Shown piece by piece: positions 1-64,000 of a stretch of 64,000 bases of DNA (its first letter is position 1; the number at the start of each line of letters is the position of its first letter). The notes under the pieces are model-generated. The model ran no database searches. It saw only the letters and a program-made list of their open reading frames with translations, and was not told the DNA's origin. The DNA comes from Exiguobacterium acetylicum. Lineage in GTDB: Bacteria; Bacillota; Bacilli; Exiguobacteriales; Exiguobacteriaceae. The position numbers and the translations under genes are program-made. The stretch is from positions 1,638,001 through 1,702,000 of the forward strand of contig NZ_CP082333.1 of the NCBI RefSeq assembly GCF_019890935.1. The letters run 5' to 3'.

Positions 1-309
1 GTCATCATCGGTCTCGTCTCGTACGCAGTCATTCAGATCGGTGTTCGTTTACCGATCCATCGTCTGTTCCAAGTCGCATCGTGGTTGATCTATCTGATGG
101 CGTTCAAGATTCTTGGTACGAGTCTGCACGCGTTGCAGCTGACGAACATCTTACCGATTCATCCATTAAATGGACTCGGAACTGCCGGGTGGCTTGGCTT
201 TTATCCGACGCTCGAGACGCTTATCCCGCAAGTCGTCCTGATGATTCTAATTGCCTTGTTTACGATCTGGCAAAAGCGGCGTGCGTCTTCAATCCAGACT
301 GCTGCTTAA
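1..309 (+). CDS. efeU: FTR1 family iron permease, C-terminal part (5' end outside window)
   Basis: The frame is open from base 1 to TAA at 307-309, so only the last 102 residues are present. They show hydrophobic segments, a run with MAFKILGTSLHALQ, the motif LGFYPTLETLIPQ, a last membrane helix and a basic tail. This matches the C-terminal end of FTR1/EfeU high-affinity iron permeases, which move ferrous iron after oxidation and re-reduction at the membrane. The REXXE iron-binding motifs of the family would lie upstream and cannot be checked. EfeO/EfeB partners, if any, would also lie to the left. Confidence 0.8.
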   Translation, partial: VIIGLVSYAVIQIGVRLPIHRLFQVASWLIYLMAFKILGTSLHALQLTNILPIHPLNGLGTAGWLGFYPTLETLIPQVVLMILIALFTIWQKRRASSIQTAA

Positions 310-327
310 TCCATTTTTCAATTTCAG

Positions 328-352
328 GTTTCAACTATTATGTTTCGGGTAT
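328..352 (+). promoter_or_regulatory. Candidate SigB promoter of the YflT-like stress gene
   Basis: GTTTCA (328-333) and GGGTAT (347-352) are separated by 13 bases, fitting the SigB consensus GTTTAA-N12-15-GGGTAT. It lies about 44 bases upstream of a gene whose family is SigB-dependent in Bacillus. Confidence 0.65.
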
Positions 353-395
353 AACTTCTTATCAGCAGCTTGCTGCATGAAGGAGAGGGATTTTT

Positions 396-857
396 ATGCT
401 TGAAACACGCATCGTACGAAACATGACCGCTGTCGACGCAGAAGTGACGAGCCTCAAATCAAGTGGCTATTCGAATAAACAGATTTACATCTTTGCGAAA
501 GACGAAGAACTCGCGGAACGGATCGCGAATGACACGCAGACGTTACCGTACCGTGTCACGAAGAAGTCGTTCTTCGAGACATTACTGTCAGCCGTCCGGA
601 GCAATCGGAAAGACCGGATCGCTCAGTTGTCCGAGCTCGGCATGACGAAGGATGTCGCCGAGGACTTAGAAGATGAAGTCCGGCACGGTCGGATCGTCAT
701 CGTCGGTTCGAAGTCCGATTTACTGAATCCAGCGTTCGCAGCGTCGTACGTGACGGATGAAGCAACCGATTATGGTGCCGGTGTTCCGAAACTCGAAGAT
801 GAGGAAACGACGACGACGTTACCAGCGGACCAAAACGTGAAGTTAAAAGATGAATGA
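396..857 (+). CDS. General stress protein, YflT/GSP17M family
   Basis: The 153-residue product has the heat-induced YflT (general stress protein 17M) domain over about residues 3-105, with the typical start 'MLETRIVRN', a motif 'GYSNKQIYIFAKDE' and 'GRIVIVGS' closing the domain. The molecular activity of the family is unknown; in Bacillus it belongs to the SigB general stress regulon. A ribosome binding site (AAGGAGAGG) lies just upstream. A SigB-type promoter precedes it and a strong terminator follows, so it is a single-gene unit. The tail (about 115-153) is acidic and low in complexity. Confidence 0.8.
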   Translation: MLETRIVRNMTAVDAEVTSLKSSGYSNKQIYIFAKDEELAERIANDTQTLPYRVTKKSFFETLLSAVRSNRKDRIAQLSELGMTKDVAEDLEDEVRHGRIVIVGSKSDLLNPAFAASYVTDEATDYGAGVPKLEDEETTTTLPADQNVKLKDE

Positions 858-862
858 TACGT

Positions 863-900
863 AAACCTCCTGTTTCTTAGTTTAGAGACAGGAGGTTTTT
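863..900 (+). terminator. Intrinsic terminator after YflT-like gene
   Basis: Stem AAACCTCCTGT / ACAGGAGGTTT followed by a T run. Confidence 0.85.
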
Positions 901-950
901 GTTTAGCCTTCTCTTGGAAGGGAATGGGAAAGTGGAGAGGAGGAAAGACG

Positions 951-1313
951 ATGCAATTCTTATATACCGGCTATTATGACGCAGAACGGATGGATGCCTT
1001 ATCGAAGGAAGAAATTGACGCCTTAATGTCACGTTGTGATGAATTGATGAACACGTTCAATGAGCGAGTCAACGTCTTATCAGACTGGTATCCCGGTCTT
1101 GCAACACAAGCATTCTACTGGCAGGATGGGGTCGTACAGAAGAAAGTAGAGCCGGATCGAACGCATGGAGAACAGATTGGCAGTTTGATCGTCTTTGAAG
1201 CACGTGATTTGGATCAAGCGATGGAACTGGCTTCTCTTCATCCGACGACTCAAGTCGCAGAAGGGGAAACATACGGGTGGCGCGCAGAAGTCCGTCCGTT
1301 AAGTACTTCTTGA
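951..1313 (+). CDS. YCII/DGPF-domain-like protein
   Basis: This is a 120-residue soluble protein beginning MQFLYTGYYD. ATG 951 follows AGAGGAGGAAAG at a good distance, so an upstream ATG at 924 is not used. The pattern (an N-terminal beta strand, a middle acid-rich helix, then 'QIGSLIVFEARDLDQAMELASLHPTTQ') fits the YCII-related/DGPF fold of dimeric alpha/beta barrel proteins. These are poorly characterised, some linked to chloro-muconolactone-like chemistry. Its TGA overlaps the ATG of the next gene (TGATG), so the two are translationally coupled. Confidence 0.65.
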   Translation: MQFLYTGYYDAERMDALSKEEIDALMSRCDELMNTFNERVNVLSDWYPGLATQAFYWQDGVVQKKVEPDRTHGEQIGSLIVFEARDLDQAMELASLHPTTQVAEGETYGWRAEVRPLSTS

Positions 1314-1612
1314 TGTACGGATTATGGACGACGTTTACGACTCAATCCGGACAACGCGACAACGTCATTGCCCTGTTACTTGAAGCTGCGGCTTCTTTTG
1401 CGACTCATCCGGGTTGTCTGCACTACATCATCAGTAGTTCTGACGAGCCGGATGTGCTACATGTCCGCAAAATTTGGACGGATGCCGCCGCCCATCGTGC
1501 ATCCTTAACGTTACCGTCGACGAGACAGTTGATTGCTCAAGCGCGCCCGTTGCTCGAGCATGTTGAACGTGTACTCGAAGACCAACCACTTGGTGGCAAA
1601 GGGCTCATGTAA
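1313..1612 (+). CDS. Putative antibiotic biosynthesis monooxygenase (ABM) domain protein
   Basis: A protein of 99 residues starting MYGLWTTFTTQSGQRDNV. It resembles small ABM-domain quinol monooxygenases: a first beta strand, a helix with 'VIALLLEAAA', 'HPGCLHYIISSSDEPDVLHVRKIWTD' (the tryptophan strand of the fold) and a helix ending in 'ARPLLEHVERV'. These ferredoxin-like dimers act on quinones or similar aromatics without a cofactor; the substrate here is unknown. The start is taken at the TGATG overlap with the YCII-like gene. The two dimeric alpha/beta barrel proteins form one transcription unit. Confidence 0.65.
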   Translation: MYGLWTTFTTQSGQRDNVIALLLEAAASFATHPGCLHYIISSSDEPDVLHVRKIWTDAAAHRASLTLPSTRQLIAQARPLLEHVERVLEDQPLGGKGLM

Positions 1613-1616
1613 ACCA

Positions 1617-1643
1617 AAACCCCTCCTCTAGTCGAGAAGGGGT
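1617..1643 (-). terminator. Intrinsic terminator between convergent genes
   Basis: Stem AACCCCTT / AGGGGTT-type inverted repeat. The T run (GGGGTTTTGGTTT) is on the minus strand, so it serves the minus-strand gene ending at 1653, and probably also slows the plus-strand transcript. Confidence 0.6.
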
Positions 1644-1652
1644 TACATGCTG

Positions 1653-1970
1653 TTAAGTTGTTTTCCACTCAATATCGATGACGTCTGACGCTCGTACCAT
1701 CCGGCGCATACCTGTCGATGTGACGAGTTCGATCGTTCCGCGATCATGAAAAATCGCTTGGATCGAACCGGATACCGTATCGAGTTGTTTCAATCGGACG
1801 TGGACCGTCTGTCCGGTCCGGACGGCACGTTCCATGATGTGTTGTAAGGAGAGGCGATCACGAACGATCGTCTCTTCGCGTGATTGATACAGATGCTCAA
1901 GATGAAGGATATGCTGGCGTGAAGTCAGTTGTTTCCACTTGCGATTCGATCGTTTTTTAGATGCGAACAT
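1653..1970 (-). CDS. Hypothetical protein, possibly YolD-like fold
   Basis: The product has 105 residues with a very basic N-terminus ('MFASKKRSNRKWKQ'), a charged helical region and a C-terminal beta-rich part ('GSIQAIFHDRGTIELVTS', then 'VIDIEW'). The end resembles YolD-like/Sm-like small barrels found beside DNA repair polymerases, but the match is weak and no polymerase gene is nearby. AGGAGGTGG stands 6 bases before the ATG. It is probably monocistronic. I do not recognise a function. Confidence 0.55.
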   Translation of the reverse strand: MFASKKRSNRKWKQLTSRQHILHLEHLYQSREETIVRDRLSLQHIMERAVRTGQTVHVRLKQLDTVSGSIQAIFHDRGTIELVTSTGMRRMVRASDVIDIEWKTT

Positions 1971-2049
1971 GGCTGACCACCTCCTGAATTGAGTCGTACG
2001 CTAGATAGTCGTGCGCTCTGCTTCAGTTATTTCCCTTCACGAACAGTGC

Positions 2050-2586
2050 TTAAACACGTGCTCCTGACATTTTTTCACGAAACGCCGCGATTGCCGCAAT
2101 CGCTTCTTGATCGTGTTCGACCTCTCCCGGTGCATTCCCTTCGGCAAGAATCGCTGTCTCAAGCGTCGCGCCAAGGAACGATGCGATATGCTCGAACTGC
2201 GTGACGAGCGCTTGTCCTTTAACGCGTGGATTATCTCCTCCGACTGCGATCAAGTGGAATCGTTTCCCCGCCATCCGGCTTTTGAAGTCAAGCTCTTCGT
2301 CGCGCAGGGACTCGCTGAATCGGTCGATGAATAATTTCATCTTCGTCGACATCGAGTACCAATAAATCGGAGTGATGAACAGGATGTCATCGTGTTCAAG
2401 CATTTCTTCGACGATCCGGCGATAGTCATCACCGATCGGCAAAAAGCCTCCATGATGACGGCGGTCTTCAATCGGCTGAATCGAGACGTTTGCCAAATCG
2501 ACAGCAACATGAGGAATTCCTTTCAATGCTTGTTCCCCGAGCCATTCACTGTTTCCTTTACGTGAGCTACCAAAAATCGTATACAT
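2050..2586 (-). CDS. NAD(P)H-dependent FMN reductase / flavodoxin-fold oxidoreductase
   Basis: The protein begins MYTIFGSSRKGNSEWL, a phosphate-binding loop of flavodoxin-like FMN reductases (GSxRxGN), continues with 'DDILFITPIYWYSMSTKMKLFIDRFSE' (typical of NADPH-dependent FMN reductases and WrbA-like quinone reductases) and 'HLIAVGGDNPRV'. Likely role: FMN-dependent reduction of quinones, nitro- or azo-compounds; the substrate is not known. ATG 2586 is preferred over 2595 because AAAAGGAG lies 9 bases before it. The C-terminus carries an acid-rich helix. It is a single gene. Confidence 0.75.
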   Translation of the reverse strand: MYTIFGSSRKGNSEWLGEQALKGIPHVAVDLANVSIQPIEDRRHHGGFLPIGDDYRRIVEEMLEHDDILFITPIYWYSMSTKMKLFIDRFSESLRDEELDFKSRMAGKRFHLIAVGGDNPRVKGQALVTQFEHIASFLGATLETAILAEGNAPGEVEHDQEAIAAIAAFREKMSGARV

Positions 2587-2731
2587 ATCGTGCATCTCCT
2601 TTTGAATTCGATTGTTCTATTCTATTCCAAACTGCACTGTCAATACACCGATATGCTCACAATTGGTTTTGAATAGGGGTTTTGCGGAAAAAGACAAGAA
2701 GACGAAAAACAAATAGGGGAGGAACGGTCGA

Positions 2732-3400
2732 ATGGAGAGAAGCACGCTCATTGCGCTAGAAAAACACTTATATGCCATCCACCTCGAGATGGATGGACTG
2801 GCGCGACTCATTACGAAACAATTGATTCATTTGAGCCAAGTGGCTGCATCCGTCGAACATTTTCGACGGATGAGCTTTGATATCTATAAACATCGGACGT
2901 CACTCGAACAGATTCCGTCACAAGTCTTGTATGAGACGGCACTCGATTACGAAGACTGGCTCGAGGAAGAGTTTGATGAGATTCCTGCTAGCTGGCAACT
3001 GGCAACGAAAGAAGAAGAGGCACTCGAACAGCTGTGGTGGTTCGAATTCTCACGAATTCAAGCGGAGCTCGAAGAATGGCTCAGTCTCTATCTGATTCGC
3101 CGGATTCGAGAAGACGTTCGTTACATGCCGCCGGTGATCGAGAAAAATGCCTATGCTTTATCAGAGGATGCCCGCCATGTCTTTTGGCGTCTCTTACAAC
3201 GTTCCGTCGCGAAACCTTCATCAAAGATCAAAGCGAATCAATTGTCATGTCGAATGGGCATCGCTGAGATTGCCCGCTGTGCCCGACTTAATCAAGACCG
3301 GACACGTCGTGCGATTGGTGAACTGACGCGTCGTGGTCTGATTGCAATCGAAGAGGATGATGAGAAGCTAAAAATGCGGCTTCGCCTTCAAGTCATCTGA
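2732..3400 (+). CDS. Hypothetical protein with C-terminal winged helix
   Basis: The 222-residue protein is strongly helical and rich in charged residues. Its last 70 residues ('MGIAEIARCARLNQDRTRRAIGELTRRGLIAIEEDDEKLKMRLRL') look like a winged helix-turn-helix: two helices, a recognition helix and a beta wing. It may be a regulator or a DNA-associated structural protein. GGGGAGG precedes the ATG. The last 13 bases overlap the end of the convergent hydrolase gene. I do not recognise the N-terminal domain. Confidence 0.6.
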   Translation: MERSTLIALEKHLYAIHLEMDGLARLITKQLIHLSQVAASVEHFRRMSFDIYKHRTSLEQIPSQVLYETALDYEDWLEEEFDEIPASWQLATKEEEALEQLWWFEFSRIQAELEEWLSLYLIRRIREDVRYMPPVIEKNAYALSEDARHVFWRLLQRSVAKPSSKIKANQLSCRMGIAEIARCARLNQDRTRRAIGELTRRGLIAIEEDDEKLKMRLRLQVI

Positions 3401-4239
3401 TTGAAGGCGATGAACCGTTCGATCATCCGTTCATCCCGACGCGCGGATGGACCGATCCAAATCAGGTGACCGGGACTTTTCGATTCAATGAACTGCGCGT
3501 GAGGAATACTTTGTCGTGCATGTTCCGAATGCTCGAACGGAACAGCACGGTCTGACTTCGAATGGACGATCAAGACGGGACACGTGACGGCTTCAAGCCG
3601 TTCTCGTTCGATGTCTTGTGTGATATCAAACAAGACACCTCGCCCAGGACCATTTTGAAGACCAACCTCATATAATAACGACGCATCCGTCTCACTAATG
3701 TGGGTACGGATCGTTTCGCGTGGTAAAAGACTCGTCATCTCGACCATCCGAACCGCTGCTTCTTCAGGAAACTTGCGAATCTTATCCTTCACATACGTCC
3801 AAAGCCCCCACTGGATGAACTGCAGGGGACGTTGTAAGACCGGTTGGATCAGAAGACGATGATACGGCAGGGAGATCCGGTGCGTCATCGCACATGCTAA
3901 GACGAGGGCACGGACGCCTGGATCCATTCCCGCAAGCGCGATTGCCGTCGGTCCGCCGGCAGAGATGCCGTAAACGGTGTACTGTTTAATCTGGCGGGAT
4001 GCCAGCCAGCCAGCGTAAAACGTCGCAAGCGTCTCTGGACTATCCGCAAGCTGAAGTGGCGTTCTTCCGTATCCCGGACGTGACGGTACGATGACGCGAT
4101 ATCCTGCCGTGATTAACTTCTCGACATGATAGACTTCTCGGTAATCCGACTGCGTGCCATGAATTAAAAGAATGACGGGACCGCTCCCGCTATCCCGGTA
4201 ATCAAAGCGCTGACCATTCCATTCTGCGATATAATGCAT
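3388..4239 (-). CDS. Alpha/beta hydrolase
   Basis: The product has 283 residues with a full alpha/beta hydrolase fold: 'VILLIHGTQSDYREV' (oxyanion strand), 'PSRPGYGRTPL', nucleophile elbow GISAGG (serine about residue 99), an acid in 'VHSKSDRAVPF' and a histidine in 'SPGHLIWIG'. The elbow has Ala after Ser. Substrate is unknown; family members are esterases, lactonases or C-C hydrolases. AGGAGAA stands before the ATG. The region upstream (4240-4352) is shared with the divergent WYL regulator gene, which might control it. Confidence 0.8.
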   Translation of the reverse strand: MHYIAEWNGQRFDYRDSGSGPVILLIHGTQSDYREVYHVEKLITAGYRVIVPSRPGYGRTPLQLADSPETLATFYAGWLASRQIKQYTVYGISAGGPTAIALAGMDPGVRALVLACAMTHRISLPYHRLLIQPVLQRPLQFIQWGLWTYVKDKIRKFPEEAAVRMVEMTSLLPRETIRTHISETDASLLYEVGLQNGPGRGVLFDITQDIERERLEAVTCPVLIVHSKSDRAVPFEHSEHARQSIPHAQFIESKSPGHLIWIGPSARRDERMIERFIAFNQMT

Positions 4240-4352
4240 CCAAATTCTCCTATCTCTTAATTTTTACCATTTTATTGTTAATCTCATATTCATTTTCATG
4301 TATACTGTAAAGTATAACCAAACCATTGTGACTTAGGAAATGAGGATGCGTA

Positions 4353-5357
4353 GTGTCTAACGAAAAGTTAACGAACCGTGACCGCTTACTTGCTGTACGA
4401 GAAATCTTCGAACGTCAGTCGGATGAAGACCATACGTTGACGCTTGAAGAATTGAGCATGGAACTCTCGAAACGAGGACTGATCGAGAAGCTATCCCGAA
4501 AATCGTTGAAGGATGATATTGCGGCACTTGCCAAATCAGGGTTTGACGTCGTGGCGGAAGAGACGAAGAATGGACTTGCCATTCCGTATCATCTCGTCAG
4601 TCGTCCCTTTGAGCATCATCAGCTCCGATTGCTCGTCGATGCCATTGCCAGTGCAAAGTTCATCTCGGAAAGTGAGACGACGTCGCTCGTTAAGACGATT
4701 CAGTCGTTGACGAGTGATAAGATGGCCGAGTCACTCCAACCGGTGCTACATACTGTCAAAAAACCAAAAGGAATGACGTCGCGCTCGATCGATACGATCC
4801 AGAAAGCCATCAGCGATGGTTTCGTCATTAGTTTCCAGTATCAAGGAAAGTTCAATGAACGGACGCGGAAGTTCGAGTTACGGAAGGATGGCGAGCATTA
4901 TCTCGTTTCTCCGGCTCACCTGTTGATGGATAACGGAAATTACTATTTGATTGGTCGCGATGAGCGGATCAAAGAGATCCGTACTTACCGGGTCGACCGA
5001 ATCGTCGATTGTAAAGCGTTCGAACCGATGGAAGAACCGGTTCATGTCGAGCCGAGTTACCTAAGTAACATGTTCAACATGTATGGGGGAGAAAACGAGC
5101 AATTGACGCTTAAATTTCAGGAGAGTCTGATGCCAACCGTCGTCGACCGGTTCGGAACGGATATCCGTTGCCGTCGCCTCGATGATCTCTGGTTCGAGGT
5201 CAAGGTCGATGCGCTCTTTTCCGACGGATTCATGATGTGGCTGATTCAATTCGGCAATCAGGCGGAAATCATCGCGCCTGTCGAACGTCGGGAGACATTC
5301 AAGAACAAGGTGGCAGGTCTTGCGACGATGTACCAAATTGAAACACCTGCTCTTTAA
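4353..5357 (+). CDS. WYL domain transcriptional regulator
   Basis: The 334-residue protein has an N-terminal winged helix-turn-helix (about 1-75: 'LTLEELSMELSKRGL ... LSRKSLKDDIAAL'), a linker, a WYL domain (about 145-225: 'AISDGFVISFQYQG ... GNYYLIGRDERIKEIRTYRVDRI') and a C-terminal extension (WCX). WYL domains bind small ligands or nucleic acid and control stress, DNA damage or metabolism genes. The start is GTG 4353, with a TGAGG site 8 bases before it. It is divergent from the hydrolase gene, whose control it may share. Confidence 0.85.
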   Translation: MSNEKLTNRDRLLAVREIFERQSDEDHTLTLEELSMELSKRGLIEKLSRKSLKDDIAALAKSGFDVVAEETKNGLAIPYHLVSRPFEHHQLRLLVDAIASAKFISESETTSLVKTIQSLTSDKMAESLQPVLHTVKKPKGMTSRSIDTIQKAISDGFVISFQYQGKFNERTRKFELRKDGEHYLVSPAHLLMDNGNYYLIGRDERIKEIRTYRVDRIVDCKAFEPMEEPVHVEPSYLSNMFNMYGGENEQLTLKFQESLMPTVVDRFGTDIRCRRLDDLWFEVKVDALFSDGFMMWLIQFGNQAEIIAPVERRETFKNKVAGLATMYQIETPAL

Positions 5358-5363
5358 GGGCTG

Positions 5364-5401
5364 AAGCAAGGTTCACTTGACCGTGGATCTTGCTTTTTTT
5401 A
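5364..5401 (+). terminator. Intrinsic terminator after WYL regulator
   Basis: Stem AAGCAAGGTTCAC / GTGGATCTTGCTT (one G-T type mismatch pair) plus a run of T. Confidence 0.85.
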
Positions 5402-5516
5402 ATTGTCGAGTAAAAAACTTTTTGTCGTTTTTTGTCGGATATTCATATTTGAATATTTTAAGCGAATAGTTCCAGTTACTATTAAGGATATCTGATACTT
5501 ATGTAGGAGGAACGAC

Positions 5517-5843
5517 ATGCAACAGATGCAAAAAAGCCGATCAAACGGGATGCGGAAACTAGGTGCTTTCCTCTTCTTCGTTTGTTTATCCTATACATCT
5601 TGGTACTTATTCTCACTTTTTGTCTTTCATCTCGTGTTTCCAGAGGATGTCGTGACATCATTAGATATCGTTGTGTTCGGATTCAGTCCGGTCATCGCTC
5701 TTGTGGTCACCATTGGCTCGTTACGCTTGATTGAACGACGCATGAAGCCTAAGTTCACACCACTATTATTCATTGGCTACACGCTCTCGACGAGTATCTT
5801 AATCTATTACTCAGTTGCCAACGCGCTTCTGCCCCGACTGTGA
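5517..5843 (+). CDS. Small multi-pass membrane protein
   Basis: This is a 108-residue protein with a basic start (MQQMQKSRSNGMRK) and three hydrophobic segments: about 15-36, 46-68 and 82-100. There is no motif I recognise. The ribosome binding site AGGAGG lies 6 bases before the ATG. It has its own upstream AT-rich region and is followed by the tiny gene at 5907, which has a separate promoter. Confidence 0.65.
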   Translation: MQQMQKSRSNGMRKLGAFLFFVCLSYTSWYLFSLFVFHLVFPEDVVTSLDIVVFGFSPVIALVVTIGSLRLIERRMKPKFTPLLFIGYTLSTSILIYYSVANALLPRL

Positions 5844-5844
5844 C

Positions 5845-5873
5845 TTGCAACTCCTAAGCAATTGGCATATGCT
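5845..5873 (+). promoter_or_regulatory. SigA-type promoter of the 36-residue gene
   Basis: TTGCAA (5845-5850), 17-base spacer, TATGCT (5868-5873). A start near 5880 would give a leader of about 27 bases. Confidence 0.6.
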
Positions 5874-5906
5874 ACGCTTATAGCTTGCTAGGTAAGGGGG
5901 GATACG

Positions 5907-6017
5907 ATGAACGCACAGTATATCCTCGACTGGATGCCGCTCGTGATTCCTGTCGGTGCCATCGTCTTTATTGTCGTCATTGCACGCAAGGCTTCAAAAA
6001 TCGATGCTGAAAAGTAA
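5907..6017 (+). CDS. 36-residue single-pass membrane peptide
   Basis: ATG 5907 to TAA 6015-6017 encodes 36 residues: 'MNAQYILDWMPLV', a hydrophobic stretch with IVFIVVIA, then a basic/acidic tail (RKASKIDAEK). It is too short for usual gene callers, but it has GGTAAGGGGG just upstream, a 17-base-spaced promoter and a perfect terminator right after the stop. One transmembrane helix with the tail in the cytoplasm is likely. It might be a regulator of a membrane partner or a type I toxin-like peptide; the sequence does not tell which. Confidence 0.65.
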   Translation: MNAQYILDWMPLVIPVGAIVFIVVIARKASKIDAEK

Positions 6018-6018
6018 G

Positions 6019-6045
6019 AAGACTCCAATCAGGGAGTCTTTTTTT
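6019..6045 (+). terminator. Intrinsic terminator after the 36-residue gene
   Basis: Perfect stem AAGACTCC / GGAGTCTT with a six-base loop and a T run. Confidence 0.85.
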
Positions 6046-6169
6046 ATTGGATTCTGTTGATACTTTATTCGCACGATTTCCCTATTGTACAAAAACATAA
6101 CGTCACCCATTTTTATGGTATAAAGGAACTAGGTGAAAGACCTAATATCAGGAAATCATGGAGGGACAG

Positions 6170-6688
6170 ATGAAACAGAGAACCGTCATGACTTTACTCG
6201 CACTCAGTCTATTGCTTACCGTATCTATGATGAAAAAACCGACGTTGACGCCAAAAGCCAGTACCATCGATCTTACCATCGCCGTCGTCGGAACGCCTCC
6301 AGTACTTACGCAATCTCCGGACTTCCACTCGATTGATCTGCACGAGATCAAAGGAGATTTACGACGCTACGATGCCGTCATGATCATGCCGGAGTACTTA
6401 CATCAGGCATCGGGACGCGACTATGCCACCGTCTACCGGAAGGCACATATTCCGTTTTTCTTCATCGGCTCTCAAAAATCCGTCGAACCGTTTCTTGATC
6501 CGAGTCTCTCCTATGAGGAAAGCATCTCGGTGCCGAATCCGACGTTTGCGGCTGGTATGCTCTATGACGATACACAAGAGACGACCTGGTTGTTCGGTGA
6601 GGGGATCGAACGACCGAATCGGTCAGAGCAACTGCAGATCTATCAATCGATCTTTCAAACGATTGAACAGAGTCGCTTCGCAAAGTAA
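6170..6688 (+). CDS. Membrane-anchored hypothetical protein
   Basis: A protein of 172 residues with an N-terminal signal anchor (MKQRTVMTLLALSLLLTVS), then a soluble extracytoplasmic part. The core ('IDLTIAVVGTPP', 'YDAVMIMPEYLHQAS', 'HIPFFFIGSQKS') has a Rossmann-like alternation of strands and helices. I do not recognise the family. The start at 6170 is favoured by GGAGGG just before it; ATG 6158 in frame is the alternative. It is a single gene between an extended -10 (TGGTATAAA near 6114) and a strong terminator. Confidence 0.6.
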   Translation: MKQRTVMTLLALSLLLTVSMMKKPTLTPKASTIDLTIAVVGTPPVLTQSPDFHSIDLHEIKGDLRRYDAVMIMPEYLHQASGRDYATVYRKAHIPFFFIGSQKSVEPFLDPSLSYEESISVPNPTFAAGMLYDDTQETTWLFGEGIERPNRSEQLQIYQSIFQTIEQSRFAK

Positions 6689-6698
6689 CACTTACATG

Positions 6699-6758
6699 AA
6701 AACAGATCGAAGCGCTCGGAAGTACATCTACTTCCAAACACTTCGATCTGTTTTTTTT
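6699..6758 (+). terminator. Long intrinsic terminator between convergent genes
   Basis: Outer stem AACAGATCGAAG / CTTCGATCTGTT, with an inner stem GGAAGT / ACTTCC, then eight T. It sits 3 bases from the end of the minus-strand SDR gene and can serve both directions. Confidence 0.85.
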
Positions 6759-6760
6759 CG

Positions 6761-7483
6761 TCAATCGAGTTGCTTCGTCGGAGCTAAGACGATTTCCCGG
6801 ATGTTGACATGTTGTGGTTGCTCGAAGGCGAATAAGACGGTATCCGCGACGACTTGCGGATCGAGTCCACCATCAATCGATTGTTTCCATTCGTTGTAGC
6901 CGTCCTTGATCGCGTCACTTGTCGTATGACCGAGTAATTCCGTCTCGACGACTCCTGGTGCGATCGTCATGACGCGGACACCGTGAGACGCGACTTCACT
7001 TCGGACGTTCTCACTCATCGCGTGGACGGCGAATTTCGTACCGACGTACGCGGCGTGGTCGGCGAACGTCTTTTTACCGGCAATCGAGCTTATGTTGATG
7101 ATTGTGCCGGTCTTGCGCTCCACCATCGACGGAAGGACGGCTTGCATGCCGTGTAAGACACCGAGCGCGTTGACATCAAACATCTCTTCCCATTCTTCCG
7201 CGTCTTGTGTCTCGATTTGACCGAGTAACATCCGTCCTGCATTATTGATGATGGCTTCGACCGGTCCGAACGCTTCCGTCGCGTCTGCTAAAGCAGCATC
7301 GAGGGCTGCTCGGTCGGTGGCTGCGACTTGGCGAATCAAGACATCGTCTGAAGCAAGGCTTTCAAGACGGTCAATCCGGCGTCCGAGCAATAAGACGCGG
7401 TACCCTTTCTGAATGAACGTTCGCGCAATCGCATGCCCGATTCCTGACGTAGCACCTGTGATGGCAATGAATCCTGTTTTCAT
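6761..7483 (-). CDS. SDR family NAD(P)-dependent oxidoreductase
   Basis: The 240-residue classical short-chain dehydrogenase has TGATSGIG (9-16) for the cofactor, an NNAG motif near 80-83 and a catalytic Ser133-Tyr146-Lys150 set. Arg35-Arg36 after the second strand points to NADP(H). The C-terminal part ('APGVVETELLGHTT') is usual for YdfG-like enzymes acting on 3-hydroxy acids or small carbonyls. It is divergent from an HxlR regulator 114 bases away, which is likely its regulator; HxlR/YodB-type regulators often control redox enzymes. Confidence 0.85.
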   Translation of the reverse strand: MKTGFIAITGATSGIGHAIARTFIQKGYRVLLLGRRIDRLESLASDDVLIRQVAATDRAALDAALADATEAFGPVEAIINNAGRMLLGQIETQDAEEWEEMFDVNALGVLHGMQAVLPSMVERKTGTIINISSIAGKKTFADHAAYVGTKFAVHAMSENVRSEVASHGVRVMTIAPGVVETELLGHTTSDAIKDGYNEWKQSIDGGLDPQVVADTVLFAFEQPQHVNIREIVLAPTKQLD

Positions 7484-7570
7484 GATATCGTCTCCTTATT
7501 ATTTGGTATGATAGAGTGAAGATAACAGAGGGAAACCAATCCGAGAAGTACGCACTTTTAGGTCAGTCGG

Positions 7571-7584
7571 TTACCTTTTGGTAA
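7571..7584. promoter_or_regulatory. Candidate HxlR operator
   Basis: Perfect inverted repeat TTACC-N4-GGTAA, directly before the ribosome binding site of the hxlR-type gene and in the SDR/regulator intergenic space. An autoregulatory site is inferred from position only. Confidence 0.35.
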
Positions 7585-7597
7585 GGGAGGGGACGGT

Positions 7598-7951
7598 ATG
7601 CCGTATTTAAATGAGTTCGATGCGACGATGCGTCAGATTCAAGGCAAGTGGAAAGTGATGATCTTGTACGAGCTGCATGAGGAAGGTGCGGTGCGGTTTA
7701 ATACACTCGAGCGTTATATCCAGGACGTCTCACCGAAGACGCTGACACAGCAATTGAAGCAACTCGAACAAGATGGCTTGATTACGCGGACCATCTACCC
7801 AGAGATCCCACCCCGCGTCGAATATGCCTTGAGCGAAAAAGGAATCTCCTTGATTCCCTTACTTGATGCGATTTGCGACTGGGGACTCGCGACGACACCA
7901 CGCAACCAATTGCTCCGCACATTATGCGACGAGGAAGCCCCCGCTCCATGA
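7598..7951 (+). CDS. HxlR/MarR-like winged helix regulator
   Basis: The protein has 117 residues with the HxlR pattern 'IQGKWKVMILYELHEEGAVRFNTLERYI', 'SPKTLTQQLKQLEQDGLITRTIYPEIPPRVEYALSEKG' and 'LDAICDWG'. It lacks the N-terminal cysteine used by YodB/HypR redox sensors, so it may sense by another route. It is divergent from the SDR gene, the usual arrangement for local control. AAGGGAGGGG precedes the ATG. Confidence 0.85.
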   Translation: MPYLNEFDATMRQIQGKWKVMILYELHEEGAVRFNTLERYIQDVSPKTLTQQLKQLEQDGLITRTIYPEIPPRVEYALSEKGISLIPLLDAICDWGLATTPRNQLLRTLCDEEAPAP

Positions 7952-7963
7952 GCAGGGGCTTTT
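7937..7963. terminator. Bidirectional intrinsic terminator
   Basis: Stem GCCCCCGCTC / GAGCAGGGGC with a three-base loop and TTTT after it on the plus strand. It overlaps the last codons of the HxlR-type gene and ends 3 bases from the convergent membrane protein gene. Confidence 0.75.
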
Positions 7964-7965
7964 CG

Positions 7966-8940
7966 TTAGCGTTCGATTTGTTCCCGTACTTGACGGCGGA
8001 ACGTCTGAATGTCGTAAGCCGGTTCACTTGGACTGAACTCGATTCCGTCAATCAGACGCGCGTTTGATGACGCATCCGGGAACTCGATCCGTGTCAGCCA
8101 TTCAAGCGTCGTCTCTTCATGGCGTCTTGGGAAGGCTTGCTCGAGTTGAGAGGCAATCTTCAGAAACGGATGATGACTATGCCGCTTTGGCACATGCGCC
8201 CGTGCCGGCTTGGAGTGCTTGACGGTTTGCTCTCTTTCGATGGCTATGACTTTCCGCTTCCGGATGACATAAAGTGTAACTGCAACTAAGATGACAGTCA
8301 GAAGCGTCGTCGCAATCCAAATCCAATCCGGTGTTCCTGCCTGGACCGTTGCTTGCTTCACTTCTTTGACGCCTTTAATGTTTTCAAGTCCCATTGCCCG
8401 GTTCGTCATCGTGTCCGCTTCCCGACCAAGTGGCTCCGTCCAAAGGAACAACGAACCAAATGCTTCAAATAGTGGACGAATCGCACTCGTGACGGATCCG
8501 ATGAGCGCTTCTTTCGTAAGCCGGAAGACGACAGCGATGATCAACCCCGCGCTAAGTACGAGCGCGACCGTCGGGAAGATACGCCGCCATTCTGTCATGT
8601 ACGTGACGACGAATGGATACGCGACGACGAAGAGCAGAAGTAAAAAGGCGCCAATCGGTGGTGTCACTCCCGGGAACAATACCATTACGACGCCGATGAC
8701 CATCGCACTCGTAGCGTATCGCCACGCCGAATCGACCGTATCAAGAAACGCGGACCAGGCGACGAAGACGAGCGCTAAGACGCTAGCTACGGGAGAGAGG
8801 AAATATAAGGATCCCGCTACGAGTAGCTGTAATCCGATGCGAAGCGAACGATGTGGGACGAAGGCAAGTGCCGGAAGAGCGACCGCGAGATAGAACGGAA
8901 CCGGTAATAGACTCGCAAGGAATATCCACCAGAGAATCAT
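7966..8940 (-). CDS. TgpA-like membrane protein with DUF4129 tail, no transglutaminase domain
   Basis: The 324-residue protein has about seven membrane helices in residues 1-155, an extracytoplasmic stretch (about 165-205), one more helix (about 207-226) and a cytoplasmic tail with 'LEQAFPRRHEETTLEWLTRIEF', which looks like DUF4129. TgpA-type proteins have the same order but with a transglutaminase-like domain of about 250-300 residues in place of the short stretch. Its ATG overlaps the stop of the DUF58 gene (ATGA), and MoxR lies upstream: the classic MoxR-DUF58-TgpA module. An envelope or surface maturation role is inferred. Confidence 0.65.
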   Translation of the reverse strand: MILWWIFLASLLPVPFYLAVALPALAFVPHRSLRIGLQLLVAGSLYFLSPVASVLALVFVAWSAFLDTVDSAWRYATSAMVIGVVMVLFPGVTPPIGAFLLLLFVVAYPFVVTYMTEWRRIFPTVALVLSAGLIIAVVFRLTKEALIGSVTSAIRPLFEAFGSLFLWTEPLGREADTMTNRAMGLENIKGVKEVKQATVQAGTPDWIWIATTLLTVILVAVTLYVIRKRKVIAIEREQTVKHSKPARAHVPKRHSHHPFLKIASQLEQAFPRRHEETTLEWLTRIEFPDASSNARLIDGIEFSPSEPAYDIQTFRRQVREQIER

Positions 8941-9983
8941 GCGCTCACTCCTTTCTGCCGGTGACCGAGATGGATCTCCGCCGTCGTCGACGGTACACTA
9001 CGTTGCAATCGCTTCGTGAAGTACCGGCGTTCGAGCGGTAGATCGTATTCGGAAATCCGAGCAAGGCATTCCATCGTCCGTAGGAATTGATGTTTTCCCG
9101 TCCCAGACGGAACATGATACCACTGCCCGGATCGGTTGACCATCGAAATCCAGAGGCTGTAGGAAGCCCCTTGTTTCTCGAGTTCACGGATGATCGTCGC
9201 GGCACGCGATAACAGTTTCTCGAAGTCCGCGCGGAGGGCGAGTCCGTCTGCGGACAAGCCATCAACGATGACGGCATAATCATGGTTACGTTTCCGGTCA
9301 TATTGATACGAGTACAGCTCATTCGTCTTCGCATAAGCGGACCAGTAGATCGACTTCGCATCTCCGGAGTAAGGAACGACGGAGTGGAAACTCGAGCGAT
9401 CGGTGAACGGACTCGAGCGATCAATCGTCTCACCGGGAATCATCCGCTCATTCCACTCGACCGACGCTGGTGCAAAGTCAGGGAAGACATGACCCAGCTC
9501 TTGGATATCAAGCGTCACATAGATTGTGATCAAATGAAACGGATCCGAGATCATGACGTCAAACGACTGAATGCGAATCGTTCCCCGGTGAGCAGCAATG
9601 ACATCGATTGAAAATGGCACAATCGTCTGTTTGCTGACATATAAGTGTTGACGCCAAAATTGACTACTCGCATCAGGAAGCTTGATCTGATCCCCGAGCA
9701 ACCCAGAGATCGTGATGCGACCGAGTGGTAACTTCGTTGGGTTCGATAACTCGAACGGTATCTGGATCGTTTCCTCTCGAAAAGCGCGAACGGTCTCAAG
9801 GAGGCGGACGCGAAGCCGCTTCGCAACGTATTCGAGATAATACGGCATCACCCAGCCATATAATGTATAGGCGAGTAGTAAAGCCGCGATCCAGACAGGA
9901 CCATAGAGCCCGACGATGACGCCACTTGCACCTGTCATCGTAAGAATGATGAGGTTAAAGCCTTTTGGTATGATCAATTGCAT
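8937..9983 (-). CDS. DUF58 domain protein
   Basis: A protein of 348 residues with two N-terminal membrane helices (about 8-45), a beta-rich domain and the DUF58 core 'YSGDAKSIYWSAYAKTNELY' followed by a von Willebrand-A-like half ('DYAVIVDGLSADG ... ISMVNRSGQWYHVP'). DUF58 proteins work with MoxR ATPases, probably as the MIDAS-type client or adaptor. The ATG lies 3 bases after the MoxR stop, with GAGGTG as binding site, and its own stop overlaps the next start. Confidence 0.8.
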   Translation of the reverse strand: MQLIIPKGFNLIILTMTGASGVIVGLYGPVWIAALLLAYTLYGWVMPYYLEYVAKRLRVRLLETVRAFREETIQIPFELSNPTKLPLGRITISGLLGDQIKLPDASSQFWRQHLYVSKQTIVPFSIDVIAAHRGTIRIQSFDVMISDPFHLITIYVTLDIQELGHVFPDFAPASVEWNERMIPGETIDRSSPFTDRSSFHSVVPYSGDAKSIYWSAYAKTNELYSYQYDRKRNHDYAVIVDGLSADGLALRADFEKLLSRAATIIRELEKQGASYSLWISMVNRSGQWYHVPSGTGKHQFLRTMECLARISEYDLPLERRYFTKRLQRSVPSTTAEIHLGHRQKGVSA

Positions 9984-9985
9984 GA

Positions 9986-10894
9986 TTACACCTCAGTCGG
10001 AACAGTGAGTGAATCGAGAACCTGCTCGACGAGACGTTCGTTCGATAGCTTCAGCGTCGCTTCGAGCGTCAAGACGAGACGGTGGGCAAGCAATGGCGGT
10101 GCCAAGTGCTTGACGTCCTCTGGTGTGACGTACGTCCGCTCCTGCATCCAGGCCCGTGCTTTTGCTGCTTTTAAGAGTGCGAGCGTCGCTCGTGGACTCG
10201 GTCCGATCTCAACGTCACGATGGGCGCGGAGTGCGTCACAGACGTCAAGTAAGTAGTTTTCGACGCTATCGTCGATCGAGACGGCGGTGACTTCCTCTTT
10301 CCAGTCATTGAGTTGTTCGAGCGGAATCTGTAATTCGGCTGCTGTTAAGTGTGCTCCACGTAATAATGCTTTTTCTGCTTGACGTGTTAGCGGAGCGAAC
10401 GACAACTTGAACAAGAAACGGTCGAGTTGGGCATGCGGCAGTGGGAATGTGCCGTGTCCATCAAACGGATTTTGTGTCGCGATGACAAGAAAGTGTTGCG
10501 GTAACGTATAAGACGTATCCCCGATTGTCACTTGTCCTTCCGCCATTGCCTCGAGCAATGCTGATTGTGTTCGTGGCGTCGTCCGGTTAATTTCATCGAC
10601 GAGGACGATATTCGCGAACAGCGGACCAAACCGTTGTTCAAACGATCCTGTCAGCGGGTTGAACAGTTCCATCCCAAGCAGATCGGTCGGTAACGTATCC
10701 GCTGTACATTGAATACGTGAGAACTTCGCTTCGAGTGTCTGCGCCAGTGCTTTTGCTAGTGTCGTCTTACCAGTCCCCGGACGGTCTTCGAGCAACACAT
10801 GGCCTTCCGCGAGCAAGCCCATCAATAAATGATCAATCACATCGTCCTGACCAAGAACAGATTGTTTGAGTGATGTACGTAACGTTTGAAACAT
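9986..10894 (-). CDS. MoxR family AAA+ ATPase
   Basis: The 302-residue ATPase has Walker A 'EDRPGTGKT' (36-44), Walker B 'VLVDEINRT', sensor 1 'IATQNPFDGHGTFPLPHAQLDRF' and a C-terminal lid ('GPSPRATLALLKAAKARAWM'). MoxR proteins are chaperone-like ATPases that activate or insert cofactors into VWA-containing partners. The start is ATG 10894 with AAAGGGGGA before it; the frame is open for 43 more codons upstream but without a binding site. It is the first gene of the MoxR-DUF58-membrane protein operon. Confidence 0.9.
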   Translation of the reverse strand: MFQTLRTSLKQSVLGQDDVIDHLLMGLLAEGHVLLEDRPGTGKTTLAKALAQTLEAKFSRIQCTADTLPTDLLGMELFNPLTGSFEQRFGPLFANIVLVDEINRTTPRTQSALLEAMAEGQVTIGDTSYTLPQHFLVIATQNPFDGHGTFPLPHAQLDRFLFKLSFAPLTRQAEKALLRGAHLTAAELQIPLEQLNDWKEEVTAVSIDDSVENYLLDVCDALRAHRDVEIGPSPRATLALLKAAKARAWMQERTYVTPEDVKHLAPPLLAHRLVLTLEATLKLSNERLVEQVLDSLTVPTEV

Positions 10895-11119
10895 AGATGA
10901 TTCCCCCTTTAAGATGCATCGTATTTCTAAAGTGTACGAAAATTCAGAAAAAACCGCTAGTGATTTTCCAGGAATCACGCATAAAGAAATACGTCTATCT
11001 TTTATACTACCAGTTTCATCCAAAAGTTTCGTGAAATATCAAAAAATTTAAAGAAGGATTAGTGAAGTCACTTAGCGAATAAAATATATAAGGTTGTTAA
11101 GAGAAGGGGGAATGGACTC

Positions 11120-11347
11120 ATGAAACACCATACTACGGAATCCGCTACTACTCCAATCAATCGACATGACATCGCCCATAGTCCGCTCGATGATTACCAA
11201 CGTATCGTCGCTGGAGGACCCCCGAATCGCCGAGCCTTTGCCGCGATTCGTCGGCTCCCATTCGGATTACGTTTGCTGACGTATACGATCGGTTCCTTAT
11301 TCACAGCAGGCATCATCGCTGGACTCGTCATCAGTTTACTGGGTTAA
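11120..11347 (+). CDS. Small single-pass membrane protein
   Basis: The product has 75 residues: a hydrophilic N-terminal half with 'HSPLDDYQRIVAGGPPNRRAFA' and one C-terminal transmembrane helix (about 52-74). GAAGGGGG lies 9 bases before the ATG. It is divergent from moxR. I do not recognise it; the tail-anchored layout suggests a membrane-bound adaptor. Confidence 0.6.
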   Translation: MKHHTTESATTPINRHDIAHSPLDDYQRIVAGGPPNRRAFAAIRRLPFGLRLLTYTIGSLFTAGIIAGLVISLLG

Positions 11348-11377
11348 AAAAGACTCCCTCAGCGTACCGAGGGAGTC
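11345..11377 (-). terminator. Intrinsic terminator of the satD operon
   Basis: Stem GACTCCCTC / GAGGGAGTC followed on the minus strand by TTTTTT. It lies between convergent genes, directly after the stop of the DUF3006 gene at 11381. Confidence 0.8.
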
Positions 11378-11380
11378 CCA

Positions 11381-11596
11381 TCATTCTTCAAAGAGGTCAT
11401 CCATCAATGCGGTGATCTCTTTTTTACGTGCGTTCGTCTCGTCGCGTAAGATCCGAATCGAGCGTCCGGTCCAGTCAAGTCGGTCGCCGATCGTTGCCTG
11501 GCGCGGCAAACGACTTTTCGGTAATGTGATCGTCTCACGGTCGTCGGTTTCGCAAATCGCTAGATCGTCTTCAAAATCAGCTAGGGTCAATCGCAT
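11381..11596 (-). CDS. DUF3006 domain protein
   Basis: The protein has 71 residues starting MRLTLADFEDDLAIC. The sequence 'ETITLPKSRLPRQATIGDRLDWTG' and an acid/basic tail match DUF3006, small proteins often encoded next to ComEC-like metallo-hydrolases. The start is ATG 11596 with GGAGGTG 7 bases before it. It is the last gene of a five-gene minus-strand operon led by satD. The beta-barrel-like fold may bind the neighbour hydrolase or its substrate; this is inference. Confidence 0.8.
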   Translation of the reverse strand: MRLTLADFEDDLAICETDDRETITLPKSRLPRQATIGDRLDWTGRSIRILRDETNARKKEITALMDDLFEE

Positions 11597-11617
11597 CTGA
11601 TGCACCTCCACGTCTCG

Positions 11618-12481
11618 TTATTCCGGTCGTAAATCGGTCCGGTTCGATTCCTTGATACCGTCACCGGTCGAGATATACTGAATCGTTCCACTTTGATCGG
11701 TTCGGTCAATCGTGATCTGTTCTGCTTTCAGTTCCTGTAAGACGGAGGGACGCGGGTGACGGTAAGCATTATCCTTTCCGGCTGAGATCAACGCTCGCTT
11801 CGGATCAACGGCTTGCAGGAAGGGCAGGGAGGACGATGTGTCTGCTCCGTGATGCCCAAGCTTCAAGACATCGGCGCTAAGATCGGCATTTGACTCAAGC
11901 AATTGTCGTTCCGTCCGGATCGGTGCGTCGCCCATGAAGAGGAACCGATCCTGTCCATGTTCGACCCGCAGGACGGCACTCCAACTGTTAAGATCCTGTG
12001 TCCCGTCCGTTAGGGGTGCAAGGAACGTAAAGCGTGCGGCTTCACTCGGTATCTTAAGACCCGCCTTGACCGACTTGATCGTCACTCCTTCGCGTTTGAC
12101 GGCTAGAAGGAAATCGCGGTACGTCTCCGTCGTATGCGTGACACGCGGGGCATAGACGCTGTCGACTGGAAAGGCATCGAGGACGGTATCGAGTCCACCG
12201 ATATGATCGGCGTCCGGATGTGTCGCGATGATCGCTGTTAAGCGTTTAACTCCCAATTCTTGCAGGTAGCGGACGACATCCTCGCCTTTACCGTTATTCC
12301 CACCGTCAATCAAGATCGCGTCTTCCTTCGTCCGGATGAACGTGCTATCTCCTTGACCGACGTCAAAACCATAGACCTCCATCTGTCCTGCCGTTGGGGC
12401 AGGGGGCTCTTCATCCCGGGTCGTGTAGAAGATGACGATCAGGCAGAGTGCTAACAGAATCGTTGAGCCCCATTTCAGCAT
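11618..12481 (-). CDS. ComEC/Rec2-type metallo-beta-lactamase fold hydrolase
   Basis: The 287-residue protein has an N-terminal signal anchor (about 3-21), then an MBL fold with 'FDVGQGDSTFI', 'ILIDGGNNGKG', the metal site 'THPDADHIGG' and 'LKLGHHGADTSSS'. This is the soluble module of the competence protein ComEC. Stand-alone forms are predicted extracytoplasmic hydrolases, perhaps nucleases or phosphodiesterases. Its ATG overlaps the end of the histidine phosphatase-like gene, and DUF3006 follows 21 bases on. Confidence 0.85.
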   Translation of the reverse strand: MLKWGSTILLALCLIVIFYTTRDEEPPAPTAGQMEVYGFDVGQGDSTFIRTKEDAILIDGGNNGKGEDVVRYLQELGVKRLTAIIATHPDADHIGGLDTVLDAFPVDSVYAPRVTHTTETYRDFLLAVKREGVTIKSVKAGLKIPSEAARFTFLAPLTDGTQDLNSWSAVLRVEHGQDRFLFMGDAPIRTERQLLESNADLSADVLKLGHHGADTSSSLPFLQAVDPKRALISAGKDNAYRHPRPSVLQELKAEQITIDRTDQSGTIQYISTGDGIKESNRTDLRPE

Positions 12482-13026
12482 GTCGGTTCCTCTTTCTCGA
12501 ACAGATAGAGCATACCGTTGCGCGGATGACCGAACCGGGGTCCACGATAACCGCGACGCTTCAAGGCAGCCCGCATCAGAATCATCATGCCGCCGTGCCC
12601 AACAAGTAAGACCCGTTCGTCATCCTCGAACATCAATTGATTCAACAGGACCTCGATCCGTTCATTCGCATCCTTGATTTCCGCTTGAATCCGTTTGCTG
12701 AACGGGGCTGCCAGTCGACCGAGGACCGCCCAGCCAAGAAACGGTAACCGGAGATTCGAGCGAATCGTCGGGAACGGTACTTCCCGCAGTAAATCCGTCA
12801 CGATGATCTCTTGATCGTAGACGCTCTTCGCCGTCTGGACAGCGCGTGGCATGCTACTGGCATAACAGACCGTCCAGTCGATCTGACCGAGCTCGACCGG
12901 TTGAATATCGATGTCTGACGTATCATAGCGTTCAATCCATTTTTCAATATCGCTGGCGCTGATCCAGCCTTTCGTCGGGTATCCTTCCGTCACCCGGTGA
13001 TGTCTCACTAATCCAATTTGTTTCAT
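12475..13026 (-). CDS. Histidine phosphatase family protein
   Basis: The product begins MKQIGLVRHHRVTEGYP. It has the RHG-type motif as LVRHH, where the usual third residue Gly is His, 'CYASSMPRAVQTAKSV' (second Arg) and 'VLLVGHGGMM' (second catalytic His). It belongs to the phosphoglycerate mutase-like phosphatases, with unknown substrate. The frame is open 13 codons further up to ATG 13065, right after the previous stop. Neither start has a clear ribosome binding site, so translation may depend on coupling to the DUF3307 gene. The family start argues for 13026. Confidence 0.75.
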   Translation of the reverse strand: MKQIGLVRHHRVTEGYPTKGWISASDIEKWIERYDTSDIDIQPVELGQIDWTVCYASSMPRAVQTAKSVYDQEIIVTDLLREVPFPTIRSNLRLPFLGWAVLGRLAAPFSKRIQAEIKDANERIEVLLNQLMFEDDERVLLVGHGGMMILMRAALKRRGYRGPRFGHPRNGMLYLFEKEEPTC

Positions 13027-13072
13027 ACTTCGTGCGACGGTCCAAACCGTCTCCCTCACTTTCATTCATCGT

Positions 13073-13867
13073 TTAGAATGCGACGCGAATCGCCAGTCCA
13101 CATAAAATCGCACCTAAGATACTGAGCAAACTCCCGATGATGTAATATTCCGCAAAGCGGCGATCTTCAAACTGTTTAAAACGAGCCAGCGCCTTCAAAG
13201 CAATGATGAAGCCGATGGCTCCGGTTGCGTTCGTGACGACGAGCAGGGTGATGATCGCCCGTTCGACGAGACCGATATAACGCCCGATCCCATTCAATTC
13301 CGTCGTATAACTGCGGGCAGAATCTTCGACTTCATGTGTGACAGTCCGCGAAACGCCGTCGAGTTGCTCCTTACGTGTCACTTTCCGCTCGAAATGCGCT
13401 TCGATCAAGCGTGGAGCGAATGGTGCGAGCATCAAAGCAATCCCGTGACCGAGTAACTCCGTCGTCACTAAACTAAAACATAGAATCCACAGAATTTGTT
13501 CCGGTCGCGAGAACGACAACGACCAATCGATCGGAACAAACACCCATGTCAAGGCAATGATGGCAGCGATATGTAACGCTTGATCGATCCAGTACGCCGC
13601 TGCTTGCTTGACGCGACGCTTGAGCGGGGAGGCATCGAGTAGGCCGTGAAACACGAGAATGCTCCCTCCAAGCCATCCGGCGATGTCGAGGGTCAACTGT
13701 CCTCGGATGACGAAGAACGCAAGGACAAGTAGCATCAGAGCCACATGGACGGCAAGATGTTGGACCAAGATGCGTCGGTGTCGATGTTTCAGTTGCGCCA
13801 TCCGTCTCGTCTGTAATGGAAAATCAGCAAGTAGGTGGACAAGGATAAGGCTAAGTAAGACAGTCAC
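13073..13867 (-). CDS. DUF3307 multi-pass membrane protein
   Basis: The 264-residue membrane protein starts 'MTVLLSLILVHLLADFPLQTRRMAQLK', the DUF3307 signature (HLLADFxLQ). It has about six hydrophobic segments, with a polar stretch (about 155-195) in the middle. Function is unknown, but DUF3307 and SatD genes are commonly adjacent in Bacillota. The start is GTG overlapping the satD stop (GTGA). Confidence 0.8.
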   Translation of the reverse strand: MTVLLSLILVHLLADFPLQTRRMAQLKHRHRRILVQHLAVHVALMLLVLAFFVIRGQLTLDIAGWLGGSILVFHGLLDASPLKRRVKQAAAYWIDQALHIAAIIALTWVFVPIDWSLSFSRPEQILWILCFSLVTTELLGHGIALMLAPFAPRLIEAHFERKVTRKEQLDGVSRTVTHEVEDSARSYTTELNGIGRYIGLVERAIITLLVVTNATGAIGFIIALKALARFKQFEDRRFAEYYIIGSLLSILGAILCGLAIRVAF

Positions 13868-14511
13868 CGAATCGCCTCCCAGACTTGGAATTGCTCCAGT
13901 GCCTGTGCCAAGGCAGCTTCAAGTCGCTTGCGTTGCTTACGCTGCGAGCGAGAGACGAGTTTTGCGACATTCGCGCGGGCATCTTGTTCCTTAAAGCCCA
14001 TCTTTAGACCAATCTCTTCATACGTATCATCCGGATATTGATCCATCAACCGGTGCAGTTCAATCTGACGGTCCGTCTTTCCAAAATACGCCGGATAAAG
14101 CATCTCGAGATAGCCATTTAGCAGGGCGGTCGGTAAGTAGGGCGGTCCAGCAAAGGCGATCCGTGACGGAAGTGTCTTCGCGTGTTCCTGTGCTTCAAAG
14201 GCATGAATAATCGCACTACCGTTAGCTTCTTCGGCTTGTGTCGTTGAAATCGTCTCATATTGACCAAATCCGATCCCGATGTAACCCGGCAATTCTTGAT
14301 TCAATAAGTGCAGCATGACCGGATAACTAACCGGATAATCCGCAAATACCGCTAGTAAGCTATCACCAGATTTGATTTGGAACGGAACGATACTCGTAGG
14401 AAATGCCGTATTCAGATCGTTCGCGAGTTCTCGGAGCGCTTGAAGTAATGCTTCTTTGCTCGGATAATCGCGGGAGCCTTTGACATCAAACGACAAGGCA
14501 ACAGCTTGCAT
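13864..14511 (-). CDS. satD: SatD family protein
   Basis: The 215-residue protein begins 'MQAVALSFDVKGSRDYPSKE', close to the DxxxSR start of the SatD family, and has 'QIKSGDSLLAVFAD' and 'GIGFGQYET'. Its C-terminal 60 residues ('YEEIGLKMGFKEQDARANVAKLVSRSQRK') look like a helix-turn-helix. SatD is named from the secretion and acid tolerance locus of Streptococcus mutans; its activity is unknown. It leads a five-gene operon and is preceded by three spaced palindromes that this domain could bind. AGGAGG lies 7 bases before the ATG. Confidence 0.75.
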   Translation of the reverse strand: MQAVALSFDVKGSRDYPSKEALLQALRELANDLNTAFPTSIVPFQIKSGDSLLAVFADYPVSYPVMLHLLNQELPGYIGIGFGQYETISTTQAEEANGSAIIHAFEAQEHAKTLPSRIAFAGPPYLPTALLNGYLEMLYPAYFGKTDRQIELHRLMDQYPDDTYEEIGLKMGFKEQDARANVAKLVSRSQRKQRKRLEAALAQALEQFQVWEAIR

Positions 14512-14531
14512 GACGATTCCTCCTGTTTATT

Positions 14532-14611
14532 TGTTGCCACAATCATGGAAACATTTTATTTGTTACCGATAAAAAGGTAACATTCACGATGTTACTGTTA
14601 TTAGAGTAACA
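14532..14611. repeat. Three tandem 22-bp operator-like palindromes at 29-bp pitch
   Basis: Three units share the form TGTTRCY-N8-RGWAACA. Unit 1 is 14532-14553 (TGTTGCC/GGAAACA), unit 2 is 14561-14582 (TGTTACC/GGTAACA) and unit 3 is 14590-14611 (TGTTACT/AGTAACA). Linkers are exactly 7 bases, so the centres are 29 bp apart. Units 2 and 3 are perfect inverted repeats; unit 1 is degenerate. They fill the upstream region of satD. Confidence 0.75.
14553..14580 (-). promoter_or_regulatory. Candidate satD promoter inside the palindrome array
   Basis: On the minus strand TTACCT (14580-14575), a 16-base spacer and TAAAAT (14558-14553). Unit 2 covers the -35 and spacer, and unit 1 covers the start point, as expected for repression. 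Confidence 0.45.
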
Positions 14612-14738
14612 AAGAATGAAGAGGAAGACCAACAGGACGATAGACCGATTTTTAGATGACAGGGGGATGAATGCATCTAGATAAAATATCATTTTTTTAT
14701 TCAAGTTAACATAACATATATTATCAATAGTTATAAGA

Positions 14739-14781
14739 TTTTGTCTCATAATCAAGGTAAACTTAAGATAGTGAGACAAAA
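14739..14781. repeat. 10-bp inverted repeat with 23-base spacer
   Basis: TTTTGTCTCA (14739-14748) and TGAGACAAAA (14772-14781) in the AT-rich space between the Nudix gene and satD. It could be a hairpin in the read-through transcript or an operator. Nothing else was seen in 14612-14781. Confidence 0.45.
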
Positions 14782-14808
14782 CAAAAAAACACGGGATTAG
14801 CCGTGTTT
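14782..14808 (-). terminator. Intrinsic terminator overlapping the Nudix gene end
   Basis: AACACGG / CCGTGTT hairpin followed by seven T on the minus strand; the stop codon of the Nudix gene lies in the loop. Confidence 0.75.
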
Positions 14809-15267
14809 TCGACAATCATACGGACGTGTCCGTTCCAATCGATGAATCAAACGATCCAAGAAAATATGATGGCGGCGTTCGAGTTGCGTGATCCGTTCAA
14901 GTGGCAACCACGCGAAATCAAAGAAATCACCGCAATCCTGACCGTCACCAGCCACACAATGCGTCCAGCGGTTCTCTTGGCATTCGATGTGCGCATGGTA
15001 GAAATACGTGTAATGGACCCGCATTCGCTCTGGGTACCGCATCTCTTCTTCGCCGATATACTGGACGGATGCTAACGAGAGACCACTTTCCTCAAGCGTC
15101 TCACGGACAGCCGCTTCCTTAGCGATTTCAGCATCTTCGATCGTACCTGCGGGGATCTGCCAATCACTCTCAGGAGCCGATTGTGGATGAAAAACAAGTA
15201 GTTCCCATCCGTTAGGTTTTTCCCGAGTGATATAGATTGCTACTTTTTCGCGACGTCTGAATTTCAT
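14797..15267 (-). CDS. Nudix hydrolase
   Basis: The product has 156 residues from MKFRRREKVAIYIT. The Nudix box runs from 'GTIEDAEIAKEAAVRETLEESGL' in the first half (G-x5-E-x7-R-E-x2-E-E-x-G). It hydrolyses a nucleoside diphosphate linked to another group; the substrate cannot be told. ATG 15267 has GGAGAGG 8 bases before it; ATG 15273 is an in-frame alternative too close to that site. It is transcribed alone from a promoter 150 bases upstream, with a structured leader. Confidence 0.85.
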   Translation of the reverse strand: MKFRRREKVAIYITREKPNGWELLVFHPQSAPESDWQIPAGTIEDAEIAKEAAVRETLEESGLSLASVQYIGEEEMRYPERMRVHYTYFYHAHIECQENRWTHCVAGDGQDCGDFFDFAWLPLERITQLERRHHIFLDRLIHRLERTRPYDCRKHG

Positions 15268-15303
15268 CTTCATCACCTCTCCAAGGTCGGCAGATTGCAC
15301 AAC

Positions 15304-15335
15304 AAGCAGCTAAAGGGACGGTCCCGTAGCTGCTT
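15304..15335. repeat. Palindromic hairpin in the Nudix leader
   Basis: AAGCAGCTA (15304-15312) and TAGCTGCTT (15327-15335) flank a second palindrome GGGAC-G-GTCCC. No T run follows on either strand, so it is not a typical terminator. It lies just before the Nudix ribosome binding site. Confidence 0.6.
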
Positions 15336-15419
15336 GATCAATTGACGCTATAAGCAAAGCTGCGGAGACGCGTGACCCGACGCTTGTTCGTGACGAATCG
15401 TGACCTGACTATTTCTTAT

Positions 15420-15448
15420 ATTGTAGCCGTTATTGGTCAGTGTTTCAA
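15420..15448 (-). promoter_or_regulatory. SigA-type promoter of the Nudix gene
   Basis: TTGAAA (15448-15443), 17-base spacer, TACAAT (15425-15420) on the minus strand. This implies a leader of about 145 bases. The rest of 15449-15531 shows no gene. Confidence 0.65.
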
Positions 15449-15531
15449 TTTGTAAACGATATTTATAGCGATAAATCTCAAAATTCGGAGCGTTCGTCTC
15501 AAAATCACCCTCTCCTGCCCCGCTAGATCTA

Positions 15532-15563
15532 AAAAAGCTCCCCCGTTATCCGGAGGAGCCTCG
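15532..15563 (-). terminator. Intrinsic terminator of parE-parC
   Basis: AGGCTCCT-CCG / CGG-GGGAGCT hairpin and TTTTTT on the minus strand, 3 bases after the parC stop. Confidence 0.85.
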
Positions 15564-15565
15564 TC

Positions 15566-17971
15566 TTATCGTGTATACCAGTCGAGTAAGGGACCAAATT
15601 TCTCTTCATCGTAGGCAAATGAACCGTTCGATAAGCGGTCGAGGAACGATAACGAACCGATTTGGATCGTTTTCTCCTGTTCTTTGCCGCTAAGGACTAA
15701 TTCTTTCGCCTGCGTGACATCGATCAATGCTGCGACTTGGTGTGGTTTCGATTTCAAATCACGCAGCAACTGTAAGCCACGGAGCGCACGGCTCGAGACT
15801 TGGAACTGATCCGCGAGACGCATCTTCTTCAAGGCACCCCGTTGCGTCAAGAGGACGATCTGTGGCGCTTCCTTGAAGCCGATCGCGCCCGCGACGACGT
15901 CCTGATCCTTGAGGTTGATCGCTTTAACACCAGCAGCCCGAACACCAACGACCGGAACGTCATCTTCCGTAAACCAGAGCCCGAAACCGTTCTGTGTCGC
16001 AAGGAACAGCTCTGTTTGACCCGTTGAGACCTGGGCGTACAAGACTTCATCGTCTGCCTTCAAACGGACACCTTGAAGTGGTTTTGACTTCCGCTGGGCG
16101 TTGTAGTCACTCAGTTTCGAGCGTTTGACCATCCCTTGACGAGTCACGAACAAGCAATGGTGCGATTCGTCGAACGAACGAACGATATCTGCGGAGAGGA
16201 CCCGGTCACCCGGTTCGAGTGGGACGAGGTTCGCGACGTGTTGACCGCCATCCTTCCATTTCGTATCCGGTAATTGGTGGACCGGAATCAGCAAGTAATT
16301 CCCGCGAACGGTCCAGACGATCAAGTGGTCGGTCGTCATCGCTTGCCCTTGGAGCAACGGACGATCCTGTTCCTTCAAGTCCGGCAAGTCGTTCGAGGCA
16401 CCGAATGAACGGAGTGACGAGCGTTTGACGTAACCGTTTTTCGACAGGAAGACCATTGTTTCCTCGACAGCGATCATGACTTCCGTCTTCAGCTTCAGTT
16501 CTTCAACTTCCGCTTCGATCGTCGAGCGACGTTTGTCCGCGACTTGTTCCTTCAAGACTGTCAATTCCTTGATGATGAGACGATTCCGTGTCTTTTCATC
16601 GTTGAGGATCTTCTCGAGACGCGCGATTTCCTTCTCGAGTTTCGCAGCTTCTTCCTGCAACTCGACGATATCGGTATTCGTTAACCGGTATAGCTGGAGC
16701 ATGACGACGGCTTCCGCTTGACGGTCCGTGAAGTTGAAACGCGTGATCAGCTTGTCTTTCGCGTCCGCTTTGTTCGACGCAGAACGAATCAAGGCAAGCG
16801 TCTCATCGAGGACAGAGATTGCTGTCATCAAGGCAGAAACGACTTCCTGACGGCGTTTCGCTTGTTCGAGGTCAAATGCTGTCCGGCGGATGACGACTTC
16901 CTTGACGTGTGCAAGATAGGCATCAAGCAACGTCAAGACGCCCATTTGCCGCGGTGTCCGCTCATGGATCGCGACCATGTTGTAGTTATAAGCAATTTGT
17001 AAGTCAGTCTGTTTGAGGTAGAAGTGTAAGACACCTTCTGCGTCCGCTTCCTTCTTCAACTCGATGACGACGCGTAAGCCGTCGCGGTCGGTCTCATCAC
17101 GAACTTCCGCAACCCCTTCGACCTTTTTATCGAGACGGAGTTCTTCCATCCGTTTGACGAGATTCGCTTTGTTGACCTCATACGGGAGTTCCGTGATGAC
17201 GATTTGCTGACGACCGCCACGCAGTGTCTCAATCGTTGAACGCGAGCGGATGATGACTTTCCCGCGTCCTGTCTCGAACGCCTTCTTGATGCCATCAAGC
17301 CCTTGAACGACACCACCAGTCGGGAAATCCGGACCTTGCATGTGCGTCAATAAGTCATCGACGTTCTGGACCGTCCCTGAGATCCGACCAATCGCAGCAT
17401 CGAGGACTTCTCCCGCGTGGTGCGGTGGAATCTCGGTTGCGTAACCGGCGGAAATCCCCGTCGAACCGTTCATCAGCAAGTTCGGCAGAAGTGATGGTAA
17501 GACGAGTGGTTCCTCTGTCGTATCATCGAAGTTCAGCGTGTAATCGACGGTCTGTTTGTTGATCCCGTCGAGAATCAGACTTGAAACTTTCGATAAACGG
17601 GCTTCCGTATACCGCATCGCTGCCGCGCTATCACCGTCGATTGACCCGTTGTTCCCTTGCATATCAATCAGCGGGTAACGAAGCTTCCACTCTTGGCTCA
17701 AACGGACCATTGCTTCATAGACCGACGAATCACCGTGTGGGTGATAGTTACCGATGACGACACCGACTGTCTTCGCTGATTTCCGGTAGGCCCGGTCGAA
17801 CAAGTTGCCTTCCGTATGCATCGCATACAAGATTCGGCGTTGAACCGGTTTCAGACCATCCCGGGCATCCGGTAAGGCACGATCTTGGATGATATATTTC
17901 GAATAACGACCAAACCGGTCGCCGACGACTTGCTCGAGCGACAGGTTCAGGATGTTTTGTAGATTAGACAT
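15566..17971 (-). CDS. parC: DNA topoisomerase IV subunit A (ParC/GrlA)
   Basis: The 801-residue subunit breaks and rejoins DNA to unlink daughter chromosomes. Seen: '[17 protein letters not shown]' (34-51), the quinolone region [17 protein letters not shown] (77-93) with Ser82 and Glu86 in the usual sensitive form, catalytic Tyr121 in RYTEARLS, a coiled coil near 430-480 and a C-terminal beta-pinwheel from about 490 to 780. A GyrA-box of the gyrase type (QRRGGKG) is not seen, which supports ParC over GyrA. Its ATG overlaps the end of parE. Confidence 0.95.
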
Positions 17972-19934
17972 GTTCGTTCACACTCTCTTTCGTCACGTGC
18001 TCGTTCTCGATGATCGAGAGGTCTTCCGCGAGACCGAAGGCGACATTGTCCTCGATCCACGTCCGGCGGTGCCCGACGTTATCGCCCATCAGGACTGAAA
18101 CGCGTTTTTCCGCTACGGCAGCATCGTCGATCGTGACCCGAATCAACGTCCGTGTCTCAGGATCCATCGTCGTTTCCCAGAGCTGTGGTGCATTCATCTC
18201 CCCAAGTCCTTTGTAACGCTGGATCATATAACCTTTACCGAATTTCTTCGTCGTTTTCTTGAGTGTTTCTTCGTCCCAGACATATTCGAACTTCTCCGAT
18301 TTGCCTTTCCCTTTGGAGACACGATAGAGCGGTGGTAAGGCAACGAAGACCTTCCCAGCGTCGATCAACGGGCGCATGTAGCGGAAGAAGAACGTCAACA
18401 GCAAGACTTGGATGTGCGCGCCGTCGGTATCGGCATCGGTCATGATGATGACTTTGTCGAAATTACAATCCGACAAGTCGAAATCGGCTCCGACACCGCC
18501 ACCAATCGCGTGAATGATCGTGTTAATCTCTTCATTCTTCATGATGTCAGCGAGTTTCGCTTTTTCCGTGTTCAAGACCTTCCCACGGAGTGGAAGAATC
18601 GCTTGGAACGTCCGGTTTCGTCCTTGTTTCGCAGAACCACCGGCAGAATCACCCTCGACGAGGAACAATTCATTCTTGTCCGCGTTTTTCGAAGCAGCAG
18701 GTGTCAGTTTTCCGTTCAAGATGCTCGAACGTTTCTTCTTTTTCCCGTTTCGTGCTTCTTCGCGGGCTTTACGTGCTGCTTCACGCGCTTGTGCTGCGCG
18801 AATCGCTTTTTTGATCAACAGCGTCGCCGTTTGTGGGTTCTCTTCCAAGTACATCGAGAGACGACGGCTGATGACAGCATCACAGCTTGTCCGTGCTTCC
18901 GGCGAACCGAGTTTCGACTTCGTTTGCCCTTCGAATTGGAGGAACTCTTCCGGAATCCGGATTGAGACGATCATCGTCAACCCTTCGCGGATATCATTTC
19001 CGTCAAGGTTCTTATCCTTTTCCTTCAAGAGCGTGTTTTTCCGGGCATATTCATTCATGACCCGTGTCATTGCCGTTTTTGCACCGACTTCGTGTGTTCC
19101 ACCGTCGCGTGTCCGGACGTTGTTGACGAACGACAGGACGTTTTCCGAGTAGGCATCTGTGAACTGGAAGGCGATATCGACTTCGATCTCGTTTTCCGTA
19201 CCTTCGAACGCGACCGTCGGATGCAGTGTATCTTTATCGTCGTTCAAGTACTGGACGAATTCACTGACACCGTCTTGGTACTGGAAAATGTCCTGTTTAT
19301 CGGACCGTTCGTCCGTCAGCGTAATCTTCAGACCTTTCAGCAAGAATGCAGATTCGCGTAAGCGTTCTGCGAGCGTATCGTAGTTGTATGTCAACGTACT
19401 GAAGATCGAGCCATCTGGTTTAAAGTAAACGCTCGTTCCTTTTTGACGCGTCGTACCCGTCTCAAGCAACGTCGTCTTCGGCATCCCACCGTTTTCAAAC
19501 GTTTGCTCATATTGTTTCCCGTCACGGAAGATCGTTACTTTCAGATCCGTTGACAAGGCGTTAACGACCGACGCCCCGACGCCGTGTAAGCCACCGGACG
19601 TCTTATAGCCACCTTGACCGAACTTACCGCCAGCGTGAAGGACTGTGAAGATGACTTCAGCAGTCGGTTTTCCAGACGCATGCATCCCCGTTGGCATCCC
19701 ACGTCCATGGTCACGGACCGTGATTGAATTATCTTTATGGATCGTAACGTCAATTTGTTCCCCGAACCCTGCGAGCGCCTCATCGATCGCGTTATCGACG
19801 ATCTCGTAGACGAGATGGTGAAGTCCACGGTGATCGGTTGAACCGATATACATACCTGGGCGCTTCCGGACTGCTTCGAGTCCTTCGAGCACCTGTATGG
19901 CATCATCATTGTAGTTATTTAAGTCTGTCGCCAT
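17964..19934 (-). CDS. parE: DNA topoisomerase IV subunit B (ParE/GrlB)
   Basis: The 656-residue ATPase subunit has a GHKL ATPase domain (N-terminal '[20 protein letters not shown]', '[13 protein letters not shown]', '[11 protein letters not shown]', '[15 protein letters not shown]'), a transducer, and a TOPRIM domain with [15 protein letters not shown], '[13 protein letters not shown]' and '[11 protein letters not shown]'. '[10 protein letters not shown]' is near the end. The protein pairs with ParC, whose gene overlaps its last codons. GAGGTG precedes ATG 19934. Upstream are a strong promoter and a LexA box, so the operon is probably SOS-induced. Confidence 0.95.
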
Positions 19935-19974
19935 TCATTTCACCTCAAAATTCGAAAGTACGACGTCGTTTTTA

Positions 19975-19988
19975 CAAACGTTCGTTCG
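19975..19988 (-). promoter_or_regulatory. LexA (DinR) box in the parE leader
   Basis: CGAACGAACGTTTG on the minus strand matches every position of the Bacillus consensus CGAACRNRYGTTYG. It lies about 20 bases downstream of the expected start point of parE-parC. LexA control of parEC is known in Bacillus subtilis. Confidence 0.7.
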
Positions 19989-20011
19989 TTATTTCGAGTA
20001 GTCTGTCTCTA

Positions 20012-20040
20012 ATTGTAGGCATCTTCTTGCTTCCTGACAA
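20012..20040 (-). promoter_or_regulatory. SigA-type promoter of parE-parC
   Basis: TTGTCA (20040-20035), 17-base spacer, TACAAT (20017-20012) on the minus strand. Confidence 0.75.
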
Positions 20041-20061
20041 GCATAACCTGTAAAGCGCATG

Positions 20062-20096
20062 AAAAAAGACACCTTCACGAACGGGTGAAGATGCCT
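20062..20096 (-). terminator. Intrinsic terminator after CoA-binding gene
   Basis: Hairpin with CTTCAC / GTGAAG core and flanking partial pairing, followed by TTTTTT on the minus strand. Confidence 0.7.
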
Positions 20097-20112
20097 GAAA
20101 TCGTGCGATGAC

Positions 20113-20514
20113 TCACAGATATTGATGCTCGATTTTGATGCAACGATTCTCAATATATGGAATACCAGCACCAAGTGCGAGACTTTCTGCTTCGACACTC
20201 GAGAGACCAAGCTGATTCCAAATCATCCCGACGTCACCGTGAGCAACAGCATCTTTGGCGACATCCGCTAAAAACTCAGACCGACGGAAGACGTCAACGA
20301 TATCGATGTGTCCTGGAATGCTCGCGACACTCGGATAGACTTTCTGACCGTTCCACTCATTTAATGTCGGATTGACTGGAATGACTTCGTATCCATGTTG
20401 GACTAAGTAATCCGCAATCCAGTTTGCCGTTTTTCCGGAATCACTCGAGACACCGACGACGGCAATCCGTTTCGCATCCTTCAAATATTGACGTGCTTGT
20501 TGATCGGTAATCAT
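20113..20514 (-). CDS. CoA-binding domain protein (YneT/YccU type)
   Basis: The 133-residue Rossmann-fold protein has 'AKRIAVVGVSSDSGKTANWIADYLVQHGYEVIPVNPT' and 'IDIVDVFRRSEF', then 'MIWNQLGLSS' and 'NRCIKIEH'. This is the single-domain form of succinyl-CoA synthetase-like CoA-binding proteins. Its role is unknown. In Bacillus subtilis the homologue yneT also sits just upstream of parE, so this gene order is conserved. AAGGGGGAG precedes ATG 20514. Confidence 0.85.
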   Translation of the reverse strand: MITDQQARQYLKDAKRIAVVGVSSDSGKTANWIADYLVQHGYEVIPVNPTLNEWNGQKVYPSVASIPGHIDIVDVFRRSEFLADVAKDAVAHGDVGMIWNQLGLSSVEAESLALGAGIPYIENRCIKIEHQYL

Positions 20515-20631
20515 CTAGAACTCCCCCTTATGAAAATAACTCTTACCTAACACTCTATACCCGAACCGAGATGAAGTATGCGAAATCGAGCACGTTTTCG
20601 ACGTTTTTCAGAAATCGTCTTGAAATCAAAT

Positions 20632-20675
20632 GAGTCGAACGATGACCCGTCGAACGACTTCTCGATGCAACTGAG
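20632..20675 (+). repeat. 44-base element, copy A
   Basis: Ungapped match to copy B at 20794-20837, offset 162, with 34 of 44 identical. Two blocks are fully conserved: GACCCGTC (20644-20651) and TCGATGCAACTGAG (20662-20675), 10 bases apart. Copy A also repeats GTCGAACGA within itself (20634 and 20650). Confidence 0.65.
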
Positions 20676-20713
20676 AGCGAAATTGAATATTCATTCTTTT
20701 TCGATGATTTAGG

Positions 20714-20735
20714 TGACATAATACTATTATTGTCA
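20714..20735. repeat. 22-base inverted repeat
   Basis: TGACATAATA and TATTATTGTCA form an imperfect palindrome around a central C, with one extra T in the right arm. The arms end in TGACA / TGTCA. Size and form are like a recombinase or regulator site. Confidence 0.45.
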
Positions 20736-20793
20736 TTAAAGAGAATGTCGTATCTCAAAAACGATAAAAATAGGTTAAATTCTCACGTGCATC

Positions 20794-20837
20794 GAGTTGA
20801 CCAACGACCCGTCTGATGCGTTGTCGATGCAACTGAG
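20794..20837 (+). repeat. 44-base element, copy B
   Basis: Second copy of the element at 20632-20675. Conserved blocks are GACCCGTC (20806-20813) and TCGATGCAACTGAG (20824-20837), with the same 10-base gap. Confidence 0.65.
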
Positions 20838-20861
20838 CGCTCCCTGTCTGACAATTTATCG

Positions 20862-20887
20862 TTGCGTGAAATAACTATTTCACGCAA
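20862..20887. repeat. 26-base palindrome upstream of the XerS-like gene
   Basis: TTGCGTGAAATA-AC-TATTTCACGCAA: perfect 12-base arms and a 2-base centre. It ends 28 bases before the -10 of the recombinase gene, so an operator is the simplest reading. Confidence 0.65.
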
Positions 20888-20911
20888 ACAAGTGTCTGAT
20901 GTACCAACGTT

Positions 20912-20920
20912 TGGTATACT
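20912..20920 (+). promoter_or_regulatory. Extended -10 promoter element of the XerS-like gene
   Basis: TG-G-TATACT (20912-20920) with no good -35 (GTGTCT at the expected place), so an activator or the extended -10 alone must support it. Confidence 0.5.
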
Positions 20921-20943
20921 ACCACTAGAGGGGTGATTGTCGG

Positions 20944-21984
20944 ATGAGTTTATTTAAAAACCTAGGAAAAACGATACATAAAACGACCGTTTCAGCTACA
21001 GCACCAGCGATTCCCGGTTATGAGCGGATGCCACGCTTCATTCAGTCCTATTTGGATCAGTTAGCAGCAAAACATTTCTCATTAGCAACGATGCGCCGCT
21101 ACGTCTACGACTACGAAGCGTTCTTTCAATTTGTTGCTACAGCGTCAGGTGAAGAAGTGACGGCGCGGGATATTCCGCTCGAAGCATTCGTCGAGATCGA
21201 TGCAGCGGGGATCGAAGCTTACGCTGAATACCTTGCCTTAACTAAACAAAATGCATCAAGTGTCATCAACCGAAAGTTATCAGCATTACAGTCGTTGTTC
21301 CGTTATTTGGTCGATACGGGTCAGTTGTCGGAAAACCCGGTCGCCAAAGTCAATCGACCAAAACAAGCGAAGCGAGAACCCGTTTACCTGACGAAACGCG
21401 AATGGGATGAATTGATTCAGTTGTTACCGTCGAACGTTGAGATGAATGCCCGGGAAGCGTCGCATTATGAACGGGACCGTGTCCGCGACGTGACGTTATT
21501 CCAACTACTCGGCTATAGCGGGATGCGCCTCAGTGAGATGACTCAACTCGTCTGGAACGATGTCGATTTTCACGAAAACACGCTCCGCGTCATCGGAAAA
21601 GGCAACAAAGAGCGGCTGATTCCGCTCGCAAAACCAGCTCGGATTGCCTTACGAAAATATGCGATTCATTATCAGATGCCAACGAGCGGCGCCGTGCCTG
21701 TCTTCCAAAAACACGGGAAACCACTCAGTCCACGTGCAGTCCAGCATATTTTGCAGCGGCACACGGAACGATTGAAACCAGTCCTGCCCTTTTTAGAGCG
21801 CAAAAAAATTACACCGCATAAATTGCGGCATACGTTTGCAACACGCCTTGCGACCGGTGGGGTCGACGTTCTGACGATCCAGCAGCTACTCGGTCACGAA
21901 TCCGTCGCGACAACACAAGTCTATGCCCATATCGGTGATTCCGAGAAAAAACGCGCCGTCGATTTATTTGATGGTGAACGATAA
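20944..21984 (+). CDS. Tyrosine recombinase, XerS-like
   Basis: The 346-residue recombinase has an N-terminal SAM-like DNA-binding domain (about 28-135) and a catalytic domain with Arg195 (GMRLSEM), Lys219 (GKGNKER), His292-x-x-Arg295 (HKLRH), His318 (LLGHES) and nucleophile Tyr327 (VYAHI). All active residues are present. The length and the N-terminal ('MPRFIQSYLDQLAAKHFSLATMRRYVYDYEAFFQF') are more like the single recombinase XerS of lactic bacteria than XerC/XerD of about 300 residues. It could resolve chromosome dimers or act on a local site. It is followed after 30 bases by the SNF2 gene. Confidence 0.8.
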   Translation: MSLFKNLGKTIHKTTVSATAPAIPGYERMPRFIQSYLDQLAAKHFSLATMRRYVYDYEAFFQFVATASGEEVTARDIPLEAFVEIDAAGIEAYAEYLALTKQNASSVINRKLSALQSLFRYLVDTGQLSENPVAKVNRPKQAKREPVYLTKREWDELIQLLPSNVEMNAREASHYERDRVRDVTLFQLLGYSGMRLSEMTQLVWNDVDFHENTLRVIGKGNKERLIPLAKPARIALRKYAIHYQMPTSGAVPVFQKHGKPLSPRAVQHILQRHTERLKPVLPFLERKKITPHKLRHTFATRLATGGVDVLTIQQLLGHESVATTQVYAHIGDSEKKRAVDLFDGER

Positions 21985-22014
21985 TCATATTATGTTAACT
22001 AAAGGAGGGATAGT

Positions 22015-24624
22015 ATGAATTACGGGCTCAGTGAACGCAAAATCAAACAGATGTCTGATGCTTATGCCTTTCGACGGGGAAAGAAGTATGTCGCCGCCCG
22101 TAAGGTCACGTTGCACAATTACCGGATGGGTGACGAACTGATCGAAGCGAGCGTCGACGGTGAGGAACGATTCACGGTCACCGTCCGCGTCAAAGCGCAC
22201 GGTGTCGACGCTGGATGCAACTGTCCGTCGCTTGCGATGGATACATCGTTTTGTGGACATATCGTCGCTGTTTTACTGGCGATGCATCATGTACAGGCAC
22301 ATGGCACACCGACGCCGCTATCGCCGCAGATCCGTCCGTTCACGGCGATTCAAGTCGATGACGCTGGCGCGCGCCATTATTTACGCAGTCTCACACCAGA
22401 TCGTCGGGTAGCGATTCATTTCGAACTGACCGGACCCGTCGTGACGCTCAAACGACTGACGGACAATCAACAGCATCAACTGTCTCTGCCCTACTTCGAT
22501 CGTTTGCTTGGACAGACGGAGTATTTGCAGCGAGTCGCCGATGTTTCGTTCAGTCCTGATTTGCAAGAACGAATCGTTTCCGGGACACCAATCGTCAAGT
22601 TGCATCTTGACCGAACGGCTCAGGAAGTCGAAGTCCGCGTGTCGTTTGATTATCAAGGGATTCAGCTGAATCCGCTCGACGAGACGATTTACGCTGGTCG
22701 CGATCAAGTAACGGAACAAAGTGTCTTACGCTTCTTACGTGAATTCCAAGCAACGCCACGTGACACGCGCTACATCATCACGCGTGACGCCGCGCAATAT
22801 GCCTTTCTGCGGAGCCTGCTTGACGAACGGGTCGAGCTCGGTCAACTGGAGTTATTTGCAACACAAGCGATCCGGACGACGTTACCAAAAGGACCGTTTC
22901 ATCCGCGGATCGAAGTCGACGTGACGGACCGCCTCGACTGGCTCATCTTCAACTTTTCAATGGACGGAATTCCAGAAGATGAGCTGAAACGTGTCCTGAA
23001 GTCGCTCGTCTTACAAAAACGGTATCACCGCTTGAAATCCGGACAGTTCGTTTCTTTAGAAACACGAGCTTTCCAGCAGTTGCAACGGGTTCTCGCCCAG
23101 ATGGAAGCAAGTGAACGCGACTTACGCGATGGACGAATCGTCTTACCTGCCGTCCGGAACATGAAGCATCTGATCGGCGCCTCCGTCCTCCATCTTCACG
23201 CTGATTTGCTCGAGAAATGGCTTGAATTAAAATCCGGACAAGGATTCCGGCTCGACTTGCCGAATTCGTTAGAGTCACGACTCTATCCGTATCAACGGAC
23301 GGGCATCCAGTTTCTGAAGAATCTGGACGCACAAGGATGTCACGGGATCCTAGCCGATGAGATGGGGCTCGGGAAGACGATTCAAGCGATTGGTTATATC
23401 GCGACGATTCCTGACCGTCGTGCGCTCATCGTTGCGCCGGCGTCACTGCTCCGCAACTGGGAAGCGGAACTGAAGCGCTTTTTACCCGATCGACCGGTTC
23501 ATGTCGTCACCGGTTCTCAAACTAGCCGACTCCGCGAACTGGAGCACTTACCTGACGATACGGTAACGATCGTCTCCTATACGACGCTTCGGACCGACGT
23601 CCGTCGCCACCCTGTATATGACGTCGTCTTCTTTGATGAAGCACAGCACTTGAAGAATCCGCGGTCGCAAACAGTCAGTCAACTGCGACACCTGCAAGCA
23701 AAACGACGGTTCGCCTTATCAGGAACACCGCTCGAGAATCGACCGCGTGATATCTGGTCGATTTTCCATGTCCTGTTTCCGGAATTACTGCCGGATTTAG
23801 CGACGTTTGAGAAATGGTCGTTTGATGATATGCAACAGTTCATCCAACCGTTCTTATTACGGCGTGAGAAACAAGATGTCTTACAGGATTTACCGAAGAA
23901 ACAGATCGAACATCATTATGTCGAGCTCGGTCCGAACCAAAAACGATTATATGCGTCGTATCTTGCCAAACTGCAACTGGAGACGTTGCAACACTTAGAC
24001 GAGACGAAACGCGAAGATCGTTTGAAGTTACTGGCTGGGTTAACGCGTTTGCGGCAAATTTGCAACGATCCAGGGTTATTCGTTGAGGGATATACAGCGG
24101 AAGCAACAAAACGAACGCGTCTACTCACATTGATTGCCGAAAAACGGACCGCCGGAAAGCGGATCTTGATTTTCTCGCAGTATACACAAATGCTCGAACG
24201 CATTCGCTCGGATCTCGCGCAACGTCACCTCCCCCACTTCCTGTTGACGGGTGAGACACCACTCGAAGACCGAGTGGCATTATGCGACCGGTTCAATGAC
24301 GGTGAAGTCGATCTCTTCTTGATTTCCCTGAAAGCCGGCGGAACGGGATTGAATCTCGCAACTGCTGATACCGTCATCCTCTTTGACAGCTGGTGGAATC
24401 CGGCCGTCGAACAGCAAGCTACCGATCGTGCCCACCGACTTGGACAACAATCCGACGTTACGGTCATCAAACTGCTGACACGCGGGACGATCGAAGAAAA
24501 GATGACGGAATTACAAGATCGAAAAGCCCAGATGGTCGATGCCGTCCTGACGGCTCCAGACAGTGATGCCTTGACCGTCAAAGAACTCGTTCATCTCGTA
24601 GAAACAAAGGAGGAACATCGGTGA
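22015..24624 (+). CDS. SNF2 family helicase with N-terminal SWIM zinc finger
   Basis: The 869-residue protein has a SWIM finger (Cys68-x-Cys70 ... Cys80-x-His82), a middle bacterial SNF2 region, a RecA-like domain with DEMGLGKT (448-455) and DEAQ (541-544), and a second RecA-like domain ('RILIFSQYTQML', 'LLTGETPLEDR', 'LISLKAGGTGLNLATADTVILFD', 'ATDRAHRLGQ'). Bacterial SWI2/SNF2 proteins translocate on double-stranded DNA and can release RNA polymerase (RapA/HepA) or act in repair or defence. AAGGAGGG precedes the ATG. Its TGA overlaps the GTG of the next gene. Confidence 0.9.
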   Translation: MNYGLSERKIKQMSDAYAFRRGKKYVAARKVTLHNYRMGDELIEASVDGEERFTVTVRVKAHGVDAGCNCPSLAMDTSFCGHIVAVLLAMHHVQAHGTPTPLSPQIRPFTAIQVDDAGARHYLRSLTPDRRVAIHFELTGPVVTLKRLTDNQQHQLSLPYFDRLLGQTEYLQRVADVSFSPDLQERIVSGTPIVKLHLDRTAQEVEVRVSFDYQGIQLNPLDETIYAGRDQVTEQSVLRFLREFQATPRDTRYIITRDAAQYAFLRSLLDERVELGQLELFATQAIRTTLPKGPFHPRIEVDVTDRLDWLIFNFSMDGIPEDELKRVLKSLVLQKRYHRLKSGQFVSLETRAFQQLQRVLAQMEASERDLRDGRIVLPAVRNMKHLIGASVLHLHADLLEKWLELKSGQGFRLDLPNSLESRLYPYQRTGIQFLKNLDAQGCHGILADEMGLGKTIQAIGYIATIPDRRALIVAPASLLRNWEAELKRFLPDRPVHVVTGSQTSRLRELEHLPDDTVTIVSYTTLRTDVRRHPVYDVVFFDEAQHLKNPRSQTVSQLRHLQAKRRFALSGTPLENRPRDIWSIFHVLFPELLPDLATFEKWSFDDMQQFIQPFLLRREKQDVLQDLPKKQIEHHYVELGPNQKRLYASYLAKLQLETLQHLDETKREDRLKLLAGLTRLRQICNDPGLFVEGYTAEATKRTRLLTLIAEKRTAGKRILIFSQYTQMLERIRSDLAQRHLPHFLLTGETPLEDRVALCDRFNDGEVDLFLISLKAGGTGLNLATADTVILFDSWWNPAVEQQATDRAHRLGQQSDVTVIKLLTRGTIEEKMTELQDRKAQMVDAVLTAPDSDALTVKELVHLVETKEEHR

Positions 24625-25151
24625 TCCTTGATCTCCTGCTTGGTTACCTTATCGGCAGTATTCTTGGCGGTACGCTCTGGAAGTACGTCAGTCGTACCGA
24701 TTTGGCTCAGGTCGGTTCCGGAAACATCGGTGCCCGCAACGCCCATCGTGCCGGTGGGCTCCCGGCCTTTTTATTCGTGTATCTGTTTGATGCCGCGAAG
24801 ACGGTTCTTGCACTACAGATCACAGACGCATTTTATCCCGTTGCTCTTGCCGTGCTCATCGGTCACTTGTTTCCATTGTTTCATCCGCGACGCGGCGGTA
24901 AAGGGTATGCCGTATTTTCCGGCATCGTCTTCGCCATCACGCCGTGGGCATATCTTGTCGGACTAGGCATACTCGGTCTGTCTTATCTCGTAACGAAAGA
25001 TAGCGTCAAAGCGGGGCTGATTCCGGTTGTTCTGCTCCCGTTACTCCCCGTCTACTTTGACGCGGGACCCATCAATATCTTGTGTACCGTTGCCGTAAGT
25101 CTACTTGTCCTGTGGGCTCATGATGCACTTCACAAGCCAGTCATTACATAA
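24621..25151 (+). CDS. PlsY-type acyltransferase paralogue
   Basis: The 176-residue membrane protein has about five helices. It keeps the PlsY motifs in changed form: GSGNIGARN (32-40; usually GSGNxGATN), GHLFP (81-85) and GGKG (92-95). PlsY moves an acyl group from acyl-phosphate to glycerol 3-phosphate. The altered motifs ('GSILGGTLWK' where PlsY has GSIPFG) suggest a paralogue with another acceptor, not the housekeeping enzyme. The start is GTG 24621 with AAGGAGG before it, overlapping the helicase stop (GTGA). The gene after it encodes a GNAT-aminotransferase fusion. Confidence 0.75.
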   Translation: MILDLLLGYLIGSILGGTLWKYVSRTDLAQVGSGNIGARNAHRAGGLPAFLFVYLFDAAKTVLALQITDAFYPVALAVLIGHLFPLFHPRRGGKGYAVFSGIVFAITPWAYLVGLGILGLSYLVTKDSVKAGLIPVVLLPLLPVYFDAGPINILCTVAVSLLVLWAHDALHKPVIT

Positions 25152-25163
25152 GGAGGACGTCTC

Positions 25164-26714
25164 ATGATCGACTTTTCCATTGCCACCGCTTCGGACGCGG
25201 AAGCAATCCATGAACTGAACTACCTCACCTTCACGGAAGAGATTCCGCAACATCAACCGAATATCGAACGGAAACGGATTGACCGGTTTCATGATCAAAA
25301 TACCTATCTGATCGGCAAGGAAGACGATCGACTCGTCGCGATGATCGCCATTCGGAAGCATCGCCCTTTTTCACTTGAAGAAAAAGGCGTGACGTTAGAT
25401 GAGACACTGACGGACCCAGCGGAAATCCGTTTACTCAGCGTTCGTCCCGAATACCGCAATAGTCGTACGTTCATGCAATTGATGCGCTTTCTGATGGTCT
25501 ACTTGGAGCGGGAAATGATTGATCATGTCTATATCAGTGGTACGACACGGGAAGCTAAACTATATGCGCGGTTCGGCTTCACACCAATCGCAGCAACGCT
25601 CGGTAGTGGCGATGCCCAGTTCGTACCGATGTTGTTGTCACGCGCAACATACGAACGATCCGTCATCGCGGACGTTTTACGTCCTCTGCATTTTCTAGCC
25701 GGTCCGGTCGAGGTTGCACCAACAGTCCGCCAAGCGGCGCAACAAGCACCGCGCCCGCATCGGACGGCTTCGATGCGACAGCTCGATCAAGATTTACGTG
25801 GTCGGATGTGTCAGTTGCTGGATTTGCCACATGTCTCGATGGCTGTCGGTAGTGGCACCCTCGCCAACGATATCGTCGCACAACAACTGAGTGGACATGG
25901 GTTGATCCTAAACGGTGGTGAGTTCGGTCAACGCTTGATTGATCACGCGGCACGAGCTGGGAGGTCCTTTGATGTCCACTCGCTTCCACCCGGTCATCCG
26001 ATCGACTTGGAACAACTCGCGAGTCAACTGCATCAAACGGAATACGACTGGATCTGGTTGACGCACTGTGAGACATCAACGGGCGTCCTCTACGATCTCG
26101 ATGCGGTAAAAGCGCTGTTAGAACAACGAACCGCACTCATCGTCGATGCGATCAGCGCCGTCGGAACCGGGCGTTTCTCGTATGCCGGCTGCAGATTCGT
26201 CACGACCGTCTCCGGAAAAGCAATTGGTGGTTTACCGGGTCTTGCGTTCATCGGTCACATAGATCGCGTCTTACCTTCTCCACGTATTCCACGTTATCTG
26301 GATCTCGGACTCTATGCGGAAGGCGTCGCCTTTTCCGGCTCATCAAACTTGTTGCTTGCTTGTCAGGCAGCGCTCGATGCCCTTGATCTCGATCAAGCCG
26401 CCATCAAGATGACTTATCTCGAACAGGCCGTTCGCGCGACTGGTTTTAACCTGCTTGCGACGCAAGAAGCACAAGCGCCGGGAATTCTGACGATCGTCCA
26501 TCCGTCGGCAACCACTTTAGGAGACGCTCTCCGGATCCAGGGCTATCATGTTCAATATGAAAGCGACTATCTCGTCCATCATCAATGGCTCCAAATCTCA
26601 ACGATGGGACAGACGACGATGCGGCACATCGAACGTCTTATCCGAGTATTAGTCCGTGAAAATCAACGCATTATCATAAAAAAAGAAAAAAATGAAAGAC
26701 CTCTTAACCCTTGA
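25164..26714 (+). CDS. GNAT acyltransferase - class V aminotransferase fusion
   Basis: The 516-residue fusion has a GNAT part (about 1-160) with 'EIRLLSVRPEYRNSRTFMQLMR' and 'LYARFGFTPIA ... AQFVPMLLS', reminiscent of N-acyl amino acid synthase and autoinducer-synthase-like acyltransferases. The second part is a fold-type I class V aminotransferase (about 172-505) with 'FLAGPVEVAP', GSGTLAND (229-236), HCETSTGV (301-308), Asp328 and the PLP lysine Lys352 (VSGKAIGGLPG). This suggests amination of a keto acid or aldehyde and N-acylation of the product by one chain. It is 12 bases after the PlsY paralogue, so an acylated amino-lipid is a plausible product (inference). Confidence 0.75.
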   Translation: MIDFSIATASDAEAIHELNYLTFTEEIPQHQPNIERKRIDRFHDQNTYLIGKEDDRLVAMIAIRKHRPFSLEEKGVTLDETLTDPAEIRLLSVRPEYRNSRTFMQLMRFLMVYLEREMIDHVYISGTTREAKLYARFGFTPIAATLGSGDAQFVPMLLSRATYERSVIADVLRPLHFLAGPVEVAPTVRQAAQQAPRPHRTASMRQLDQDLRGRMCQLLDLPHVSMAVGSGTLANDIVAQQLSGHGLILNGGEFGQRLIDHAARAGRSFDVHSLPPGHPIDLEQLASQLHQTEYDWIWLTHCETSTGVLYDLDAVKALLEQRTALIVDAISAVGTGRFSYAGCRFVTTVSGKAIGGLPGLAFIGHIDRVLPSPRIPRYLDLGLYAEGVAFSGSSNLLLACQAALDALDLDQAAIKMTYLEQAVRATGFNLLATQEAQAPGILTIVHPSATTLGDALRIQGYHVQYESDYLVHHQWLQISTMGQTTMRHIERLIRVLVRENQRIIIKKEKNERPLNP

Positions 26715-26738
26715 TTTCAAGCGGTTTGGAGGTCTTTC
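26694..26738 (+). terminator. Hairpin at the end of the helicase-fusion operon
   Basis: GAAAGACCTC / GAGGTCTTTC stem overlapping the stop codon; the T run on the plus strand is poor (GACTTTAAA), so termination may be partial. Confidence 0.5.
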
Positions 26739-26762
26739 GACTTTAAAAAAATAAAAAAAGAG

Positions 26763-26789
26763 GTTTAAGGATTTAAAACATAGGGGTAT
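26763..26789 (+). promoter_or_regulatory. SigB promoter of ctc
   Basis: GTTTAA (26763-26768), 15-base spacer, GGGTAT (26784-26789). Perfect -35 and -10 hexamers for SigB, as expected for ctc. The leader would be about 210 bases. Confidence 0.75.
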
Positions 26790-26936
26790 AAACTCACTAG
26801 CACCGCATCAAACGGTGACTTACTCACACATGTTTCTCAATATCAGCGTAATGACCTGGGAGAGAAATGCAAAGTCACGAAAGCGTCAGATTTCAAAAGA
26901 GTCTGAAACCGATTGTCTTAGCATATTTAAATTGTT

Positions 26937-26950
26937 CAGGACTTGTCCTG
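26937..26950. repeat. Palindrome in the ctc leader
   Basis: CAGGAC-TT-GTCCTG, about 55 bases before the ctc start. It may form a small hairpin in the long leader. Confidence 0.4.
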
Positions 26951-27004
26951 CTCCTACATTCATTACCTTTTGAGGGCTATACCAAATTCAAGGGGGAAAT
27001 GAAC

Positions 27005-27682
27005 ATGTCAGTTAAATTAACAGTCGAAAAACGCGAGGTACGTCCACGCTCACTCCGTAAACAATTACGTCATGAAGGAAAAGCTCTTGGTGTCGTGTAT
27101 GGTTACAAAGTGGAAAGTACGCCAATCGCATTCGAAGAAAAAGAACTCATCAAGATCATCCGTGAAAACGGTGAAAACGTCTTGATTTCACTAAAATTAG
27201 ATGGTAAGAACGTTAACGTTCTGATCAACCGTCGTGATATGGATGTCTTCACACCAACAATCGACCACGTCGAATTCATCGCCGTCAAAATGGATGAAGA
27301 GACAGAAGTCGAAGCAGACGTCGTACTCGTCGGTGAAGCAGCTGGCGCGAAAGTCGGTGGATTCCTATCACAGACACTCTTTAAAGTAACAGTCGCAGCA
27401 ACACCAGATAAATTACCAGAGAACGTCGAAGTCGACGTCACGAACCTCGAAATCGGCGATTCGATTTCTGTAGCTGATCTTCCGGAACAAAAAGATTTCC
27501 GTATCGTCACAGAAGGCGACATTCAAGTCGCAGCTGTCGTTGAATCAACGCTTGAACAAGAGCTTGAGGAAATCGAAGAAGCAGAAGCTGAGGCACAAGC
27601 GCAAGCTGGTGAAGACAACGAAGCGGAAGCTACGGAAGAGTCTTCAGAAGAATCAAAAGAAGAGAACGAAGACAACAAATAA
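27005..27682 (+). CDS. ctc: 50S ribosomal protein L25 / general stress protein Ctc
   Basis: The 225-residue protein starts [22 protein letters not shown], binds 5S rRNA through an L25 domain (about 4-95, with '[20 protein letters not shown]' and '[15 protein letters not shown]') and has the TL5/Ctc C-terminal beta domain to about 190. An acidic Glu/Ala-rich tail follows. It is induced under stress through SigB in Bacillus. ATG 27005 has AAGGGGGA 8 bases before it. The frame is open for 46 further codons up to ATG 26867, which has its own GGGAG, so a longer form cannot be excluded. Confidence 0.9.
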
Positions 27683-27690
27683 GTCGTTTA

Positions 27691-27722
27691 TCGATACGCC
27701 CTTCGTGGCGTATCGTTTTTTT
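27691..27722 (+). terminator. Intrinsic terminator of ctc
   Basis: Stem CGATACGCC / GGCGTATCG, loop CTTCGT, then a T run. Confidence 0.9.
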
Positions 27723-27727
27723 GTGTC

Positions 27728-27756
27728 TTGACAATAGACAGAAGATTGCCTAAAGT
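27728..27756 (+). promoter_or_regulatory. Promoter of the TPP-riboswitch operon
   Basis: TTGACA (27728-27733), 17-base spacer, TAAAGT (27751-27756). Confidence 0.6.
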
Positions 27757-27782
27757 GAACAGCGTATCATCTATTACCATAT

Positions 27783-27866
27783 CCACTAGGGGAGCCCATT
27801 GGCTGAGACGATTCACTTCGGACCCTTCGAACCTGATCTAGTTCATACTAGCGTAGGAAAGTGGAG
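27783..27866 (+). ncRNA. TPP riboswitch (THI element) aptamer
   Basis: The conserved parts of the thi-box are all present: 'TAGGGGAGCC', GGCTGAGA (27801-27808), ACCC then GAACCTGATCTAGTT and ATACTAGCGTAGGAAAGTGG, with P1 closing CCACT / AGTGG. It binds thiamine pyrophosphate. A terminator follows at 27907, so excess TPP should stop transcription of the ECF transporter genes. Confidence 0.95.
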
Positions 27867-27906
27867 CGATCACATCCAATGACTCCTGCTGCGCGCAGTT
27901 TTTCTG

Positions 27907-27943
27907 AGGACCGCTCTCTTTTTTACGGAGGGCGGTCCTTTTT
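27907..27943 (+). terminator. Riboswitch-controlled terminator
   Basis: AGGACCGC / GGCGGTCCT stem followed by TTTTT, between the TPP aptamer and ykoE. Its 5' arm region (GACCGCTC) can also pair with GAGCGATC just after the aptamer, a possible antiterminator. Confidence 0.85.
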
Positions 27944-27976
27944 GGTGTCTCCCCCACTTAAAGGAGGACGAACACG

Positions 27977-28549
27977 ATGCAACACTGGAAAATGAAAGAA
28001 ATCATGGTCATGATGATGCTCGCCGTCGCTTGCGGCGTCATCTATCTCGGTTGGTCAACACTCTGGTTACCGATGTCTGCAATCTTCGGACCAGTCGGTG
28101 CCAACTGGATGTTTGGGATCTGGATCATCGCGAGCCCGCTCGTCGCAGCAATCATTCAAAAACCAGGTGCCGCCCTCATCGCGGAAATCGTCGCGGCAGC
28201 TGTCGAGCTGTTCACGGGTAGTCATTTTGGTTTATCGGCTCTACTAATCGGGGTCTGCCAAGGGCTTGGTGCGGAACTCGTCTTTGCGATGACGCGTTAT
28301 CGCCGCTATGACACCTGGACATTGATGTTATCAGGTGTCGGAGCCGCGATTGGTAGCATCGTCTATAGTCTGATCGCAAACGGATTTGGTTACTATACGA
28401 CGACGACGTTGCTTGCGACGACTGGCTTACAATTGATCAGTGGTGCATTACTCGGCGGCTTGCTCGCAGCGATTCTTGTCCGTCGACTTGTTGCGACCGG
28501 TGTCTTGAACGGATTTGCGGCAGGACGTGCGAAACGGGAAGTCGCATGA
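27977..28549 (+). CDS. ykoE: ECF transporter S component for thiamine or its precursor (YkoE)
   Basis: The 190-residue integral membrane protein has about five helices and the YkoE-type start ('MKEIMVMMMLAVACGVIYLGWSTLW'). It binds the substrate (thiamine or hydroxymethylpyrimidine) in an energy-coupling factor transporter whose other parts follow directly. AAGGAGGA precedes the ATG. Regulation by the TPP riboswitch supports the substrate. No ykoF (thiamine-binding subunit) is seen here, unlike the ykoFEDC order of Bacillus subtilis. Confidence 0.9.
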   Translation: MQHWKMKEIMVMMMLAVACGVIYLGWSTLWLPMSAIFGPVGANWMFGIWIIASPLVAAIIQKPGAALIAEIVAAAVELFTGSHFGLSALLIGVCQGLGAELVFAMTRYRRYDTWTLMLSGVGAAIGSIVYSLIANGFGYYTTTTLLATTGLQLISGALLGGLLAAILVRRLVATGVLNGFAAGRAKREVA

Positions 28550-30075
28550 TTACTGTCGACGATCTCAGCATCCGCTATCCGGGTCAGACGAAATCCTTGC
28601 TCGATCATGTATCGCTGACGATCGAGCAAGGAACGACCCTTCTGCTCGGACGAAGCGGGAGTGGCAAGACGACACTGCTTCATGCCCTAGCCGGACTGAC
28701 ACCAGAGACGATTGAAGTCGAACAGACGGGAACCGTTACCCGGTCCGGTTCGGTCGGAGTGCTGTTCCAAAATCCAGAAGAACAGTTCTGCATGGAAACG
28801 ATCGGACGCGAAATCGCTTTTAGTTTAGAAAACCGGTCGATTCCACGCGCAGAGATGGAGGAACGCATTGAACGCTTACTCACACTTGTTGGTCTCCCTC
28901 TCCCCTTCTCGACACCAATCGCGAGTCTATCCGGGGGGATGAAACAACGCCTCGCACTCGCCGCGGTCCTGGCACTTGAGCCGACGATCTTATTACTCGA
29001 TGAACCAACAGCTCAGATTGACCCGATCGGGCAACACGAGCTGATGGCGTTGATCTTTCGGATTCAGAAAGAACATGATTTAACGATCGTCTTGATCGAA
29101 CACCAACTCGATGTCTGTTTACCTTACATCGACAAAATCGTCTTACTTGAGAACGGATCGGTGACTGCGACGGCGCATCCGCAGGATTTGTTCCCGCAGG
29201 GGTATACGGAGCTTCAATCGAAAGGGATCGCTGTTCCCTCTTTGTATCCGTACACGTTAGAGACGTTACCCATAGATGGACCACAAGCGGCGCGACTTCA
29301 CGTGCTTCCCTCAGTCGCTACAGCAGGCACTGCCTTGTTACACGTCGCTACATTATCGACGAAAGCACCTTACCCGCTGACCGATGCGACATTTTCCCTA
29401 ATGACGGGAGAATGGGTGATGCTGCTCGGGGCAAACGGCTCCGGGAAAAGTACGTTGCTTGCAACACTCGGTCGGTTGCTCTCGCATCGTGGAACATATC
29501 GGTTCCAGGAACGTCCGGCTCAGCGTTACTCCCGGCGACGCTTTTATGAGCACGTCGGCTATGTCTTCCAACAACCGGATCTGCAGTTTCTCAAACTGAC
29601 AGTCGAAGCGGAAATCGACTGGAGTCACCGGGCAGCGACGAGTGACGAGCGCATAACATTACTCGAACGGCTGGAACTCGCATCCGTCAAACAGCAGTCA
29701 CCGCTTGCGCTTAGTACGGGGCAACAACGACGGCTCAGCGTTGCGACGATGCTCGGACAGACGAAGGATTTATTGTTGCTCGATGAACCGACGTTCGGAC
29801 AGGATGGATTGACGACGCGGCGGCTCATGGAACAGTTGTTGACGGAACAACAAAACGGAACGACACTCGTCATGGCAACACACGATATGGAACTCGTCGC
29901 CCGATACGCGGATCGTGTCCTCGTCATGGAGCAAGGGCGGATTGCTTTTGACGGGTGTCCGAACGAGTTGTTTGCTGACATTCCGTTACTCGAACGCTGT
30001 CAGCTACAACGTCCACTTTCGTATCAATTCCAGGAGGTGAAGCGCAATGCAGACAAACGCGTCACCGTTCGCTAA
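28546..30075 (+). CDS. ykoD: ECF transporter double ATPase (YkoD)
   Basis: The 509-residue protein has two ABC ATPase domains in one chain. The first has Walker A GRSGSGKTT (about 34-42), signature 'LSGGMKQRLALAA' and Walker B 'ILLLDEPT'. The second has GANGSGKST (about 294-302), a changed signature 'LSTGQQRRLSVAT' and 'LLLLDEPT'. It drives YkoE/YkoC transport. The ATG overlaps the ykoE stop (ATGA). Confidence 0.9.
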   Translation: MITVDDLSIRYPGQTKSLLDHVSLTIEQGTTLLLGRSGSGKTTLLHALAGLTPETIEVEQTGTVTRSGSVGVLFQNPEEQFCMETIGREIAFSLENRSIPRAEMEERIERLLTLVGLPLPFSTPIASLSGGMKQRLALAAVLALEPTILLLDEPTAQIDPIGQHELMALIFRIQKEHDLTIVLIEHQLDVCLPYIDKIVLLENGSVTATAHPQDLFPQGYTELQSKGIAVPSLYPYTLETLPIDGPQAARLHVLPSVATAGTALLHVATLSTKAPYPLTDATFSLMTGEWVMLLGANGSGKSTLLATLGRLLSHRGTYRFQERPAQRYSRRRFYEHVGYVFQQPDLQFLKLTVEAEIDWSHRAATSDERITLLERLELASVKQQSPLALSTGQQRRLSVATMLGQTKDLLLLDEPTFGQDGLTTRRLMEQLLTEQQNGTTLVMATHDMELVARYADRVLVMEQGRIAFDGCPNELFADIPLLERCQLQRPLSYQFQEVKRNADKRVTVR

Positions 30076-30769
30076 ACTCAATCCTGTCATCAAGGGGAGC
30101 GGATTGTTTTTGATCATGTTTGCCTTAATTGCAACGAATGACTGGATCAAGACGTTGGTGTTCCTGAGTTTTGCCATCGCCTTGCTACTCCTCTCCGGAT
30201 GGGGTCCCGTCGATTTCTTGAAACGGCTCGCACCTTACAGTCTATTATTCTTATTGACGTTCTGGATGATGGCGGCGTTTGGCAAAGGTACGAACACGCT
30301 CTGGTCGTTCGGTTGGTTTCATGTCACGTCGGAAAGTGTCGTACATGGCTGGTTACTTGCCTTACGGATGGCAACGTTCGTCTGCTTAAGTTTCGCTTTC
30401 GTCACGACGACCGATGCGACCCGGTTCGTGATGAGCTTGATTCACCAGGCAAAGGTGTCGCCTCGCTTCGCGTATGGGTTCCTTGCCGGGATCCGCTTTC
30501 TGCCACAACTGGTCGAAGAAGTCCGCGTCTTGCGGCAAGTACGGATGATTCGAAACGTGCACAGTCGCTTTCCTGGTGATGCGTTCCTATCGATCGGCTT
30601 ACCGCTCTTCTCGCGATCGATCCAGCGGGCAGAACGGATGGCAATCGCTTTCGAAGCCCGTCATTTTTCAGCAGAGCGGACATATTATGAAGTGCCAGTC
30701 GTTCAGCGCCAGGATATTATCTACCTCGTGGTCATCCTCCTGTTCATCAGTCTTGTCTTTTGGCTATGA
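30047..30769 (+). CDS. ykoC: ECF transporter T component (YkoC)
   Basis: The 240-residue membrane coupling protein has about five helices and the EcfT-type cytoplasmic motif 'RAERMAIAFEARHFS' that touches the ATPases. AGGAGGTGA precedes ATG 30047, which lies 29 bases inside the end of ykoD, so translation is coupled. It completes the riboswitch-controlled thiamine-type transporter. Confidence 0.9.
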   Translation: MQTNASPFAKLNPVIKGSGLFLIMFALIATNDWIKTLVFLSFAIALLLLSGWGPVDFLKRLAPYSLLFLLTFWMMAAFGKGTNTLWSFGWFHVTSESVVHGWLLALRMATFVCLSFAFVTTTDATRFVMSLIHQAKVSPRFAYGFLAGIRFLPQLVEEVRVLRQVRMIRNVHSRFPGDAFLSIGLPLFSRSIQRAERMAIAFEARHFSAERTYYEVPVVQRQDIIYLVVILLFISLVFWL

Positions 30770-30824
30770 TTACCGCCACCCGTATCCGGGTACATTCTAG
30801 CAAGACAGATTGAAGGAGAACGAC

Positions 30825-31856
30825 ATGAAACGAATCCTCTTGATTGGTGCAGGACACGCTCACCTGCATTGCATTACACACGGACCAACAGAAGACGTCG
30901 AGTGGCTGATTTTAAACGCCTCGACGTACCAATATTACTCGGGCATGTACTCCGGACTTGCTGACGGAACATACGACATTGATGAGATCCGTATTGACGT
31001 CGCCGCACTATGTCGCGCCTATGATAAACAATTCATCGAGGAGACCGTCATCAAAATCGACCCCGTTGAAAAAGTCGTCTTCGGTGCATCCGGCAGACAC
31101 TATACTTATGACGTCGTCTCGACGAATATCGGCTCGTTCGATTGGTCGGAAGATACGATACGATTATCGATCAAACCGAACTACCGGTTACCGGATACAT
31201 TAAAGCGTCTGCAACAAGCAAAGCGTCCAGTCGTGATTGGAAGCGGTGCAGCGGCCGTCGAGATGGCCGCGTCCTTAAAAGCAGCGGGTGTGCCGATCAC
31301 ACTGATCACGGATCCAGAGTTGCTTTCAGGACACCCCGCAGCGGAAGCCATTAAACGACGCTTACAAGAACTCGATGTTCATTGGATTCGAGAACGACCA
31401 CTGAATGAGTCGTCTCCTCTTCGCTTTTCACATCACCCACCAATCGAGTCAGATGCCATCATCCGCTTGACGGGTGCGAAAGCACCGGTATTGTTTGCAG
31501 ACAGTAAGCTCTTCACGGAAGACGGGTTCCTACTCGTCAATGAGCAGTTGCAAGCGCTCAATCATCCAAGTCTGTTTGCTGCGGGTGACGCAGCGACCCT
31601 CGTCGCTTATCCCGATATTCCAAAGAACGGCGTCACAGCTGTCCGGCAAGCACCGATCTTACTGGAAAACCTCTTGCGGTACGTCCAGGAAGAGGCACTA
31701 CAAACGTATCGTCCGCAAACGAACTACTTGACGATTTTATCGATTGGCCCCCGTCATGCGGTTTCCCTGTATGGTAAATCGTACTCAACTAATCGACTTG
31801 GTTGGTACCTGAAACGCTGGATCGATCAACGGTTCATGCGGAGGTATCGTCCTTAA
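30825..31856 (+). CDS. FAD-dependent NAD(P)-disulfide-type oxidoreductase
   Basis: The 343-residue flavoprotein has an FAD-binding start 'ILLIGAGHAHLHCI', a second nucleotide-binding loop 'PVVIGSGAAAVEMAASL' and an FAD loop 'LFAAGDAATLV'. It resembles the type II NADH dehydrogenase-like proteins and the reductase part of SelD fusions. No cysteine pair of disulfide reductases is seen. AAGGAGAACGAC precedes ATG 30825. It follows ykoC by 55 bases and may be read from the thiamine operon or from its own promoter. Confidence 0.75.
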   Translation: MKRILLIGAGHAHLHCITHGPTEDVEWLILNASTYQYYSGMYSGLADGTYDIDEIRIDVAALCRAYDKQFIEETVIKIDPVEKVVFGASGRHYTYDVVSTNIGSFDWSEDTIRLSIKPNYRLPDTLKRLQQAKRPVVIGSGAAAVEMAASLKAAGVPITLITDPELLSGHPAAEAIKRRLQELDVHWIRERPLNESSPLRFSHHPPIESDAIIRLTGAKAPVLFADSKLFTEDGFLLVNEQLQALNHPSLFAAGDAATLVAYPDIPKNGVTAVRQAPILLENLLRYVQEEALQTYRPQTNYLTILSIGPRHAVSLYGKSYSTNRLGWYLKRWIDQRFMRRYRP

Positions 31857-31883
31857 AAGTATGCGCCGGCGCATACTTTTTTT
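31855..31883 (+). terminator. Intrinsic terminator of the ykoEDC operon
   Basis: Perfect palindrome AAAAGTATGCGCC / GGCGCATACTTTT and a T run. Confidence 0.9.
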
Positions 31884-31886
31884 GTA

Positions 31887-31924
31887 CACAAAAACAAGCC
31901 ATGGACAGGTGTCCATGGCTTGTT
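31887..31924 (-). terminator. Intrinsic terminator of the hydrolase gene
   Basis: AACAAGCCATGGAC / GTCCATGGCTTGTT perfect stem, four-base loop, TTTTTG after it on the minus strand. Confidence 0.85.
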
Positions 31925-31927
31925 GGA

Positions 31928-32746
31928 TTAGACGGTTTGATTTCCTTTAACATACGACAGTAACGTTTCGTTGAACTTCTCTTGTTCATCAAGCAACATA
32001 CCGTGCCCACTCTCTTCGAAGACTTCAAGTCGTGCATGTGGGATTCCCTTTTGCATTTCTTCCGCGAACTCGAACGGACAGACTTGGTCTTTTTTACCGT
32101 GGATGATTAACGTATCGACTTTGATGTTCTCGAGTTTTCCACGCAAGTCCTCATCACGTAAGGCAATTGCTGACTGAATCGTACCGTGGGACGAAGCGGC
32201 GATACTAAGTCCATGGAACCATTGTTGAAGTGGTTCTGGATGTTCCTTCGCAAAGAAGATTTCCCCGAATCCTTTGAGCATTGACGGACGATCCTGTTTC
32301 GTGTCGGCAATCAACGCATCGACTTCTTCTTTTGTCATCCCGTATGGATAGCCGTCGCGTTGTGTAAAGACAGGGGCTGCGGCTCCAGCGAGGACAAGTT
32401 TACTGACTTTTGAATCCCCGTATTGCAAGAGATAGGACAAGGCGATTCCTCCTCCCATCGAGAAGCCAAGCAACGTGACGTTCGTTAATTTCAACTGTTC
32501 GATGACTTCATTAATGTCGGACGCCATCGTCTTATAATCGTATCCCGTTGCCGGCGCATCTGATTTGCCATAACCGCGATAATCGATCCCGACGTAACGG
32601 TACCCTTCTTCGACGAGCAGATTCTTTTGATACTCGAACATGTTGTTGTTTGCCGGCCAGCCGTGTAAAAAGACGACCGGTTGACCCGACCCGACATCCT
32701 CGACGTAAATCTTCGTGCCATCAACTGCTTGAATGAATGTACCCAT
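31928..32746 (-). CDS. Alpha/beta hydrolase, chloroperoxidase/esterase type
   Basis: The 272-residue protein (from MGTFIQAVDGTKIYVE) has 'VVFLHGWPANNNMFEY', 'GIDYRGYGKSDAP', nucleophile elbow GFSMGG, 'IIHGKKDQVCPFE' (acid) and 'ESGHGMLLDE' (His). This is the pattern of non-heme chloroperoxidase-like esterases; physiological substrate is unknown. GGGGG lies just before two ATG codons at 32749 and 32746; the latter has better spacing. The gene is divergent from the lipoprotein pair and has its own terminator. Confidence 0.85.
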   Translation of the reverse strand: MGTFIQAVDGTKIYVEDVGSGQPVVFLHGWPANNNMFEYQKNLLVEEGYRYVGIDYRGYGKSDAPATGYDYKTMASDINEVIEQLKLTNVTLLGFSMGGGIALSYLLQYGDSKVSKLVLAGAAAPVFTQRDGYPYGMTKEEVDALIADTKQDRPSMLKGFGEIFFAKEHPEPLQQWFHGLSIAASSHGTIQSAIALRDEDLRGKLENIKVDTLIIHGKKDQVCPFEFAEEMQKGIPHARLEVFEESGHGMLLDEQEKFNETLLSYVKGNQTV

Positions 32747-32900
32747 CATAAAACCCCCATAGTAATAGATTGACCGTGCATGCATCTATTATTCCCGAGT
32801 CAAGAGATGTCAAACATCTTGATGTTAAAGTGTTATAGAAAATTCTGTCTATTATTGAAATTATGGTAAAATATAGTCATTAAGATGAAGGAGGTTTTTC

Positions 32901-34163
32901 ATGAGACGCTATATACATACCGGTATTCTCGCAGGTGCAGTTCTACTTGCAGGATGTGGTAAAGAACAATACTTAGATCTTACATATGACGCCAATTACT
33001 GGGGCGGTATTTCGACTACCTTTGATGGGCAAGAGATACCGGATCTCCCGAAAAAACAAATCGCTGCTTTGTTGAAGGTTTGTCAGCAAAAACCAGATAT
33101 GAAGCGCTTGCCTGATCGGTATGTGCAACACGAAGGATTTGACTTATACTTCCTGCCCCAGAGTGTTCAAGGACGCGAGTTCCAACACGTCCGTTTCCTG
33201 TCAGACGAAAAAAAGGACTATCTGGCCTGTCAGCCGATTCGCCACGCAGATTATACGGTTCATCAGATCAAGCGAAGTGATTATCCATTCGTCGATTGGT
33301 CAAAACAACCGGTTAAAGCTAAATCGACAGTCATTCGCTTTAAACCTGTTCCAAAAGAAATCACGGATCAACAAAAACAGGAAAACGAAGATCAGAAAGA
33401 ATTAAAAACGCTCGGACGTTATCTCTTCCCGTCCTATCAACTGTCCTTACCACCGGAAGGTCAATTCATTATTTTTGGAGAAGAAGACGGAAAAGAACGC
33501 ACATTCTTCGAGACGACCGAATCGCTGTCCAGATCCGACTTGAATATCTCTTTCCGTCACAGCCCAAAAAACGGGATGCAGTCCGCCATAATTGATCTCA
33601 CAGTAAGCGGAACACGCGAGGGAAACTCTTCAGTCATTCAAGAGTATGCGCAAGGGCAATCCTACCAGATTGAACGTAAAGAATTACCTGATGTCCTCTC
33701 ACCCGATCAAATGATTCACTTTGCTACCGTTCAAAAACTAGAAAAAGATAAAGTTGTCCAGGAAACGCCAATCTATATGCGTCTCAATAAGTCATATAAA
33801 AAACCTTCAAATTTCAAATATGCTTTTATCAATATAAATCAACCCGGTTATGTCGGTTTCATTCATCAATCACCGAAACAGCTCATTGATAGCGATTATA
33901 AGTTCGTCTCGGCAATACCGGATAAACTAGCCAAAAAAATCGCTCAGGAATTAAAAGAGACCGAAGTGATGGAGCCGCAAGGCACAAAACTAAAGCAGAA
34001 AAAAATGACGTTGATGCGCGAAGGGAAAAGCCAGATGTTTGAGTTGTATGAACGCAAACGCGCCAAAAAACTTGAAATCTATGTCGTTAAACCAGGATCA
34101 AAGAATGGTGCGAAGCTGTCGGGTACGACCAGTGAAGCACTCAGTGAGGTGCTTAATCAATGA
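32901..34163 (+). CDS. Lipoprotein of unknown function, paralogue 1
   Basis: A protein of 420 residues with a signal peptide and lipobox LLAGC (Cys19), so it is anchored to the outer face of the membrane. The mature part is rich in Lys and Gln. It contains 'WGGISTTFDGQEIPDLPKK', 'KVCQQKPDM' and 'DYLACQPIRH', features that recur in the next gene (two cysteines in equivalent places). I do not recognise a domain. GAAGGAGG precedes the ATG. The base composition looks more A-rich than in the neighbours. Confidence 0.7.
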   Translation: MRRYIHTGILAGAVLLAGCGKEQYLDLTYDANYWGGISTTFDGQEIPDLPKKQIAALLKVCQQKPDMKRLPDRYVQHEGFDLYFLPQSVQGREFQHVRFLSDEKKDYLACQPIRHADYTVHQIKRSDYPFVDWSKQPVKAKSTVIRFKPVPKEITDQQKQENEDQKELKTLGRYLFPSYQLSLPPEGQFIIFGEEDGKERTFFETTESLSRSDLNISFRHSPKNGMQSAIIDLTVSGTREGNSSVIQEYAQGQSYQIERKELPDVLSPDQMIHFATVQKLEKDKVVQETPIYMRLNKSYKKPSNFKYAFININQPGYVGFIHQSPKQLIDSDYKFVSAIPDKLAKKIAQELKETEVMEPQGTKLKQKKMTLMREGKSQMFELYERKRAKKLEIYVVKPGSKNGAKLSGTTSEALSEVLNQ

Positions 34164-35425
34164 ACAAACGTTACTGGATCGGACTCACACTCGGTGCAAC
34201 GCTAGCCTTAAGCGGTTGTCAAAGCGATGCGCCGAATTTCAAATGGGGTTACTTATCGCAAATGTATGACGGAGGGCAATTCAACGAAAAAGAATCTCGC
34301 ACCTTGTCAGCTAAAGAACGAACTGTCATCCAAAAAACGTGCGCCTCTAAAGTGAGCGATGCACCTACCGATTACGCTGTCGGCGATATCTATTCCGTCA
34401 TGATGACGAATCCGTTCGAGGATTATGAAGGTCAAACCGTTCGTTACGTGAAAGCTGGAAAAAAGACGTATTTATATTGTCAGACATCGTTTAAAGGCGG
34501 GTACTATCCGTTAGCAAAGAAAGACGATGTCTTCAAGAAGACTGCTCTGACTCCACAACGGAAGAACTTTAATGTGAAGCCTACTGTAATAAAAAAAGAC
34601 GACTGGTTCAATCCTGATGAGAAGATCGCCGATCATTCTGCTCGAACATTAGAACTTCCGGGATCAGGTTACCTCGTCATCGAGGCGACGGATGTCACAA
34701 AAAAAGATACACGTACGACGTCTTTCGTATATACGAATTCTCTGACACCGTTCACCCGTGATGTCGATCTCTATCTCGTCTACAATCAACAATTCGGTTC
34801 GACATACGACGTTTCGGTTCGAATACCACAGTTGTATGGTGGACGGCGTGCGGAACACCCGATCCATTCAATGAAACATCCAGGAAAGGTCCGGTTCATT
34901 CCGGGTGACGGAACACCCGAGCATTATGGAACGGTCATCGCAACGGAGAAAAACGGACGCGAATTCCGCTACGAATTATCGATTCGCCACACGACTGAAC
35001 AACCAACTGAACTCCAAGAACCGAATCAAACAACAGATGATCTTGTTGTGGATAATGAAGAAATGACGTTGATCCATCAAAGACAGTTCTCACATGTCCG
35101 TTTTGAAGAAGATGATCAAGGAAATCGTATTTCGGAGAAAGGTCTCGATTGGGACCATATGATCATGATGACCAGTGATGAATCCGGGAAATTAAAAAAA
35201 GCAATCAAGACAAGTGAACAGGCTGACGTACGAGGAAAACGGGCGAAGTGGAAATACTTGACGTTCCGAGATGGAGTGAAAGGACAGCAATACGAAGTTT
35301 ATCTCGATAAGCGTGTCAAAAAGACCGATGTTTATTTAAAAGATCCGAAGCGTGACGTGTCGATTCACCTATCAGCGACAGGTCGTGACATCCTCCTTCC
35401 TTTGTTCGAGCAGTACGAAAAATGA
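34160..35425 (+). CDS. Lipoprotein of unknown function, paralogue 2
   Basis: The 421-residue lipoprotein has lipobox ALSGC (Cys20). It has the same length and layout as the gene before it: 'WGYLSQMYDGGQF', 'QKTCASKVSD', 'KTYLYCQTSF', a middle beta-rich domain and a C-terminal part with 'MTLIHQ ... EVYLDKRVKKTDVYLKDPKRD'. The two likely arose by duplication. The ATG overlaps the stop of the first (ATGA), so equal amounts may be made. No function can be assigned. Confidence 0.7.
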   Translation: MNKRYWIGLTLGATLALSGCQSDAPNFKWGYLSQMYDGGQFNEKESRTLSAKERTVIQKTCASKVSDAPTDYAVGDIYSVMMTNPFEDYEGQTVRYVKAGKKTYLYCQTSFKGGYYPLAKKDDVFKKTALTPQRKNFNVKPTVIKKDDWFNPDEKIADHSARTLELPGSGYLVIEATDVTKKDTRTTSFVYTNSLTPFTRDVDLYLVYNQQFGSTYDVSVRIPQLYGGRRAEHPIHSMKHPGKVRFIPGDGTPEHYGTVIATEKNGREFRYELSIRHTTEQPTELQEPNQTTDDLVVDNEEMTLIHQRQFSHVRFEEDDQGNRISEKGLDWDHMIMMTSDESGKLKKAIKTSEQADVRGKRAKWKYLTFRDGVKGQQYEVYLDKRVKKTDVYLKDPKRDVSIHLSATGRDILLPLFEQYEK

Positions 35426-35426
35426 C

Positions 35427-35663
35427 TCACGCCATGAAGACGAGATGTTGCAACAAATAAATCAAGGAACACAAGAAGATGAAAGCAATCCCCTCGCGTA
35501 ACCACTCTTTACGCGTCAACGGTTCACGTAAGAAGGACACGCAAGCGAATAGTAAGACGAAGAAGTAGAGATAAATGAAGCCACCGCTCGTCAAGAAACC
35601 AAAGAGCAGGATCATACCACCGAGGACGGACAGGCTAGAGACGACAGGTTTACGATAGACCAT
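35427..35663 (-). CDS. Small membrane protein
   Basis: The product has 78 residues with three hydrophobic stretches (about 9-27, 28-45, 57-76) separated by a basic/acidic loop 'REPLTRKEWLREG'. GAGGTG lies upstream. Its stop is 1 base from the end of the convergent lipoprotein gene. I do not recognise it. Confidence 0.6.
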   Translation of the reverse strand: MVYRKPVVSSLSVLGGMILLFGFLTSGGFIYLYFFVLLFACVSFLREPLTRKEWLREGIAFIFLCSLIYLLQHLVFMA

Positions 35664-35740
35664 GCGGTGTCACCTCGTTTCATCTAGTTTGTTAAAGTAT
35701 ACCCAGATTACGGAAAAACAATCTATTTTATTGTACTAGA

Positions 35741-35777
35741 CAACACCCCTTGAGAGGCATCCTCCCAAGGGGTGTTG
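35741..35777. terminator. Strong hairpin after the heme oxygenase gene
   Basis: CAACACCCCTTG / CAAGGGGTGTTG with inner GAGG / CCTC. No clean T run on the minus strand, so termination efficiency is uncertain. Confidence 0.6.
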
Positions 35778-35781
35778 TTGT

Positions 35782-36111
35782 TTATTCCACGACGGCACTG
35801 TGATCAGCGACGATCGCATATTCCGTAACGGTATTCGACGTCACAAGCGGTTTGACTTCGGACGTTCCGTTATCCCGCTTATGGTGCACGCCTTTGTACG
35901 CTTGACTCTCTTGCCATGCATGAAATGCTGCTTGATTCGACCATGTCGTCATAATCGTGACGATGTCTTCTTCTTCCTGACTGATATCGACGAGGACTTG
36001 CATCCGGTGGAACCCTTCCATCCGTTCAATTCCTTTCGTCGTCTTAAAACGCGCTGCGACCTGATCTGCTGCACCTTTGACGACGTGTAACTGGTTCATG
36101 ACGATCCACAT
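35782..36111 (-). CDS. Heme-degrading monooxygenase, IsdG family
   Basis: The 109-residue protein from MWIVMNQLHVV has the catalytic triad of IsdG/IsdI at the same places: Asn6, Trp66 and His76 ('AAFHAWQESQAYKGVHHKRD'). It opens heme and releases iron, giving staphylobilin-type products in Staphylococcus. ATG 36111 has GGGGGAG before it; the longer frame to 36153 would overlap the previous gene. It is the third gene of a minus-strand unit with an acetyltransferase and an anchored protein; no heme uptake genes are nearby. Confidence 0.8.
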   Translation of the reverse strand: MWIVMNQLHVVKGAADQVAARFKTTKGIERMEGFHRMQVLVDISQEEEDIVTIMTTWSNQAAFHAWQESQAYKGVHHKRDNGTSEVKPLVTSNTVTEYAIVADHSAVVE

Positions 36112-36142
36112 GTTCTTCTCCCCCTTTTTCGTCTTCAGTATA

Positions 36143-36766
36143 CTAGAAGTCACGGGTCGTAGAAAACACGGATGCGTTGTCGCTTGGTAACGTCAAGCGT
36201 TGGATCGTCTCTTTCCCGTCTACGCTCGTCGCGATCATCTCGAAATAGAGCGAATGCGGGAAGGCATCCGGTAACGGTTGGACGGTATGGAAACGTTCCT
36301 GATCTGCTACCGGCAATGAGCGTTGCATCGGACGAAGGGGCGCTTCGCCTTCAGCCGTCGTCTTATACGGCTCGAACCGGATCGATTTCATTTGTTTCGA
36401 ACCATTCATGCCGTAGGCGACAAGGTATCGACCTTCGTCCGTCGTCAACAAACGACCTTCAAACCAATCCGACTCCCTCGTCTGTTTCGAGCGAATGATT
36501 CGGTCGATTCGTTGTGACTCATCGGTTTGTTGCAGGAGCAAAAACAAGCGGTCGTGCTTCGCTTCAAGATACGCGACGGCATAATGGTCAGATAGTCGTT
36601 CGACGAAGTAGACATCACGTGCTTCGACTGGTGTGCTTGTCATCTCTGTATATAACTGGGCGACTTGCTTCGCCGTAAAGGAAACGGTCTCTTGACGTGG
36701 ATGCATTCCCGTCAGCGTTCCGAGCACGAGACCGAACAATAAGATGAGGAAAAGACGCCGTTTCAT
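36143..36766 (-). CDS. Membrane-anchored hypothetical protein
   Basis: The 207-residue protein has an N-terminal signal anchor (MKRRLFLILLFGLVLGTLTG) and an extracytoplasmic domain with 'VYFVERLSDHYAVAYLEAKHDRLFLLLQQ' and 'SLYFEMIATSVDGKETIQRL'. I do not recognise the family. The ATG overlaps the stop of the GNAT gene upstream (TGATG), and the heme oxygenase gene follows after 31 bases. Confidence 0.6.
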   Translation of the reverse strand: MKRRLFLILLFGLVLGTLTGMHPRQETVSFTAKQVAQLYTEMTSTPVEARDVYFVERLSDHYAVAYLEAKHDRLFLLLQQTDESQRIDRIIRSKQTRESDWFEGRLLTTDEGRYLVAYGMNGSKQMKSIRFEPYKTTAEGEAPLRPMQRSLPVADQERFHTVQPLPDAFPHSLYFEMIATSVDGKETIQRLTLPSDNASVFSTTRDF

Positions 36767-37194
36767 CAGTCAACCTGTTTGACGAGCAGATGATAGCTCA
36801 TCCCTGGTGGATAGTCATCGATTCGTCCGACTTCGACGAATCCCTGCCGCTCATAAAACGGAAGCGCTTGAAACGAGAACGTCTCGACGCGAATTCGCTG
36901 AACATCCGCTGCTCGTGCCCATTCCTCCAGTTGACGGAATAACTGAGTACCGAGCCCACTTCCCCGTTCTTCTTCGACGATGAAGAACCACTCAATATGT
37001 AACCAGCCCCAGTACATTTCCCCTGAGATGCCGCCGATCGGTTGATCACTACGCGTCGCAAGTAATGTGACGGCTTGTGTTCCCTCGGAGCGTTTCGTCG
37101 CATGAAGCGGTGAACGTTCGACATTATATTGACGCACTTGCTGCCTAAGCCAGTCCTGTCCGTCCTCATTTTCATTGAGTTGAAATTTCAACAT
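36766..37194 (-). CDS. GNAT family N-acetyltransferase
   Basis: The 142-residue protein has the acetyl-CoA loop 'EEERGSGLGTQLFRQLEEWA' and C-terminal 'TFSFQALPFYERQGFVEVGRI'. The substrate is unknown. GGGGATT lies before ATG 37194. It is the first gene of a three-gene minus unit and divergent from the pentapeptide gene, with 45 bases between the two starts. Confidence 0.85.
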   Translation of the reverse strand: MLKFQLNENEDGQDWLRQQVRQYNVERSPLHATKRSEGTQAVTLLATRSDQPIGGISGEMYWGWLHIEWFFIVEEERGSGLGTQLFRQLEEWARAADVQRIRVETFSFQALPFYERQGFVEVGRIDDYPPGMSYHLLVKQVD

Positions 37195-37239
37195 TTCCGA
37201 ATCCCCTTTCTTGTTATAGTAGTAGTGGAGGTGAATCCG

Positions 37240-38025
37240 ATGGAACCTACATTCCAGATTGATTGTACGAAGTGTTTTGGTTTATGTTGTACCGCACTCG
37301 CTTTTTCGAAATCCAGTGATTTTGGTCATGACAAACCGGAAGCAACACCGTGTCGTAATCTTGACGCGGATTACAGCTGTCGCATCCATGACCGGTTACG
37401 CGATAGCGGCTACAAAGGCTGTACCGTCTATGATTGTTTTGGTGCCGGACAGCATCTGTCACAGCAGACATTCGAAGGCGATGATGCACCTAAGCGACGC
37501 CAAGCGATCTATGCTGCCTTCCCGAAGATGGTTCATTTGTTTGAAATGATGTGGTACATAACCGACGGGAAACGTGATGTCACGCGTGACATCCACGATC
37601 AACTCGATGAGACGCTTGCCGCACTGACTCGGTACGCGGCATTACCAGCCGATCAATTTGAACGACTTGACTTGATACCGGTTCGTCAAACCGTCCGACC
37701 ACTCCTTGAAATGATTGCATCGCGTGTTCAAGCTCAGTATAGCGGAAGACGCGACCAGACACCACGCGACTGGGTCGGAAAACAGCTACCAGGACGTAAT
37801 TTCTCAGGTGCCAGTGTTCAGAATCAGTGGTTGCTCGCGACGAACTTGTCGCACAGTAACCTGCGCGGAGTCAACTTTCTCGGGGCTGATTTGCGAGACT
37901 GTAACGTCAAGGACGCCGATCTGACGGACGCGCTCTTTTTGACACAGGCACAAATCAATGCGGCAATCGGTAATGCCGCGACACAGTTACCGCGTCGCTT
38001 ACTCCGTCCGTCCCATTGGCGTTAA
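37240..38025 (+). CDS. Pentapeptide repeat protein with N-terminal Cys-rich head
   Basis: The 261-residue protein begins MEPTFQIDCTKCFGLCCTAL; further cysteines stand in 'TPCRNL', 'SCRIH' and 'GCTVYDCFGAG', so the head may bind a metal or Fe-S cluster (the pattern recalls YkgJ-type zinc/iron proteins). The C-terminal part (about 175-245) has pentapeptide repeats ('GRNFSGASVQNQWLLATNLS', 'NLRGVNFLGADLRDCNVKDADL'). Some pentapeptide proteins protect topoisomerases by DNA mimicry; the fusion head makes that uncertain here. GGAGGTG lies upstream. Confidence 0.8.
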   Translation: MEPTFQIDCTKCFGLCCTALAFSKSSDFGHDKPEATPCRNLDADYSCRIHDRLRDSGYKGCTVYDCFGAGQHLSQQTFEGDDAPKRRQAIYAAFPKMVHLFEMMWYITDGKRDVTRDIHDQLDETLAALTRYAALPADQFERLDLIPVRQTVRPLLEMIASRVQAQYSGRRDQTPRDWVGKQLPGRNFSGASVQNQWLLATNLSHSNLRGVNFLGADLRDCNVKDADLTDALFLTQAQINAAIGNAATQLPRRLLRPSHWR

Positions 38026-38040
38026 ACAAAAGCGAACGAT

Positions 38041-38087
38041 AAGGAGGCACGTTTTCGGTCGATTGATCCGAAAGCGTACCTCCTTTT
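38041..38087 (+). terminator. Intrinsic terminator after pentapeptide gene
   Basis: AAGGAGG-(C)-ACG-TTTTCGG / CCGAAAGCGT-CCTCCTT stem and TTTT, directly before the convergent gene ending at 38093. Confidence 0.8.
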
Positions 38088-38092
38088 GCTTG

Positions 38093-38794
38093 TTATCGTT
38101 TACCGAGCGTAAAGCCGTCAAAATAACGCCCGCCGAATGGGGCAAGATAATCATCGACTAACGCGACGACTTCTCGTCGGTCATCTGATTGATAATACGA
38201 CTCGAATGCCAGCGTATGTCGACTGGCATAGTCTCCGTCAAACTCCGCAAGAGCACGAATCGCCCACTTCCCTTGTCCGATATAGCGACGATTGGCACGA
38301 AGGACGAACTCGATGCTCTGTTCATATAAACGTGACGCAATCGCTAAACCTTCCGCGCGGTTCGTCACACTCTCGAAGTCGTTGAGCATATCACTTAAAA
38401 AGTAACGTGCGCGCTCTTGTTCCGAAGTCGTCCACGCGATAGGTCCGTCCGCTAGTTGTTGAGCCGCTTCCTGACGGATAGATGCAAGTCGCGGATGATC
38501 CTCGATCGTCCAACTGTCAGCAATCATTCGTTGCAGGGACGGGCGACCACGTTCCCGGTCACTCTCGAAAAACGACTGAATCGTCTCAAAGGAATGGACG
38601 AATGCTTCGACCGGGACACCATCATGAATGAACGATTCCCGGTATGCCTGACCTCGACTCACTTCAAAGATGATCACATCGACATCTGATTGAGCGGTCG
38701 CTTGCTCACGCGTATGACTGCCGGCAAGTAAAATGGCACAGTGATCCGGGTAACGTGACGCAACGAGCGGCATGATCCAGTCGCACCACTCCAT
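38093..38794 (-). CDS. Nucleotidyltransferase-fold protein
   Basis: The 233-residue protein from MEWCDWIMPLVASRYPDHCA has 'LLAGSHTREQATAQSDVDVIIF', the GS-x10-DxD motif of pol-beta-type nucleotidyltransferases (both aspartates present). A mainly helical C-terminal domain follows (about 110-233), as in KNTase/HEPN-like tails. Possible activities are aminoglycoside nucleotidylation or AMPylation of a partner protein. The start lies 7 bases after the stop of the upstream gene, with only a weak GAAG site, so translation is probably coupled. Confidence 0.75.
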   Translation of the reverse strand: MEWCDWIMPLVASRYPDHCAILLAGSHTREQATAQSDVDVIIFEVSRGQAYRESFIHDGVPVEAFVHSFETIQSFFESDRERGRPSLQRMIADSWTIEDHPRLASIRQEAAQQLADGPIAWTTSEQERARYFLSDMLNDFESVTNRAEGLAIASRLYEQSIEFVLRANRRYIGQGKWAIRALAEFDGDYASRHTLAFESYYQSDDRREVVALVDDYLAPFGGRYFDGFTLGKR

Positions 38795-38801
38795 GCGTGT
38801 C

Positions 38802-39275
38802 TTAGTCTTCAACTTGTTCACCGATTCCGGAGAAGACGGCCAGTTCGTCACCCGGTACAGCAACGATCGTTGCGTCGGCTCGGTGTGGTGCGAGACCGAT
38901 ATCGATCGCCCACGATTCATAATATGTATCCGATCCGTTCAAGACGAGCGTTTGTCCGTTGCTAAACGTTAGGAATAAGTGGGGTGCCGTCTTTCCGATC
39001 CGGACACCGGTGATGCGTTCCGCGTGAAGCGAGACGATCAAGTGTAACATCTCTTCCTTCGTCGCATGGCGGACGACCCAGTCCTGTGTCGTCTCGACAT
39101 CGCCATAAAACAGACGATCCGTCTCGATCCGAAGTCGTAGTTCAGGCGCAGTCGTATCGAACAAATTGATGAATTCGAGCGTGACGTAGCCTGCGACATG
39201 GACCGTCGCTAACTGTGTGCCGATGAAATAGGTCGTCAAAAGCTGACGGGCGAGTTGATGATCTTCTTTGTTCAT
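38802..39275 (-). CDS. Hypothetical protein upstream of the nucleotidyltransferase
   Basis: The 157-residue soluble protein starts MNKEDHQLARQLLTTYF. It has an alternating helix/strand pattern: 'TVHVAGYVTLEFINL', 'LRIETDRLFYGD', 'GVRIGKTAPHLFLTFSNGQTLVLNGSD'. I do not recognise it. GAGGTG precedes ATG 39275; a longer frame to 39338 lacks a binding site. It is co-transcribed with the nucleotidyltransferase gene, so a functional pair is possible. Confidence 0.6.
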   Translation of the reverse strand: MNKEDHQLARQLLTTYFIGTQLATVHVAGYVTLEFINLFDTTAPELRLRIETDRLFYGDVETTQDWVVRHATKEEMLHLIVSLHAERITGVRIGKTAPHLFLTFSNGQTLVLNGSDTYYESWAIDIGLAPHRADATIVAVPGDELAVFSGIGEQVED

Positions 39276-39474
39276 GATGAGCACCTCATTTAAAAAGAAT
39301 GAATGGTATCGGGATGAGTCCGAGAAACTTACTTCCACTCAATTTACCACAAATTAGTCGATACGAACATGAGAAGAAAGGCTTGTTTTCGGTTTTCTGC
39401 GGCACGGAGGTGAGAATACGGTATACTGATGAGGAACTGACGTCGATCGTGATCGACAGAGAGGAGCTCCATCC

Positions 39475-40044
39475 ATGCAATATTTCTACATGAGACCCTA
39501 TCCGGATGATCCAGACTGTTCTACGCAACAAGCGGAAGCCGACAAGATGAATGTGACGACACGTGTCATCGAGACGCATGATTCAGCGAAACGACGGACG
39601 GAATTAGAACAGATGCTCGAGACCCTTCAGACGGGAGACGAAGTCATCGTCACGCATCTCTACATCTTAGCAGACTCGACGCGGCACTTGATCGAGATGC
39701 TCGAGCAGATGGAGACGCGCGGTGCGACGCTGTGGTCACTCCGCGAACAGATTCGGACGAGCGAGCGTGCCTCCTTGTCGTTTCTTGAAACGGCACGCCA
39801 CCTCGTTCAGCTGCAAAGTGATGTCATCAGCATGTCGACGCGTGCCGGACTCTCAAAAGCAAAAGAACAAGGAAAGCAGACCGGTCGACCGCGGAAGCCG
39901 GATGAAAATGTCCGCCGCGCGATCGCGATGTATCAAAGTAAAAATTATTCGCTCGCTGATATCCGCGAACAGACCGGTATTAGTAAAAGTACGTTGTACC
40001 GATATCTCGAAAGCGAGACAATCGATGCAACGGATAAAGGCTGA
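39475..40044 (+). CDS. Serine recombinase-like protein with lost catalytic residues
   Basis: The 189-residue protein keeps the shape of a resolvase/invertase: 'GDEVIVTHLYILADSTRHLIEMLE', 'TRGATLWSLREQIRT', 'TRAGLSKAKEQGKQTGRP' and a C-terminal helix-turn-helix ('SLADIREQTGISKSTLYRYLE'). But the nucleophile serine of the YxRVSTxxQ motif is replaced (FYMRPYPDDP, Tyr at that place), and the LDRLxRS motif is LYILADS, so the key Asp and Arg residues are gone. It is probably a DNA-binding protein or regulator, not a recombinase. GAGAGGAG lies before ATG 39475. Confidence 0.75.
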   Translation: MQYFYMRPYPDDPDCSTQQAEADKMNVTTRVIETHDSAKRRTELEQMLETLQTGDEVIVTHLYILADSTRHLIEMLEQMETRGATLWSLREQIRTSERASLSFLETARHLVQLQSDVISMSTRAGLSKAKEQGKQTGRPRKPDENVRRAIAMYQSKNYSLADIREQTGISKSTLYRYLESETIDATDKG

Positions 40045-40071
40045 CTCCATCATGGAATCAGCCTTTTTTTC
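40035..40071 (+). terminator. Intrinsic terminator after recombinase-like gene
   Basis: AAAGGCTGA-TCC / GGA-TCAGCCTTT stem and T run; it overlaps the stop codon. Confidence 0.85.
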
Positions 40072-40477
40072 AGCTATTTTGCTTTAAGGTGTTGCCGAGC
40101 CATTTTTGGAGGGCTTTTCCGCCTTCATAGAATGAGCTGTCTCGTAATTCATACGTATGACCGCCTTGTTCGATCAAGTCGAGGAACGTATTCCCGACGT
40201 CCCGGTTTTCCCATTTCCGCTGATCCGTCAAATACTTGAAACCGAAGTTACATTCGACGTTGAAGATGATGTGGAACGGTTCCTTGAACGATTGGACGGC
40301 ACGAATCATCTCGATCAAGATCATTCGTTTCGGTGATGACGCTTCGAACGTATCGAACAGCGTCGTCCGGCGTCCGTGAAACTCGATGACGCGGATCGCG
40401 CGACCGGTATCCGCTTTAAAATCATAACTCGTCCGAATCGAGACGATGATCTCGCGCTGGTCTGGTTGTACTGGCAT
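40070..40477 (-). CDS. Hypothetical protein, possibly RNase H-like fold
   Basis: The 135-residue soluble protein has 'EIIVSIRTSYDFK', 'SSPKRMILIEMIRAVQSFKEPFHIIFNVECNFGFKYLTD' and 'FLDLIEQGGHTYEL'. The order of strands and the helix after 'PKRM' recall RNase HI ('TNNRMELMA ... L...K.P..V.....DS'), but the catalytic acids of that family are not clearly kept. The fold call is tentative. AAAGGAAG precedes the ATG. It is a single gene convergent with the recombinase-like gene. Confidence 0.5.
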   Translation of the reverse strand: MPVQPDQREIIVSIRTSYDFKADTGRAIRVIEFHGRRTTLFDTFEASSPKRMILIEMIRAVQSFKEPFHIIFNVECNFGFKYLTDQRKWENRDVGNTFLDLIEQGGHTYELRDSSFYEGGKALQKWLGNTLKQNS

Positions 40478-40622
40478 GGTGTATCGCTTCCTTTCTCTCG
40501 GTCGATTATAGCATGGACTTGCTCGATTTTAATAGCTGTCAACGACTCAGTCTCAAGAAGGATTGTCGTAACCTAAAATTTGTCTTATACTAAAATTACC
40601 AAATACATAAAGGAGCGTTTTC

Positions 40623-41006
40623 GTGAAACATCTATTTTCGATACTCCTCTCGGCGAGTCTTTTGTTCACGGGTTGCTACTGCACTCTCGACGAACGGACG
40701 GACGAGCCACACTTCAAATCGCGTGCCCGCTCTATCTCCTCGTACCATACCTTCGACATCGAATATGCGAAAGGATTACGGAAGGAGCAAGTCTCGAACC
40801 GAACAGTCACCGTGACGGATTCGAACGGTGAGCGGATGCAAACGGAAATTGAAGTCCTTGACGGCAAAGAAATCCGAATCAAACCACCGCGCTCTGGATA
40901 CAAAAAAGGACGCCGCTACATCATCCACATTCGGGATTCGATCGACGCCCGCAAACAAGTCCATACGAATACGATTCGGGAACGAACCTTCACTGTCGAC
41001 CGCTGA
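40623..41006 (+). CDS. Small lipoprotein with SbsA Ig-like (Big_5) domain
   Basis: The 127-residue protein has a signal peptide and lipobox LFTGC (Cys18). The mature part ('LRKEQVSNRTVTVTDSNGERMQTEIEVLDGKEIRIKPPRSGYKKGRRYIIHI') looks like a single bacterial Ig-like domain of the SbsA type, which often mediates cell-wall contacts. The start is GTG 40623 with AAAGGAGC 7 bases before it; no earlier ATG exists in frame. Confidence 0.65.
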   Translation: MKHLFSILLSASLLFTGCYCTLDERTDEPHFKSRARSISSYHTFDIEYAKGLRKEQVSNRTVTVTDSNGERMQTEIEVLDGKEIRIKPPRSGYKKGRRYIIHIRDSIDARKQVHTNTIRERTFTVDR

Positions 41007-41024
41007 CAGACAAGGTTCGTTTTT
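40981..41024. terminator. Bidirectional intrinsic terminator
   Basis: AACGAACCTT / AAGGTTCGTT with an inner CTGTC / GACAG, then TTTTT. It overlaps the end of the lipoprotein gene and abuts the convergent membrane protein gene. Confidence 0.8.
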
Positions 41025-41551
41025 CATTTGGATCGAGCCGGAAAAATCGTATAACTCATCGAGATGACCCCATCGATCACGAGGACGAGTCCCCACAATT
41101 GTAACGTCCGTAAGAGACTCTTCGTCTGCTCAGCATCTCCCAGCCACAGGATCATGGCACCGAGTAACGCCCCACCAATCAAAAAGGCCAGCACATGCCG
41201 ATAGAACCCATTTCGCTCTTTGCGCGCCTTTGAAATTCGCTCCCGCGATACTTGTTCTCGCAGGATGAACCGGCGATACCTCTCGTCCGCCCAGGCAATC
41301 ATCTGCTTGCCGAAGGCAAGTGAGACACCGATATAGATCGCAGCAAGTCCGTGCGCGATCGTTGCAGTACTGCCGCGACTTAAATCAAACACTGTTAAGA
41401 GCAGTAAGACGATATCAATGACCGGCGACATCGCCATCAATCGAAAACCGAGTCTTTCTCGCCTGAATCCATAACGCACGATCAGTCCGGCGACGATGAA
41501 TACCCAAAATAAAATCTCACAACAGACGATTGCCCACGCGACGAGTTGCAT
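41024..41551 (-). CDS. Integral membrane protein of unknown function
   Basis: The 175-residue protein has about five hydrophobic segments. A conserved-looking centre 'TIAHGLAAIYIGVSLAFGKQMIAWADERY' is followed by a charged loop (about 90-115). I do not recognise a function. AAAAGGAGAGG precedes the ATG. It is divergent from the TetR gene (110 bases between starts), so it may be under its control. Confidence 0.65.
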   Translation of the reverse strand: MQLVAWAIVCCEILFWVFIVAGLIVRYGFRRERLGFRLMAMSPVIDIVLLLLTVFDLSRGSTATIAHGLAAIYIGVSLAFGKQMIAWADERYRRFILREQVSRERISKARKERNGFYRHVLAFLIGGALLGAMILWLGDAEQTKSLLRTLQLWGLVLVIDGVISMSYTIFPARSK

Positions 41552-41648
41552 ATCAATCCTCTCCTTTTTAATACGACTGTATCATAAAGATAACACCTCT
41601 CCCATAGTTTGACTAGTCTTTTTAATACATTTGTGCTAAAAAAGATGA

Positions 41649-41654
41649 TATACT
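41649..41654 (+). promoter_or_regulatory. -10 element placing the start point at the tetR ATG
   Basis: TATACT ends 6 bases before ATG 41661, so transcription should begin at or next to the A of the start codon. The expected -35 place has only TACATT. Confidence 0.4.
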
Positions 41655-41660
41655 CAATGT

Positions 41661-42260
41661 ATGCCAAAACAAGTCAATCACGAAGAACGCAAACGCCTCA
41701 TCGCGGAAGCGACGTGGCGCACGATTTCTCAAGTCGGTATTGAACAAGCCAGTGTTCGGACGATCGCCAAGGAAGCGGGACTCTCGCTGGGTGCTTTGCG
41801 GTATTACTTCACGACCCAGGACGAGTTGCTCCGCTTCTCGATGGACCTCGTTCAAGAGCGAGTCCAAGCACGCATCACAACCATTTTTGAGAAAGGAGGA
41901 ACTCCGGAAGAAACGTTATGTGACGTCTTACTTGAGGTCTTACCTTATGCACCCGAGCATCAGCTCGAGATGCAGGTCTGGTTTCAATTCATGATGTCCG
42001 CGTATACATCGCAAGCGGTGGAAAATCCGGATGATATCTACCATATGGTTCAAATACTGTTGACACAGATCCCGGACGGTACACTCCGAGCAGGTTTAGA
42101 CATTGAGCTTGAGAGTGAACGGCTCGCAGCACTCGTTGACGGGTTAGCCTTTCATGCTCTGTTTCGACCAGAACGATTACCAAAAGAACGCCTGCGTCAT
42201 GTGCTCGTCCATCACTTGAACGCCCTCTTCGTCCGTCCTTTAGCGATCGACGACAAATAA
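41661..42260 (+). CDS. TetR family transcriptional regulator
   Basis: The 199-residue protein has an N-terminal helix-turn-helix (about 10-56: 'IAEATWRTISQVGIEQASVRTIAKEAGLSLGALRYYF') and a BetI-like C-terminal ligand domain. No ribosome binding site stands before ATG 41661; an in-frame stop at 41646 excludes a longer form. A -10 element 6 bases before the ATG suggests a leaderless message. Its likely targets are itself and the divergent membrane protein. Confidence 0.85.
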   Translation: MPKQVNHEERKRLIAEATWRTISQVGIEQASVRTIAKEAGLSLGALRYYFTTQDELLRFSMDLVQERVQARITTIFEKGGTPEETLCDVLLEVLPYAPEHQLEMQVWFQFMMSAYTSQAVENPDDIYHMVQILLTQIPDGTLRAGLDIELESERLAALVDGLAFHALFRPERLPKERLRHVLVHHLNALFVRPLAIDDK

Positions 42261-42302
42261 CCCGCTGTTCCCTTTGCGCGCGAGGGAAACAGCGGGTTTT
42301 TC
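42261..42302. terminator. Bidirectional intrinsic terminator
   Basis: CCCGCTGTT-CCCT / AGGG-AACAGCGGG stem, TTTTT on the plus strand. It separates tetR from the convergent MATE gene. Confidence 0.85.
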
Positions 42303-43590
42303 ATCGTCTTGCCTCTACGAGAATCAACGAGACGGAGCGAATCAAGAAGAACGTCAAAAACGCTGCCCAGACGCCCTGATTTCCAAAAGTCGGTGTCAGC
42401 AGGAGGACGACCGCAAAACCAATGCCTGCTTGAATCATCGAATTTCGGACGGGTGTTGCTTCAACCCGTCCGGCAAAGATGCCTTCATAAATCATCGCCC
42501 AACCGGCGAGAAGCGGTAGGATGATGATCCAGAAGTAATAATCGCGCGCTGCGTCTAAGATCGCCTCTTCTGAAGTGAACAACTGAAGGAGCGGTGTTTC
42601 AAGGAATAGGAGCACTAGTGACCAGAAGACGACCGAGTAAAATCCGAACGTCCGTGCCAAACGGACACTCGTCCGGTATCCTGCCTGATCTTGATGCCCT
42701 CTCGCCCGACCAACGAGAACCGTTGACGCATGACCGAGTCCACCGAACCAGTACGAAATCAAATACTGGATTTGTAGCAGGATCGCGTTGGCTGCGAGGA
42801 CATCCGGTCCGAATTGTCCTCCAGCACGTGTGAACCAGCCAGTGACGAGTAGAAGGAAAATCGTACGAATGAACAAGTCACGATTGACTTGAAAGAATTG
42901 ACGGTACGCGTGCCACGCCGTCAAGGCACGCCATTCATCACGCGTCATCGCCAAATGACCACGGATCAGATACAGAGCACAGACGACGATGCTGATCTCC
43001 GCGATGACGGTCGCAACCGCAATTCCAGCAACACCGGCATCCAATCCGTAGACGAATCCGATATCGAGAACGACATTGACTCCTGTACTGAACAATTGGA
43101 CGAACAAGGCGTGCTTGACCTGACCGGTACCAATCAACCAGCCGAGTAACGCATAACCCATCAACACGAACGGTGCGCCGATCATCCGGTATGAGATATA
43201 CGTTTTGACTGCACCGAGCAAGTCAGCGGGTGGTGCAAGTAAGTACAGTCCGATTTGCTCGAGCGGCTGTCGGAATAACAGGATGAGCAGACCGATACAA
43301 GCTGCTAGAAACAGCGGTCGGTAGAGGGACGTCCGTAAGGCGTGCCCGTCATTCGCCCCACTTGCTTGGGCGCTGAATCCTGTCGTACTCACTTTTAAGA
43401 AACCGAACAACCAGTAAATCGTATTGAAGAAGACGGCTCCGACGGCGATGCCGCCGATCGCCCGCGGATCACCGGATTGACCGATGACGACGGTATCGGT
43501 CACACCAAGCAAGGGTGTCGCAATACTTGAGAGAATCAGCGGATACGCGAGTAACCAGTACGTTTTGTGCGTCGGTTGTGCGTTCACCAT
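42301..43590 (-). CDS. MATE family efflux transporter (DinF-like)
   Basis: The 429-residue protein has twelve predicted helices and the MATE start 'LLAYPLILSSIATPLLGVTDTVVIGQSGDP' plus 'VNVVLDIGFVYGLDAGVAGIAVATVIAE'. It exports cationic or amphipathic small molecules by H+ or Na+ antiport. Its ATG overlaps the end of the upstream ABC ATPase gene (43584-43590), so it is translationally coupled to the importer operon. In metallophore loci an exporter sits at this place; a role in exporting the chelator or surplus metal complex is inferred. Confidence 0.85.
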   Translation of the reverse strand: MVNAQPTHKTYWLLAYPLILSSIATPLLGVTDTVVIGQSGDPRAIGGIAVGAVFFNTIYWLFGFLKVSTTGFSAQASGANDGHALRTSLYRPLFLAACIGLLILLFRQPLEQIGLYLLAPPADLLGAVKTYISYRMIGAPFVLMGYALLGWLIGTGQVKHALFVQLFSTGVNVVLDIGFVYGLDAGVAGIAVATVIAEISIVVCALYLIRGHLAMTRDEWRALTAWHAYRQFFQVNRDLFIRTIFLLLVTGWFTRAGGQFGPDVLAANAILLQIQYLISYWFGGLGHASTVLVGRARGHQDQAGYRTSVRLARTFGFYSVVFWSLVLLFLETPLLQLFTSEEAILDAARDYYFWIIILPLLAGWAMIYEGIFAGRVEATPVRNSMIQAGIGFAVVLLLTPTFGNQGVWAAFLTFFLIRSVSLILVEARR

Positions 43591-44321
43591 GTTCCGGCCT
43601 CGACGAATCGTTGGGTATACGCACCACCTGATTCCAATCGATCAATCAAATCAACAGCACGACCGTCACGTAAGACGAGTGTTTCCGAACAGAGACGCCG
43701 GATGAAGTCGATATCATGCGAGATCAATACAAGACTGACACCAAGTGTCTGTTGCAAGCGTTCTAGTAGTTCGATGATCTGTGAGCGGGAGACGACATCA
43801 AGCCCCGTCGTCGGCTCATCCATCACAATGATGTCGGGTTCAATCGAAATCGCGCGGGCAATCGCGGCACGCTGAATTTGTCCCCCGCTCAATTGATAGG
43901 GCAATCGATCGAATAACTGTTCCTCGACCCCGACCGCAAGTGCGAGGGCAGTCATGAGATCCTCTTCTGACGTCGCTGGGAAATGCCGCAAGATCGGACG
44001 ATGCTGACGAAACGGTTCAAGAATCGATTCCCGCACCGTCCATTCTGGATTAAAGGAAGCGAGAGGATGTTGAAAGACGGCTTGAATAGCTCGTCGCTCG
44101 TTTCGTTGCCCACTCGGAAATACCTTTCCATGTAAGGAAATCAAACCATGTGTAGGTTTAAGCAGACCGAGGATCAATCGTCCAAGTGTCGTCTTGCCAC
44201 TCCCACTTTCCCCGATGATGCCAATTGACGCCTTTTTCCTAATGTGAAACGAGATATTCGACAAGAGGGACTGATCCTTTATCTGATAAGTAAGATCTGT
44301 TACGGATAAGACTGGTGACAT
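43584..44321 (-). CDS. Peptide/nickel-type ABC transporter ATPase (second)
   Basis: The 245-residue ATPase has Walker A GESGSGKTT (about 37-45), signature 'LSGGQIQRAAIARAI' and Walker B 'IIVMDEPTTGLD'. It is the OppF/NikE-type partner of the ATPase encoded just upstream, whose end it overlaps by 22 bases. GGAAGAG precedes the ATG. It provides energy for the importer with the two permeases and lipoprotein of the operon. Confidence 0.9.
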   Translation of the reverse strand: MSPVLSVTDLTYQIKDQSLLSNISFHIRKKASIGIIGESGSGKTTLGRLILGLLKPTHGLISLHGKVFPSGQRNERRAIQAVFQHPLASFNPEWTVRESILEPFRQHRPILRHFPATSEEDLMTALALAVGVEEQLFDRLPYQLSGGQIQRAAIARAISIEPDIIVMDEPTTGLDVVSRSQIIELLERLQQTLGVSLVLISHDIDFIRRLCSETLVLRDGRAVDLIDRLESGGAYTQRFVEAGTW

Positions 44322-45046
44322 GAACTCTTCCTTTCTTCCAGTGACGTACGATGTGCTTGCATCAAGGCAAGCGTAAACGGATGACGACTTTGCTCGATCA
44401 TCTGTGGTGTTCCCGTCTCGATGATTCGTCCATCCTGCATCAAGACGAGTTGCTGACCATAATGTAAGGCAGGTCCTAATTCGTGGGTGACGAACACAAT
44501 CGTTGCCCCGTACTGGTGTTGGTACTCAGTCAACCAGTCGAGTAAACGACGTGTCAAGACGGGATCGAGTGCCGTCGTTAATTCATCCGCTAAAATCAAC
44601 CGTGGTTTTAAGGCGACAGCAAACAGAATCGCAAACCGTTGTAATTGCCCACCGCTCAACTCTGCCGGATACCGATCCAACCAGGTCGGGTCCAACTCAA
44701 GTGTTCGCAAGACGTCATCGATATAAGGATGATCGATCTTGCGCCCATGTGCGCGATATGTATCCCGTAACATCTGACGCATCGTTAAAAACGGAAGAAA
44801 CGCATCGGTATACTGCTGCGGTATGTAACCGATATCGAGACCACGTCGCAGGGGTTCGTCCGAAATGACTTCTCCCCTCGACGACATCCCGTCCGGCAAT
44901 CGATCCAGTAACCGTTTCAGCAAGAGCGTCTTACCACTCCCGCTCGCTCCGACGAGACAAATGAATTGGTGAGATGGTAGCGATAGATTCACGTCATGCA
45001 GAAGGACGTGTTTCGCCCGAACGTGTAAGCTCCGAATCTGAATCAT
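44300..45046 (-). CDS. Peptide/nickel-type ABC transporter ATPase (first)
   Basis: The 248-residue OppD/NikD-type ATPase has Walker A GASGSGKTLL (about 33-42), signature 'LSGGQLQRFAILFAV' and 'LILADELTTALD' (Walker B with Leu instead of Pro). AAGGAGG lies 8 bases before ATG 45046. The gene starts 53 bases inside the permease gene upstream, in another frame. Confidence 0.9.
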   Translation of the reverse strand: MIQIRSLHVRAKHVLLHDVNLSLPSHQFICLVGASGSGKTLLLKRLLDRLPDGMSSRGEVISDEPLRRGLDIGYIPQQYTDAFLPFLTMRQMLRDTYRAHGRKIDHPYIDDVLRTLELDPTWLDRYPAELSGGQLQRFAILFAVALKPRLILADELTTALDPVLTRRLLDWLTEYQHQYGATIVFVTHELGPALHYGQQLVLMQDGRIIETGTPQMIEQSRHPFTLALMQAHRTSLEERKSSCHQSYP

Positions 45047-45821
45047 TTACGTGTCCTCCTTTTTTCTTCATCCATCGCGTCCATCCCATCGTCGCGACGA
45101 CGGTCAAGACGATGCACGCACCTGGCAAAAGCATGAGCCGGGGTGCCGAACTGAAATAGGGACGTCCTTCATTCAACATCGCTCCCCACTCTGGCAGTGG
45201 TGCTTGGACACCAAGCCCGATATAAGAGAACGCTGATAAGAATAAGATGACTTTGCCGACATCCAAACTCATTAACACGACGACTTGCCGGATGATGGGC
45301 GGTAAGATGTGGCGTCGTAAGATCATCCGGTCTGTTAACCCGTTGATGCGTGCCATGCTGATGTATGGCTTTTGCATCGTCTCGGTCACGAGTGTCTCAC
45401 TTAATCGCGCGTAGGAAATCCATTTGATGAGTAAAATCGCAAAGATCAAACTTTGAGGACTGGCACCAAATAATCCGGCGATGACAAGTGCTAGAACGGT
45501 GTCCGGAAAAATCACGAGACCATCTTCTAATCGATGAATCAAGCGCTTAAGACGTCCATCATAAAAACCGGCTAGACAACCAAGACAGGTACCGATGCAT
45601 GCTGTGAGCAATACCGTAAGTAGGCTGAAACCTAAGGATATCAAACCAGCTAAAAAAAGACGAGCTGCGAAATCTCGTCCTAAACCGTCTGTTCCGAGCC
45701 AATATTCGAATGAAACAGGCTCAAGTCTTTTAGCTACGTTTGTATTAAATGGATTAATATATACGGTATATGAAATAAATATCAGTAGACATCCTCCGAA
45801 AATGAGCCATTTTTTTTTCAT
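44994..45821 (-). CDS. Peptide/nickel-type ABC permease (OppC/NikC type)
   Basis: The 275-residue permease from MKKKWLIFGGCLLI has five or six helices and the EAA-type motif 'MQKPYISMARINGLTDRMILRRHILPP'. 'LGTDGLGRDFAARLFLAG' is the usual start of the periplasmic loop in DppC/NikC. ATG 45821 overlaps the stop of the first permease gene (ATGA) and has AAAGGA before it. An open frame up to 46091 is only shadow sequence. Confidence 0.9.
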   Translation of the reverse strand: MKKKWLIFGGCLLIFISYTVYINPFNTNVAKRLEPVSFEYWLGTDGLGRDFAARLFLAGLISLGFSLLTVLLTACIGTCLGCLAGFYDGRLKRLIHRLEDGLVIFPDTVLALVIAGLFGASPQSLIFAILLIKWISYARLSETLVTETMQKPYISMARINGLTDRMILRRHILPPIIRQVVVLMSLDVGKVILFLSAFSYIGLGVQAPLPEWGAMLNEGRPYFSSAPRLMLLPGACIVLTVVATMGWTRWMKKKGGHVNDSDSELTRSGETRPSA

Positions 45822-46753
45822 CTCGTTGTTCCTTTCTGCCAATCTGGTCGTAACGCCCGGTTTAACGACCGGATACCTTGATGCAAGACAAGAATGATGC
45901 CTGTCGTCAGCAAGATGTAGCCTTGGATCAGTGGGTAATCGCGTTGTAGAATCGCATCGACCATTAATTTTCCGACACCTGGATACGCGAACAGAACTTC
46001 GAGGACGACGACACCCCCGGCAAGACTGCCCAGCGTCAGACCGAACACGGACAGGACCGGTGGCACACTGCCACGTAACGCATAACGCCAAAGGATCGTT
46101 CGCTCGGATATCCCACGCATCCGTGCCAACTCGATGTACGGTTGGTTCAGTTCACGGCGTAGATTCAGTCGAATCAATGGAATATAAACGCTCGCAAGTG
46201 GAAAGCCGAGCGATAGAGCCGGGAGGACGAGTGACGTCATCCCTTCCCGTCCCATCACAGGTAACCACCCGAGACGGATGGCAAACAGATCGACGAGCAA
46301 CAGACCGATCCAAAAACCGGGCACGGCCGCTCCGCTCATGCTGACAAGGTGCGCGAGACGGACGACGCTTCGGCGCGTCGTCAAGGCGCTACCAATTCCT
46401 AGGGGTAAGGCGATCAATAAGGCAACCAAAATACCGCCAAGTGCCAGTTCCGCTGTCACGAGATAACTCTCTAACAACATCTCGATGACCGGTCGCCCCG
46501 TCTGTAACGAGTTTCCGAGACGGAAGGTAAGGATGTCTTGTAGCCAACGGACGTACTGGACGAGCATCGGCTGATCGTATCCTAATTCACGGCGCGCGGC
46601 CTCGATTTGTTCGGGCGTTGCTGATAATTCATCAATATTCAATAACGTCAAGACCGGATCACCCGGCAGTAACCGTAACAAGACAAAACAACTGAACGTG
46701 ATGAGTAGAGTGAATAGACTCAGCGATAGCAGTCGTTTGACGATCGAACGCAT
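45818..46753 (-). CDS. Peptide/nickel-type ABC permease (OppB/NikB type)
   Basis: The 311-residue permease starts MRSIVKRLLSLSLFTLLITF and has the DppB/NikB pattern 'LLPGDPVLTLL', 'YDQPMLVQYVRWLQDIL ... FRLGNSLQTGRPV' and 'QPYIELARMRGISERTILWRYALRGS' (EAA loop). ATG 46753 overlaps the stop of the lipoprotein gene (TGATG), with AGGTGA as binding site. Confidence 0.9.
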   Translation of the reverse strand: MRSIVKRLLSLSLFTLLITFSCFVLLRLLPGDPVLTLLNIDELSATPEQIEAARRELGYDQPMLVQYVRWLQDILTFRLGNSLQTGRPVIEMLLESYLVTAELALGGILVALLIALPLGIGSALTTRRSVVRLAHLVSMSGAAVPGFWIGLLLVDLFAIRLGWLPVMGREGMTSLVLPALSLGFPLASVYIPLIRLNLRRELNQPYIELARMRGISERTILWRYALRGSVPPVLSVFGLTLGSLAGGVVVLEVLFAYPGVGKLMVDAILQRDYPLIQGYILLTTGIILVLHQGIRSLNRALRPDWQKGTTR

Positions 46754-48270
46754 CAATCGGTCACCTGCAACGTGTTCGTGATCATGTAGTATTCACTCTT
46801 TTCCGTTTTCCATCCTTTGACGCGTTTGCTGTCATAGGCGACGAGTGTTGAAGGATAGAGCAAGAAGCTATTATAGCGTTTCTCATCGACATATCGCGCG
46901 ATTTGCTCCGCAAGCCGTGAACGTTCCTCGATCTGAATCGTTTCATTCAACGTCTCGATCTGTTTCGTCAACTTCGGATCCGCGACACGACTGAAGTTCA
47001 GTCCCCCGTTCGGATGATAGGTCGCGTTCAAATAATATCCAGCATCCCCACGCGGAGCTGTCAAATTGCTGTACGTCGCGATATCCCAGTCCCGGTTACT
47101 CGCCATGTATTCTTCTGGGACATCGATCTGTTTAATCGTGATCGCGACACCAATCTTTTTCGCGTCATCTTGAATGACTTGAGCGATCAACGGCAGGTCT
47201 GGTCGAGCCGCATACGTCAATAACGTCAGCTTTAAAGGACGACCGTCCTTTTGCATCCGTCCGTTTTGTTTTGTATAACCAGCTTGTTTGAGCCATTCCT
47301 CAGGCGTCTTCTGCTCTTGTTGCGGATAATTCGGAGCAAATGGGAATGACGATAGGAATGGACCACGTGCTGGCACCGCATATCCTTGGAGGACGTGATC
47401 GACGAGTTGCTGTCGATTGATTAAAGCATCCATTGCCTGTCGGACTTCAAGCGATTGCATCGGACCGTTCGCGACATTCATTGTCAACTGATGGACACGG
47501 AACGTATCCGTCGCTTGGACTGTCAACCCTTCAGACTTCAACTGCTTGATACTCTCGATTTCCGGTCGATAGACGATGTCCGCCTGTCCGGCACGCAAAG
47601 CGTTCGTCCGTGCGCCAGCATCTTCGTTGAAGACAAAATCAACGGAATCAAGTTTCGCTTGTTCTTGCCAATAGGACTTGAAACGTTTTAACTCGACTTT
47701 TGTTCCCGGAGCGAACCGCTCGACTTGGAACGGACCGGTTCCCATTGGTTCCTTCGTCACCCCGCTCGCCTTCGTGTCGATGATTGCTGTGTTCGGATTG
47801 ACGAGTTCCGAGATGAACTCTGGATATGTCGTCTTCGTTTGAATGAGCAGATCCGGTCCGTCCGTTTTAATCGTCTCGATGTTCAAGGCATTCTTGACAC
47901 CGGGATTTTCGTCAATCGAGCGTTCGAGAGACGATTTGACGGCTGCCGCATCAAGTTTTTTCCCGTTATGGAACGTCACGTCTTCCTGTAAGACGATCCG
48001 CCATGTTCGCTTTCCTTCGTACGACCATTTTTTCGCAAGCCACGGTTCGACCGTCAATCGTTCGTCATCAAGACGGACGAGCGTCTCCGTCACGCCTGCT
48101 CGAAGCGGAACATAACTGCTGTCGCGATGCGGATCGAGCGATTGTGTCGCGAAGTTATAGACGAACGTCAAATGGTTTTGCTCTTGTGGCGTATCAGAAG
48201 CAGCACAACCGGCAAGTGTCAAACCGAGGAAGACACTGCCGATGAGGCTCGCAGTTTTATATGTAGACAT
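46753..48270 (-). CDS. Peptide/nickel-type ABC substrate-binding lipoprotein
   Basis: The 505-residue lipoprotein has lipobox TLAGC (Cys22) and the SBP family 5 fold: 'LTFVYNFATQSLDPHRDSS', 'RTWRIVLQEDVTFHNGKKLDAAAVKSSLER', 'MGTGPFQVERFAPGTKVELKRFKSYW'. The family includes NikA, CntA and OppA. The Zur-like box in its promoter favours a metal or metal-chelator ligand over peptides. It is the first gene of the six-gene operon; AAGGTGGAG precedes the ATG. Confidence 0.85.
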   Translation of the reverse strand: MSTYKTASLIGSVFLGLTLAGCAASDTPQEQNHLTFVYNFATQSLDPHRDSSYVPLRAGVTETLVRLDDERLTVEPWLAKKWSYEGKRTWRIVLQEDVTFHNGKKLDAAAVKSSLERSIDENPGVKNALNIETIKTDGPDLLIQTKTTYPEFISELVNPNTAIIDTKASGVTKEPMGTGPFQVERFAPGTKVELKRFKSYWQEQAKLDSVDFVFNEDAGARTNALRAGQADIVYRPEIESIKQLKSEGLTVQATDTFRVHQLTMNVANGPMQSLEVRQAMDALINRQQLVDHVLQGYAVPARGPFLSSFPFAPNYPQQEQKTPEEWLKQAGYTKQNGRMQKDGRPLKLTLLTYAARPDLPLIAQVIQDDAKKIGVAITIKQIDVPEEYMASNRDWDIATYSNLTAPRGDAGYYLNATYHPNGGLNFSRVADPKLTKQIETLNETIQIEERSRLAEQIARYVDEKRYNSFLLYPSTLVAYDSKRVKGWKTEKSEYYMITNTLQVTD

Positions 48271-48287
48271 TGTTCTCCACCTTTAAT

Positions 48288-48302
48288 TCGGAGTAATTAC
48301 GT
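48288..48302. promoter_or_regulatory. Second, weaker Zur-like box
   Basis: TCGGAGTAATTACGT keeps 11 of 14 fixed positions of TCGTAAT-N-ATTACGA. It overlaps the expected start point of the ABC operon. Confidence 0.35.
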
Positions 48303-48307
48303 TTTAC

Positions 48308-48336
48308 ATCATATCGTAATGATTCCGATTTAACAA
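48308..48336 (-). promoter_or_regulatory. Promoter with Zur box in the spacer
   Basis: On the minus strand TTGTTA (48336-48331), 17-base spacer, TATGAT (48313-48308). The spacer contains 48314-48328, plus strand TCGTAATGATTCCGA, one mismatch from the 7-1-7 Zur box TCGTAAT-N-ATTACGA of Bacillus. Zinc-bound Zur would block RNA polymerase here. Confidence 0.7.
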
Positions 48337-48371
48337 GCGTCTTTTCTATTTCTCTATATTGAATTCGCCAT

Positions 48372-48421
48372 CAAAAAAATACCGAATCAACTACAAGCGA
48401 ACAGCTCGTGTGATCCGGTAT
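48372..48421 (-). terminator. Intrinsic terminator of the PAS/MCP gene
   Basis: ATACCGGATCA / TGATTCGGTAT stem with a long loop, then seven T on the minus strand. Confidence 0.7.
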
Positions 48422-48430
48422 CGATGTGTG

Positions 48431-49345
48431 TCATAAGACATGGACGAATTGTTTTGCCTGACGCTCGAGTTGTTTCGCTGAATCAGCCAATTGATCGAAC
48501 TCACTGACCGTATGCTCGAGTTGACCCGTACTGTCCTTGACCTTAGACGAAATGCGCTCGATGCTGTGCGAAACATCTTCAATCCGCTCAACGATCCCTT
48601 CAATGTTGTTCTTGATCTCCCCGATTGAGTGGGACACTTTGTTCGACAGGTTTCGGACTTCGGTCGCGACGACATCGAACCCGCGCCCATGTTCACCAGC
48701 ACGTGCCGCCTCGATCGCCGCATTCAAGGCGAGTAGATTCGTCTGCGCCGCAATATCACGGATCGTCTTGACGATATCGGTGATCGAATTCGCATCCTTC
48801 CGTAAGGCAACAAGGCTCGACAGATTCTCGACGGACTCCGCCTCGACTTGTTGGACGGTCGCCAGTACGTTTAGACCGTCCTGACGACCACTCTCCGATT
48901 TGACCGTCAAGAACGCGGATGTCTCGTTGAGTTCAGCTGCCATCCGTAAGACGTCCTGTTGGCGAATCGTAATGTCCGATGCAATTTTCGAGACACCGAC
49001 GACCCGGCGCCCGTCATCCGAGTAGATTGGCATATACGTCGCTTCGAGCCATTTTTGTTGCCCATCGGCAGCCCGGCGTTCAATCTTGTCCTGATAGGTG
49101 ATGCCTTGCATCAATTTGCGCCAAAACAACTCGTAATCTGGACTATTGACGTACGCTGGAAAGCAAAGGTCACGGTGGTATTTACCAATTAGCTCTTCCA
49201 CTTCATACCCCATCGTCCGGGCAAACAACTCGTTGACATATGCGACTTTCCGTCGATCGTCGAAGCGAATGATTGCCAGATTTTGCTCGATTGCTCGAAT
49301 GACTTGTGTGTCGGTGACGTGTGCTGCCTGTTCTTGCATCGACAT
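48431..49345 (-). CDS. Soluble PAS - chemotaxis signalling protein
   Basis: The 304-residue protein has a PAS domain (about 12-130: '[33 protein letters not shown]', 'SDITIRQQD') and a short methyl-accepting signalling domain with the CheA/CheW contact hairpin '[37 protein letters not shown]'. No membrane helix is present, and the long methylation helices are mostly missing. It is probably a cytoplasmic redox or ligand sensor feeding the chemotaxis kinase. GGGGAGGA precedes the ATG. Confidence 0.85.
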
Positions 49346-49461
49346 GCCGATTCCTCCCCGGATTCAAACTCAAGGTCATAATGCTCCTATTGTCATATTA
49401 TCCCTTATATCGACAAGTTCCTGCCATTTTAAACTGTAATCTAGTAAATAGGATATGATTT

Positions 49462-50220
49462 TTAATACGCACTCCATCCACCATCGGCGACGACGATCGC
49501 CCCGTTAATAAAGCTCGCCTCGTCAGACACGAGGAACAATGCCAACTTTGCGATCTCATCCGGCTGACCGGCACGTGGATTGAGTCCCATGCCAAGCATC
49601 GCGCGGCCCATCCCGAATTCATTCAGGTTCGTCATTGATTGGCCGATGTTCGTCTCGACGGCTCCAGGTGCGATCCCGTTACAGCGGATTCCCTCTCCGG
49701 CGTAAAAGAAGGCGGTATTCTTCGTCAGACCAATGACGGCATGTTTGGAAGCGGTATAGGCTGCTCCTGCCCGGGCACCGTTCAGACCACCGATCGAGAT
49801 GTTATTCAAAATGACTCCACCTTTTACTTGCTTGAAGTGCTTGACCGCTTCGCGCATCAGACGCATCGTTCCTGTCGTATTGACGGCGAGAACGTGATCC
49901 CAGCGCTCATCGGAGATGTCTTCCACTCCCTCCATTCCGTCCATGATACCGGCATTGTTGACGAGAACGTCCAGTTCGCCGTAAGCCTCAAGCGCTTGTT
50001 GGACGAGTTCTGTTGCTGCGTTAGGTTTGGCGACATCACTCGCAACAGCGATCGATTCTCCACCCGCTTCCTTGATGTCAGAGACGACCCGTTCGACGGT
50101 ATCCAACCGAATGTCGGCTGCGACGATCCGTGCGCCTTCTTGTGCAAACAATTTGGCCATGGCTTCACCCATTCCTGAGCCAGCTCCCGTGACGATGATC
50201 GTTTTACCTGTTAGTCGCAT
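49462..50220 (-). CDS. SDR family oxidoreductase (FabG-like)
   Basis: The 252-residue enzyme has TGAGSGMG (11-18), an acid Asp36 after the second strand that favours NAD(H), 'LVNNAGIMDG' and Ser142-Tyr155-Lys159. The C-terminal 'FLVSDEASFINGAIVVADGGWSAY' is typical of 3-oxoacyl reductase-like and alcohol dehydrogenase SDRs. The substrate is unknown. AAAGGATG stands before the ATG. Confidence 0.85.
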   Translation of the reverse strand: MRLTGKTIIVTGAGSGMGEAMAKLFAQEGARIVAADIRLDTVERVVSDIKEAGGESIAVASDVAKPNAATELVQQALEAYGELDVLVNNAGIMDGMEGVEDISDERWDHVLAVNTTGTMRLMREAVKHFKQVKGGVILNNISIGGLNGARAGAAYTASKHAVIGLTKNTAFFYAGEGIRCNGIAPGAVETNIGQSMTNLNEFGMGRAMLGMGLNPRAGQPDEIAKLALFLVSDEASFINGAIVVADGGWSAY

Positions 50221-50303
50221 CTTGAATCATCCTTTCGTTTATCGTGATACTAATCTATTCCCGAAAAAGGCTCTAGTTTAGTCAAACGTCGTGTCGATTC
50301 CAT

Positions 50304-50333
50304 GAAAAAAGACCCGACGAGTTCGTCGGATCT
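50304..50333 (-). terminator. Intrinsic terminator of the amaP-asp23 operon
   Basis: GATCCGACGA / CGTCGGGTC stem with loop ACT, then TTTTTT on the minus strand. Confidence 0.85.
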
Positions 50334-50343
50334 TTGGACTTCC

Positions 50344-50781
50344 TTATTGCAGTTCGCGGCTCTTTTCTTCTTGTTCGTTGTTCGATTTATTTTTCGCTTC
50401 AAATTCAGCGCGTGTCATGACGTCCTCGACGTGCATGTTGACCTCGACGACTTCAAGTCCTGTCATATCGCTGATTGATTTTTTGATTTTAGCGACCGTC
50501 TCTTGGAAGATCGACGGAATATTTTTACCGTATTCGACGATGACTTTCAAATCGAGTGCGACTTGGCGTTCGCCGACTTCCGCACCAATTCCTTTCGTGA
50601 TGTCTTCTGAACTCCGGAGACGATCCGTCAGTCCACTCATGAATCCACCACTCATTGACAAGATACCTGTCACTTCATTCGACGCGATCCCTGCGATTTT
50701 TTTGATGACTTGATCTTCGAACGTCAATTTATTCTCGCGTACCACTTCGTTTTCAGTTGTTGTGTTTACTTCGTTTGCCAT
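50344..50781 (-). CDS. Asp23/Gls24 family envelope stress protein
   Basis: The 145-residue protein has the Asp23 domain: 'LTFEDQVIKKIAGIASNEVTGILSMSG', 'VALDLKVIVEYGKNIPSIFQETVAKIKKSISDMTGLEVVEVNMHVEDV'. In Staphylococcus Asp23 is tied to the membrane through AmaP and affects cell-wall stress. The amaP-like and DUF2273 genes stand upstream in the same order. AAAAGGAGAG precedes the ATG. A SigB-type promoter lies before the operon. Confidence 0.9.
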   Translation of the reverse strand: MANEVNTTTENEVVRENKLTFEDQVIKKIAGIASNEVTGILSMSGGFMSGLTDRLRSSEDITKGIGAEVGERQVALDLKVIVEYGKNIPSIFQETVAKIKKSISDMTGLEVVEVNMHVEDVMTRAEFEAKNKSNNEQEEKSRELQ

Positions 50782-50823
50782 TTGAAATCTCTCCTTTTGA
50801 ATGTGTAGTTAGATATATATGAA

Positions 50824-51030
50824 TCAGTCCCGTTGAAAGAACTGAATCCACCCTTCGATATCGAGCGCACCATCGCGCCACTTCCCAATCAAGAATCCGA
50901 TCGCTGCGAAGGCAACGATGAGAATTGTCGGACCAAAGCCAATCGTCAAAAATAAGATGGCGAGGATTAGACCGACAAGTCCTCCGATCAGTCGGAACCG
51001 ATACGGGTAAAGTGCTTCCCTTGTCTTCAT
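50824..51030 (-). CDS. DUF2273 small membrane protein
   Basis: The 68-residue protein has two hydrophobic segments ('LIGGLVGLILAILFLTIGFGPTILIVAFAAIGFLIGKW') and a C-terminal 'WIQFFQRD', the DUF2273 pattern. It is found between amaP and asp23 in many Bacillota. GAGAGGAGAGG precedes the ATG. Confidence 0.85.
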   Translation of the reverse strand: MKTREALYPYRFRLIGGLVGLILAILFLTIGFGPTILIVAFAAIGFLIGKWRDGALDIEGWIQFFQRD

Positions 51031-51045
51031 GTTCCCTCTCCTCTC

Positions 51046-51588
51046 TTAGACGACACGTTCCGATGTTTTTGTTTTCGTGTCACTAATCGTGACCTTCGTA
51101 CTCGTGACTGGTAACTCGAGTAAGGATTCGACGGCTTGTTTAGTGCGTTCTTGAATATCCTTTGCGATCGTCGGCAGTCCCTCTTGTCCGAAGACCGAGC
51201 AGTCGACTTTTAAAGCAACTGTCTCTTTTTTCGAATGGATGTCGGCATGGACACGAGGTGTCCGTACGCCACCAATCCCACGAATCGACTCCAGTGCCGT
51301 CCGTTCGATTGTTTCCTTCGAAATCGTGATCGTTCCGTCGCCCGTTTGAATCAACAAACGTTGACCTTTTGAGCGGCTGAATAATCCTGTGAATAATAGA
51401 ATGACGAATACGAATGCTAAAAATCCTCCGATGGATAGAACGGTATAGCTATACCATTGCTGATCCTGCCACTGCTCGATTAACGAACTGAGCCGTGGAA
51501 CATCATACACACCGAGCACAAGCAGCCCGACACTGACGAGTCCGAGTATGCCTATGATGACGAGTAAGAATCGATTGAACCCATTCAT
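51046..51588 (-). CDS. amaP: Alkaline shock response membrane anchor protein AmaP
   Basis: The 180-residue protein starts MNGFNRFLLVIIGILG, has two N-terminal helices (about 5-27 and 46-72) and a soluble Asp23-like domain ('LIQTGDGTITISKETIERTALESI', 'VALKVDCSVFGQEGLPTIAKDIQERTKQAVESLLELPV'). It anchors Asp23-type proteins to the membrane. ATG 51588 has GGAGAGGTG before it; the longer frame to 51624 contains that site. It is the first gene of the operon. Confidence 0.85.
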   Translation of the reverse strand: MNGFNRFLLVIIGILGLVSVGLLVLGVYDVPRLSSLIEQWQDQQWYSYTVLSIGGFLAFVFVILLFTGLFSRSKGQRLLIQTGDGTITISKETIERTALESIRGIGGVRTPRVHADIHSKKETVALKVDCSVFGQEGLPTIAKDIQERTKQAVESLLELPVTSTKVTISDTKTKTSERVV

Positions 51589-51667
51589 CTGCACCTCTCC
51601 TTTACGATTGTTAGCTTCTTTCACCTAGGTGATTCAACACATGAACTATTATGTGTATGATGTGTTT

Positions 51668-51692
51668 ATTCCCGTTCATTCGAACCCGAAAC
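51668..51692 (-). promoter_or_regulatory. Candidate SigB promoter of amaP-DUF2273-asp23
   Basis: On the minus strand GTTTCG (51692-51687), 13-base spacer, GGGAAT (51673-51668), fitting SigB. The leader would be about 70 bases. asp23 is a classical SigB gene in Staphylococcus. Confidence 0.6.
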
Positions 51693-51786
51693 ATTTACAT
51701 ACACTTTTGTTAAAATGTTCATATATTCTGATTATTCGGACTATGATTAACGAAACCAATAGATTATTTACTATATTTAACGAAAA

Positions 51787-51812
51787 AAGACCTCTTTTAA
51801 TAAAAGAAGAGG
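51787..51812 (-). terminator. Intrinsic terminator
   Basis: GACCTCTT / AAGAGGTC stem and TTTTTT on the minus strand, about 60 bases after the stop of the gene at 51874. Confidence 0.8.
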
Positions 51813-51873
51813 TCAACGATTCATTTATTTATCACTAAACATACATCCTGTCAATATGTTTTTATCTTGCCGT

Positions 51874-52323
51874 TCATTTCACTTCAATCGGAAAGGCGAA
51901 ATCGCCAGCACCTTCTTTCCAGTCGGCTGTGATCTGGTAGACGTATCGTCCGGGAGTCGAGGGAACTGTAATCTGCCCAGTCTTCTTATATGTTTTAATT
52001 TCTTTTTTATCCTCGACCGACCATAGAACAATCGTGACAGACTTCGGAGTTGGTCCCTCTTCAAAACGAATCGTCAAGCGATCTTCAGGCTTTGCTAGCG
52101 TACTCGGATCGTCTTTTACTAAATCGATGGCTTCGGCCTTCGCATCCGCTGTTTCTCCGCGAAACATTCCTGACCAATCGTAGGTACCGATAGACACCTT
52201 CACGTCGCGATCCTCGATGGTTACAGTAGGTTCTGGTGGTTGATGCCGAAATGGATCAAGCGATAAAAACCATCCGATTGCCATTGCAATCACGATCAAC
52301 CCGATCCATACATAGCGTTTCAT
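51874..52323 (-). CDS. Secreted or anchored hypothetical protein
   Basis: The 149-residue protein has an N-terminal hydrophobic segment (MKRYVWIGLIVIAMAIGWFLS) and a beta-rich domain ('KVSIGTYDWSGMFRGETADA', 'SVTIVLWSVEDKKEIKTYKKTGQITVPSTPGRYVYQITADW'). The 'PGRYVYQI' end is like Ig-type domains of surface proteins. No function is known to me. AGGAGG precedes the ATG. Confidence 0.65.
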   Translation of the reverse strand: MKRYVWIGLIVIAMAIGWFLSLDPFRHQPPEPTVTIEDRDVKVSIGTYDWSGMFRGETADAKAEAIDLVKDDPSTLAKPEDRLTIRFEEGPTPKSVTIVLWSVEDKKEIKTYKKTGQITVPSTPGRYVYQITADWKEGAGDFAFPIEVK

Positions 52324-52343
52324 AAATAAACCTCCTATACGAT

Positions 52344-52369
52344 GTTTTTAAATCAACAAAAGCGGCAAT
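52344..52369 (+). promoter_or_regulatory. Weak SigB-like promoter of the SDR gene
   Basis: GTTTTT (52344-52349), 14-base spacer, GGCAAT (52364-52369): near the SigB consensus but with mismatches in both boxes. Confidence 0.3.
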
Positions 52370-52408
52370 ACCTCTCAAGGAGTACGTTATTCAAAAGGAG
52401 GAGTTCAG

Positions 52409-53137
52409 ATGATTCAGGATAAAGTCGTCATCATTACAGGTGCATCAAGCGGGATTGGGGAAGCAACCGCTAAAGAACTTGCAAAACAAGGCGCAAAACT
52501 TGTTCTTGCTGCACGCCGGGAAGATCGTTTGCAAGAACTCGTCAAAGCCGTTGAAGCAGAAGGTGGTCAAGCCGTCTATCAAGTGACGGACGTGACTGAT
52601 CGCGAGCAAGTCGATGCACTCGCTAAACTTGCGAAAGACAAGTTCGGCTCAGTTGATGTCATCGTCAATAACGCTGGATTGATGCCACTATCACACCTCC
52701 ACAAGAATCAACAGGATGAATGGAATACGATGGTCGACGTCAATATCAAAGGTGTTCTCCACGGAATCGGAGCCGTCTTGCCGTACATGCGCGAACAAAA
52801 AAGCGGACATGTCATCAACATCTCGTCCGTCGCAGGTCACGAAGTCATGCCGTCGAGCGCTGTCTATAGCGGTACGAAATTCGCCGTTCGCGCGATCACG
52901 GAAGGTCTCCGCAAGGAAGAATCGGTCGACAATCACATCCGTGCAACGATCATCTCACCGGGAGCGGTCGATACAGAACTGAAGGACCATATCTCGGATG
53001 AAGAAATCAAACAAGGGATTGGTGACTTGAAAGCGATCGATGCGAGCGCGATTGCGCGTGCCATCGCTTACGCCGTCAACGAACCAGAAGATGTCGCGAT
53101 CAACGAGATCTTGATTCGTCCAACGGCTCAACGTTAA
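52409..53137 (+). CDS. SDR family oxidoreductase (YdfG-like)
   Basis: The 242-residue classical SDR has TGASSGIG (10-17), Arg36-Arg37 favouring NADP(H), 'VNNAGLMPLS' and Ser140-Tyr153-Lys157. It shares its layout and C-terminal 'ISPGAVDTELKDHISDEEIKQGI' with the SDR at 6761, so the two are paralogues. Typical substrates are serine-like 3-hydroxy acids or small aldehydes and ketones. AAAAGGAGGAG precedes the ATG. Confidence 0.88.
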   Translation: MIQDKVVIITGASSGIGEATAKELAKQGAKLVLAARREDRLQELVKAVEAEGGQAVYQVTDVTDREQVDALAKLAKDKFGSVDVIVNNAGLMPLSHLHKNQQDEWNTMVDVNIKGVLHGIGAVLPYMREQKSGHVINISSVAGHEVMPSSAVYSGTKFAVRAITEGLRKEESVDNHIRATIISPGAVDTELKDHISDEEIKQGIGDLKAIDASAIARAIAYAVNEPEDVAINEILIRPTAQR

Positions 53138-53156
53138 TTGAATGTAGAATTTATTA

Positions 53157-53198
53157 ACAGGACCCCTCATTAGCCAAACAGCTAACGAGGGGTCCTGT
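53157..53198. terminator. Hairpin between convergent SDR and LLM genes
   Basis: ACAGGACCCCTC-TTAGC / GCTAA-GAGGGGTCCTGT long stem; T run weak on both sides. Confidence 0.7.
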
Positions 53199-53203
53199 TC
53201 TGT

Positions 53204-54172
53204 TTAGAGTAGTCGTTCCGCGATGAGCTGGTACGACTGTAATCGTTTTTCTTGATCAAAGGCATTGTTGATCAGTAAAAATTGATCCGTTTGATAACGC
53301 GTTGCTAATACCTCTAGCTCACGCTCAACGACATCCGGTGTCCCAACAATTGCTCGTCGGCGATCTTTGCGGATCCGTTCTATTTGCACGTCATTCCAGA
53401 CCTTTGCTTCTGTCGTCGTAAACGACGGAACGATCGAATTCCCGAGTCGGACGCCTTGAATCCAGGCATCCTGTGTTCGAGCGAGACGTTCTGCTTCTTC
53501 TTGTGTCGGAGCACAAATAACGAAAACACAAGCGATGACGTTCTTCCCGCCTGCCTCGCGATATGTCGAGAGCGTCTCTTCCCAACGATCCGGATTGATG
53601 AAGTGACCAAACACGAGACCACGATCTTGTTCGGCTGCAATCCGCGCGCTACGTGGTGACAGACCCAGGATCGAAATCGGTGACGGTTTCCTGTCACGTG
53701 GTGTCGTCTTGACGATCCGGTATGGGTGTCGATTCGATAGACTGTCTGTTAAGAAGCCCGCCGTTTCATCGACGAGTCGACTAAACTCCGCTGCCCGGTT
53801 TTCTTCTCCATCCGTCAACGCAAGTCGTGTCCGTTCGCTCCCGCCCGGCGAATTACCGATCCCGAGTTCGATCCGCCCCGGATAAAACGCATCGAGCGTC
53901 GCAAAGCTCTCGGCGACTTTCAGCGGATGATACTGCGGCAACAACACGCCACCTGAACCAAGCTTGATTTTTGACGTCTTCGCACCCATTCGGGCGATGA
54001 ACAACTCCGGTGCCGCACTGAGCAAACCGTTCGTATTATGATGTTCGGCGAACCAGTACCGTTCGTAACCGAGTCGCTCGGCTTCTAAGACGAGTCGTTC
54101 CGTCGCTTCCATCGTCGCTTCGACCGTATCGCCCTCATGTAACGGTACTTGATCCAGTATTCCTAGTCGCAT
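53204..54172 (-). CDS. LLM class flavin-dependent oxidoreductase
   Basis: The 322-residue protein starts MRLGILDQVPLHEGDT and has the luciferase-like TIM barrel pattern 'ERYWFAEHHNTNGLLSAAPELFIARM', 'IKLGSGGVLLPQYHPLKVAESFATLDAFYPGRIELGIGNSPG'. It belongs to the one-component luciferase-like monooxygenases without known substrate that use FMNH2. ATG 54172 has AGGAGGAAT before it. Confidence 0.88.
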   Translation of the reverse strand: MRLGILDQVPLHEGDTVEATMEATERLVLEAERLGYERYWFAEHHNTNGLLSAAPELFIARMGAKTSKIKLGSGGVLLPQYHPLKVAESFATLDAFYPGRIELGIGNSPGGSERTRLALTDGEENRAAEFSRLVDETAGFLTDSLSNRHPYRIVKTTPRDRKPSPISILGLSPRSARIAAEQDRGLVFGHFINPDRWEETLSTYREAGGKNVIACVFVICAPTQEEAERLARTQDAWIQGVRLGNSIVPSFTTTEAKVWNDVQIERIRKDRRRAIVGTPDVVERELEVLATRYQTDQFLLINNAFDQEKRLQSYQLIAERLL

Positions 54173-54234
54173 CACGCATTCCTCCTCTACCCTTTCAGTG
54201 TAAAGGGTGGAGGAACGGAGTTCAAAAACGAGGC

Positions 54235-54924
54235 TCAGACACGCACGAGACGATCTTCGATGATGACGCCATCTCGCATCTCGATCGTTCGGTTCGCCCG
54301 TTCGGCGAGTGCCGGATCGTGGGTGACGAACAAGACGCCGCAGCCTTTTTCTTCGTTTAATGACCGTAAGAGATTGAAGATGATTTCTCCCGTATCCGTA
54401 TCGAGGTTCCCTGTCGGCTCATCGGCAAGCAACCATTTCGGTTCATGGACGAGTGCTCGGGCAACGGCGACCCGTTGTTGTTGTCCACCGGAAAGTTGCG
54501 ACGGCAAACTGCCTGCTTTATCAGCAAGACCGACTTGTGCAAGTAACTGCTCGGCGCGTTCTTTTTTATCATATGGTACTTTTCGACCGAACAAAGGCGC
54601 CATGACATTTTCAAGCGCCGTCAGCGTTGGAATCAAATGAAACTGTTGGAAGATGAAGCCGATGTTCTCGAACCGGAAGTCGGATAGTTCTTTGCTGTTT
54701 AATTTATTGATTGGTTTTCCGTCGTAATGCAACTCCCCGCTCGTCGGACGATCGAGTGTTCCGATCAAACTGAGTAACGTCGACTTTCCAGAACCTGATG
54801 GACCGATGATTGAGATGAAGTCACCTGCTTCAAGCGTCACTTCGATGTCTTGTAACGCATGTGTCTCGACACCGTCTCCCGAAAATGATTTTCCCATCTG
54901 TTTGCATTGAAATGTTCCTTCCAT
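54235..54924 (-). CDS. LolD/MacB-type ABC transporter ATPase without adjacent permease
   Basis: The 229-residue ATPase has Walker A GPSGSGKST, Q-loop 'FIFQQFHLIPTLTALENV', signature 'LSGGQQQRVAVARAL' and Walker B 'WLLADEPTGNLDTDT', the pattern of the MacB/LolD/YvrO group that works with FtsX-like permeases. No such permease is encoded beside it; the upstream gene encodes a four-helix membrane protein without FtsX features. The start is ATG 54924, 7 bases after GGAGGG; ATG 54939 lies inside that site. Confidence 0.85.
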   Translation of the reverse strand: MEGTFQCKQMGKSFSGDGVETHALQDIEVTLEAGDFISIIGPSGSGKSTLLSLIGTLDRPTSGELHYDGKPINKLNSKELSDFRFENIGFIFQQFHLIPTLTALENVMAPLFGRKVPYDKKERAEQLLAQVGLADKAGSLPSQLSGGQQQRVAVARALVHEPKWLLADEPTGNLDTDTGEIIFNLLRSLNEEKGCGVLFVTHDPALAERANRTIEMRDGVIIEDRLVRV

Positions 54925-55000
54925 ATGTAAGCCCTCCATATATTCGTGATAACGTACTATTCAAGAATTTATTGGGAATTCCTTCTAAATAAAAGGAAAT

Positions 55001-55035
55001 AAAAAAACAGCATTCTTGAGGAACAAGAATACTGT
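55001..55035 (-). terminator. Intrinsic terminator
   Basis: CAGTATTCTTG / CAAGAATGCTG stem with a T run on the minus strand, overlapping the end of the membrane protein gene. Confidence 0.8.
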
Positions 55036-55427
55036 CAAGAAACACGTGGTTGAATGGAAACGAAATTTTTACGATAGACGATCTCATACGGTAAAACGAA
55101 TAATAGACAGGCAAGAGCCGTGAACTGAATCATGCTTCCGGTTGGTGGGAGCGGAGACAGCGATGCATCATGCCACGCTTCATACAAACCAATGAAAAGA
55201 AACAGGACGACACTACTCGTCGTCACGTAGATGAGTAAACGAAGGGTCAATGGATAATGACGGACGATCCATAACATCGGTAAACCAAAGATAAAATAGG
55301 ATAACGTCATCGCAAACGTTCCGAATTGATAGACGATCTCAAAGTCGATCGTCGTCAAGAACGAATATGCTGTGAACGCTAAGAACGAAAGAATCGTCAC
55401 AACAGCCGCATAACTGATCCAGCGCAT
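55035..55427 (-). CDS. Four-helix membrane protein of unknown function
   Basis: The 130-residue protein from MRWISYAAVVTILSF has four predicted helices: about 5-26, 33-57, 64-90 and 100-120. There is no motif I know. AGGAGAGGAG stands 9 bases before ATG 55427; the frame is open further up to 55526 but without a site. A terminator separates it from the ABC ATPase gene downstream. Confidence 0.6.
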   Translation of the reverse strand: MRWISYAAVVTILSFLAFTAYSFLTTIDFEIVYQFGTFAMTLSYFIFGLPMLWIVRHYPLTLRLLIYVTTSSVVLFLFIGLYEAWHDASLSPLPPTGSMIQFTALACLLFVLPYEIVYRKNFVSIQPRVS

Positions 55428-55624
55428 ACGGTTGGGCTCCTCTCCTAAATGTCGTTCCTGTACGCGCGATCGCAACAGAAACCGGATATGTACAATTAGT
55501 GTAGGCAGTCCGATTTCATTTGTCAATTGTCTTCAGATTGACTTATTCAGTCACTAAACGATTGCACTGGAAACGGATTCATTGAATAATGGAAAAAACG
55601 AACTAAGAAAGTGAGGTTTTACCG

Positions 55625-56143
55625 ATGGATGAGCAACTCACGATGTTTCGTGATCGTTTTGAAGCTACTTCTGATCGCCACGAGGGTCTTTCGTATGACG
55701 AGGTGGAGTCACGACTGACGTCTTCGAAACAAGCAGCCCTCGCTTGGATGGAACAGACAGGCGGAGAGCCGAATGTCGTAGCTCTTAATGGACGACTCGT
55801 CATCGTCGATACTGCCAAAGAGAGTCCGTCTGGTCGTCGAAGTGTCTGTTTGGACGAATCCGCTCGACTTGGTCGAAAGAAAAATGCGCCTGCCGCAAGT
55901 GTCGAGTCGATGATTGAGGCGCTAGAGGTGCACCTCTTAACACCAGAACAGTATCAAACACTGCAGACGCAGTTTTCGTTTGACGAAAAAACCTCCAGTT
56001 GGCTTAAGACGCCGGACGTGATTCGTCAAAAAGGTGGCGCTTTATTCGGAGATCGTCGTTATGAGACGACGTTCATCTATCACAACGGGGCTGATTCTTA
56101 TTACGCAAGCCGAGGATTTCGTGTCTGCATTGAGCTAGATTAA
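55625..56143 (+). CDS. DUF4256 domain protein
   Basis: The 172-residue soluble protein matches DUF4256 over almost its whole length: 'GLSYDEVESRL', 'VDTAKESPSGRRSVCLDE', 'LLTPEQYQTLQTQFSFDEKTSSWLKTPDVIRQKGGALFGDRRY' and 'YHNGADSYYASRGFRV'. Function is unknown; the strong conservation of the C-terminal motif suggests an enzyme. GTGAGG precedes the ATG. Confidence 0.85.
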   Translation: MDEQLTMFRDRFEATSDRHEGLSYDEVESRLTSSKQAALAWMEQTGGEPNVVALNGRLVIVDTAKESPSGRRSVCLDESARLGRKKNAPAASVESMIEALEVHLLTPEQYQTLQTQFSFDEKTSSWLKTPDVIRQKGGALFGDRRYETTFIYHNGADSYYASRGFRVCIELD

Positions 56144-56146
56144 TCC

Positions 56147-56180
56147 AAAAACACTCTACGATTGAAGTAGAGTGTTTTTT
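56147..56180 (+). terminator. Intrinsic terminator after DUF4256 gene
   Basis: AACACTCTAC / GTAGAGTGTT perfect stem, six-base loop, T run. Confidence 0.88.
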
Positions 56181-56235
56181 GTAAATTATAGGTAATAAAA
56201 CCCAATTATGATATGATGGTCGATGAGTAGAGGAG

Positions 56236-57144
56236 GTGGACGTCATATTTGTATTGGGATTGATTGTAGGTGGTCTTATCATGTTGATCAGTTTCCGGTT
56301 ATTCCGCCAACAACAGCCGGATACGATCGCACTGTGTAAAGATATCTTCTACGTGTTCGAAGTGCAGCCGGAATATCGGTTTCGTTATATCAGTCCTTCC
56401 CTCGATGACCATATGGGGAAAGGCGTGGCAGCAGCCAGCTACATGGATCCGGACGAGTGTTTCGCGCGGATTCATCCGGAAGACATCGAAGTCTTGATGT
56501 CGAAGATTTCGGGCGACTGTGACTACGATCAGCCGTTTCGGCAACGCTGGCGGACGAATGACGGAACGTACGTCTGGTTCGAAGAGTATGCGACACCCAT
56601 TTGCGAAAACGGGCAAATCGTTGCCATTCAAGGGGTGATCCGTAACATTGACGAACAGTTGAAATCACAACAGGCATTGCTCGATCAATACCGGATCGAT
56701 GCCTTGACTGGTCTAGGGAATCGCCATGCCTTCAACGAGGCTGTCCACACACTCGATCAAGAGAAGACGGCATATGGGGTGATTCTGCTTGACTTGAATG
56801 AACTAAAAGAGCTCAACGACCGGTTCGGTCACGCGGTCGGTGATGCCTTGCTTGAACAAACAGGACTTTGCATCCGCCGCTTGACAGACCATGGCTACCG
56901 GATCGGTGGTGATGAATTCGTCTTGATCGATGAGAGTCCGTCGATTGAGCTGTTCGAGGGATTCGTCGAACACGTCCGCTCGACGTTCGCGACACACGAA
57001 ATCGGGCTCGCAATCGGCGCCGTACATACGACAACAGGACGCCGTGTCGACGACGTCCTGCATGAGGCAGATGAGCAGATGTATCAAGAAAAGATGAATG
57101 ATCGCTTAAGTCGTCAGCATGGATTGATGCGCTTGAAGCAATAA
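56236..57144 (+). CDS. Membrane-anchored PAS-GGDEF diguanylate cyclase
   Basis: The 302-residue protein has one N-terminal helix (about 3-22), a PAS domain (about 35-140, 'RTNDGTYVWFEEYATPICENGQIVAIQGVIRNI') and a GGDEF domain with the intact motif GGDEF and the inhibitory site RLTD exactly five residues before it. It makes cyclic di-GMP, with product feedback. The start is unclear: GTG 56236 lies within the AGGAGGTGG site, and the next codons after the site are ATA and TTG (56254). Its end overlaps the convergent hydrolase gene by 39 bases. Confidence 0.85.
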   Translation: MDVIFVLGLIVGGLIMLISFRLFRQQQPDTIALCKDIFYVFEVQPEYRFRYISPSLDDHMGKGVAAASYMDPDECFARIHPEDIEVLMSKISGDCDYDQPFRQRWRTNDGTYVWFEEYATPICENGQIVAIQGVIRNIDEQLKSQQALLDQYRIDALTGLGNRHAFNEAVHTLDQEKTAYGVILLDLNELKELNDRFGHAVGDALLEQTGLCIRRLTDHGYRIGGDEFVLIDESPSIELFEGFVEHVRSTFATHEIGLAIGAVHTTTGRRVDDVLHEADEQMYQEKMNDRLSRQHGLMRLKQ

Positions 57145-57795
57145 GGCGTTGAAGCGTTCCGGTTGATCGAGATTCGCCGTATGCCCGGCTCCCTCGACCG
57201 GTAAAACGATGACGTGTGGCACATGTTCCGCAACGAACGCGGTTGCGTCGACTTCGTATGTTTCATTCGTTCCGTTTAGGATGACGACCGGTAAGGTGAT
57301 CGACTGCAGCATCGCTTCCGTTAGTGCCGGAAAACGGAACGTCATCAAATCGAGGACTGCCCGCGCCGTCGTTTTCCAGGCAGGACCATGCAACTGTTCG
57401 AACTGGTCGGCAATTTCCGGTGCCTGCTGTTCGAGGTCGAGGAAGAACTCTCGTTGCTTGCGCATCAGCGGTTCCATCGCTTTAGGAATGAATGGTGAAA
57501 AACCCGTGATACATACCCCTTCGAGTTCGTCCGGTGGGTCGAGTGCCAGTTGCATCGCAAGCGTTGCGCCGAGCGACAACCCGAGGATCCATCCTGGACC
57601 TTCCTGTGCCATCCGTTCGCGGATGGCACGTGTTGCTTGTGATAAGTAATCTTCCGTTGCCGGTTCCGTCGTCATTCCGTGACCAGGCAGATCAATCGGA
57701 ATGAACGTAAAATCATCCGCTAAAGCGGATAGCTGTGGTGCAAAGTGTGTTGCTGCCGTTCCCATTAAACCATGTAGTACATACATACGTGTCAT
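57106..57795 (-). CDS. Alpha/beta hydrolase (second of a coupled pair)
   Basis: The 229-residue protein from MTRMYVLHGLMGTAATH has 'PIDLPGHGMTTEP', elbow GLSLGA, 'VVILNGTNETYEV' and 'EGAGHTANLDQPERFN'. It belongs to the MenH/PcaD-like small hydrolases. ATG 57795 overlaps the stop of the hydrolase gene before it (ATGA), with AAGGAG as site. Confidence 0.82.
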   Translation of the reverse strand: MTRMYVLHGLMGTAATHFAPQLSALADDFTFIPIDLPGHGMTTEPATEDYLSQATRAIRERMAQEGPGWILGLSLGATLAMQLALDPPDELEGVCITGFSPFIPKAMEPLMRKQREFFLDLEQQAPEIADQFEQLHGPAWKTTARAVLDLMTFRFPALTEAMLQSITLPVVILNGTNETYEVDATAFVAEHVPHVIVLPVEGAGHTANLDQPERFNALLLQAHQSMLTT

Positions 57796-58637
57796 ACGGT
57801 AAACTCCTTCGATTGATGTAGTGTCAATATCGCGTCTACGATGACGTCCGGACGATCGCGATGCATCAGGTGTGATGTTCCCGGAACGAACGTCACGTTC
57901 GCCTGATAGGATAGATTCGCCTGTCGCTGAATCAATTCCTGCCATTTTTCTTCCATCCGCTCCAGTTCGTCTTTTGGAAAACCAGCAGCCATCATCGTTT
58001 CGATCGACTGCGCTTTGTCCCGTCCAAGAACGGTCAACGGAACACCGAGATCGCGCATGCGTGGTTGAAGATCTTTCGCATCACTTTTCCACTGCGAGAT
58101 GATCGCATGCATCGCCAGGTAATACGCCGGGTTCCAATCCGTGCGGTCATCCCCGTCCGGGAAACGGTCACGTAAATCAGTTGCTTTTGATAGTTCTTCG
58201 AACCGATCGATCCAGACGGCGTCATCTCCTTCTCGGTCGAGCATCGGTGTATCCAGCTGATCGAGTTCTGCTAAATCAATGGACGTCGCATCCACGAGAA
58301 CGAGACCGGCGACACGTTCTGGATGATGTAGAGCAAAAGCTTGCGCGACAAGACCACCGTAGGAATGACCTACGAGTGTGACCGGAGTCGCAATATTCGT
58401 CGCGTTCAGGAACTGATTGATTTGCCGTAAGATGCCGGTCGTCCCGTCGATGTAATCGTCCGACCATTCGTGTGGATGAAAGCTGACGACGCGATAGTCC
58501 GGTGTCAGTTTCGTCAGAATGTCCGCCCAGTCCTGATACATCCCACCGAGCGAGGGTAAGAGTAACAACGGTCGACCTGTCGAACCGTCGTCATAATACG
58601 TCACTTGTTTTCCCTGATGTTGCATAATTCGTTCCAT
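57792..58637 (-). CDS. Alpha/beta hydrolase (first of a coupled pair)
   Basis: The 281-residue protein from MERIMQHQGKQVTYYDD has 'LLLLPSLGGMYQDWADI' (Ser in place of the usual HG oxyanion motif), 'SFHPHEWSDDYIDG', elbow GHSYGG and a C-terminal 'TSHLMHRDRPDVIVDAI' with the catalytic His. Substrate is unknown. GAGGAG lies 8 bases before ATG 58637. Only 27 bases separate its start from the divergent HAD gene. It is translationally coupled to the second hydrolase. Confidence 0.82.
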   Translation of the reverse strand: MERIMQHQGKQVTYYDDGSTGRPLLLLPSLGGMYQDWADILTKLTPDYRVVSFHPHEWSDDYIDGTTGILRQINQFLNATNIATPVTLVGHSYGGLVAQAFALHHPERVAGLVLVDATSIDLAELDQLDTPMLDREGDDAVWIDRFEELSKATDLRDRFPDGDDRTDWNPAYYLAMHAIISQWKSDAKDLQPRMRDLGVPLTVLGRDKAQSIETMMAAGFPKDELERMEEKWQELIQRQANLSYQANVTFVPGTSHLMHRDRPDVIVDAILTLHQSKEFTV

Positions 58638-58664
58638 TATAATCACTCCTCTATACTTTGAAAG

Positions 58665-59342
58665 ATGGTGTTTACCTTGATTCGTGCTTTATTGTTTGAT
58701 TTAGACGAGACGTTACATGACCGGTCCGGTTCTCTTCCCTATTTCCTTCGGGATCAGCATCAACGTTTTCGTGAAGTTGCGCCTGTTCCGATCGACGACT
58801 ATATCACGACGTTCTTGGCGCTTGATCAAGAAGGACGCGTCTGGAAGGACGTCGTCTATACGGAAATGATTCGTCGCTTCGAATTGTCGCTTTCTGTTGA
58901 AGTACTGCTACAGGACTACGTGACGCGTTATCCGATCTTCGCACGGAGCTTTCAGGGGGTCGACACCTTTTTTGCGCAATTACCGCCTGAGCTATCCATC
59001 GGCTTACTATCGAACGGTCGGACGACGTTCCAACGTGCCGTCTGTGACGCAATCGGACTGTCTCCCTTCTTTACGCAGATTGGGATCTCGGAACAAGAAG
59101 GCGTCCGTAAACCGGATCCGATATTTTTCCTTCGCTTAACGGATCGTTTAGGTGTTCGCCCGGACGAAGTCCTTTATGTCGGCGACAATTACGACCACGA
59201 CATCTTACCGGCACGCGCCCTTGGCATGCAGGCGATTTGGAAGCGCACAGGCGATGTTCCATTGACTGACACGCAATTTTCGGACTGGTGCCAGTTACCT
59301 GCCCCACTCCAAGACTTGATACGAAAGGAGAACCAGCCATGA
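58665..59342 (+). CDS. HAD family hydrolase
   Basis: The 225-residue enzyme has the motifs DLDET (about 12-16), 'LLSNGR', 'GVRKPDPIFF' (Lys) and 'GDNYDHD', so it is a phosphatase of the HAD class with a helical cap (C1). Substrate is unknown. The binding site before ATG 58665 is weak (GAAAG). Its stop overlaps the start of the GNAT gene (ATGA). Confidence 0.85.
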   Translation: MVFTLIRALLFDLDETLHDRSGSLPYFLRDQHQRFREVAPVPIDDYITTFLALDQEGRVWKDVVYTEMIRRFELSLSVEVLLQDYVTRYPIFARSFQGVDTFFAQLPPELSIGLLSNGRTTFQRAVCDAIGLSPFFTQIGISEQEGVRKPDPIFFLRLTDRLGVRPDEVLYVGDNYDHDILPARALGMQAIWKRTGDVPLTDTQFSDWCQLPAPLQDLIRKENQP

Positions 59343-59722
59343 CGGAACAGATTCGCCGTTTCCAGCCTGACGATTTTGAGCAGATTCATCAATTGAACGC
59401 ATTAGAAGGGTGGCAGGATCTCGTCTCTGATCAAGAGCGGACTCGCAACGCGTGGATGAATGCAAATGCCGCTTTCGTCCTTGAGTCTGACGGAGAAATC
59501 CTTGCCTATGTCCGCGCTTTAACGGACGGTTCAGTGACGACGTTCGTCTGTGAGCTCCTCGTCAGCCGAAACGCACGCAAGCGTGGGTACGGACAACAGT
59601 TACTCGATCACTTGCAACTTACCTATCCGACACGGATCGATCTTCTGGCAACTCGTCAATCTGCTTCTTTTTATGAACAACAAGGATTTCGTGCTTTCCA
59701 TGGTTTCCGTAAATCACGATGA
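59339..59722 (+). CDS. GNAT family N-acetyltransferase
   Basis: The 127-residue protein from MTEQIRRFQPDDFEQIHQLN has 'CELLVSRNARKRGYGQQLLDHL' (acetyl-CoA loop) and 'ATRQSASFYEQQGFRAF'. ATG 59339 has AAAGGAGAA before it and overlaps the HAD stop. Its last 9 bases overlap the convergent GNAT gene. Confidence 0.82.
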   Translation: MTEQIRRFQPDDFEQIHQLNALEGWQDLVSDQERTRNAWMNANAAFVLESDGEILAYVRALTDGSVTTFVCELLVSRNARKRGYGQQLLDHLQLTYPTRIDLLATRQSASFYEQQGFRAFHGFRKSR

Positions 59723-60151
59723 AGCGAGTGATTTCGAATAACTCGTGCTCGTTACGCTGTAGCCCATCGCATGGTAAAAGTGATGGGCTGCTTCGCGTTC
59801 TGGTCGATTACCACTGTTCAGTAAAATGGCAGTTGCTCCTCTTGCCTGCGCCCAGTCTTCCGCTGCTCGGATCAAACGGCGTCCAATTCCCTGCCGACGA
59901 TGTTTCGCGTTGACGACAAACGCGACGATTCGGACATAGGTCGTATCATGCTCGAACGCTTGCGCCTGAAATAGACCGACGCAGCCGAGAAGCATATCGT
60001 CATCTTCTAGCACAAGCAATTCATAATCCGGATGACGGGTGACCCGCGAAAATCGTTCGCGTAACACATGCTCGCTCGCCGGATACCCGAGCTGCGCCAT
60101 TAAACTGACCAATTGCGGCAAATCGCTAGTTATCCAGGACCGAATGTTCAT
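59714..60151 (-). CDS. GNAT family N-acetyltransferase
   Basis: The 145-residue protein has 'VRIVAFVVNAKHRRQGIGRRLIRAAEDWAQ' and 'LNSGNRPEREAAHHFYHAMGYSV', the aminoglycoside 6'-acetyltransferase-like GNAT pattern. The substrate is not known. GGGAG precedes ATG 60151. It lies after the anti-sigma gene on the same strand and might be part of that unit (16-base gap). Confidence 0.85.
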   Translation of the reverse strand: MNIRSWITSDLPQLVSLMAQLGYPASEHVLRERFSRVTRHPDYELLVLEDDDMLLGCVGLFQAQAFEHDTTYVRIVAFVVNAKHRRQGIGRRLIRAAEDWAQARGATAILLNSGNRPEREAAHHFYHAMGYSVTSTSYSKSLASS

Positions 60152-60167
60152 CTCCCTTTCCCCCCTT

Positions 60168-60623
60168 TTACTGTTCTGGTGACAGAATCATCACCCGTTC
60201 TCGTCCCTCTTCCTCACCAACGACCAGCACGTGCTCAGATACCGGATCGTCCTTGACTTGATAGACGGTAAACGCATCGAGGTTCGACGCAAAATCAGAT
60301 GTGTCCTGTTCCAGTTCCGTATCGGTCAAGACATCATCCGTGACGCCGAGTCGCTTCCCTTTCAGCTGTTGCCAGTCTAAATTCGTCATCTCTTTTGCAA
60401 CTTTGTAGAACTGTTCATCATAATACATGCCGACCCTCATCGATTGCGCTGATTGTTCGGGAACGGTCTCTTGCAAGGAACTGAAACCGATGATCGTCAG
60501 ACCGGCAGCGAGACAAGCAGCTTGTACCGAGCGCCGGCGCCGTTTCGCTTTGCGGATACCTTGGATTGTCCGTTGCCTGACAGATGACGGTACGTCGATC
60601 AAGATTTTTGGCTCGTGATTCAT
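60168..60623 (-). CDS. Putative membrane-anchored anti-sigma factor
   Basis: The 151-residue protein has a basic cytoplasmic start ('SVRQRTIQGIRKAKRRRRS'), one helix (about 33-50) and an extracytoplasmic domain ('SMRVGMYYDEQFYKVAKEMTNLDWQQLKGKRLG ... EHVLVVGEEEGRERVMILS'). The layout and the ATGA overlap with the ECF sigma gene suggest an anti-sigma factor or sensor, but no zinc-binding (ZAS) motif is seen. Confidence 0.65.
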   Translation of the reverse strand: MNHEPKILIDVPSSVRQRTIQGIRKAKRRRRSVQAACLAAGLTIIGFSSLQETVPEQSAQSMRVGMYYDEQFYKVAKEMTNLDWQQLKGKRLGVTDDVLTDTELEQDTSDFASNLDAFTVYQVKDDPVSEHVLVVGEEEGRERVMILSPEQ

Positions 60624-61114
60624 AGACTCATCCCCTTCTGTCGTCGTACTTTCTCGAGTGCGCGGTACAACGTGCTTTTGATCGTACTCAGTGGCACATT
60701 GAAGGTTTGCGCAATCTCTTGCAATGACAAATCTTCTTCATACCGGAAGTAGACGATCGAGCGCTCGGTCGGCTCGAGGACATCCAGTAAATCGTCCAAG
60801 TACAAGCGATCGACGAGACGCTCTTCAAACGACGTCGTTTGACTCGGTTCGATCGCGAGCGGCTGAAACGACGCTCGATGTTGCTGGAAAGCGCAATTCA
60901 TCGTGATGCGCGTCAACCACGTCTTAAAATACGAAGTATCCCGTAAACTCTTTCGCCCACGCCATGCCCGGTACGCGACCTCTTGGACATTCTCAAGCGC
61001 TGCCGCCTCCTCTTTCAGATAAATGAAGGAAATACGGTACACATAGTCTTCTTCTGCGAATAAAGCTGCTTCAAAAGCAGCGTCGGATAATGCTGCACCT
61101 GACTTTCGAAACAC
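60620..61114 (-). CDS. ECF-type RNA polymerase sigma factor
   Basis: The 164-residue product has sigma region 2 ('YVYRISFIYLKEEAAALENVQEVAYRAWRG', 'DTSYFKTWLTRITMNCAFQQHR') and region 4 ('VLEPTERSIVYFRYEEDLSLQEIAQTFNVPLSTIKSTLYRALEKVRR'). The start is GTG 61114: AAGGAGG lies 8 bases before it, inside the longer frame that begins at GTG 61141. An ECF-type promoter stands upstream, so autoregulation is likely. It is divergent from the serine hydrolase gene. Confidence 0.88.
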   Translation of the reverse strand: MFRKSGAALSDAAFEAALFAEEDYVYRISFIYLKEEAAALENVQEVAYRAWRGRKSLRDTSYFKTWLTRITMNCAFQQHRASFQPLAIEPSQTTSFEERLVDRLYLDDLLDVLEPTERSIVYFRYEEDLSLQEIAQTFNVPLSTIKSTLYRALEKVRRQKGMSL

Positions 61115-61153
61115 ATCGGCATCCTCCTTTTTCTCAATCACTCCCCTATTAGA

Positions 61154-61178
61154 TACGCGACACGTTTAAAAAGTTTCA
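61154..61178 (-). promoter_or_regulatory. Candidate ECF sigma-dependent autoregulatory promoter
   Basis: On the minus strand TGAAAC (61178-61173), 15 bases, CGTA (61157-61154), close to the SigW/SigM form TGAAAC-N16-CGTA. Starting near 61147 gives a leader of about 33 bases to GTG 61114. Confidence 0.55.
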
Positions 61179-61252
61179 TTTTTTTCAAATTTTTCTTATA
61201 ATTCCCTTTTCTTGCATGAATGAATTCGATAGGATGGGAAGCAGAGAGGATG

Positions 61253-62278
61253 ATGAACGTGTACAAGAAACTCATTGCTTTACCGGAGCTTACGCATCTC
61301 GAAGGGGCGGTCTCCATCCACCAGCAAGGTGAACAAATCTTTAGCCATGCTGACGGATTCGCACATCGGGGCTACCGCGCATCGAATACAGAAACGACAC
61401 GATTCGGCATTGCCTCTGGTGCAAAACTCTTCACGGCAATCGCCATCTTACGGTTAGTCGAGGCAGGAAAGGTTGCACTCGACGAACACGTCGCGCCGAT
61501 TCTACCGGACATAGAAATCGATCTAGACGGTGTGACCATACATCATCTGTTAACCCATACATCAGGCATCGGTGATTATTTTGACGAAGCGACGATGACC
61601 GATTTCGAGGAGGTTTTTCAAGATTTCCCGATGTATCGTTTGCGTCGTCCCATCGATTTTTTACCGTTGTTTCAGGATCAAAAAAGACAGTTCACTGCGG
61701 GCGAATGTTTTCATTACAACAATGCGGGATACATCCTGCTCGGTCTCGTGATCGAACAATTGACGAAACAACCCTTCGCGGATTACGTGACGAACGAATT
61801 ATTCGCTCGTGCGCAAATGACACAGTCTGGTTACTTCCGACTCGACTCCCTACCGGCAGATACAGCCACCGGTCATATCGAGAATGAAGACGGAACGTGG
61901 CGAACGAATCACTATACGTTACCGATCATTGGCGGACCTGATGGCGGCGCCTTCCTCACAGCATCAGACATGGAACGTTTTTGGCGAAGTCTTCTGACGC
62001 ATCAGTTGCTGTCTGAATCGATGACTGCGCAACTGTTTCATCCCCACGTCAAAGTCAACGATGTTGCGTCTTATGGTTACGGCGTCTGGCTGAAACGACT
62101 CGATGCCTCGCACGAGAAGTGGCACATCATGGGCTATGATCCGGGTGTCAGCTTTCATTCCGCCTATTATCCACAATCGGAAACGATCGTCACCGTCTTA
62201 TCGAATACGTCTGACGGAGCCTACGCGCTCGTTCAGGCTATCGAACAACTTTTACTTGAGAAAGGAATCCATACATGA
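61253..62278 (+). CDS. Serine hydrolase, class C beta-lactamase-like
   Basis: The 341-residue protein has the SxxK motif as SGAK ('FGIASGAKLFTAIAIL'), YxN as YNN ('HYNNAGYILLG') and a late 'HIMGYDPGVSFHS' in place of KTG. 'HHLLTHTSGI' is typical of the penicillin-binding-protein-like hydrolases. No signal peptide, so it is cytoplasmic. It may be an esterase or D-peptidase. Start is ambiguous: ATG 61250, ATG 61253 or GTG 61259 all lie close to GAGAGG. It leads a run of overlapping genes. Confidence 0.82.
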   Translation: MNVYKKLIALPELTHLEGAVSIHQQGEQIFSHADGFAHRGYRASNTETTRFGIASGAKLFTAIAILRLVEAGKVALDEHVAPILPDIEIDLDGVTIHHLLTHTSGIGDYFDEATMTDFEEVFQDFPMYRLRRPIDFLPLFQDQKRQFTAGECFHYNNAGYILLGLVIEQLTKQPFADYVTNELFARAQMTQSGYFRLDSLPADTATGHIENEDGTWRTNHYTLPIIGGPDGGAFLTASDMERFWRSLLTHQLLSESMTAQLFHPHVKVNDVASYGYGVWLKRLDASHEKWHIMGYDPGVSFHSAYYPQSETIVTVLSNTSDGAYALVQAIEQLLLEKGIHT

Positions 62279-62685
62279 ACCTTTATATCGCTTCTCGCTT
62301 TGATCACACGTTGACCGTCCGCTGGCTCCGAGATGAACTCCGCTTGCGTGGACACGATGTAACATATGACTGGACGATGAATGATCGGGCAGAGGATCCC
62401 GAATCATTACGAAAGATTGGTCTTGCTGAATTCGAAGCCGTGCAACAAGCGGACGCCTTCGTCCTCGTGTTACCAGCAGGAAAAAGTAGTCACGTCGAAC
62501 TCGGGATTGCGCTCGCGACGAATCGCCCGATTTACTTATGCATGCCGGATGCGACCTACTTCACCGGACCATTGGCCAGTACGTTTTATCATATCGGACG
62601 GACGACCTCTTGCTTCGGAACGAAAGAAGATTGGCTCGCGCAGATTCTCGCTGATCGCTTACCGGAAGAACAACTGACATCATGA
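62275..62685 (+). CDS. Nucleoside 2-deoxyribosyltransferase-like protein
   Basis: The 136-residue protein has 'MNLYIASRFDHTLTVRWLRDELRLRGHDVTYDW', 'GLAEFEAVQQADAFVLVLPAGKSSHVELGIALATNRPIYLC': the fold and Asp/Glu-x-G pattern of nucleoside 2-deoxyribosyltransferases and related Rossmann-like enzymes. Such proteins move or cleave deoxyribose-base bonds, or bind nucleotides as signalling sensors. The ATG overlaps the hydrolase stop (ATGA). Confidence 0.75.
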   Translation: MNLYIASRFDHTLTVRWLRDELRLRGHDVTYDWTMNDRAEDPESLRKIGLAEFEAVQQADAFVLVLPAGKSSHVELGIALATNRPIYLCMPDATYFTGPLASTFYHIGRTTSCFGTKEDWLAQILADRLPEEQLTS

Positions 62686-63242
62686 GGACCGTCCTGTTGA
62701 CGATTGGACCGACCCATGCCGGGAAAACGACCTTCGCACGTCAGCTTGCTCAACGTCTACCAGCAAGCCTTGTCATCGATCAGGATCTTCAAGCTCGCTT
62801 TTTGCTCGAACATTATTCGGACCTCGTTCCAACAGAAGGACCGAATCAGATCAAACATGACTTGACGGGATGGTTGATCGACCAGGCAATCACGTCTTCC
62901 GTTGAGACAATCATCTTATGTAATGCCAACACCACGCGGATTGGTCGGAAACAATTATTAGATCCATTCTCCCGTTCGACGTTCCGCTCGATCCTCGTCT
63001 GGTTCGATTTACCCGAAGCCACTTTTTTAAACCGACTGACTCACTCCAAACGCGATGGACGAGAAATTCGTGGCGACTCGTCGTACTACGACATCTATCA
63101 GCGGCAACGAATCGAGCCGCCAGTTACAGGTGAAGCGGACCAAATCGTTCGTCTTCGTTCGACGGAAGACGTTGACACATTCCTCGATCATGTCACGAAT
63201 CCGACGCTTGATGCACTCTTCGATGCGGTGTCGACTGATTGA
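62682..63242 (+). CDS. P-loop kinase-like ATPase (zeta toxin/PNK type)
   Basis: The 186-residue protein has Walker A GPTHAGKTT (9-17), 'SLVIDQDLQARFLLEHY', 'ETIILCNANTTRIGRKQLLDPF' and 'ILVWFDLPEATFLNRLTHSKRDGREI'. This is the AAA_33/zeta-like small-molecule kinase pattern, like polynucleotide or sugar kinases. The ATG overlaps the stop of the gene before it (ATGA). Substrate is unknown. Confidence 0.8.
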   Translation: MRTVLLTIGPTHAGKTTFARQLAQRLPASLVIDQDLQARFLLEHYSDLVPTEGPNQIKHDLTGWLIDQAITSSVETIILCNANTTRIGRKQLLDPFSRSTFRSILVWFDLPEATFLNRLTHSKRDGREIRGDSSYYDIYQRQRIEPPVTGEADQIVRLRSTEDVDTFLDHVTNPTLDALFDAVSTD

Positions 63243-63341
63243 AAAACATGACAATCGTGCGTAAAGCACCCGCTTCTGCATCAACGCATGCAAAAAGACT
63301 AGCCGATATGTAACCGATTACAAAAGAAAGAAGGAATATTC

Positions 63342-64000
63342 ATGTCTGAAGAACAACGATTGACCGGCGGAAATGTCTCCGCTGTCTATCAAAAAGGTGA
63401 GCATGTCTATCGCTTACAAAAGGAGAACAGCAACAACGTCCAACGGTTATTATGCCACTTAGAAGCGAAACGCCTATCCGGTGTTCCGCGTTTCGTCGGC
63501 ATCGACGAACAAAATCGAGAGATCCTGACCTTCCTCCCTGGCGAAACGGCCGATTATCCGCTAAAAGCATACATGTGGCATGACGACGTATTGGACGATG
63601 TTGCGCATCTGATGCGCCAGTATCATGACGCAACAGTCGACTTCGACGTCTCACCGGACTGGGCACCGTTGCTCAATACCCCGACTCCGCACGAAGTCAT
63701 CTGCCACAACGATTTTGCCGTCTACAATACGATTTTTCAGGATCAAAAACTGAGTGGCGTGATTGACTTTGACCTCGCAGCACCCGGTCCACGTGCTTGG
63801 GATATCGTCTACACGCTCTATACGTTCGTTCCGCTTAGCAGCAGACGACAAGCACCTGACGGATCCGTTCTTGCTTATTCACCAGAGCAAGATGACACAC
63901 GTTTCGCCAAGCGAGTGAGTCGGTTCCTTGATGCGTATGGCTATGAAGGACCGCGTTCCGAACTGCGATCCATGTTATTGTTACGCGTCGAAGCCCTCTA
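63342..64000 (+). CDS. Phosphotransferase of the APH/choline kinase class (3' end outside window)
   Basis: 219 residues are visible from MSEEQRLTGGNVSAVYQKGE; the frame runs off the end of the window. Catalytic loop 'VICHNDFAVYNTIF' (HxDxxxxN) and metal site 'GVIDFDLAAPGPRAWDI' match the aminoglycoside/homoserine kinase-type phosphotransferases. AGAAGGAAT lies before the ATG. It follows the P-loop kinase by about 100 bases, in which I see nothing else. An antibiotic, choline or nucleoside acceptor is possible. Confidence 0.82.
   Translation, partial: MSEEQRLTGGNVSAVYQKGEHVYRLQKENSNNVQRLLCHLEAKRLSGVPRFVGIDEQNREILTFLPGETADYPLKAYMWHDDVLDDVAHLMRQYHDATVDFDVSPDWAPLLNTPTPHEVICHNDFAVYNTIFQDQKLSGVIDFDLAAPGPRAWDIVYTLYTFVPLSSRRQAPDGSVLAYSPEQDDTRFAKRVSRFLDAYGYEGPRSELRSMLLLRVEAL

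Follow-up and report, generated by a model that had tools for sequence, protein, structure and literature searches.

The operon described here raises the question of which metal it serves and in what form that metal is taken up, as its promoter carries a Zur-type box and yet its substrate-binding protein receives a curated nickel label. It lies in an Exiguobacterium genome of 3,392,023 bases in 3 contigs, and the window, meaning the whole stretch of 64,000 nucleotides that was analysed, is part of the main contig. The initial annotation had named six overlapping genes in a fixed order, and the reading frames together with the domain matches confirmed this: on the minus strand, each gene overlaps the next end to start. 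The first encodes a substrate-binding lipoprotein of the SBP_bac_5 family (46753..48270), which scored 684.7 bits with the NCBIfam model NF045468 Opp5A_nikA (cut-off 600) and is 98% identical to its relative in E. indicum and 72% to that in E. undae. It is followed by an Opp2B-like ABC permease (45818..46756; 331.5 bits against a cut-off of 350), an Opp2C-like permease (44994..45821; 268 bits against 300), a NikD-like ATPase far under the cut-off of its model (44300..45046), a NikE-like ATPase also under the cut-off (43584..44321) and a MATE-family exporter gene assigned by profile match and family comparison (42301..43590). A ribosome-binding site, AGGTGGAG, was read from the sequence at 48275..48282 on the minus strand. 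Between the MATE gene and a convergent TetR gene there is an inverted repeat (42259..42298), possibly a two-way terminator, which was read from the sequence and is absent from the computed scan.

The promoter was confirmed as TTGTTA-N17-TATGAT with a Zur-like box in the spacer (minus strand, 48336-48308). The -35 hexamer TTGTTA occupies 48331..48336 and the -10 hexamer TATGAT, 17 bases from it, 48308..48313. The promoter score of 9/12 is at chance level, with 5 such promoters found in the region against 6.1 expected, and the letters of both hexamers and the length of the spacer are unchanged in 9/9 genus orthologues. Motif scan and orthologue comparison placed box 1, TCGTAATGATTCCGA, at 48314..48328 within the spacer. 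The second, weaker copy claimed at the start point was also found: box 2 (48288..48302, motif scan) covers the expected start point and lies 26 bp from box 1. Against TCGTAATNATTACGA, which we take to be the Zur-box consensus, box 1 has 1 mismatch and box 2 has 3. The Fur and PerR consensuses fit less well, with 5 mismatches to box 1 and 7 to box 2. Control of the operon by Fur or PerR was rejected, as box 1 differs at 5 positions from either consensus.

The background of the box was also counted. The window holds 11 sites with at most 3 mismatches against 4.07 expected, and none of 100 shuffles reached 11. The whole genome holds no perfect site, 3 sites at 1 mismatch and 21 sites with at most 2 mismatches, against 9 with the reversed control motif. 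Of the 18 two-mismatch sites 12 were read, and 11 of these fall inside long reading frames. A lone box is thus weak evidence, and the argument has to rest on conservation. The frequency of two-mismatch sites and the chance-level promoter score are also the points in favour of a box-like sequence that arose by chance and has no part in Zur control, a reading taken up again below. The genome scan proposed earlier did yield further copies of the box, the other two 1-mismatch sites preceding a COG0523 GTPase gene and a flavin oxidoreductase gene. The GTPase is of the ZagA/ZigA type, with 450.3 bits to ZigA, below the cut-off of 600. The flavin oxidoreductase box is the sole exact core among the three 1-mismatch sites of the genome. 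Boxed flavin oxidoreductases of this kind (NAD_binding_9/Pyr_redox_2; L001 1543-2694, L174 4579-5733), with an exact-core Zur box, were seen in six genus genomes.

Absence of a zur gene would have spoken against the proposal. Three FUR-family genes were found in the genome, and one of them, L018, stands directly behind genes for an ABC ATPase and an ABC-3 permease, which is a znuC-znuB layout. L018 reaches no NCBIfam Zur cut-off (34.7 bits against 167 for PRK11639), and the Fur and PerR models also stay below cut-off; it is called Zur-type here from its znuC-znuB context. The znuC-znuB-zur operon is itself preceded by GCGTAATTATTCCGT with 3 mismatches, and the core of GCGTAATTATTCCGT is that of box 2 in 6/9 genus orthologues.

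For the comparison, the genus was defined as the 19 genomes grouped with the genus of the window within a class of 398 genomes. The family contains another genus (g2) that public records also name Exiguobacterium, with E. aurantiacum and two strains that have no species name; it was counted outside. The binding protein is present in 9/19 genus genomes at 70-100% identity, and the other ten have matches of at most 32% only. In all nine orthologues both boxes are found in the same promoter, 26 bp apart. Box 2 has 1-2 mismatches in the other eight, and in G014 the cores of both boxes are perfect. A search of the genus for the exact core gave 19 places in 11/19 genomes, and the reversed pattern was not found at all. 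When 17 of the 19 loci were read, 7 were found to precede ZagA-like genes and 6 a flavin oxidoreductase gene, while 2 are the pair at the G014 operon, 1 precedes a ZnuA gene (PF01297) and 1 has no called gene. Upstream of the start, many of the SBP_5 paralogues of the genus (most of L028-L046) have TGAAAATGATTATCA or something similar, which is near to the Fur box. The genus may accordingly possess two importers of the SBP_5 fold, one of Fur type and the other of Zur type.

Beyond the genus, relatives of the binding protein were found at E 1e-120 in 48/398 class genomes by a search that scores few candidates per genome. The 38 genomes with an importer at 55% identity or more are referred to as the clade. 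When 49 importers were chosen for a quick tree, 28 clade members and four named Paenibacillus sequences formed a branch of 32 with an SH-aLRT of 100. The promoter region scanned began 200 bases before the projected start and ended 60 bases after it. A box with at most 2 mismatches was found in 33/38 clade promoters, the other 5 missing this criterion, and one with at most 3 in 37/38; the reversed motif gave 0/38, and 0/20 promoters of paralogous SBP genes in the genus had a box with at most 2 mismatches. Among sister-group importers 10/16 promoters have such a box and 6/16 miss it. By a whole-locus scan, paired sites with at most 3 mismatches occur in 34/38 clade loci, 26-28 bp apart in 19 and 38-40 bp apart in 15. 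The box is therefore kept in orthologous promoters, where its loss would have told against the claim, in 9/9 cases in the genus and in 33/38 in the clade. With this conservation, and since neither the reversed motif nor the paralogue promoters gave a single hit, a chance sequence was rejected as extremely improbable.

Two of these relatives also place the importer among genes of known type. In G346 the gene order is flavin oxidoreductase, ZagA, importer, and that oxidoreductase is 34% identical to the one in the genome of the window. In G318, which has a sister-group importer, an S14-type ribosomal protein gene and ZagA are divergent from the importer. These neighbours are zinc-starvation genes.

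The metal was considered next to the binding protein itself. The NCBIfam nickel label was checked on the window protein alone, and it is not the only pointer to nickel: the nearest solved chain is 3t66, aligned over residues 29-503, SaNikA (4ofj) is another solved relative, and these relatives are named nickel-binding. The operon might thus be a nickel importer as annotated, its Zur box reflecting cross-regulation or the import of nickel when zinc is scarce. A urease, for which bacteria commonly import nickel, was however detected in 0/19 genus genomes and in 0/4 of the g2 genomes searched. Outside the genus, strong urease matches (at least 194 bits) occur in 14/29 genomes that carry the importer clade, which makes nickel possible there. 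Weak matches (at most 32 bits) in six more clade genomes, most of them above the low cut-off of 23 for this family, were taken for other amidohydrolases. The ZagA and S14-type neighbours also argue against nickel, as does a precedent: the accessible part of one report states that CntABCDF of S. aureus was first tied to cobalt and nickel and later shown to import zinc with staphylopine, and that cnt expression is up in zur and fur mutants (PMC5666155). Given this precedent and a genus without urease, zinc is favoured over nickel, and nickel import as the function of the operon is improbable. A zinc-chelate importer is the favoured reading despite the nickel label.

The comparison with the staphylopine system in the initial annotation held in part. 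The system CntKLM-CntABCDF-CntE, as far as the accessible part of the report describes it, shares an SBP_5-type ABC importer, an exporter and the Zur link with the operon (PMC5666155). A chelate-type importer is supported, and a MATE gene does follow it in the operon, although a dedicated role of this gene in metallophore export is made less likely by its solitary copies, described below. The comparison was refined for the binding protein, which scored 91.8 bits against the CntA model (cut-off 800) and fits NikA/Opp5A instead. Two further differences from the staphylopine system are that nothing of CntM or CntL type was matched in the 19 genus genomes and that a MATE protein takes the place of the MFS exporter. 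Membership in a staphylopine-type locus was rejected, since searches of the genus for the CntM and NAS families found neither. From the nickel importers of the NikA/Opp5A type, to which its binding protein belongs by NF045468 and by its solved relatives, the operon is set apart by its Zur boxes, its MATE gene in sixth place, the missing urease of the genus and the zinc-gene neighbours in two relatives. A NikA-type importer does not appear among the B. subtilis Zur targets in the accessible part of a review, which gives znuABC, ZinT, yciC, ribosomal paralogues and others (PMC6103462), nor in that of a B. anthracis Zur study (PMC6336718). Likewise, no Zur-controlled NikA/Opp5A importer was found in the open-licence PMC literature among the matches listed.

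Taken with the conserved boxes, these comparisons make it likely that the operon is a Zur-repressed zinc-chelate importer. Zinc-loaded Zur would bind both tandem boxes, in the spacer and at the start point, and block RNA polymerase. When zinc is short, Zur would leave and the six genes would be transcribed together. The lipoprotein and the ABC transporter would then import zinc complexed with a small amino-acid-type chelator of the opine, nicotianamine or histidine type. The MATE protein, which belongs to a family accompanying nicotianamine-type metallophore genes in several relatives, would probably export a chelator or its spent form. As Exiguobacterium has none of the known synthesis genes, the chelator would be acquired from the surroundings or produced by a pathway not yet recognised. 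The sequence itself shows the boxes and their conservation, the genes present, their co-occurrences and the gene families that are missing; that Zur represses the operon is inferred, as are the metal, the ligand and, above all, the cargo of the MATE protein.

The claim that synthesis genes are missing was borne out for the NAS and CntM families. NAS or CntL-type genes (PF03059) were found in 0/19 genus genomes; in the class there were matches in 41/398 genomes at E 0.001, of which 18 were over the cut-off. Many opine loci match PF03059 weakly, and a remote CntL could escape such a search. The CntM opine dehydrogenase (PF10100) was likewise found in 0/19 genus genomes. PF10100 had matched 0/14 control genomes, and when the search was repeated class-wide it gave matches in 52/398 genomes, 49 of them over the cut-off, showing that it works. 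NAS or CntM is present somewhere in 13 of the 38 clade genomes and neither is present in 25, and by coordinates none adjoins the clade importer in any of the 38. The chelator would so be either foreign, a common metabolite or the product of an unrecognised route. With the known synthesis families missing, a scavenging importer is the simplest reading.

The same absences, 0/19 in the genus for both families and 25/38 in the clade, would also be expected if zinc were imported with a common ligand, such as histidine or another metabolite, with no dedicated metallophore and the MATE protein as a passenger pump. A 2015 study by Lebrette reportedly tied nickel import in S. aureus to free histidine, going by its title, and this was counted for zinc-histidine. 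On the ligands of S. aureus NikA nothing useful was found in the open-licence PMC literature among the matches listed. A common ligand is a serious contender, to which we assign a little less than an even chance; the evidence that bears on it further is that of the MATE gene, given below.

Some relatives do carry a synthesis gene beside this type of importer. In four genomes (G363, G116, G305 and G146) a NAS-like gene, the importer and the MATE gene stand together. Each binding-protein gene is preceded by a box with 0 or 1 mismatch, and in G305 this box has the NAS-like gene upstream of it. None of the four is among the 52 class genomes matching CntM. These loci have the same importer and MATE families as the window operon and a Zur box in the same place. 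They differ in that the window operon has no NAS-like gene, and their binding proteins, 38-46% identical, fall outside the clade of the window. From such loci one may tentatively propose that Bacilli possess an unrecognised Zur-controlled class of zincophore systems without opine dehydrogenase, made up of a NAS-like gene, a NikA/Opp5A-type importer and a MATE gene, and that the large synthesis-free clade that includes Exiguobacterium scavenges chelators made by others; we hold this to be somewhat less probable than its opposite. A zincophore locus in Bacilli with NAS and MATE was not found in the open-licence PMC literature among the matches listed. Apart from this, the NAS-importer-MATE operon of G305 (L178) lies beside an apparent siderophore synthesis cluster, as read by eye, and G266 (L179) has a strong NAS match, while none of the reading frames in the 18 kb read matched the importer, MATE or CntM.

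Opine-type clusters have been surveyed before by way of CntM, and the accessible part of that study lists MFS, EamA and MatE exporters, MatE being the third type and reported for a fusobacterial cluster with FecCD importers (McFarlane 2020, PMC7438024). Some of those clusters share importers of the dipeptide/oligopeptide type, as far as this part of the study goes, but the MATE genes found here occur with SBP_5 importers, in Bacilli and mostly in genomes without CntM. A zincophore route that CntM-anchored surveys would overlook could be tested directly on the NAS-importer-MATE loci. In the opine-type loci of G389, G208, G143 and G093, CntM occurs with a NAS-like gene and EamA, and no MATE gene was called (the EamA label in G093 is by eye). 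A rule that MATE goes with nicotianamine loci and EamA with opine loci was considered and dropped, as G142, G164 and G354 have EamA and MATE genes that adjoin each other or flank one importer, and CntM, EamA and MATE fragments are found together in G071 (EamA was labelled by eye in G354 and in G071). MATE is accordingly not confined to nicotianamine-type loci. In Paenibacillus sp. 453mf, CntE occupies the exporter position (407.3 bits, cut-off 235).

A transporter clade whose window member gets a curated nickel label has a Zur-type box in 33 of 38 genomes, and the zinc reading, if true, reaches beyond this operon. Annotations in Exiguobacterium, Paenibacillus and their relatives should then change, surveys that score NikABCDE as nickel transport would overcount, and competition for zinc would extend to organisms that import chelators although no genes for making them are recognised there.

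The exporter was supported as a MATE protein and not an MFS protein. It is distinct from the other MATE protein of the genus (21-27% identity), and its family is narrow, with one member each in 44/398 class genomes (E 1e-45). Outside the genus the family has 29 members: 20 have an importer as neighbour, 4 lack an importer but show a Zur box ahead of the MATE gene or its operon (G346, G184, G166 and G318), and 5 have neither (G277, G106, G064, G054 and G103). Among the 20, 19 are beside an importer of the same family, five of them in g2, and 1 (G032) is beside a more distant SBP_5 importer; the 19 include G142, cut by a contig end, G164, with an EamA gene in between, and G071, which is fragmentary. 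The presence of an importer or a box in 24/29 non-genus genomes supports an origin of this family in metallophore export and, together with its narrow distribution, is unlike a random passenger, which weakens the case for a common ligand.

Within the genus the association is looser. The MATE protein is found at 62% identity or more in 15/19 genomes, and the importer in nine only. Six genomes (G004, G008, G010, G013, G015 and G016) have the MATE gene alone, with no importer and no box, the best site in the locus having 4-5 mismatches, and this persistence of a boxless MATE speaks for a common ligand. In five of the six the MATE gene has as its neighbour the PAS/chemoreceptor-like gene also found beside the window operon. 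A remnant of the second ATPase gene in G015 shows that this genome has lost the importer, and in G007 the end of the MATE gene remains and nothing else of it. The solitary label needs four changes inside the genus on the MATE tree, and importers with and without MATE are intermixed in the importer tree. In G018 (L204, L089, L124) the MATE gene has an in-frame TAG, whereas both boxes and the importer frames are otherwise intact; the second ATPase frame stops about 18 residues early. The solitary MATE genes and the G018 stop mean that the coupling of exporter and importer is not strict, and the MATE protein may serve another purpose in Exiguobacterium. We give about even chances to its being a chelator exporter.

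Since importer and exporter share an operon, a full metallophore cycle was also weighed, in which Exiguobacterium would make its own chelator from unlinked and unrecognised genes, export it by the MATE protein and re-import it with zinc. One candidate for synthesis would be the Zur-boxed flavin oxidoreductase, as its box has 1 mismatch and an exact core and its 34%-identity relative adjoins the importer in G346. Against this, the box-bearing oxidoreductase is also present in G012, which is without the importer. The Zur targets of C. glutamicum include, in the accessible part of the review, the yciC-oxidoreductase pair cg0794-cg0795 (PMC6103462), and this pair, alike by description, would suggest a general role linked to zinc. 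We regard a full cycle as rather unlikely, and the importer of zinc chelates made elsewhere is kept as the simplest reading.

Two minor observations concern MATE genes that stand alone. In G346 (L237 6934-8280) the solitary MATE gene lies behind a perfect Zur box and is followed by an ArsP_1-type permease gene. At five loci with a solitary MATE gene (L195, L198, L203, L205 and L206) an apparent short leader frame upstream runs into the start of the MATE gene or into the ribosome-binding site of that gene.
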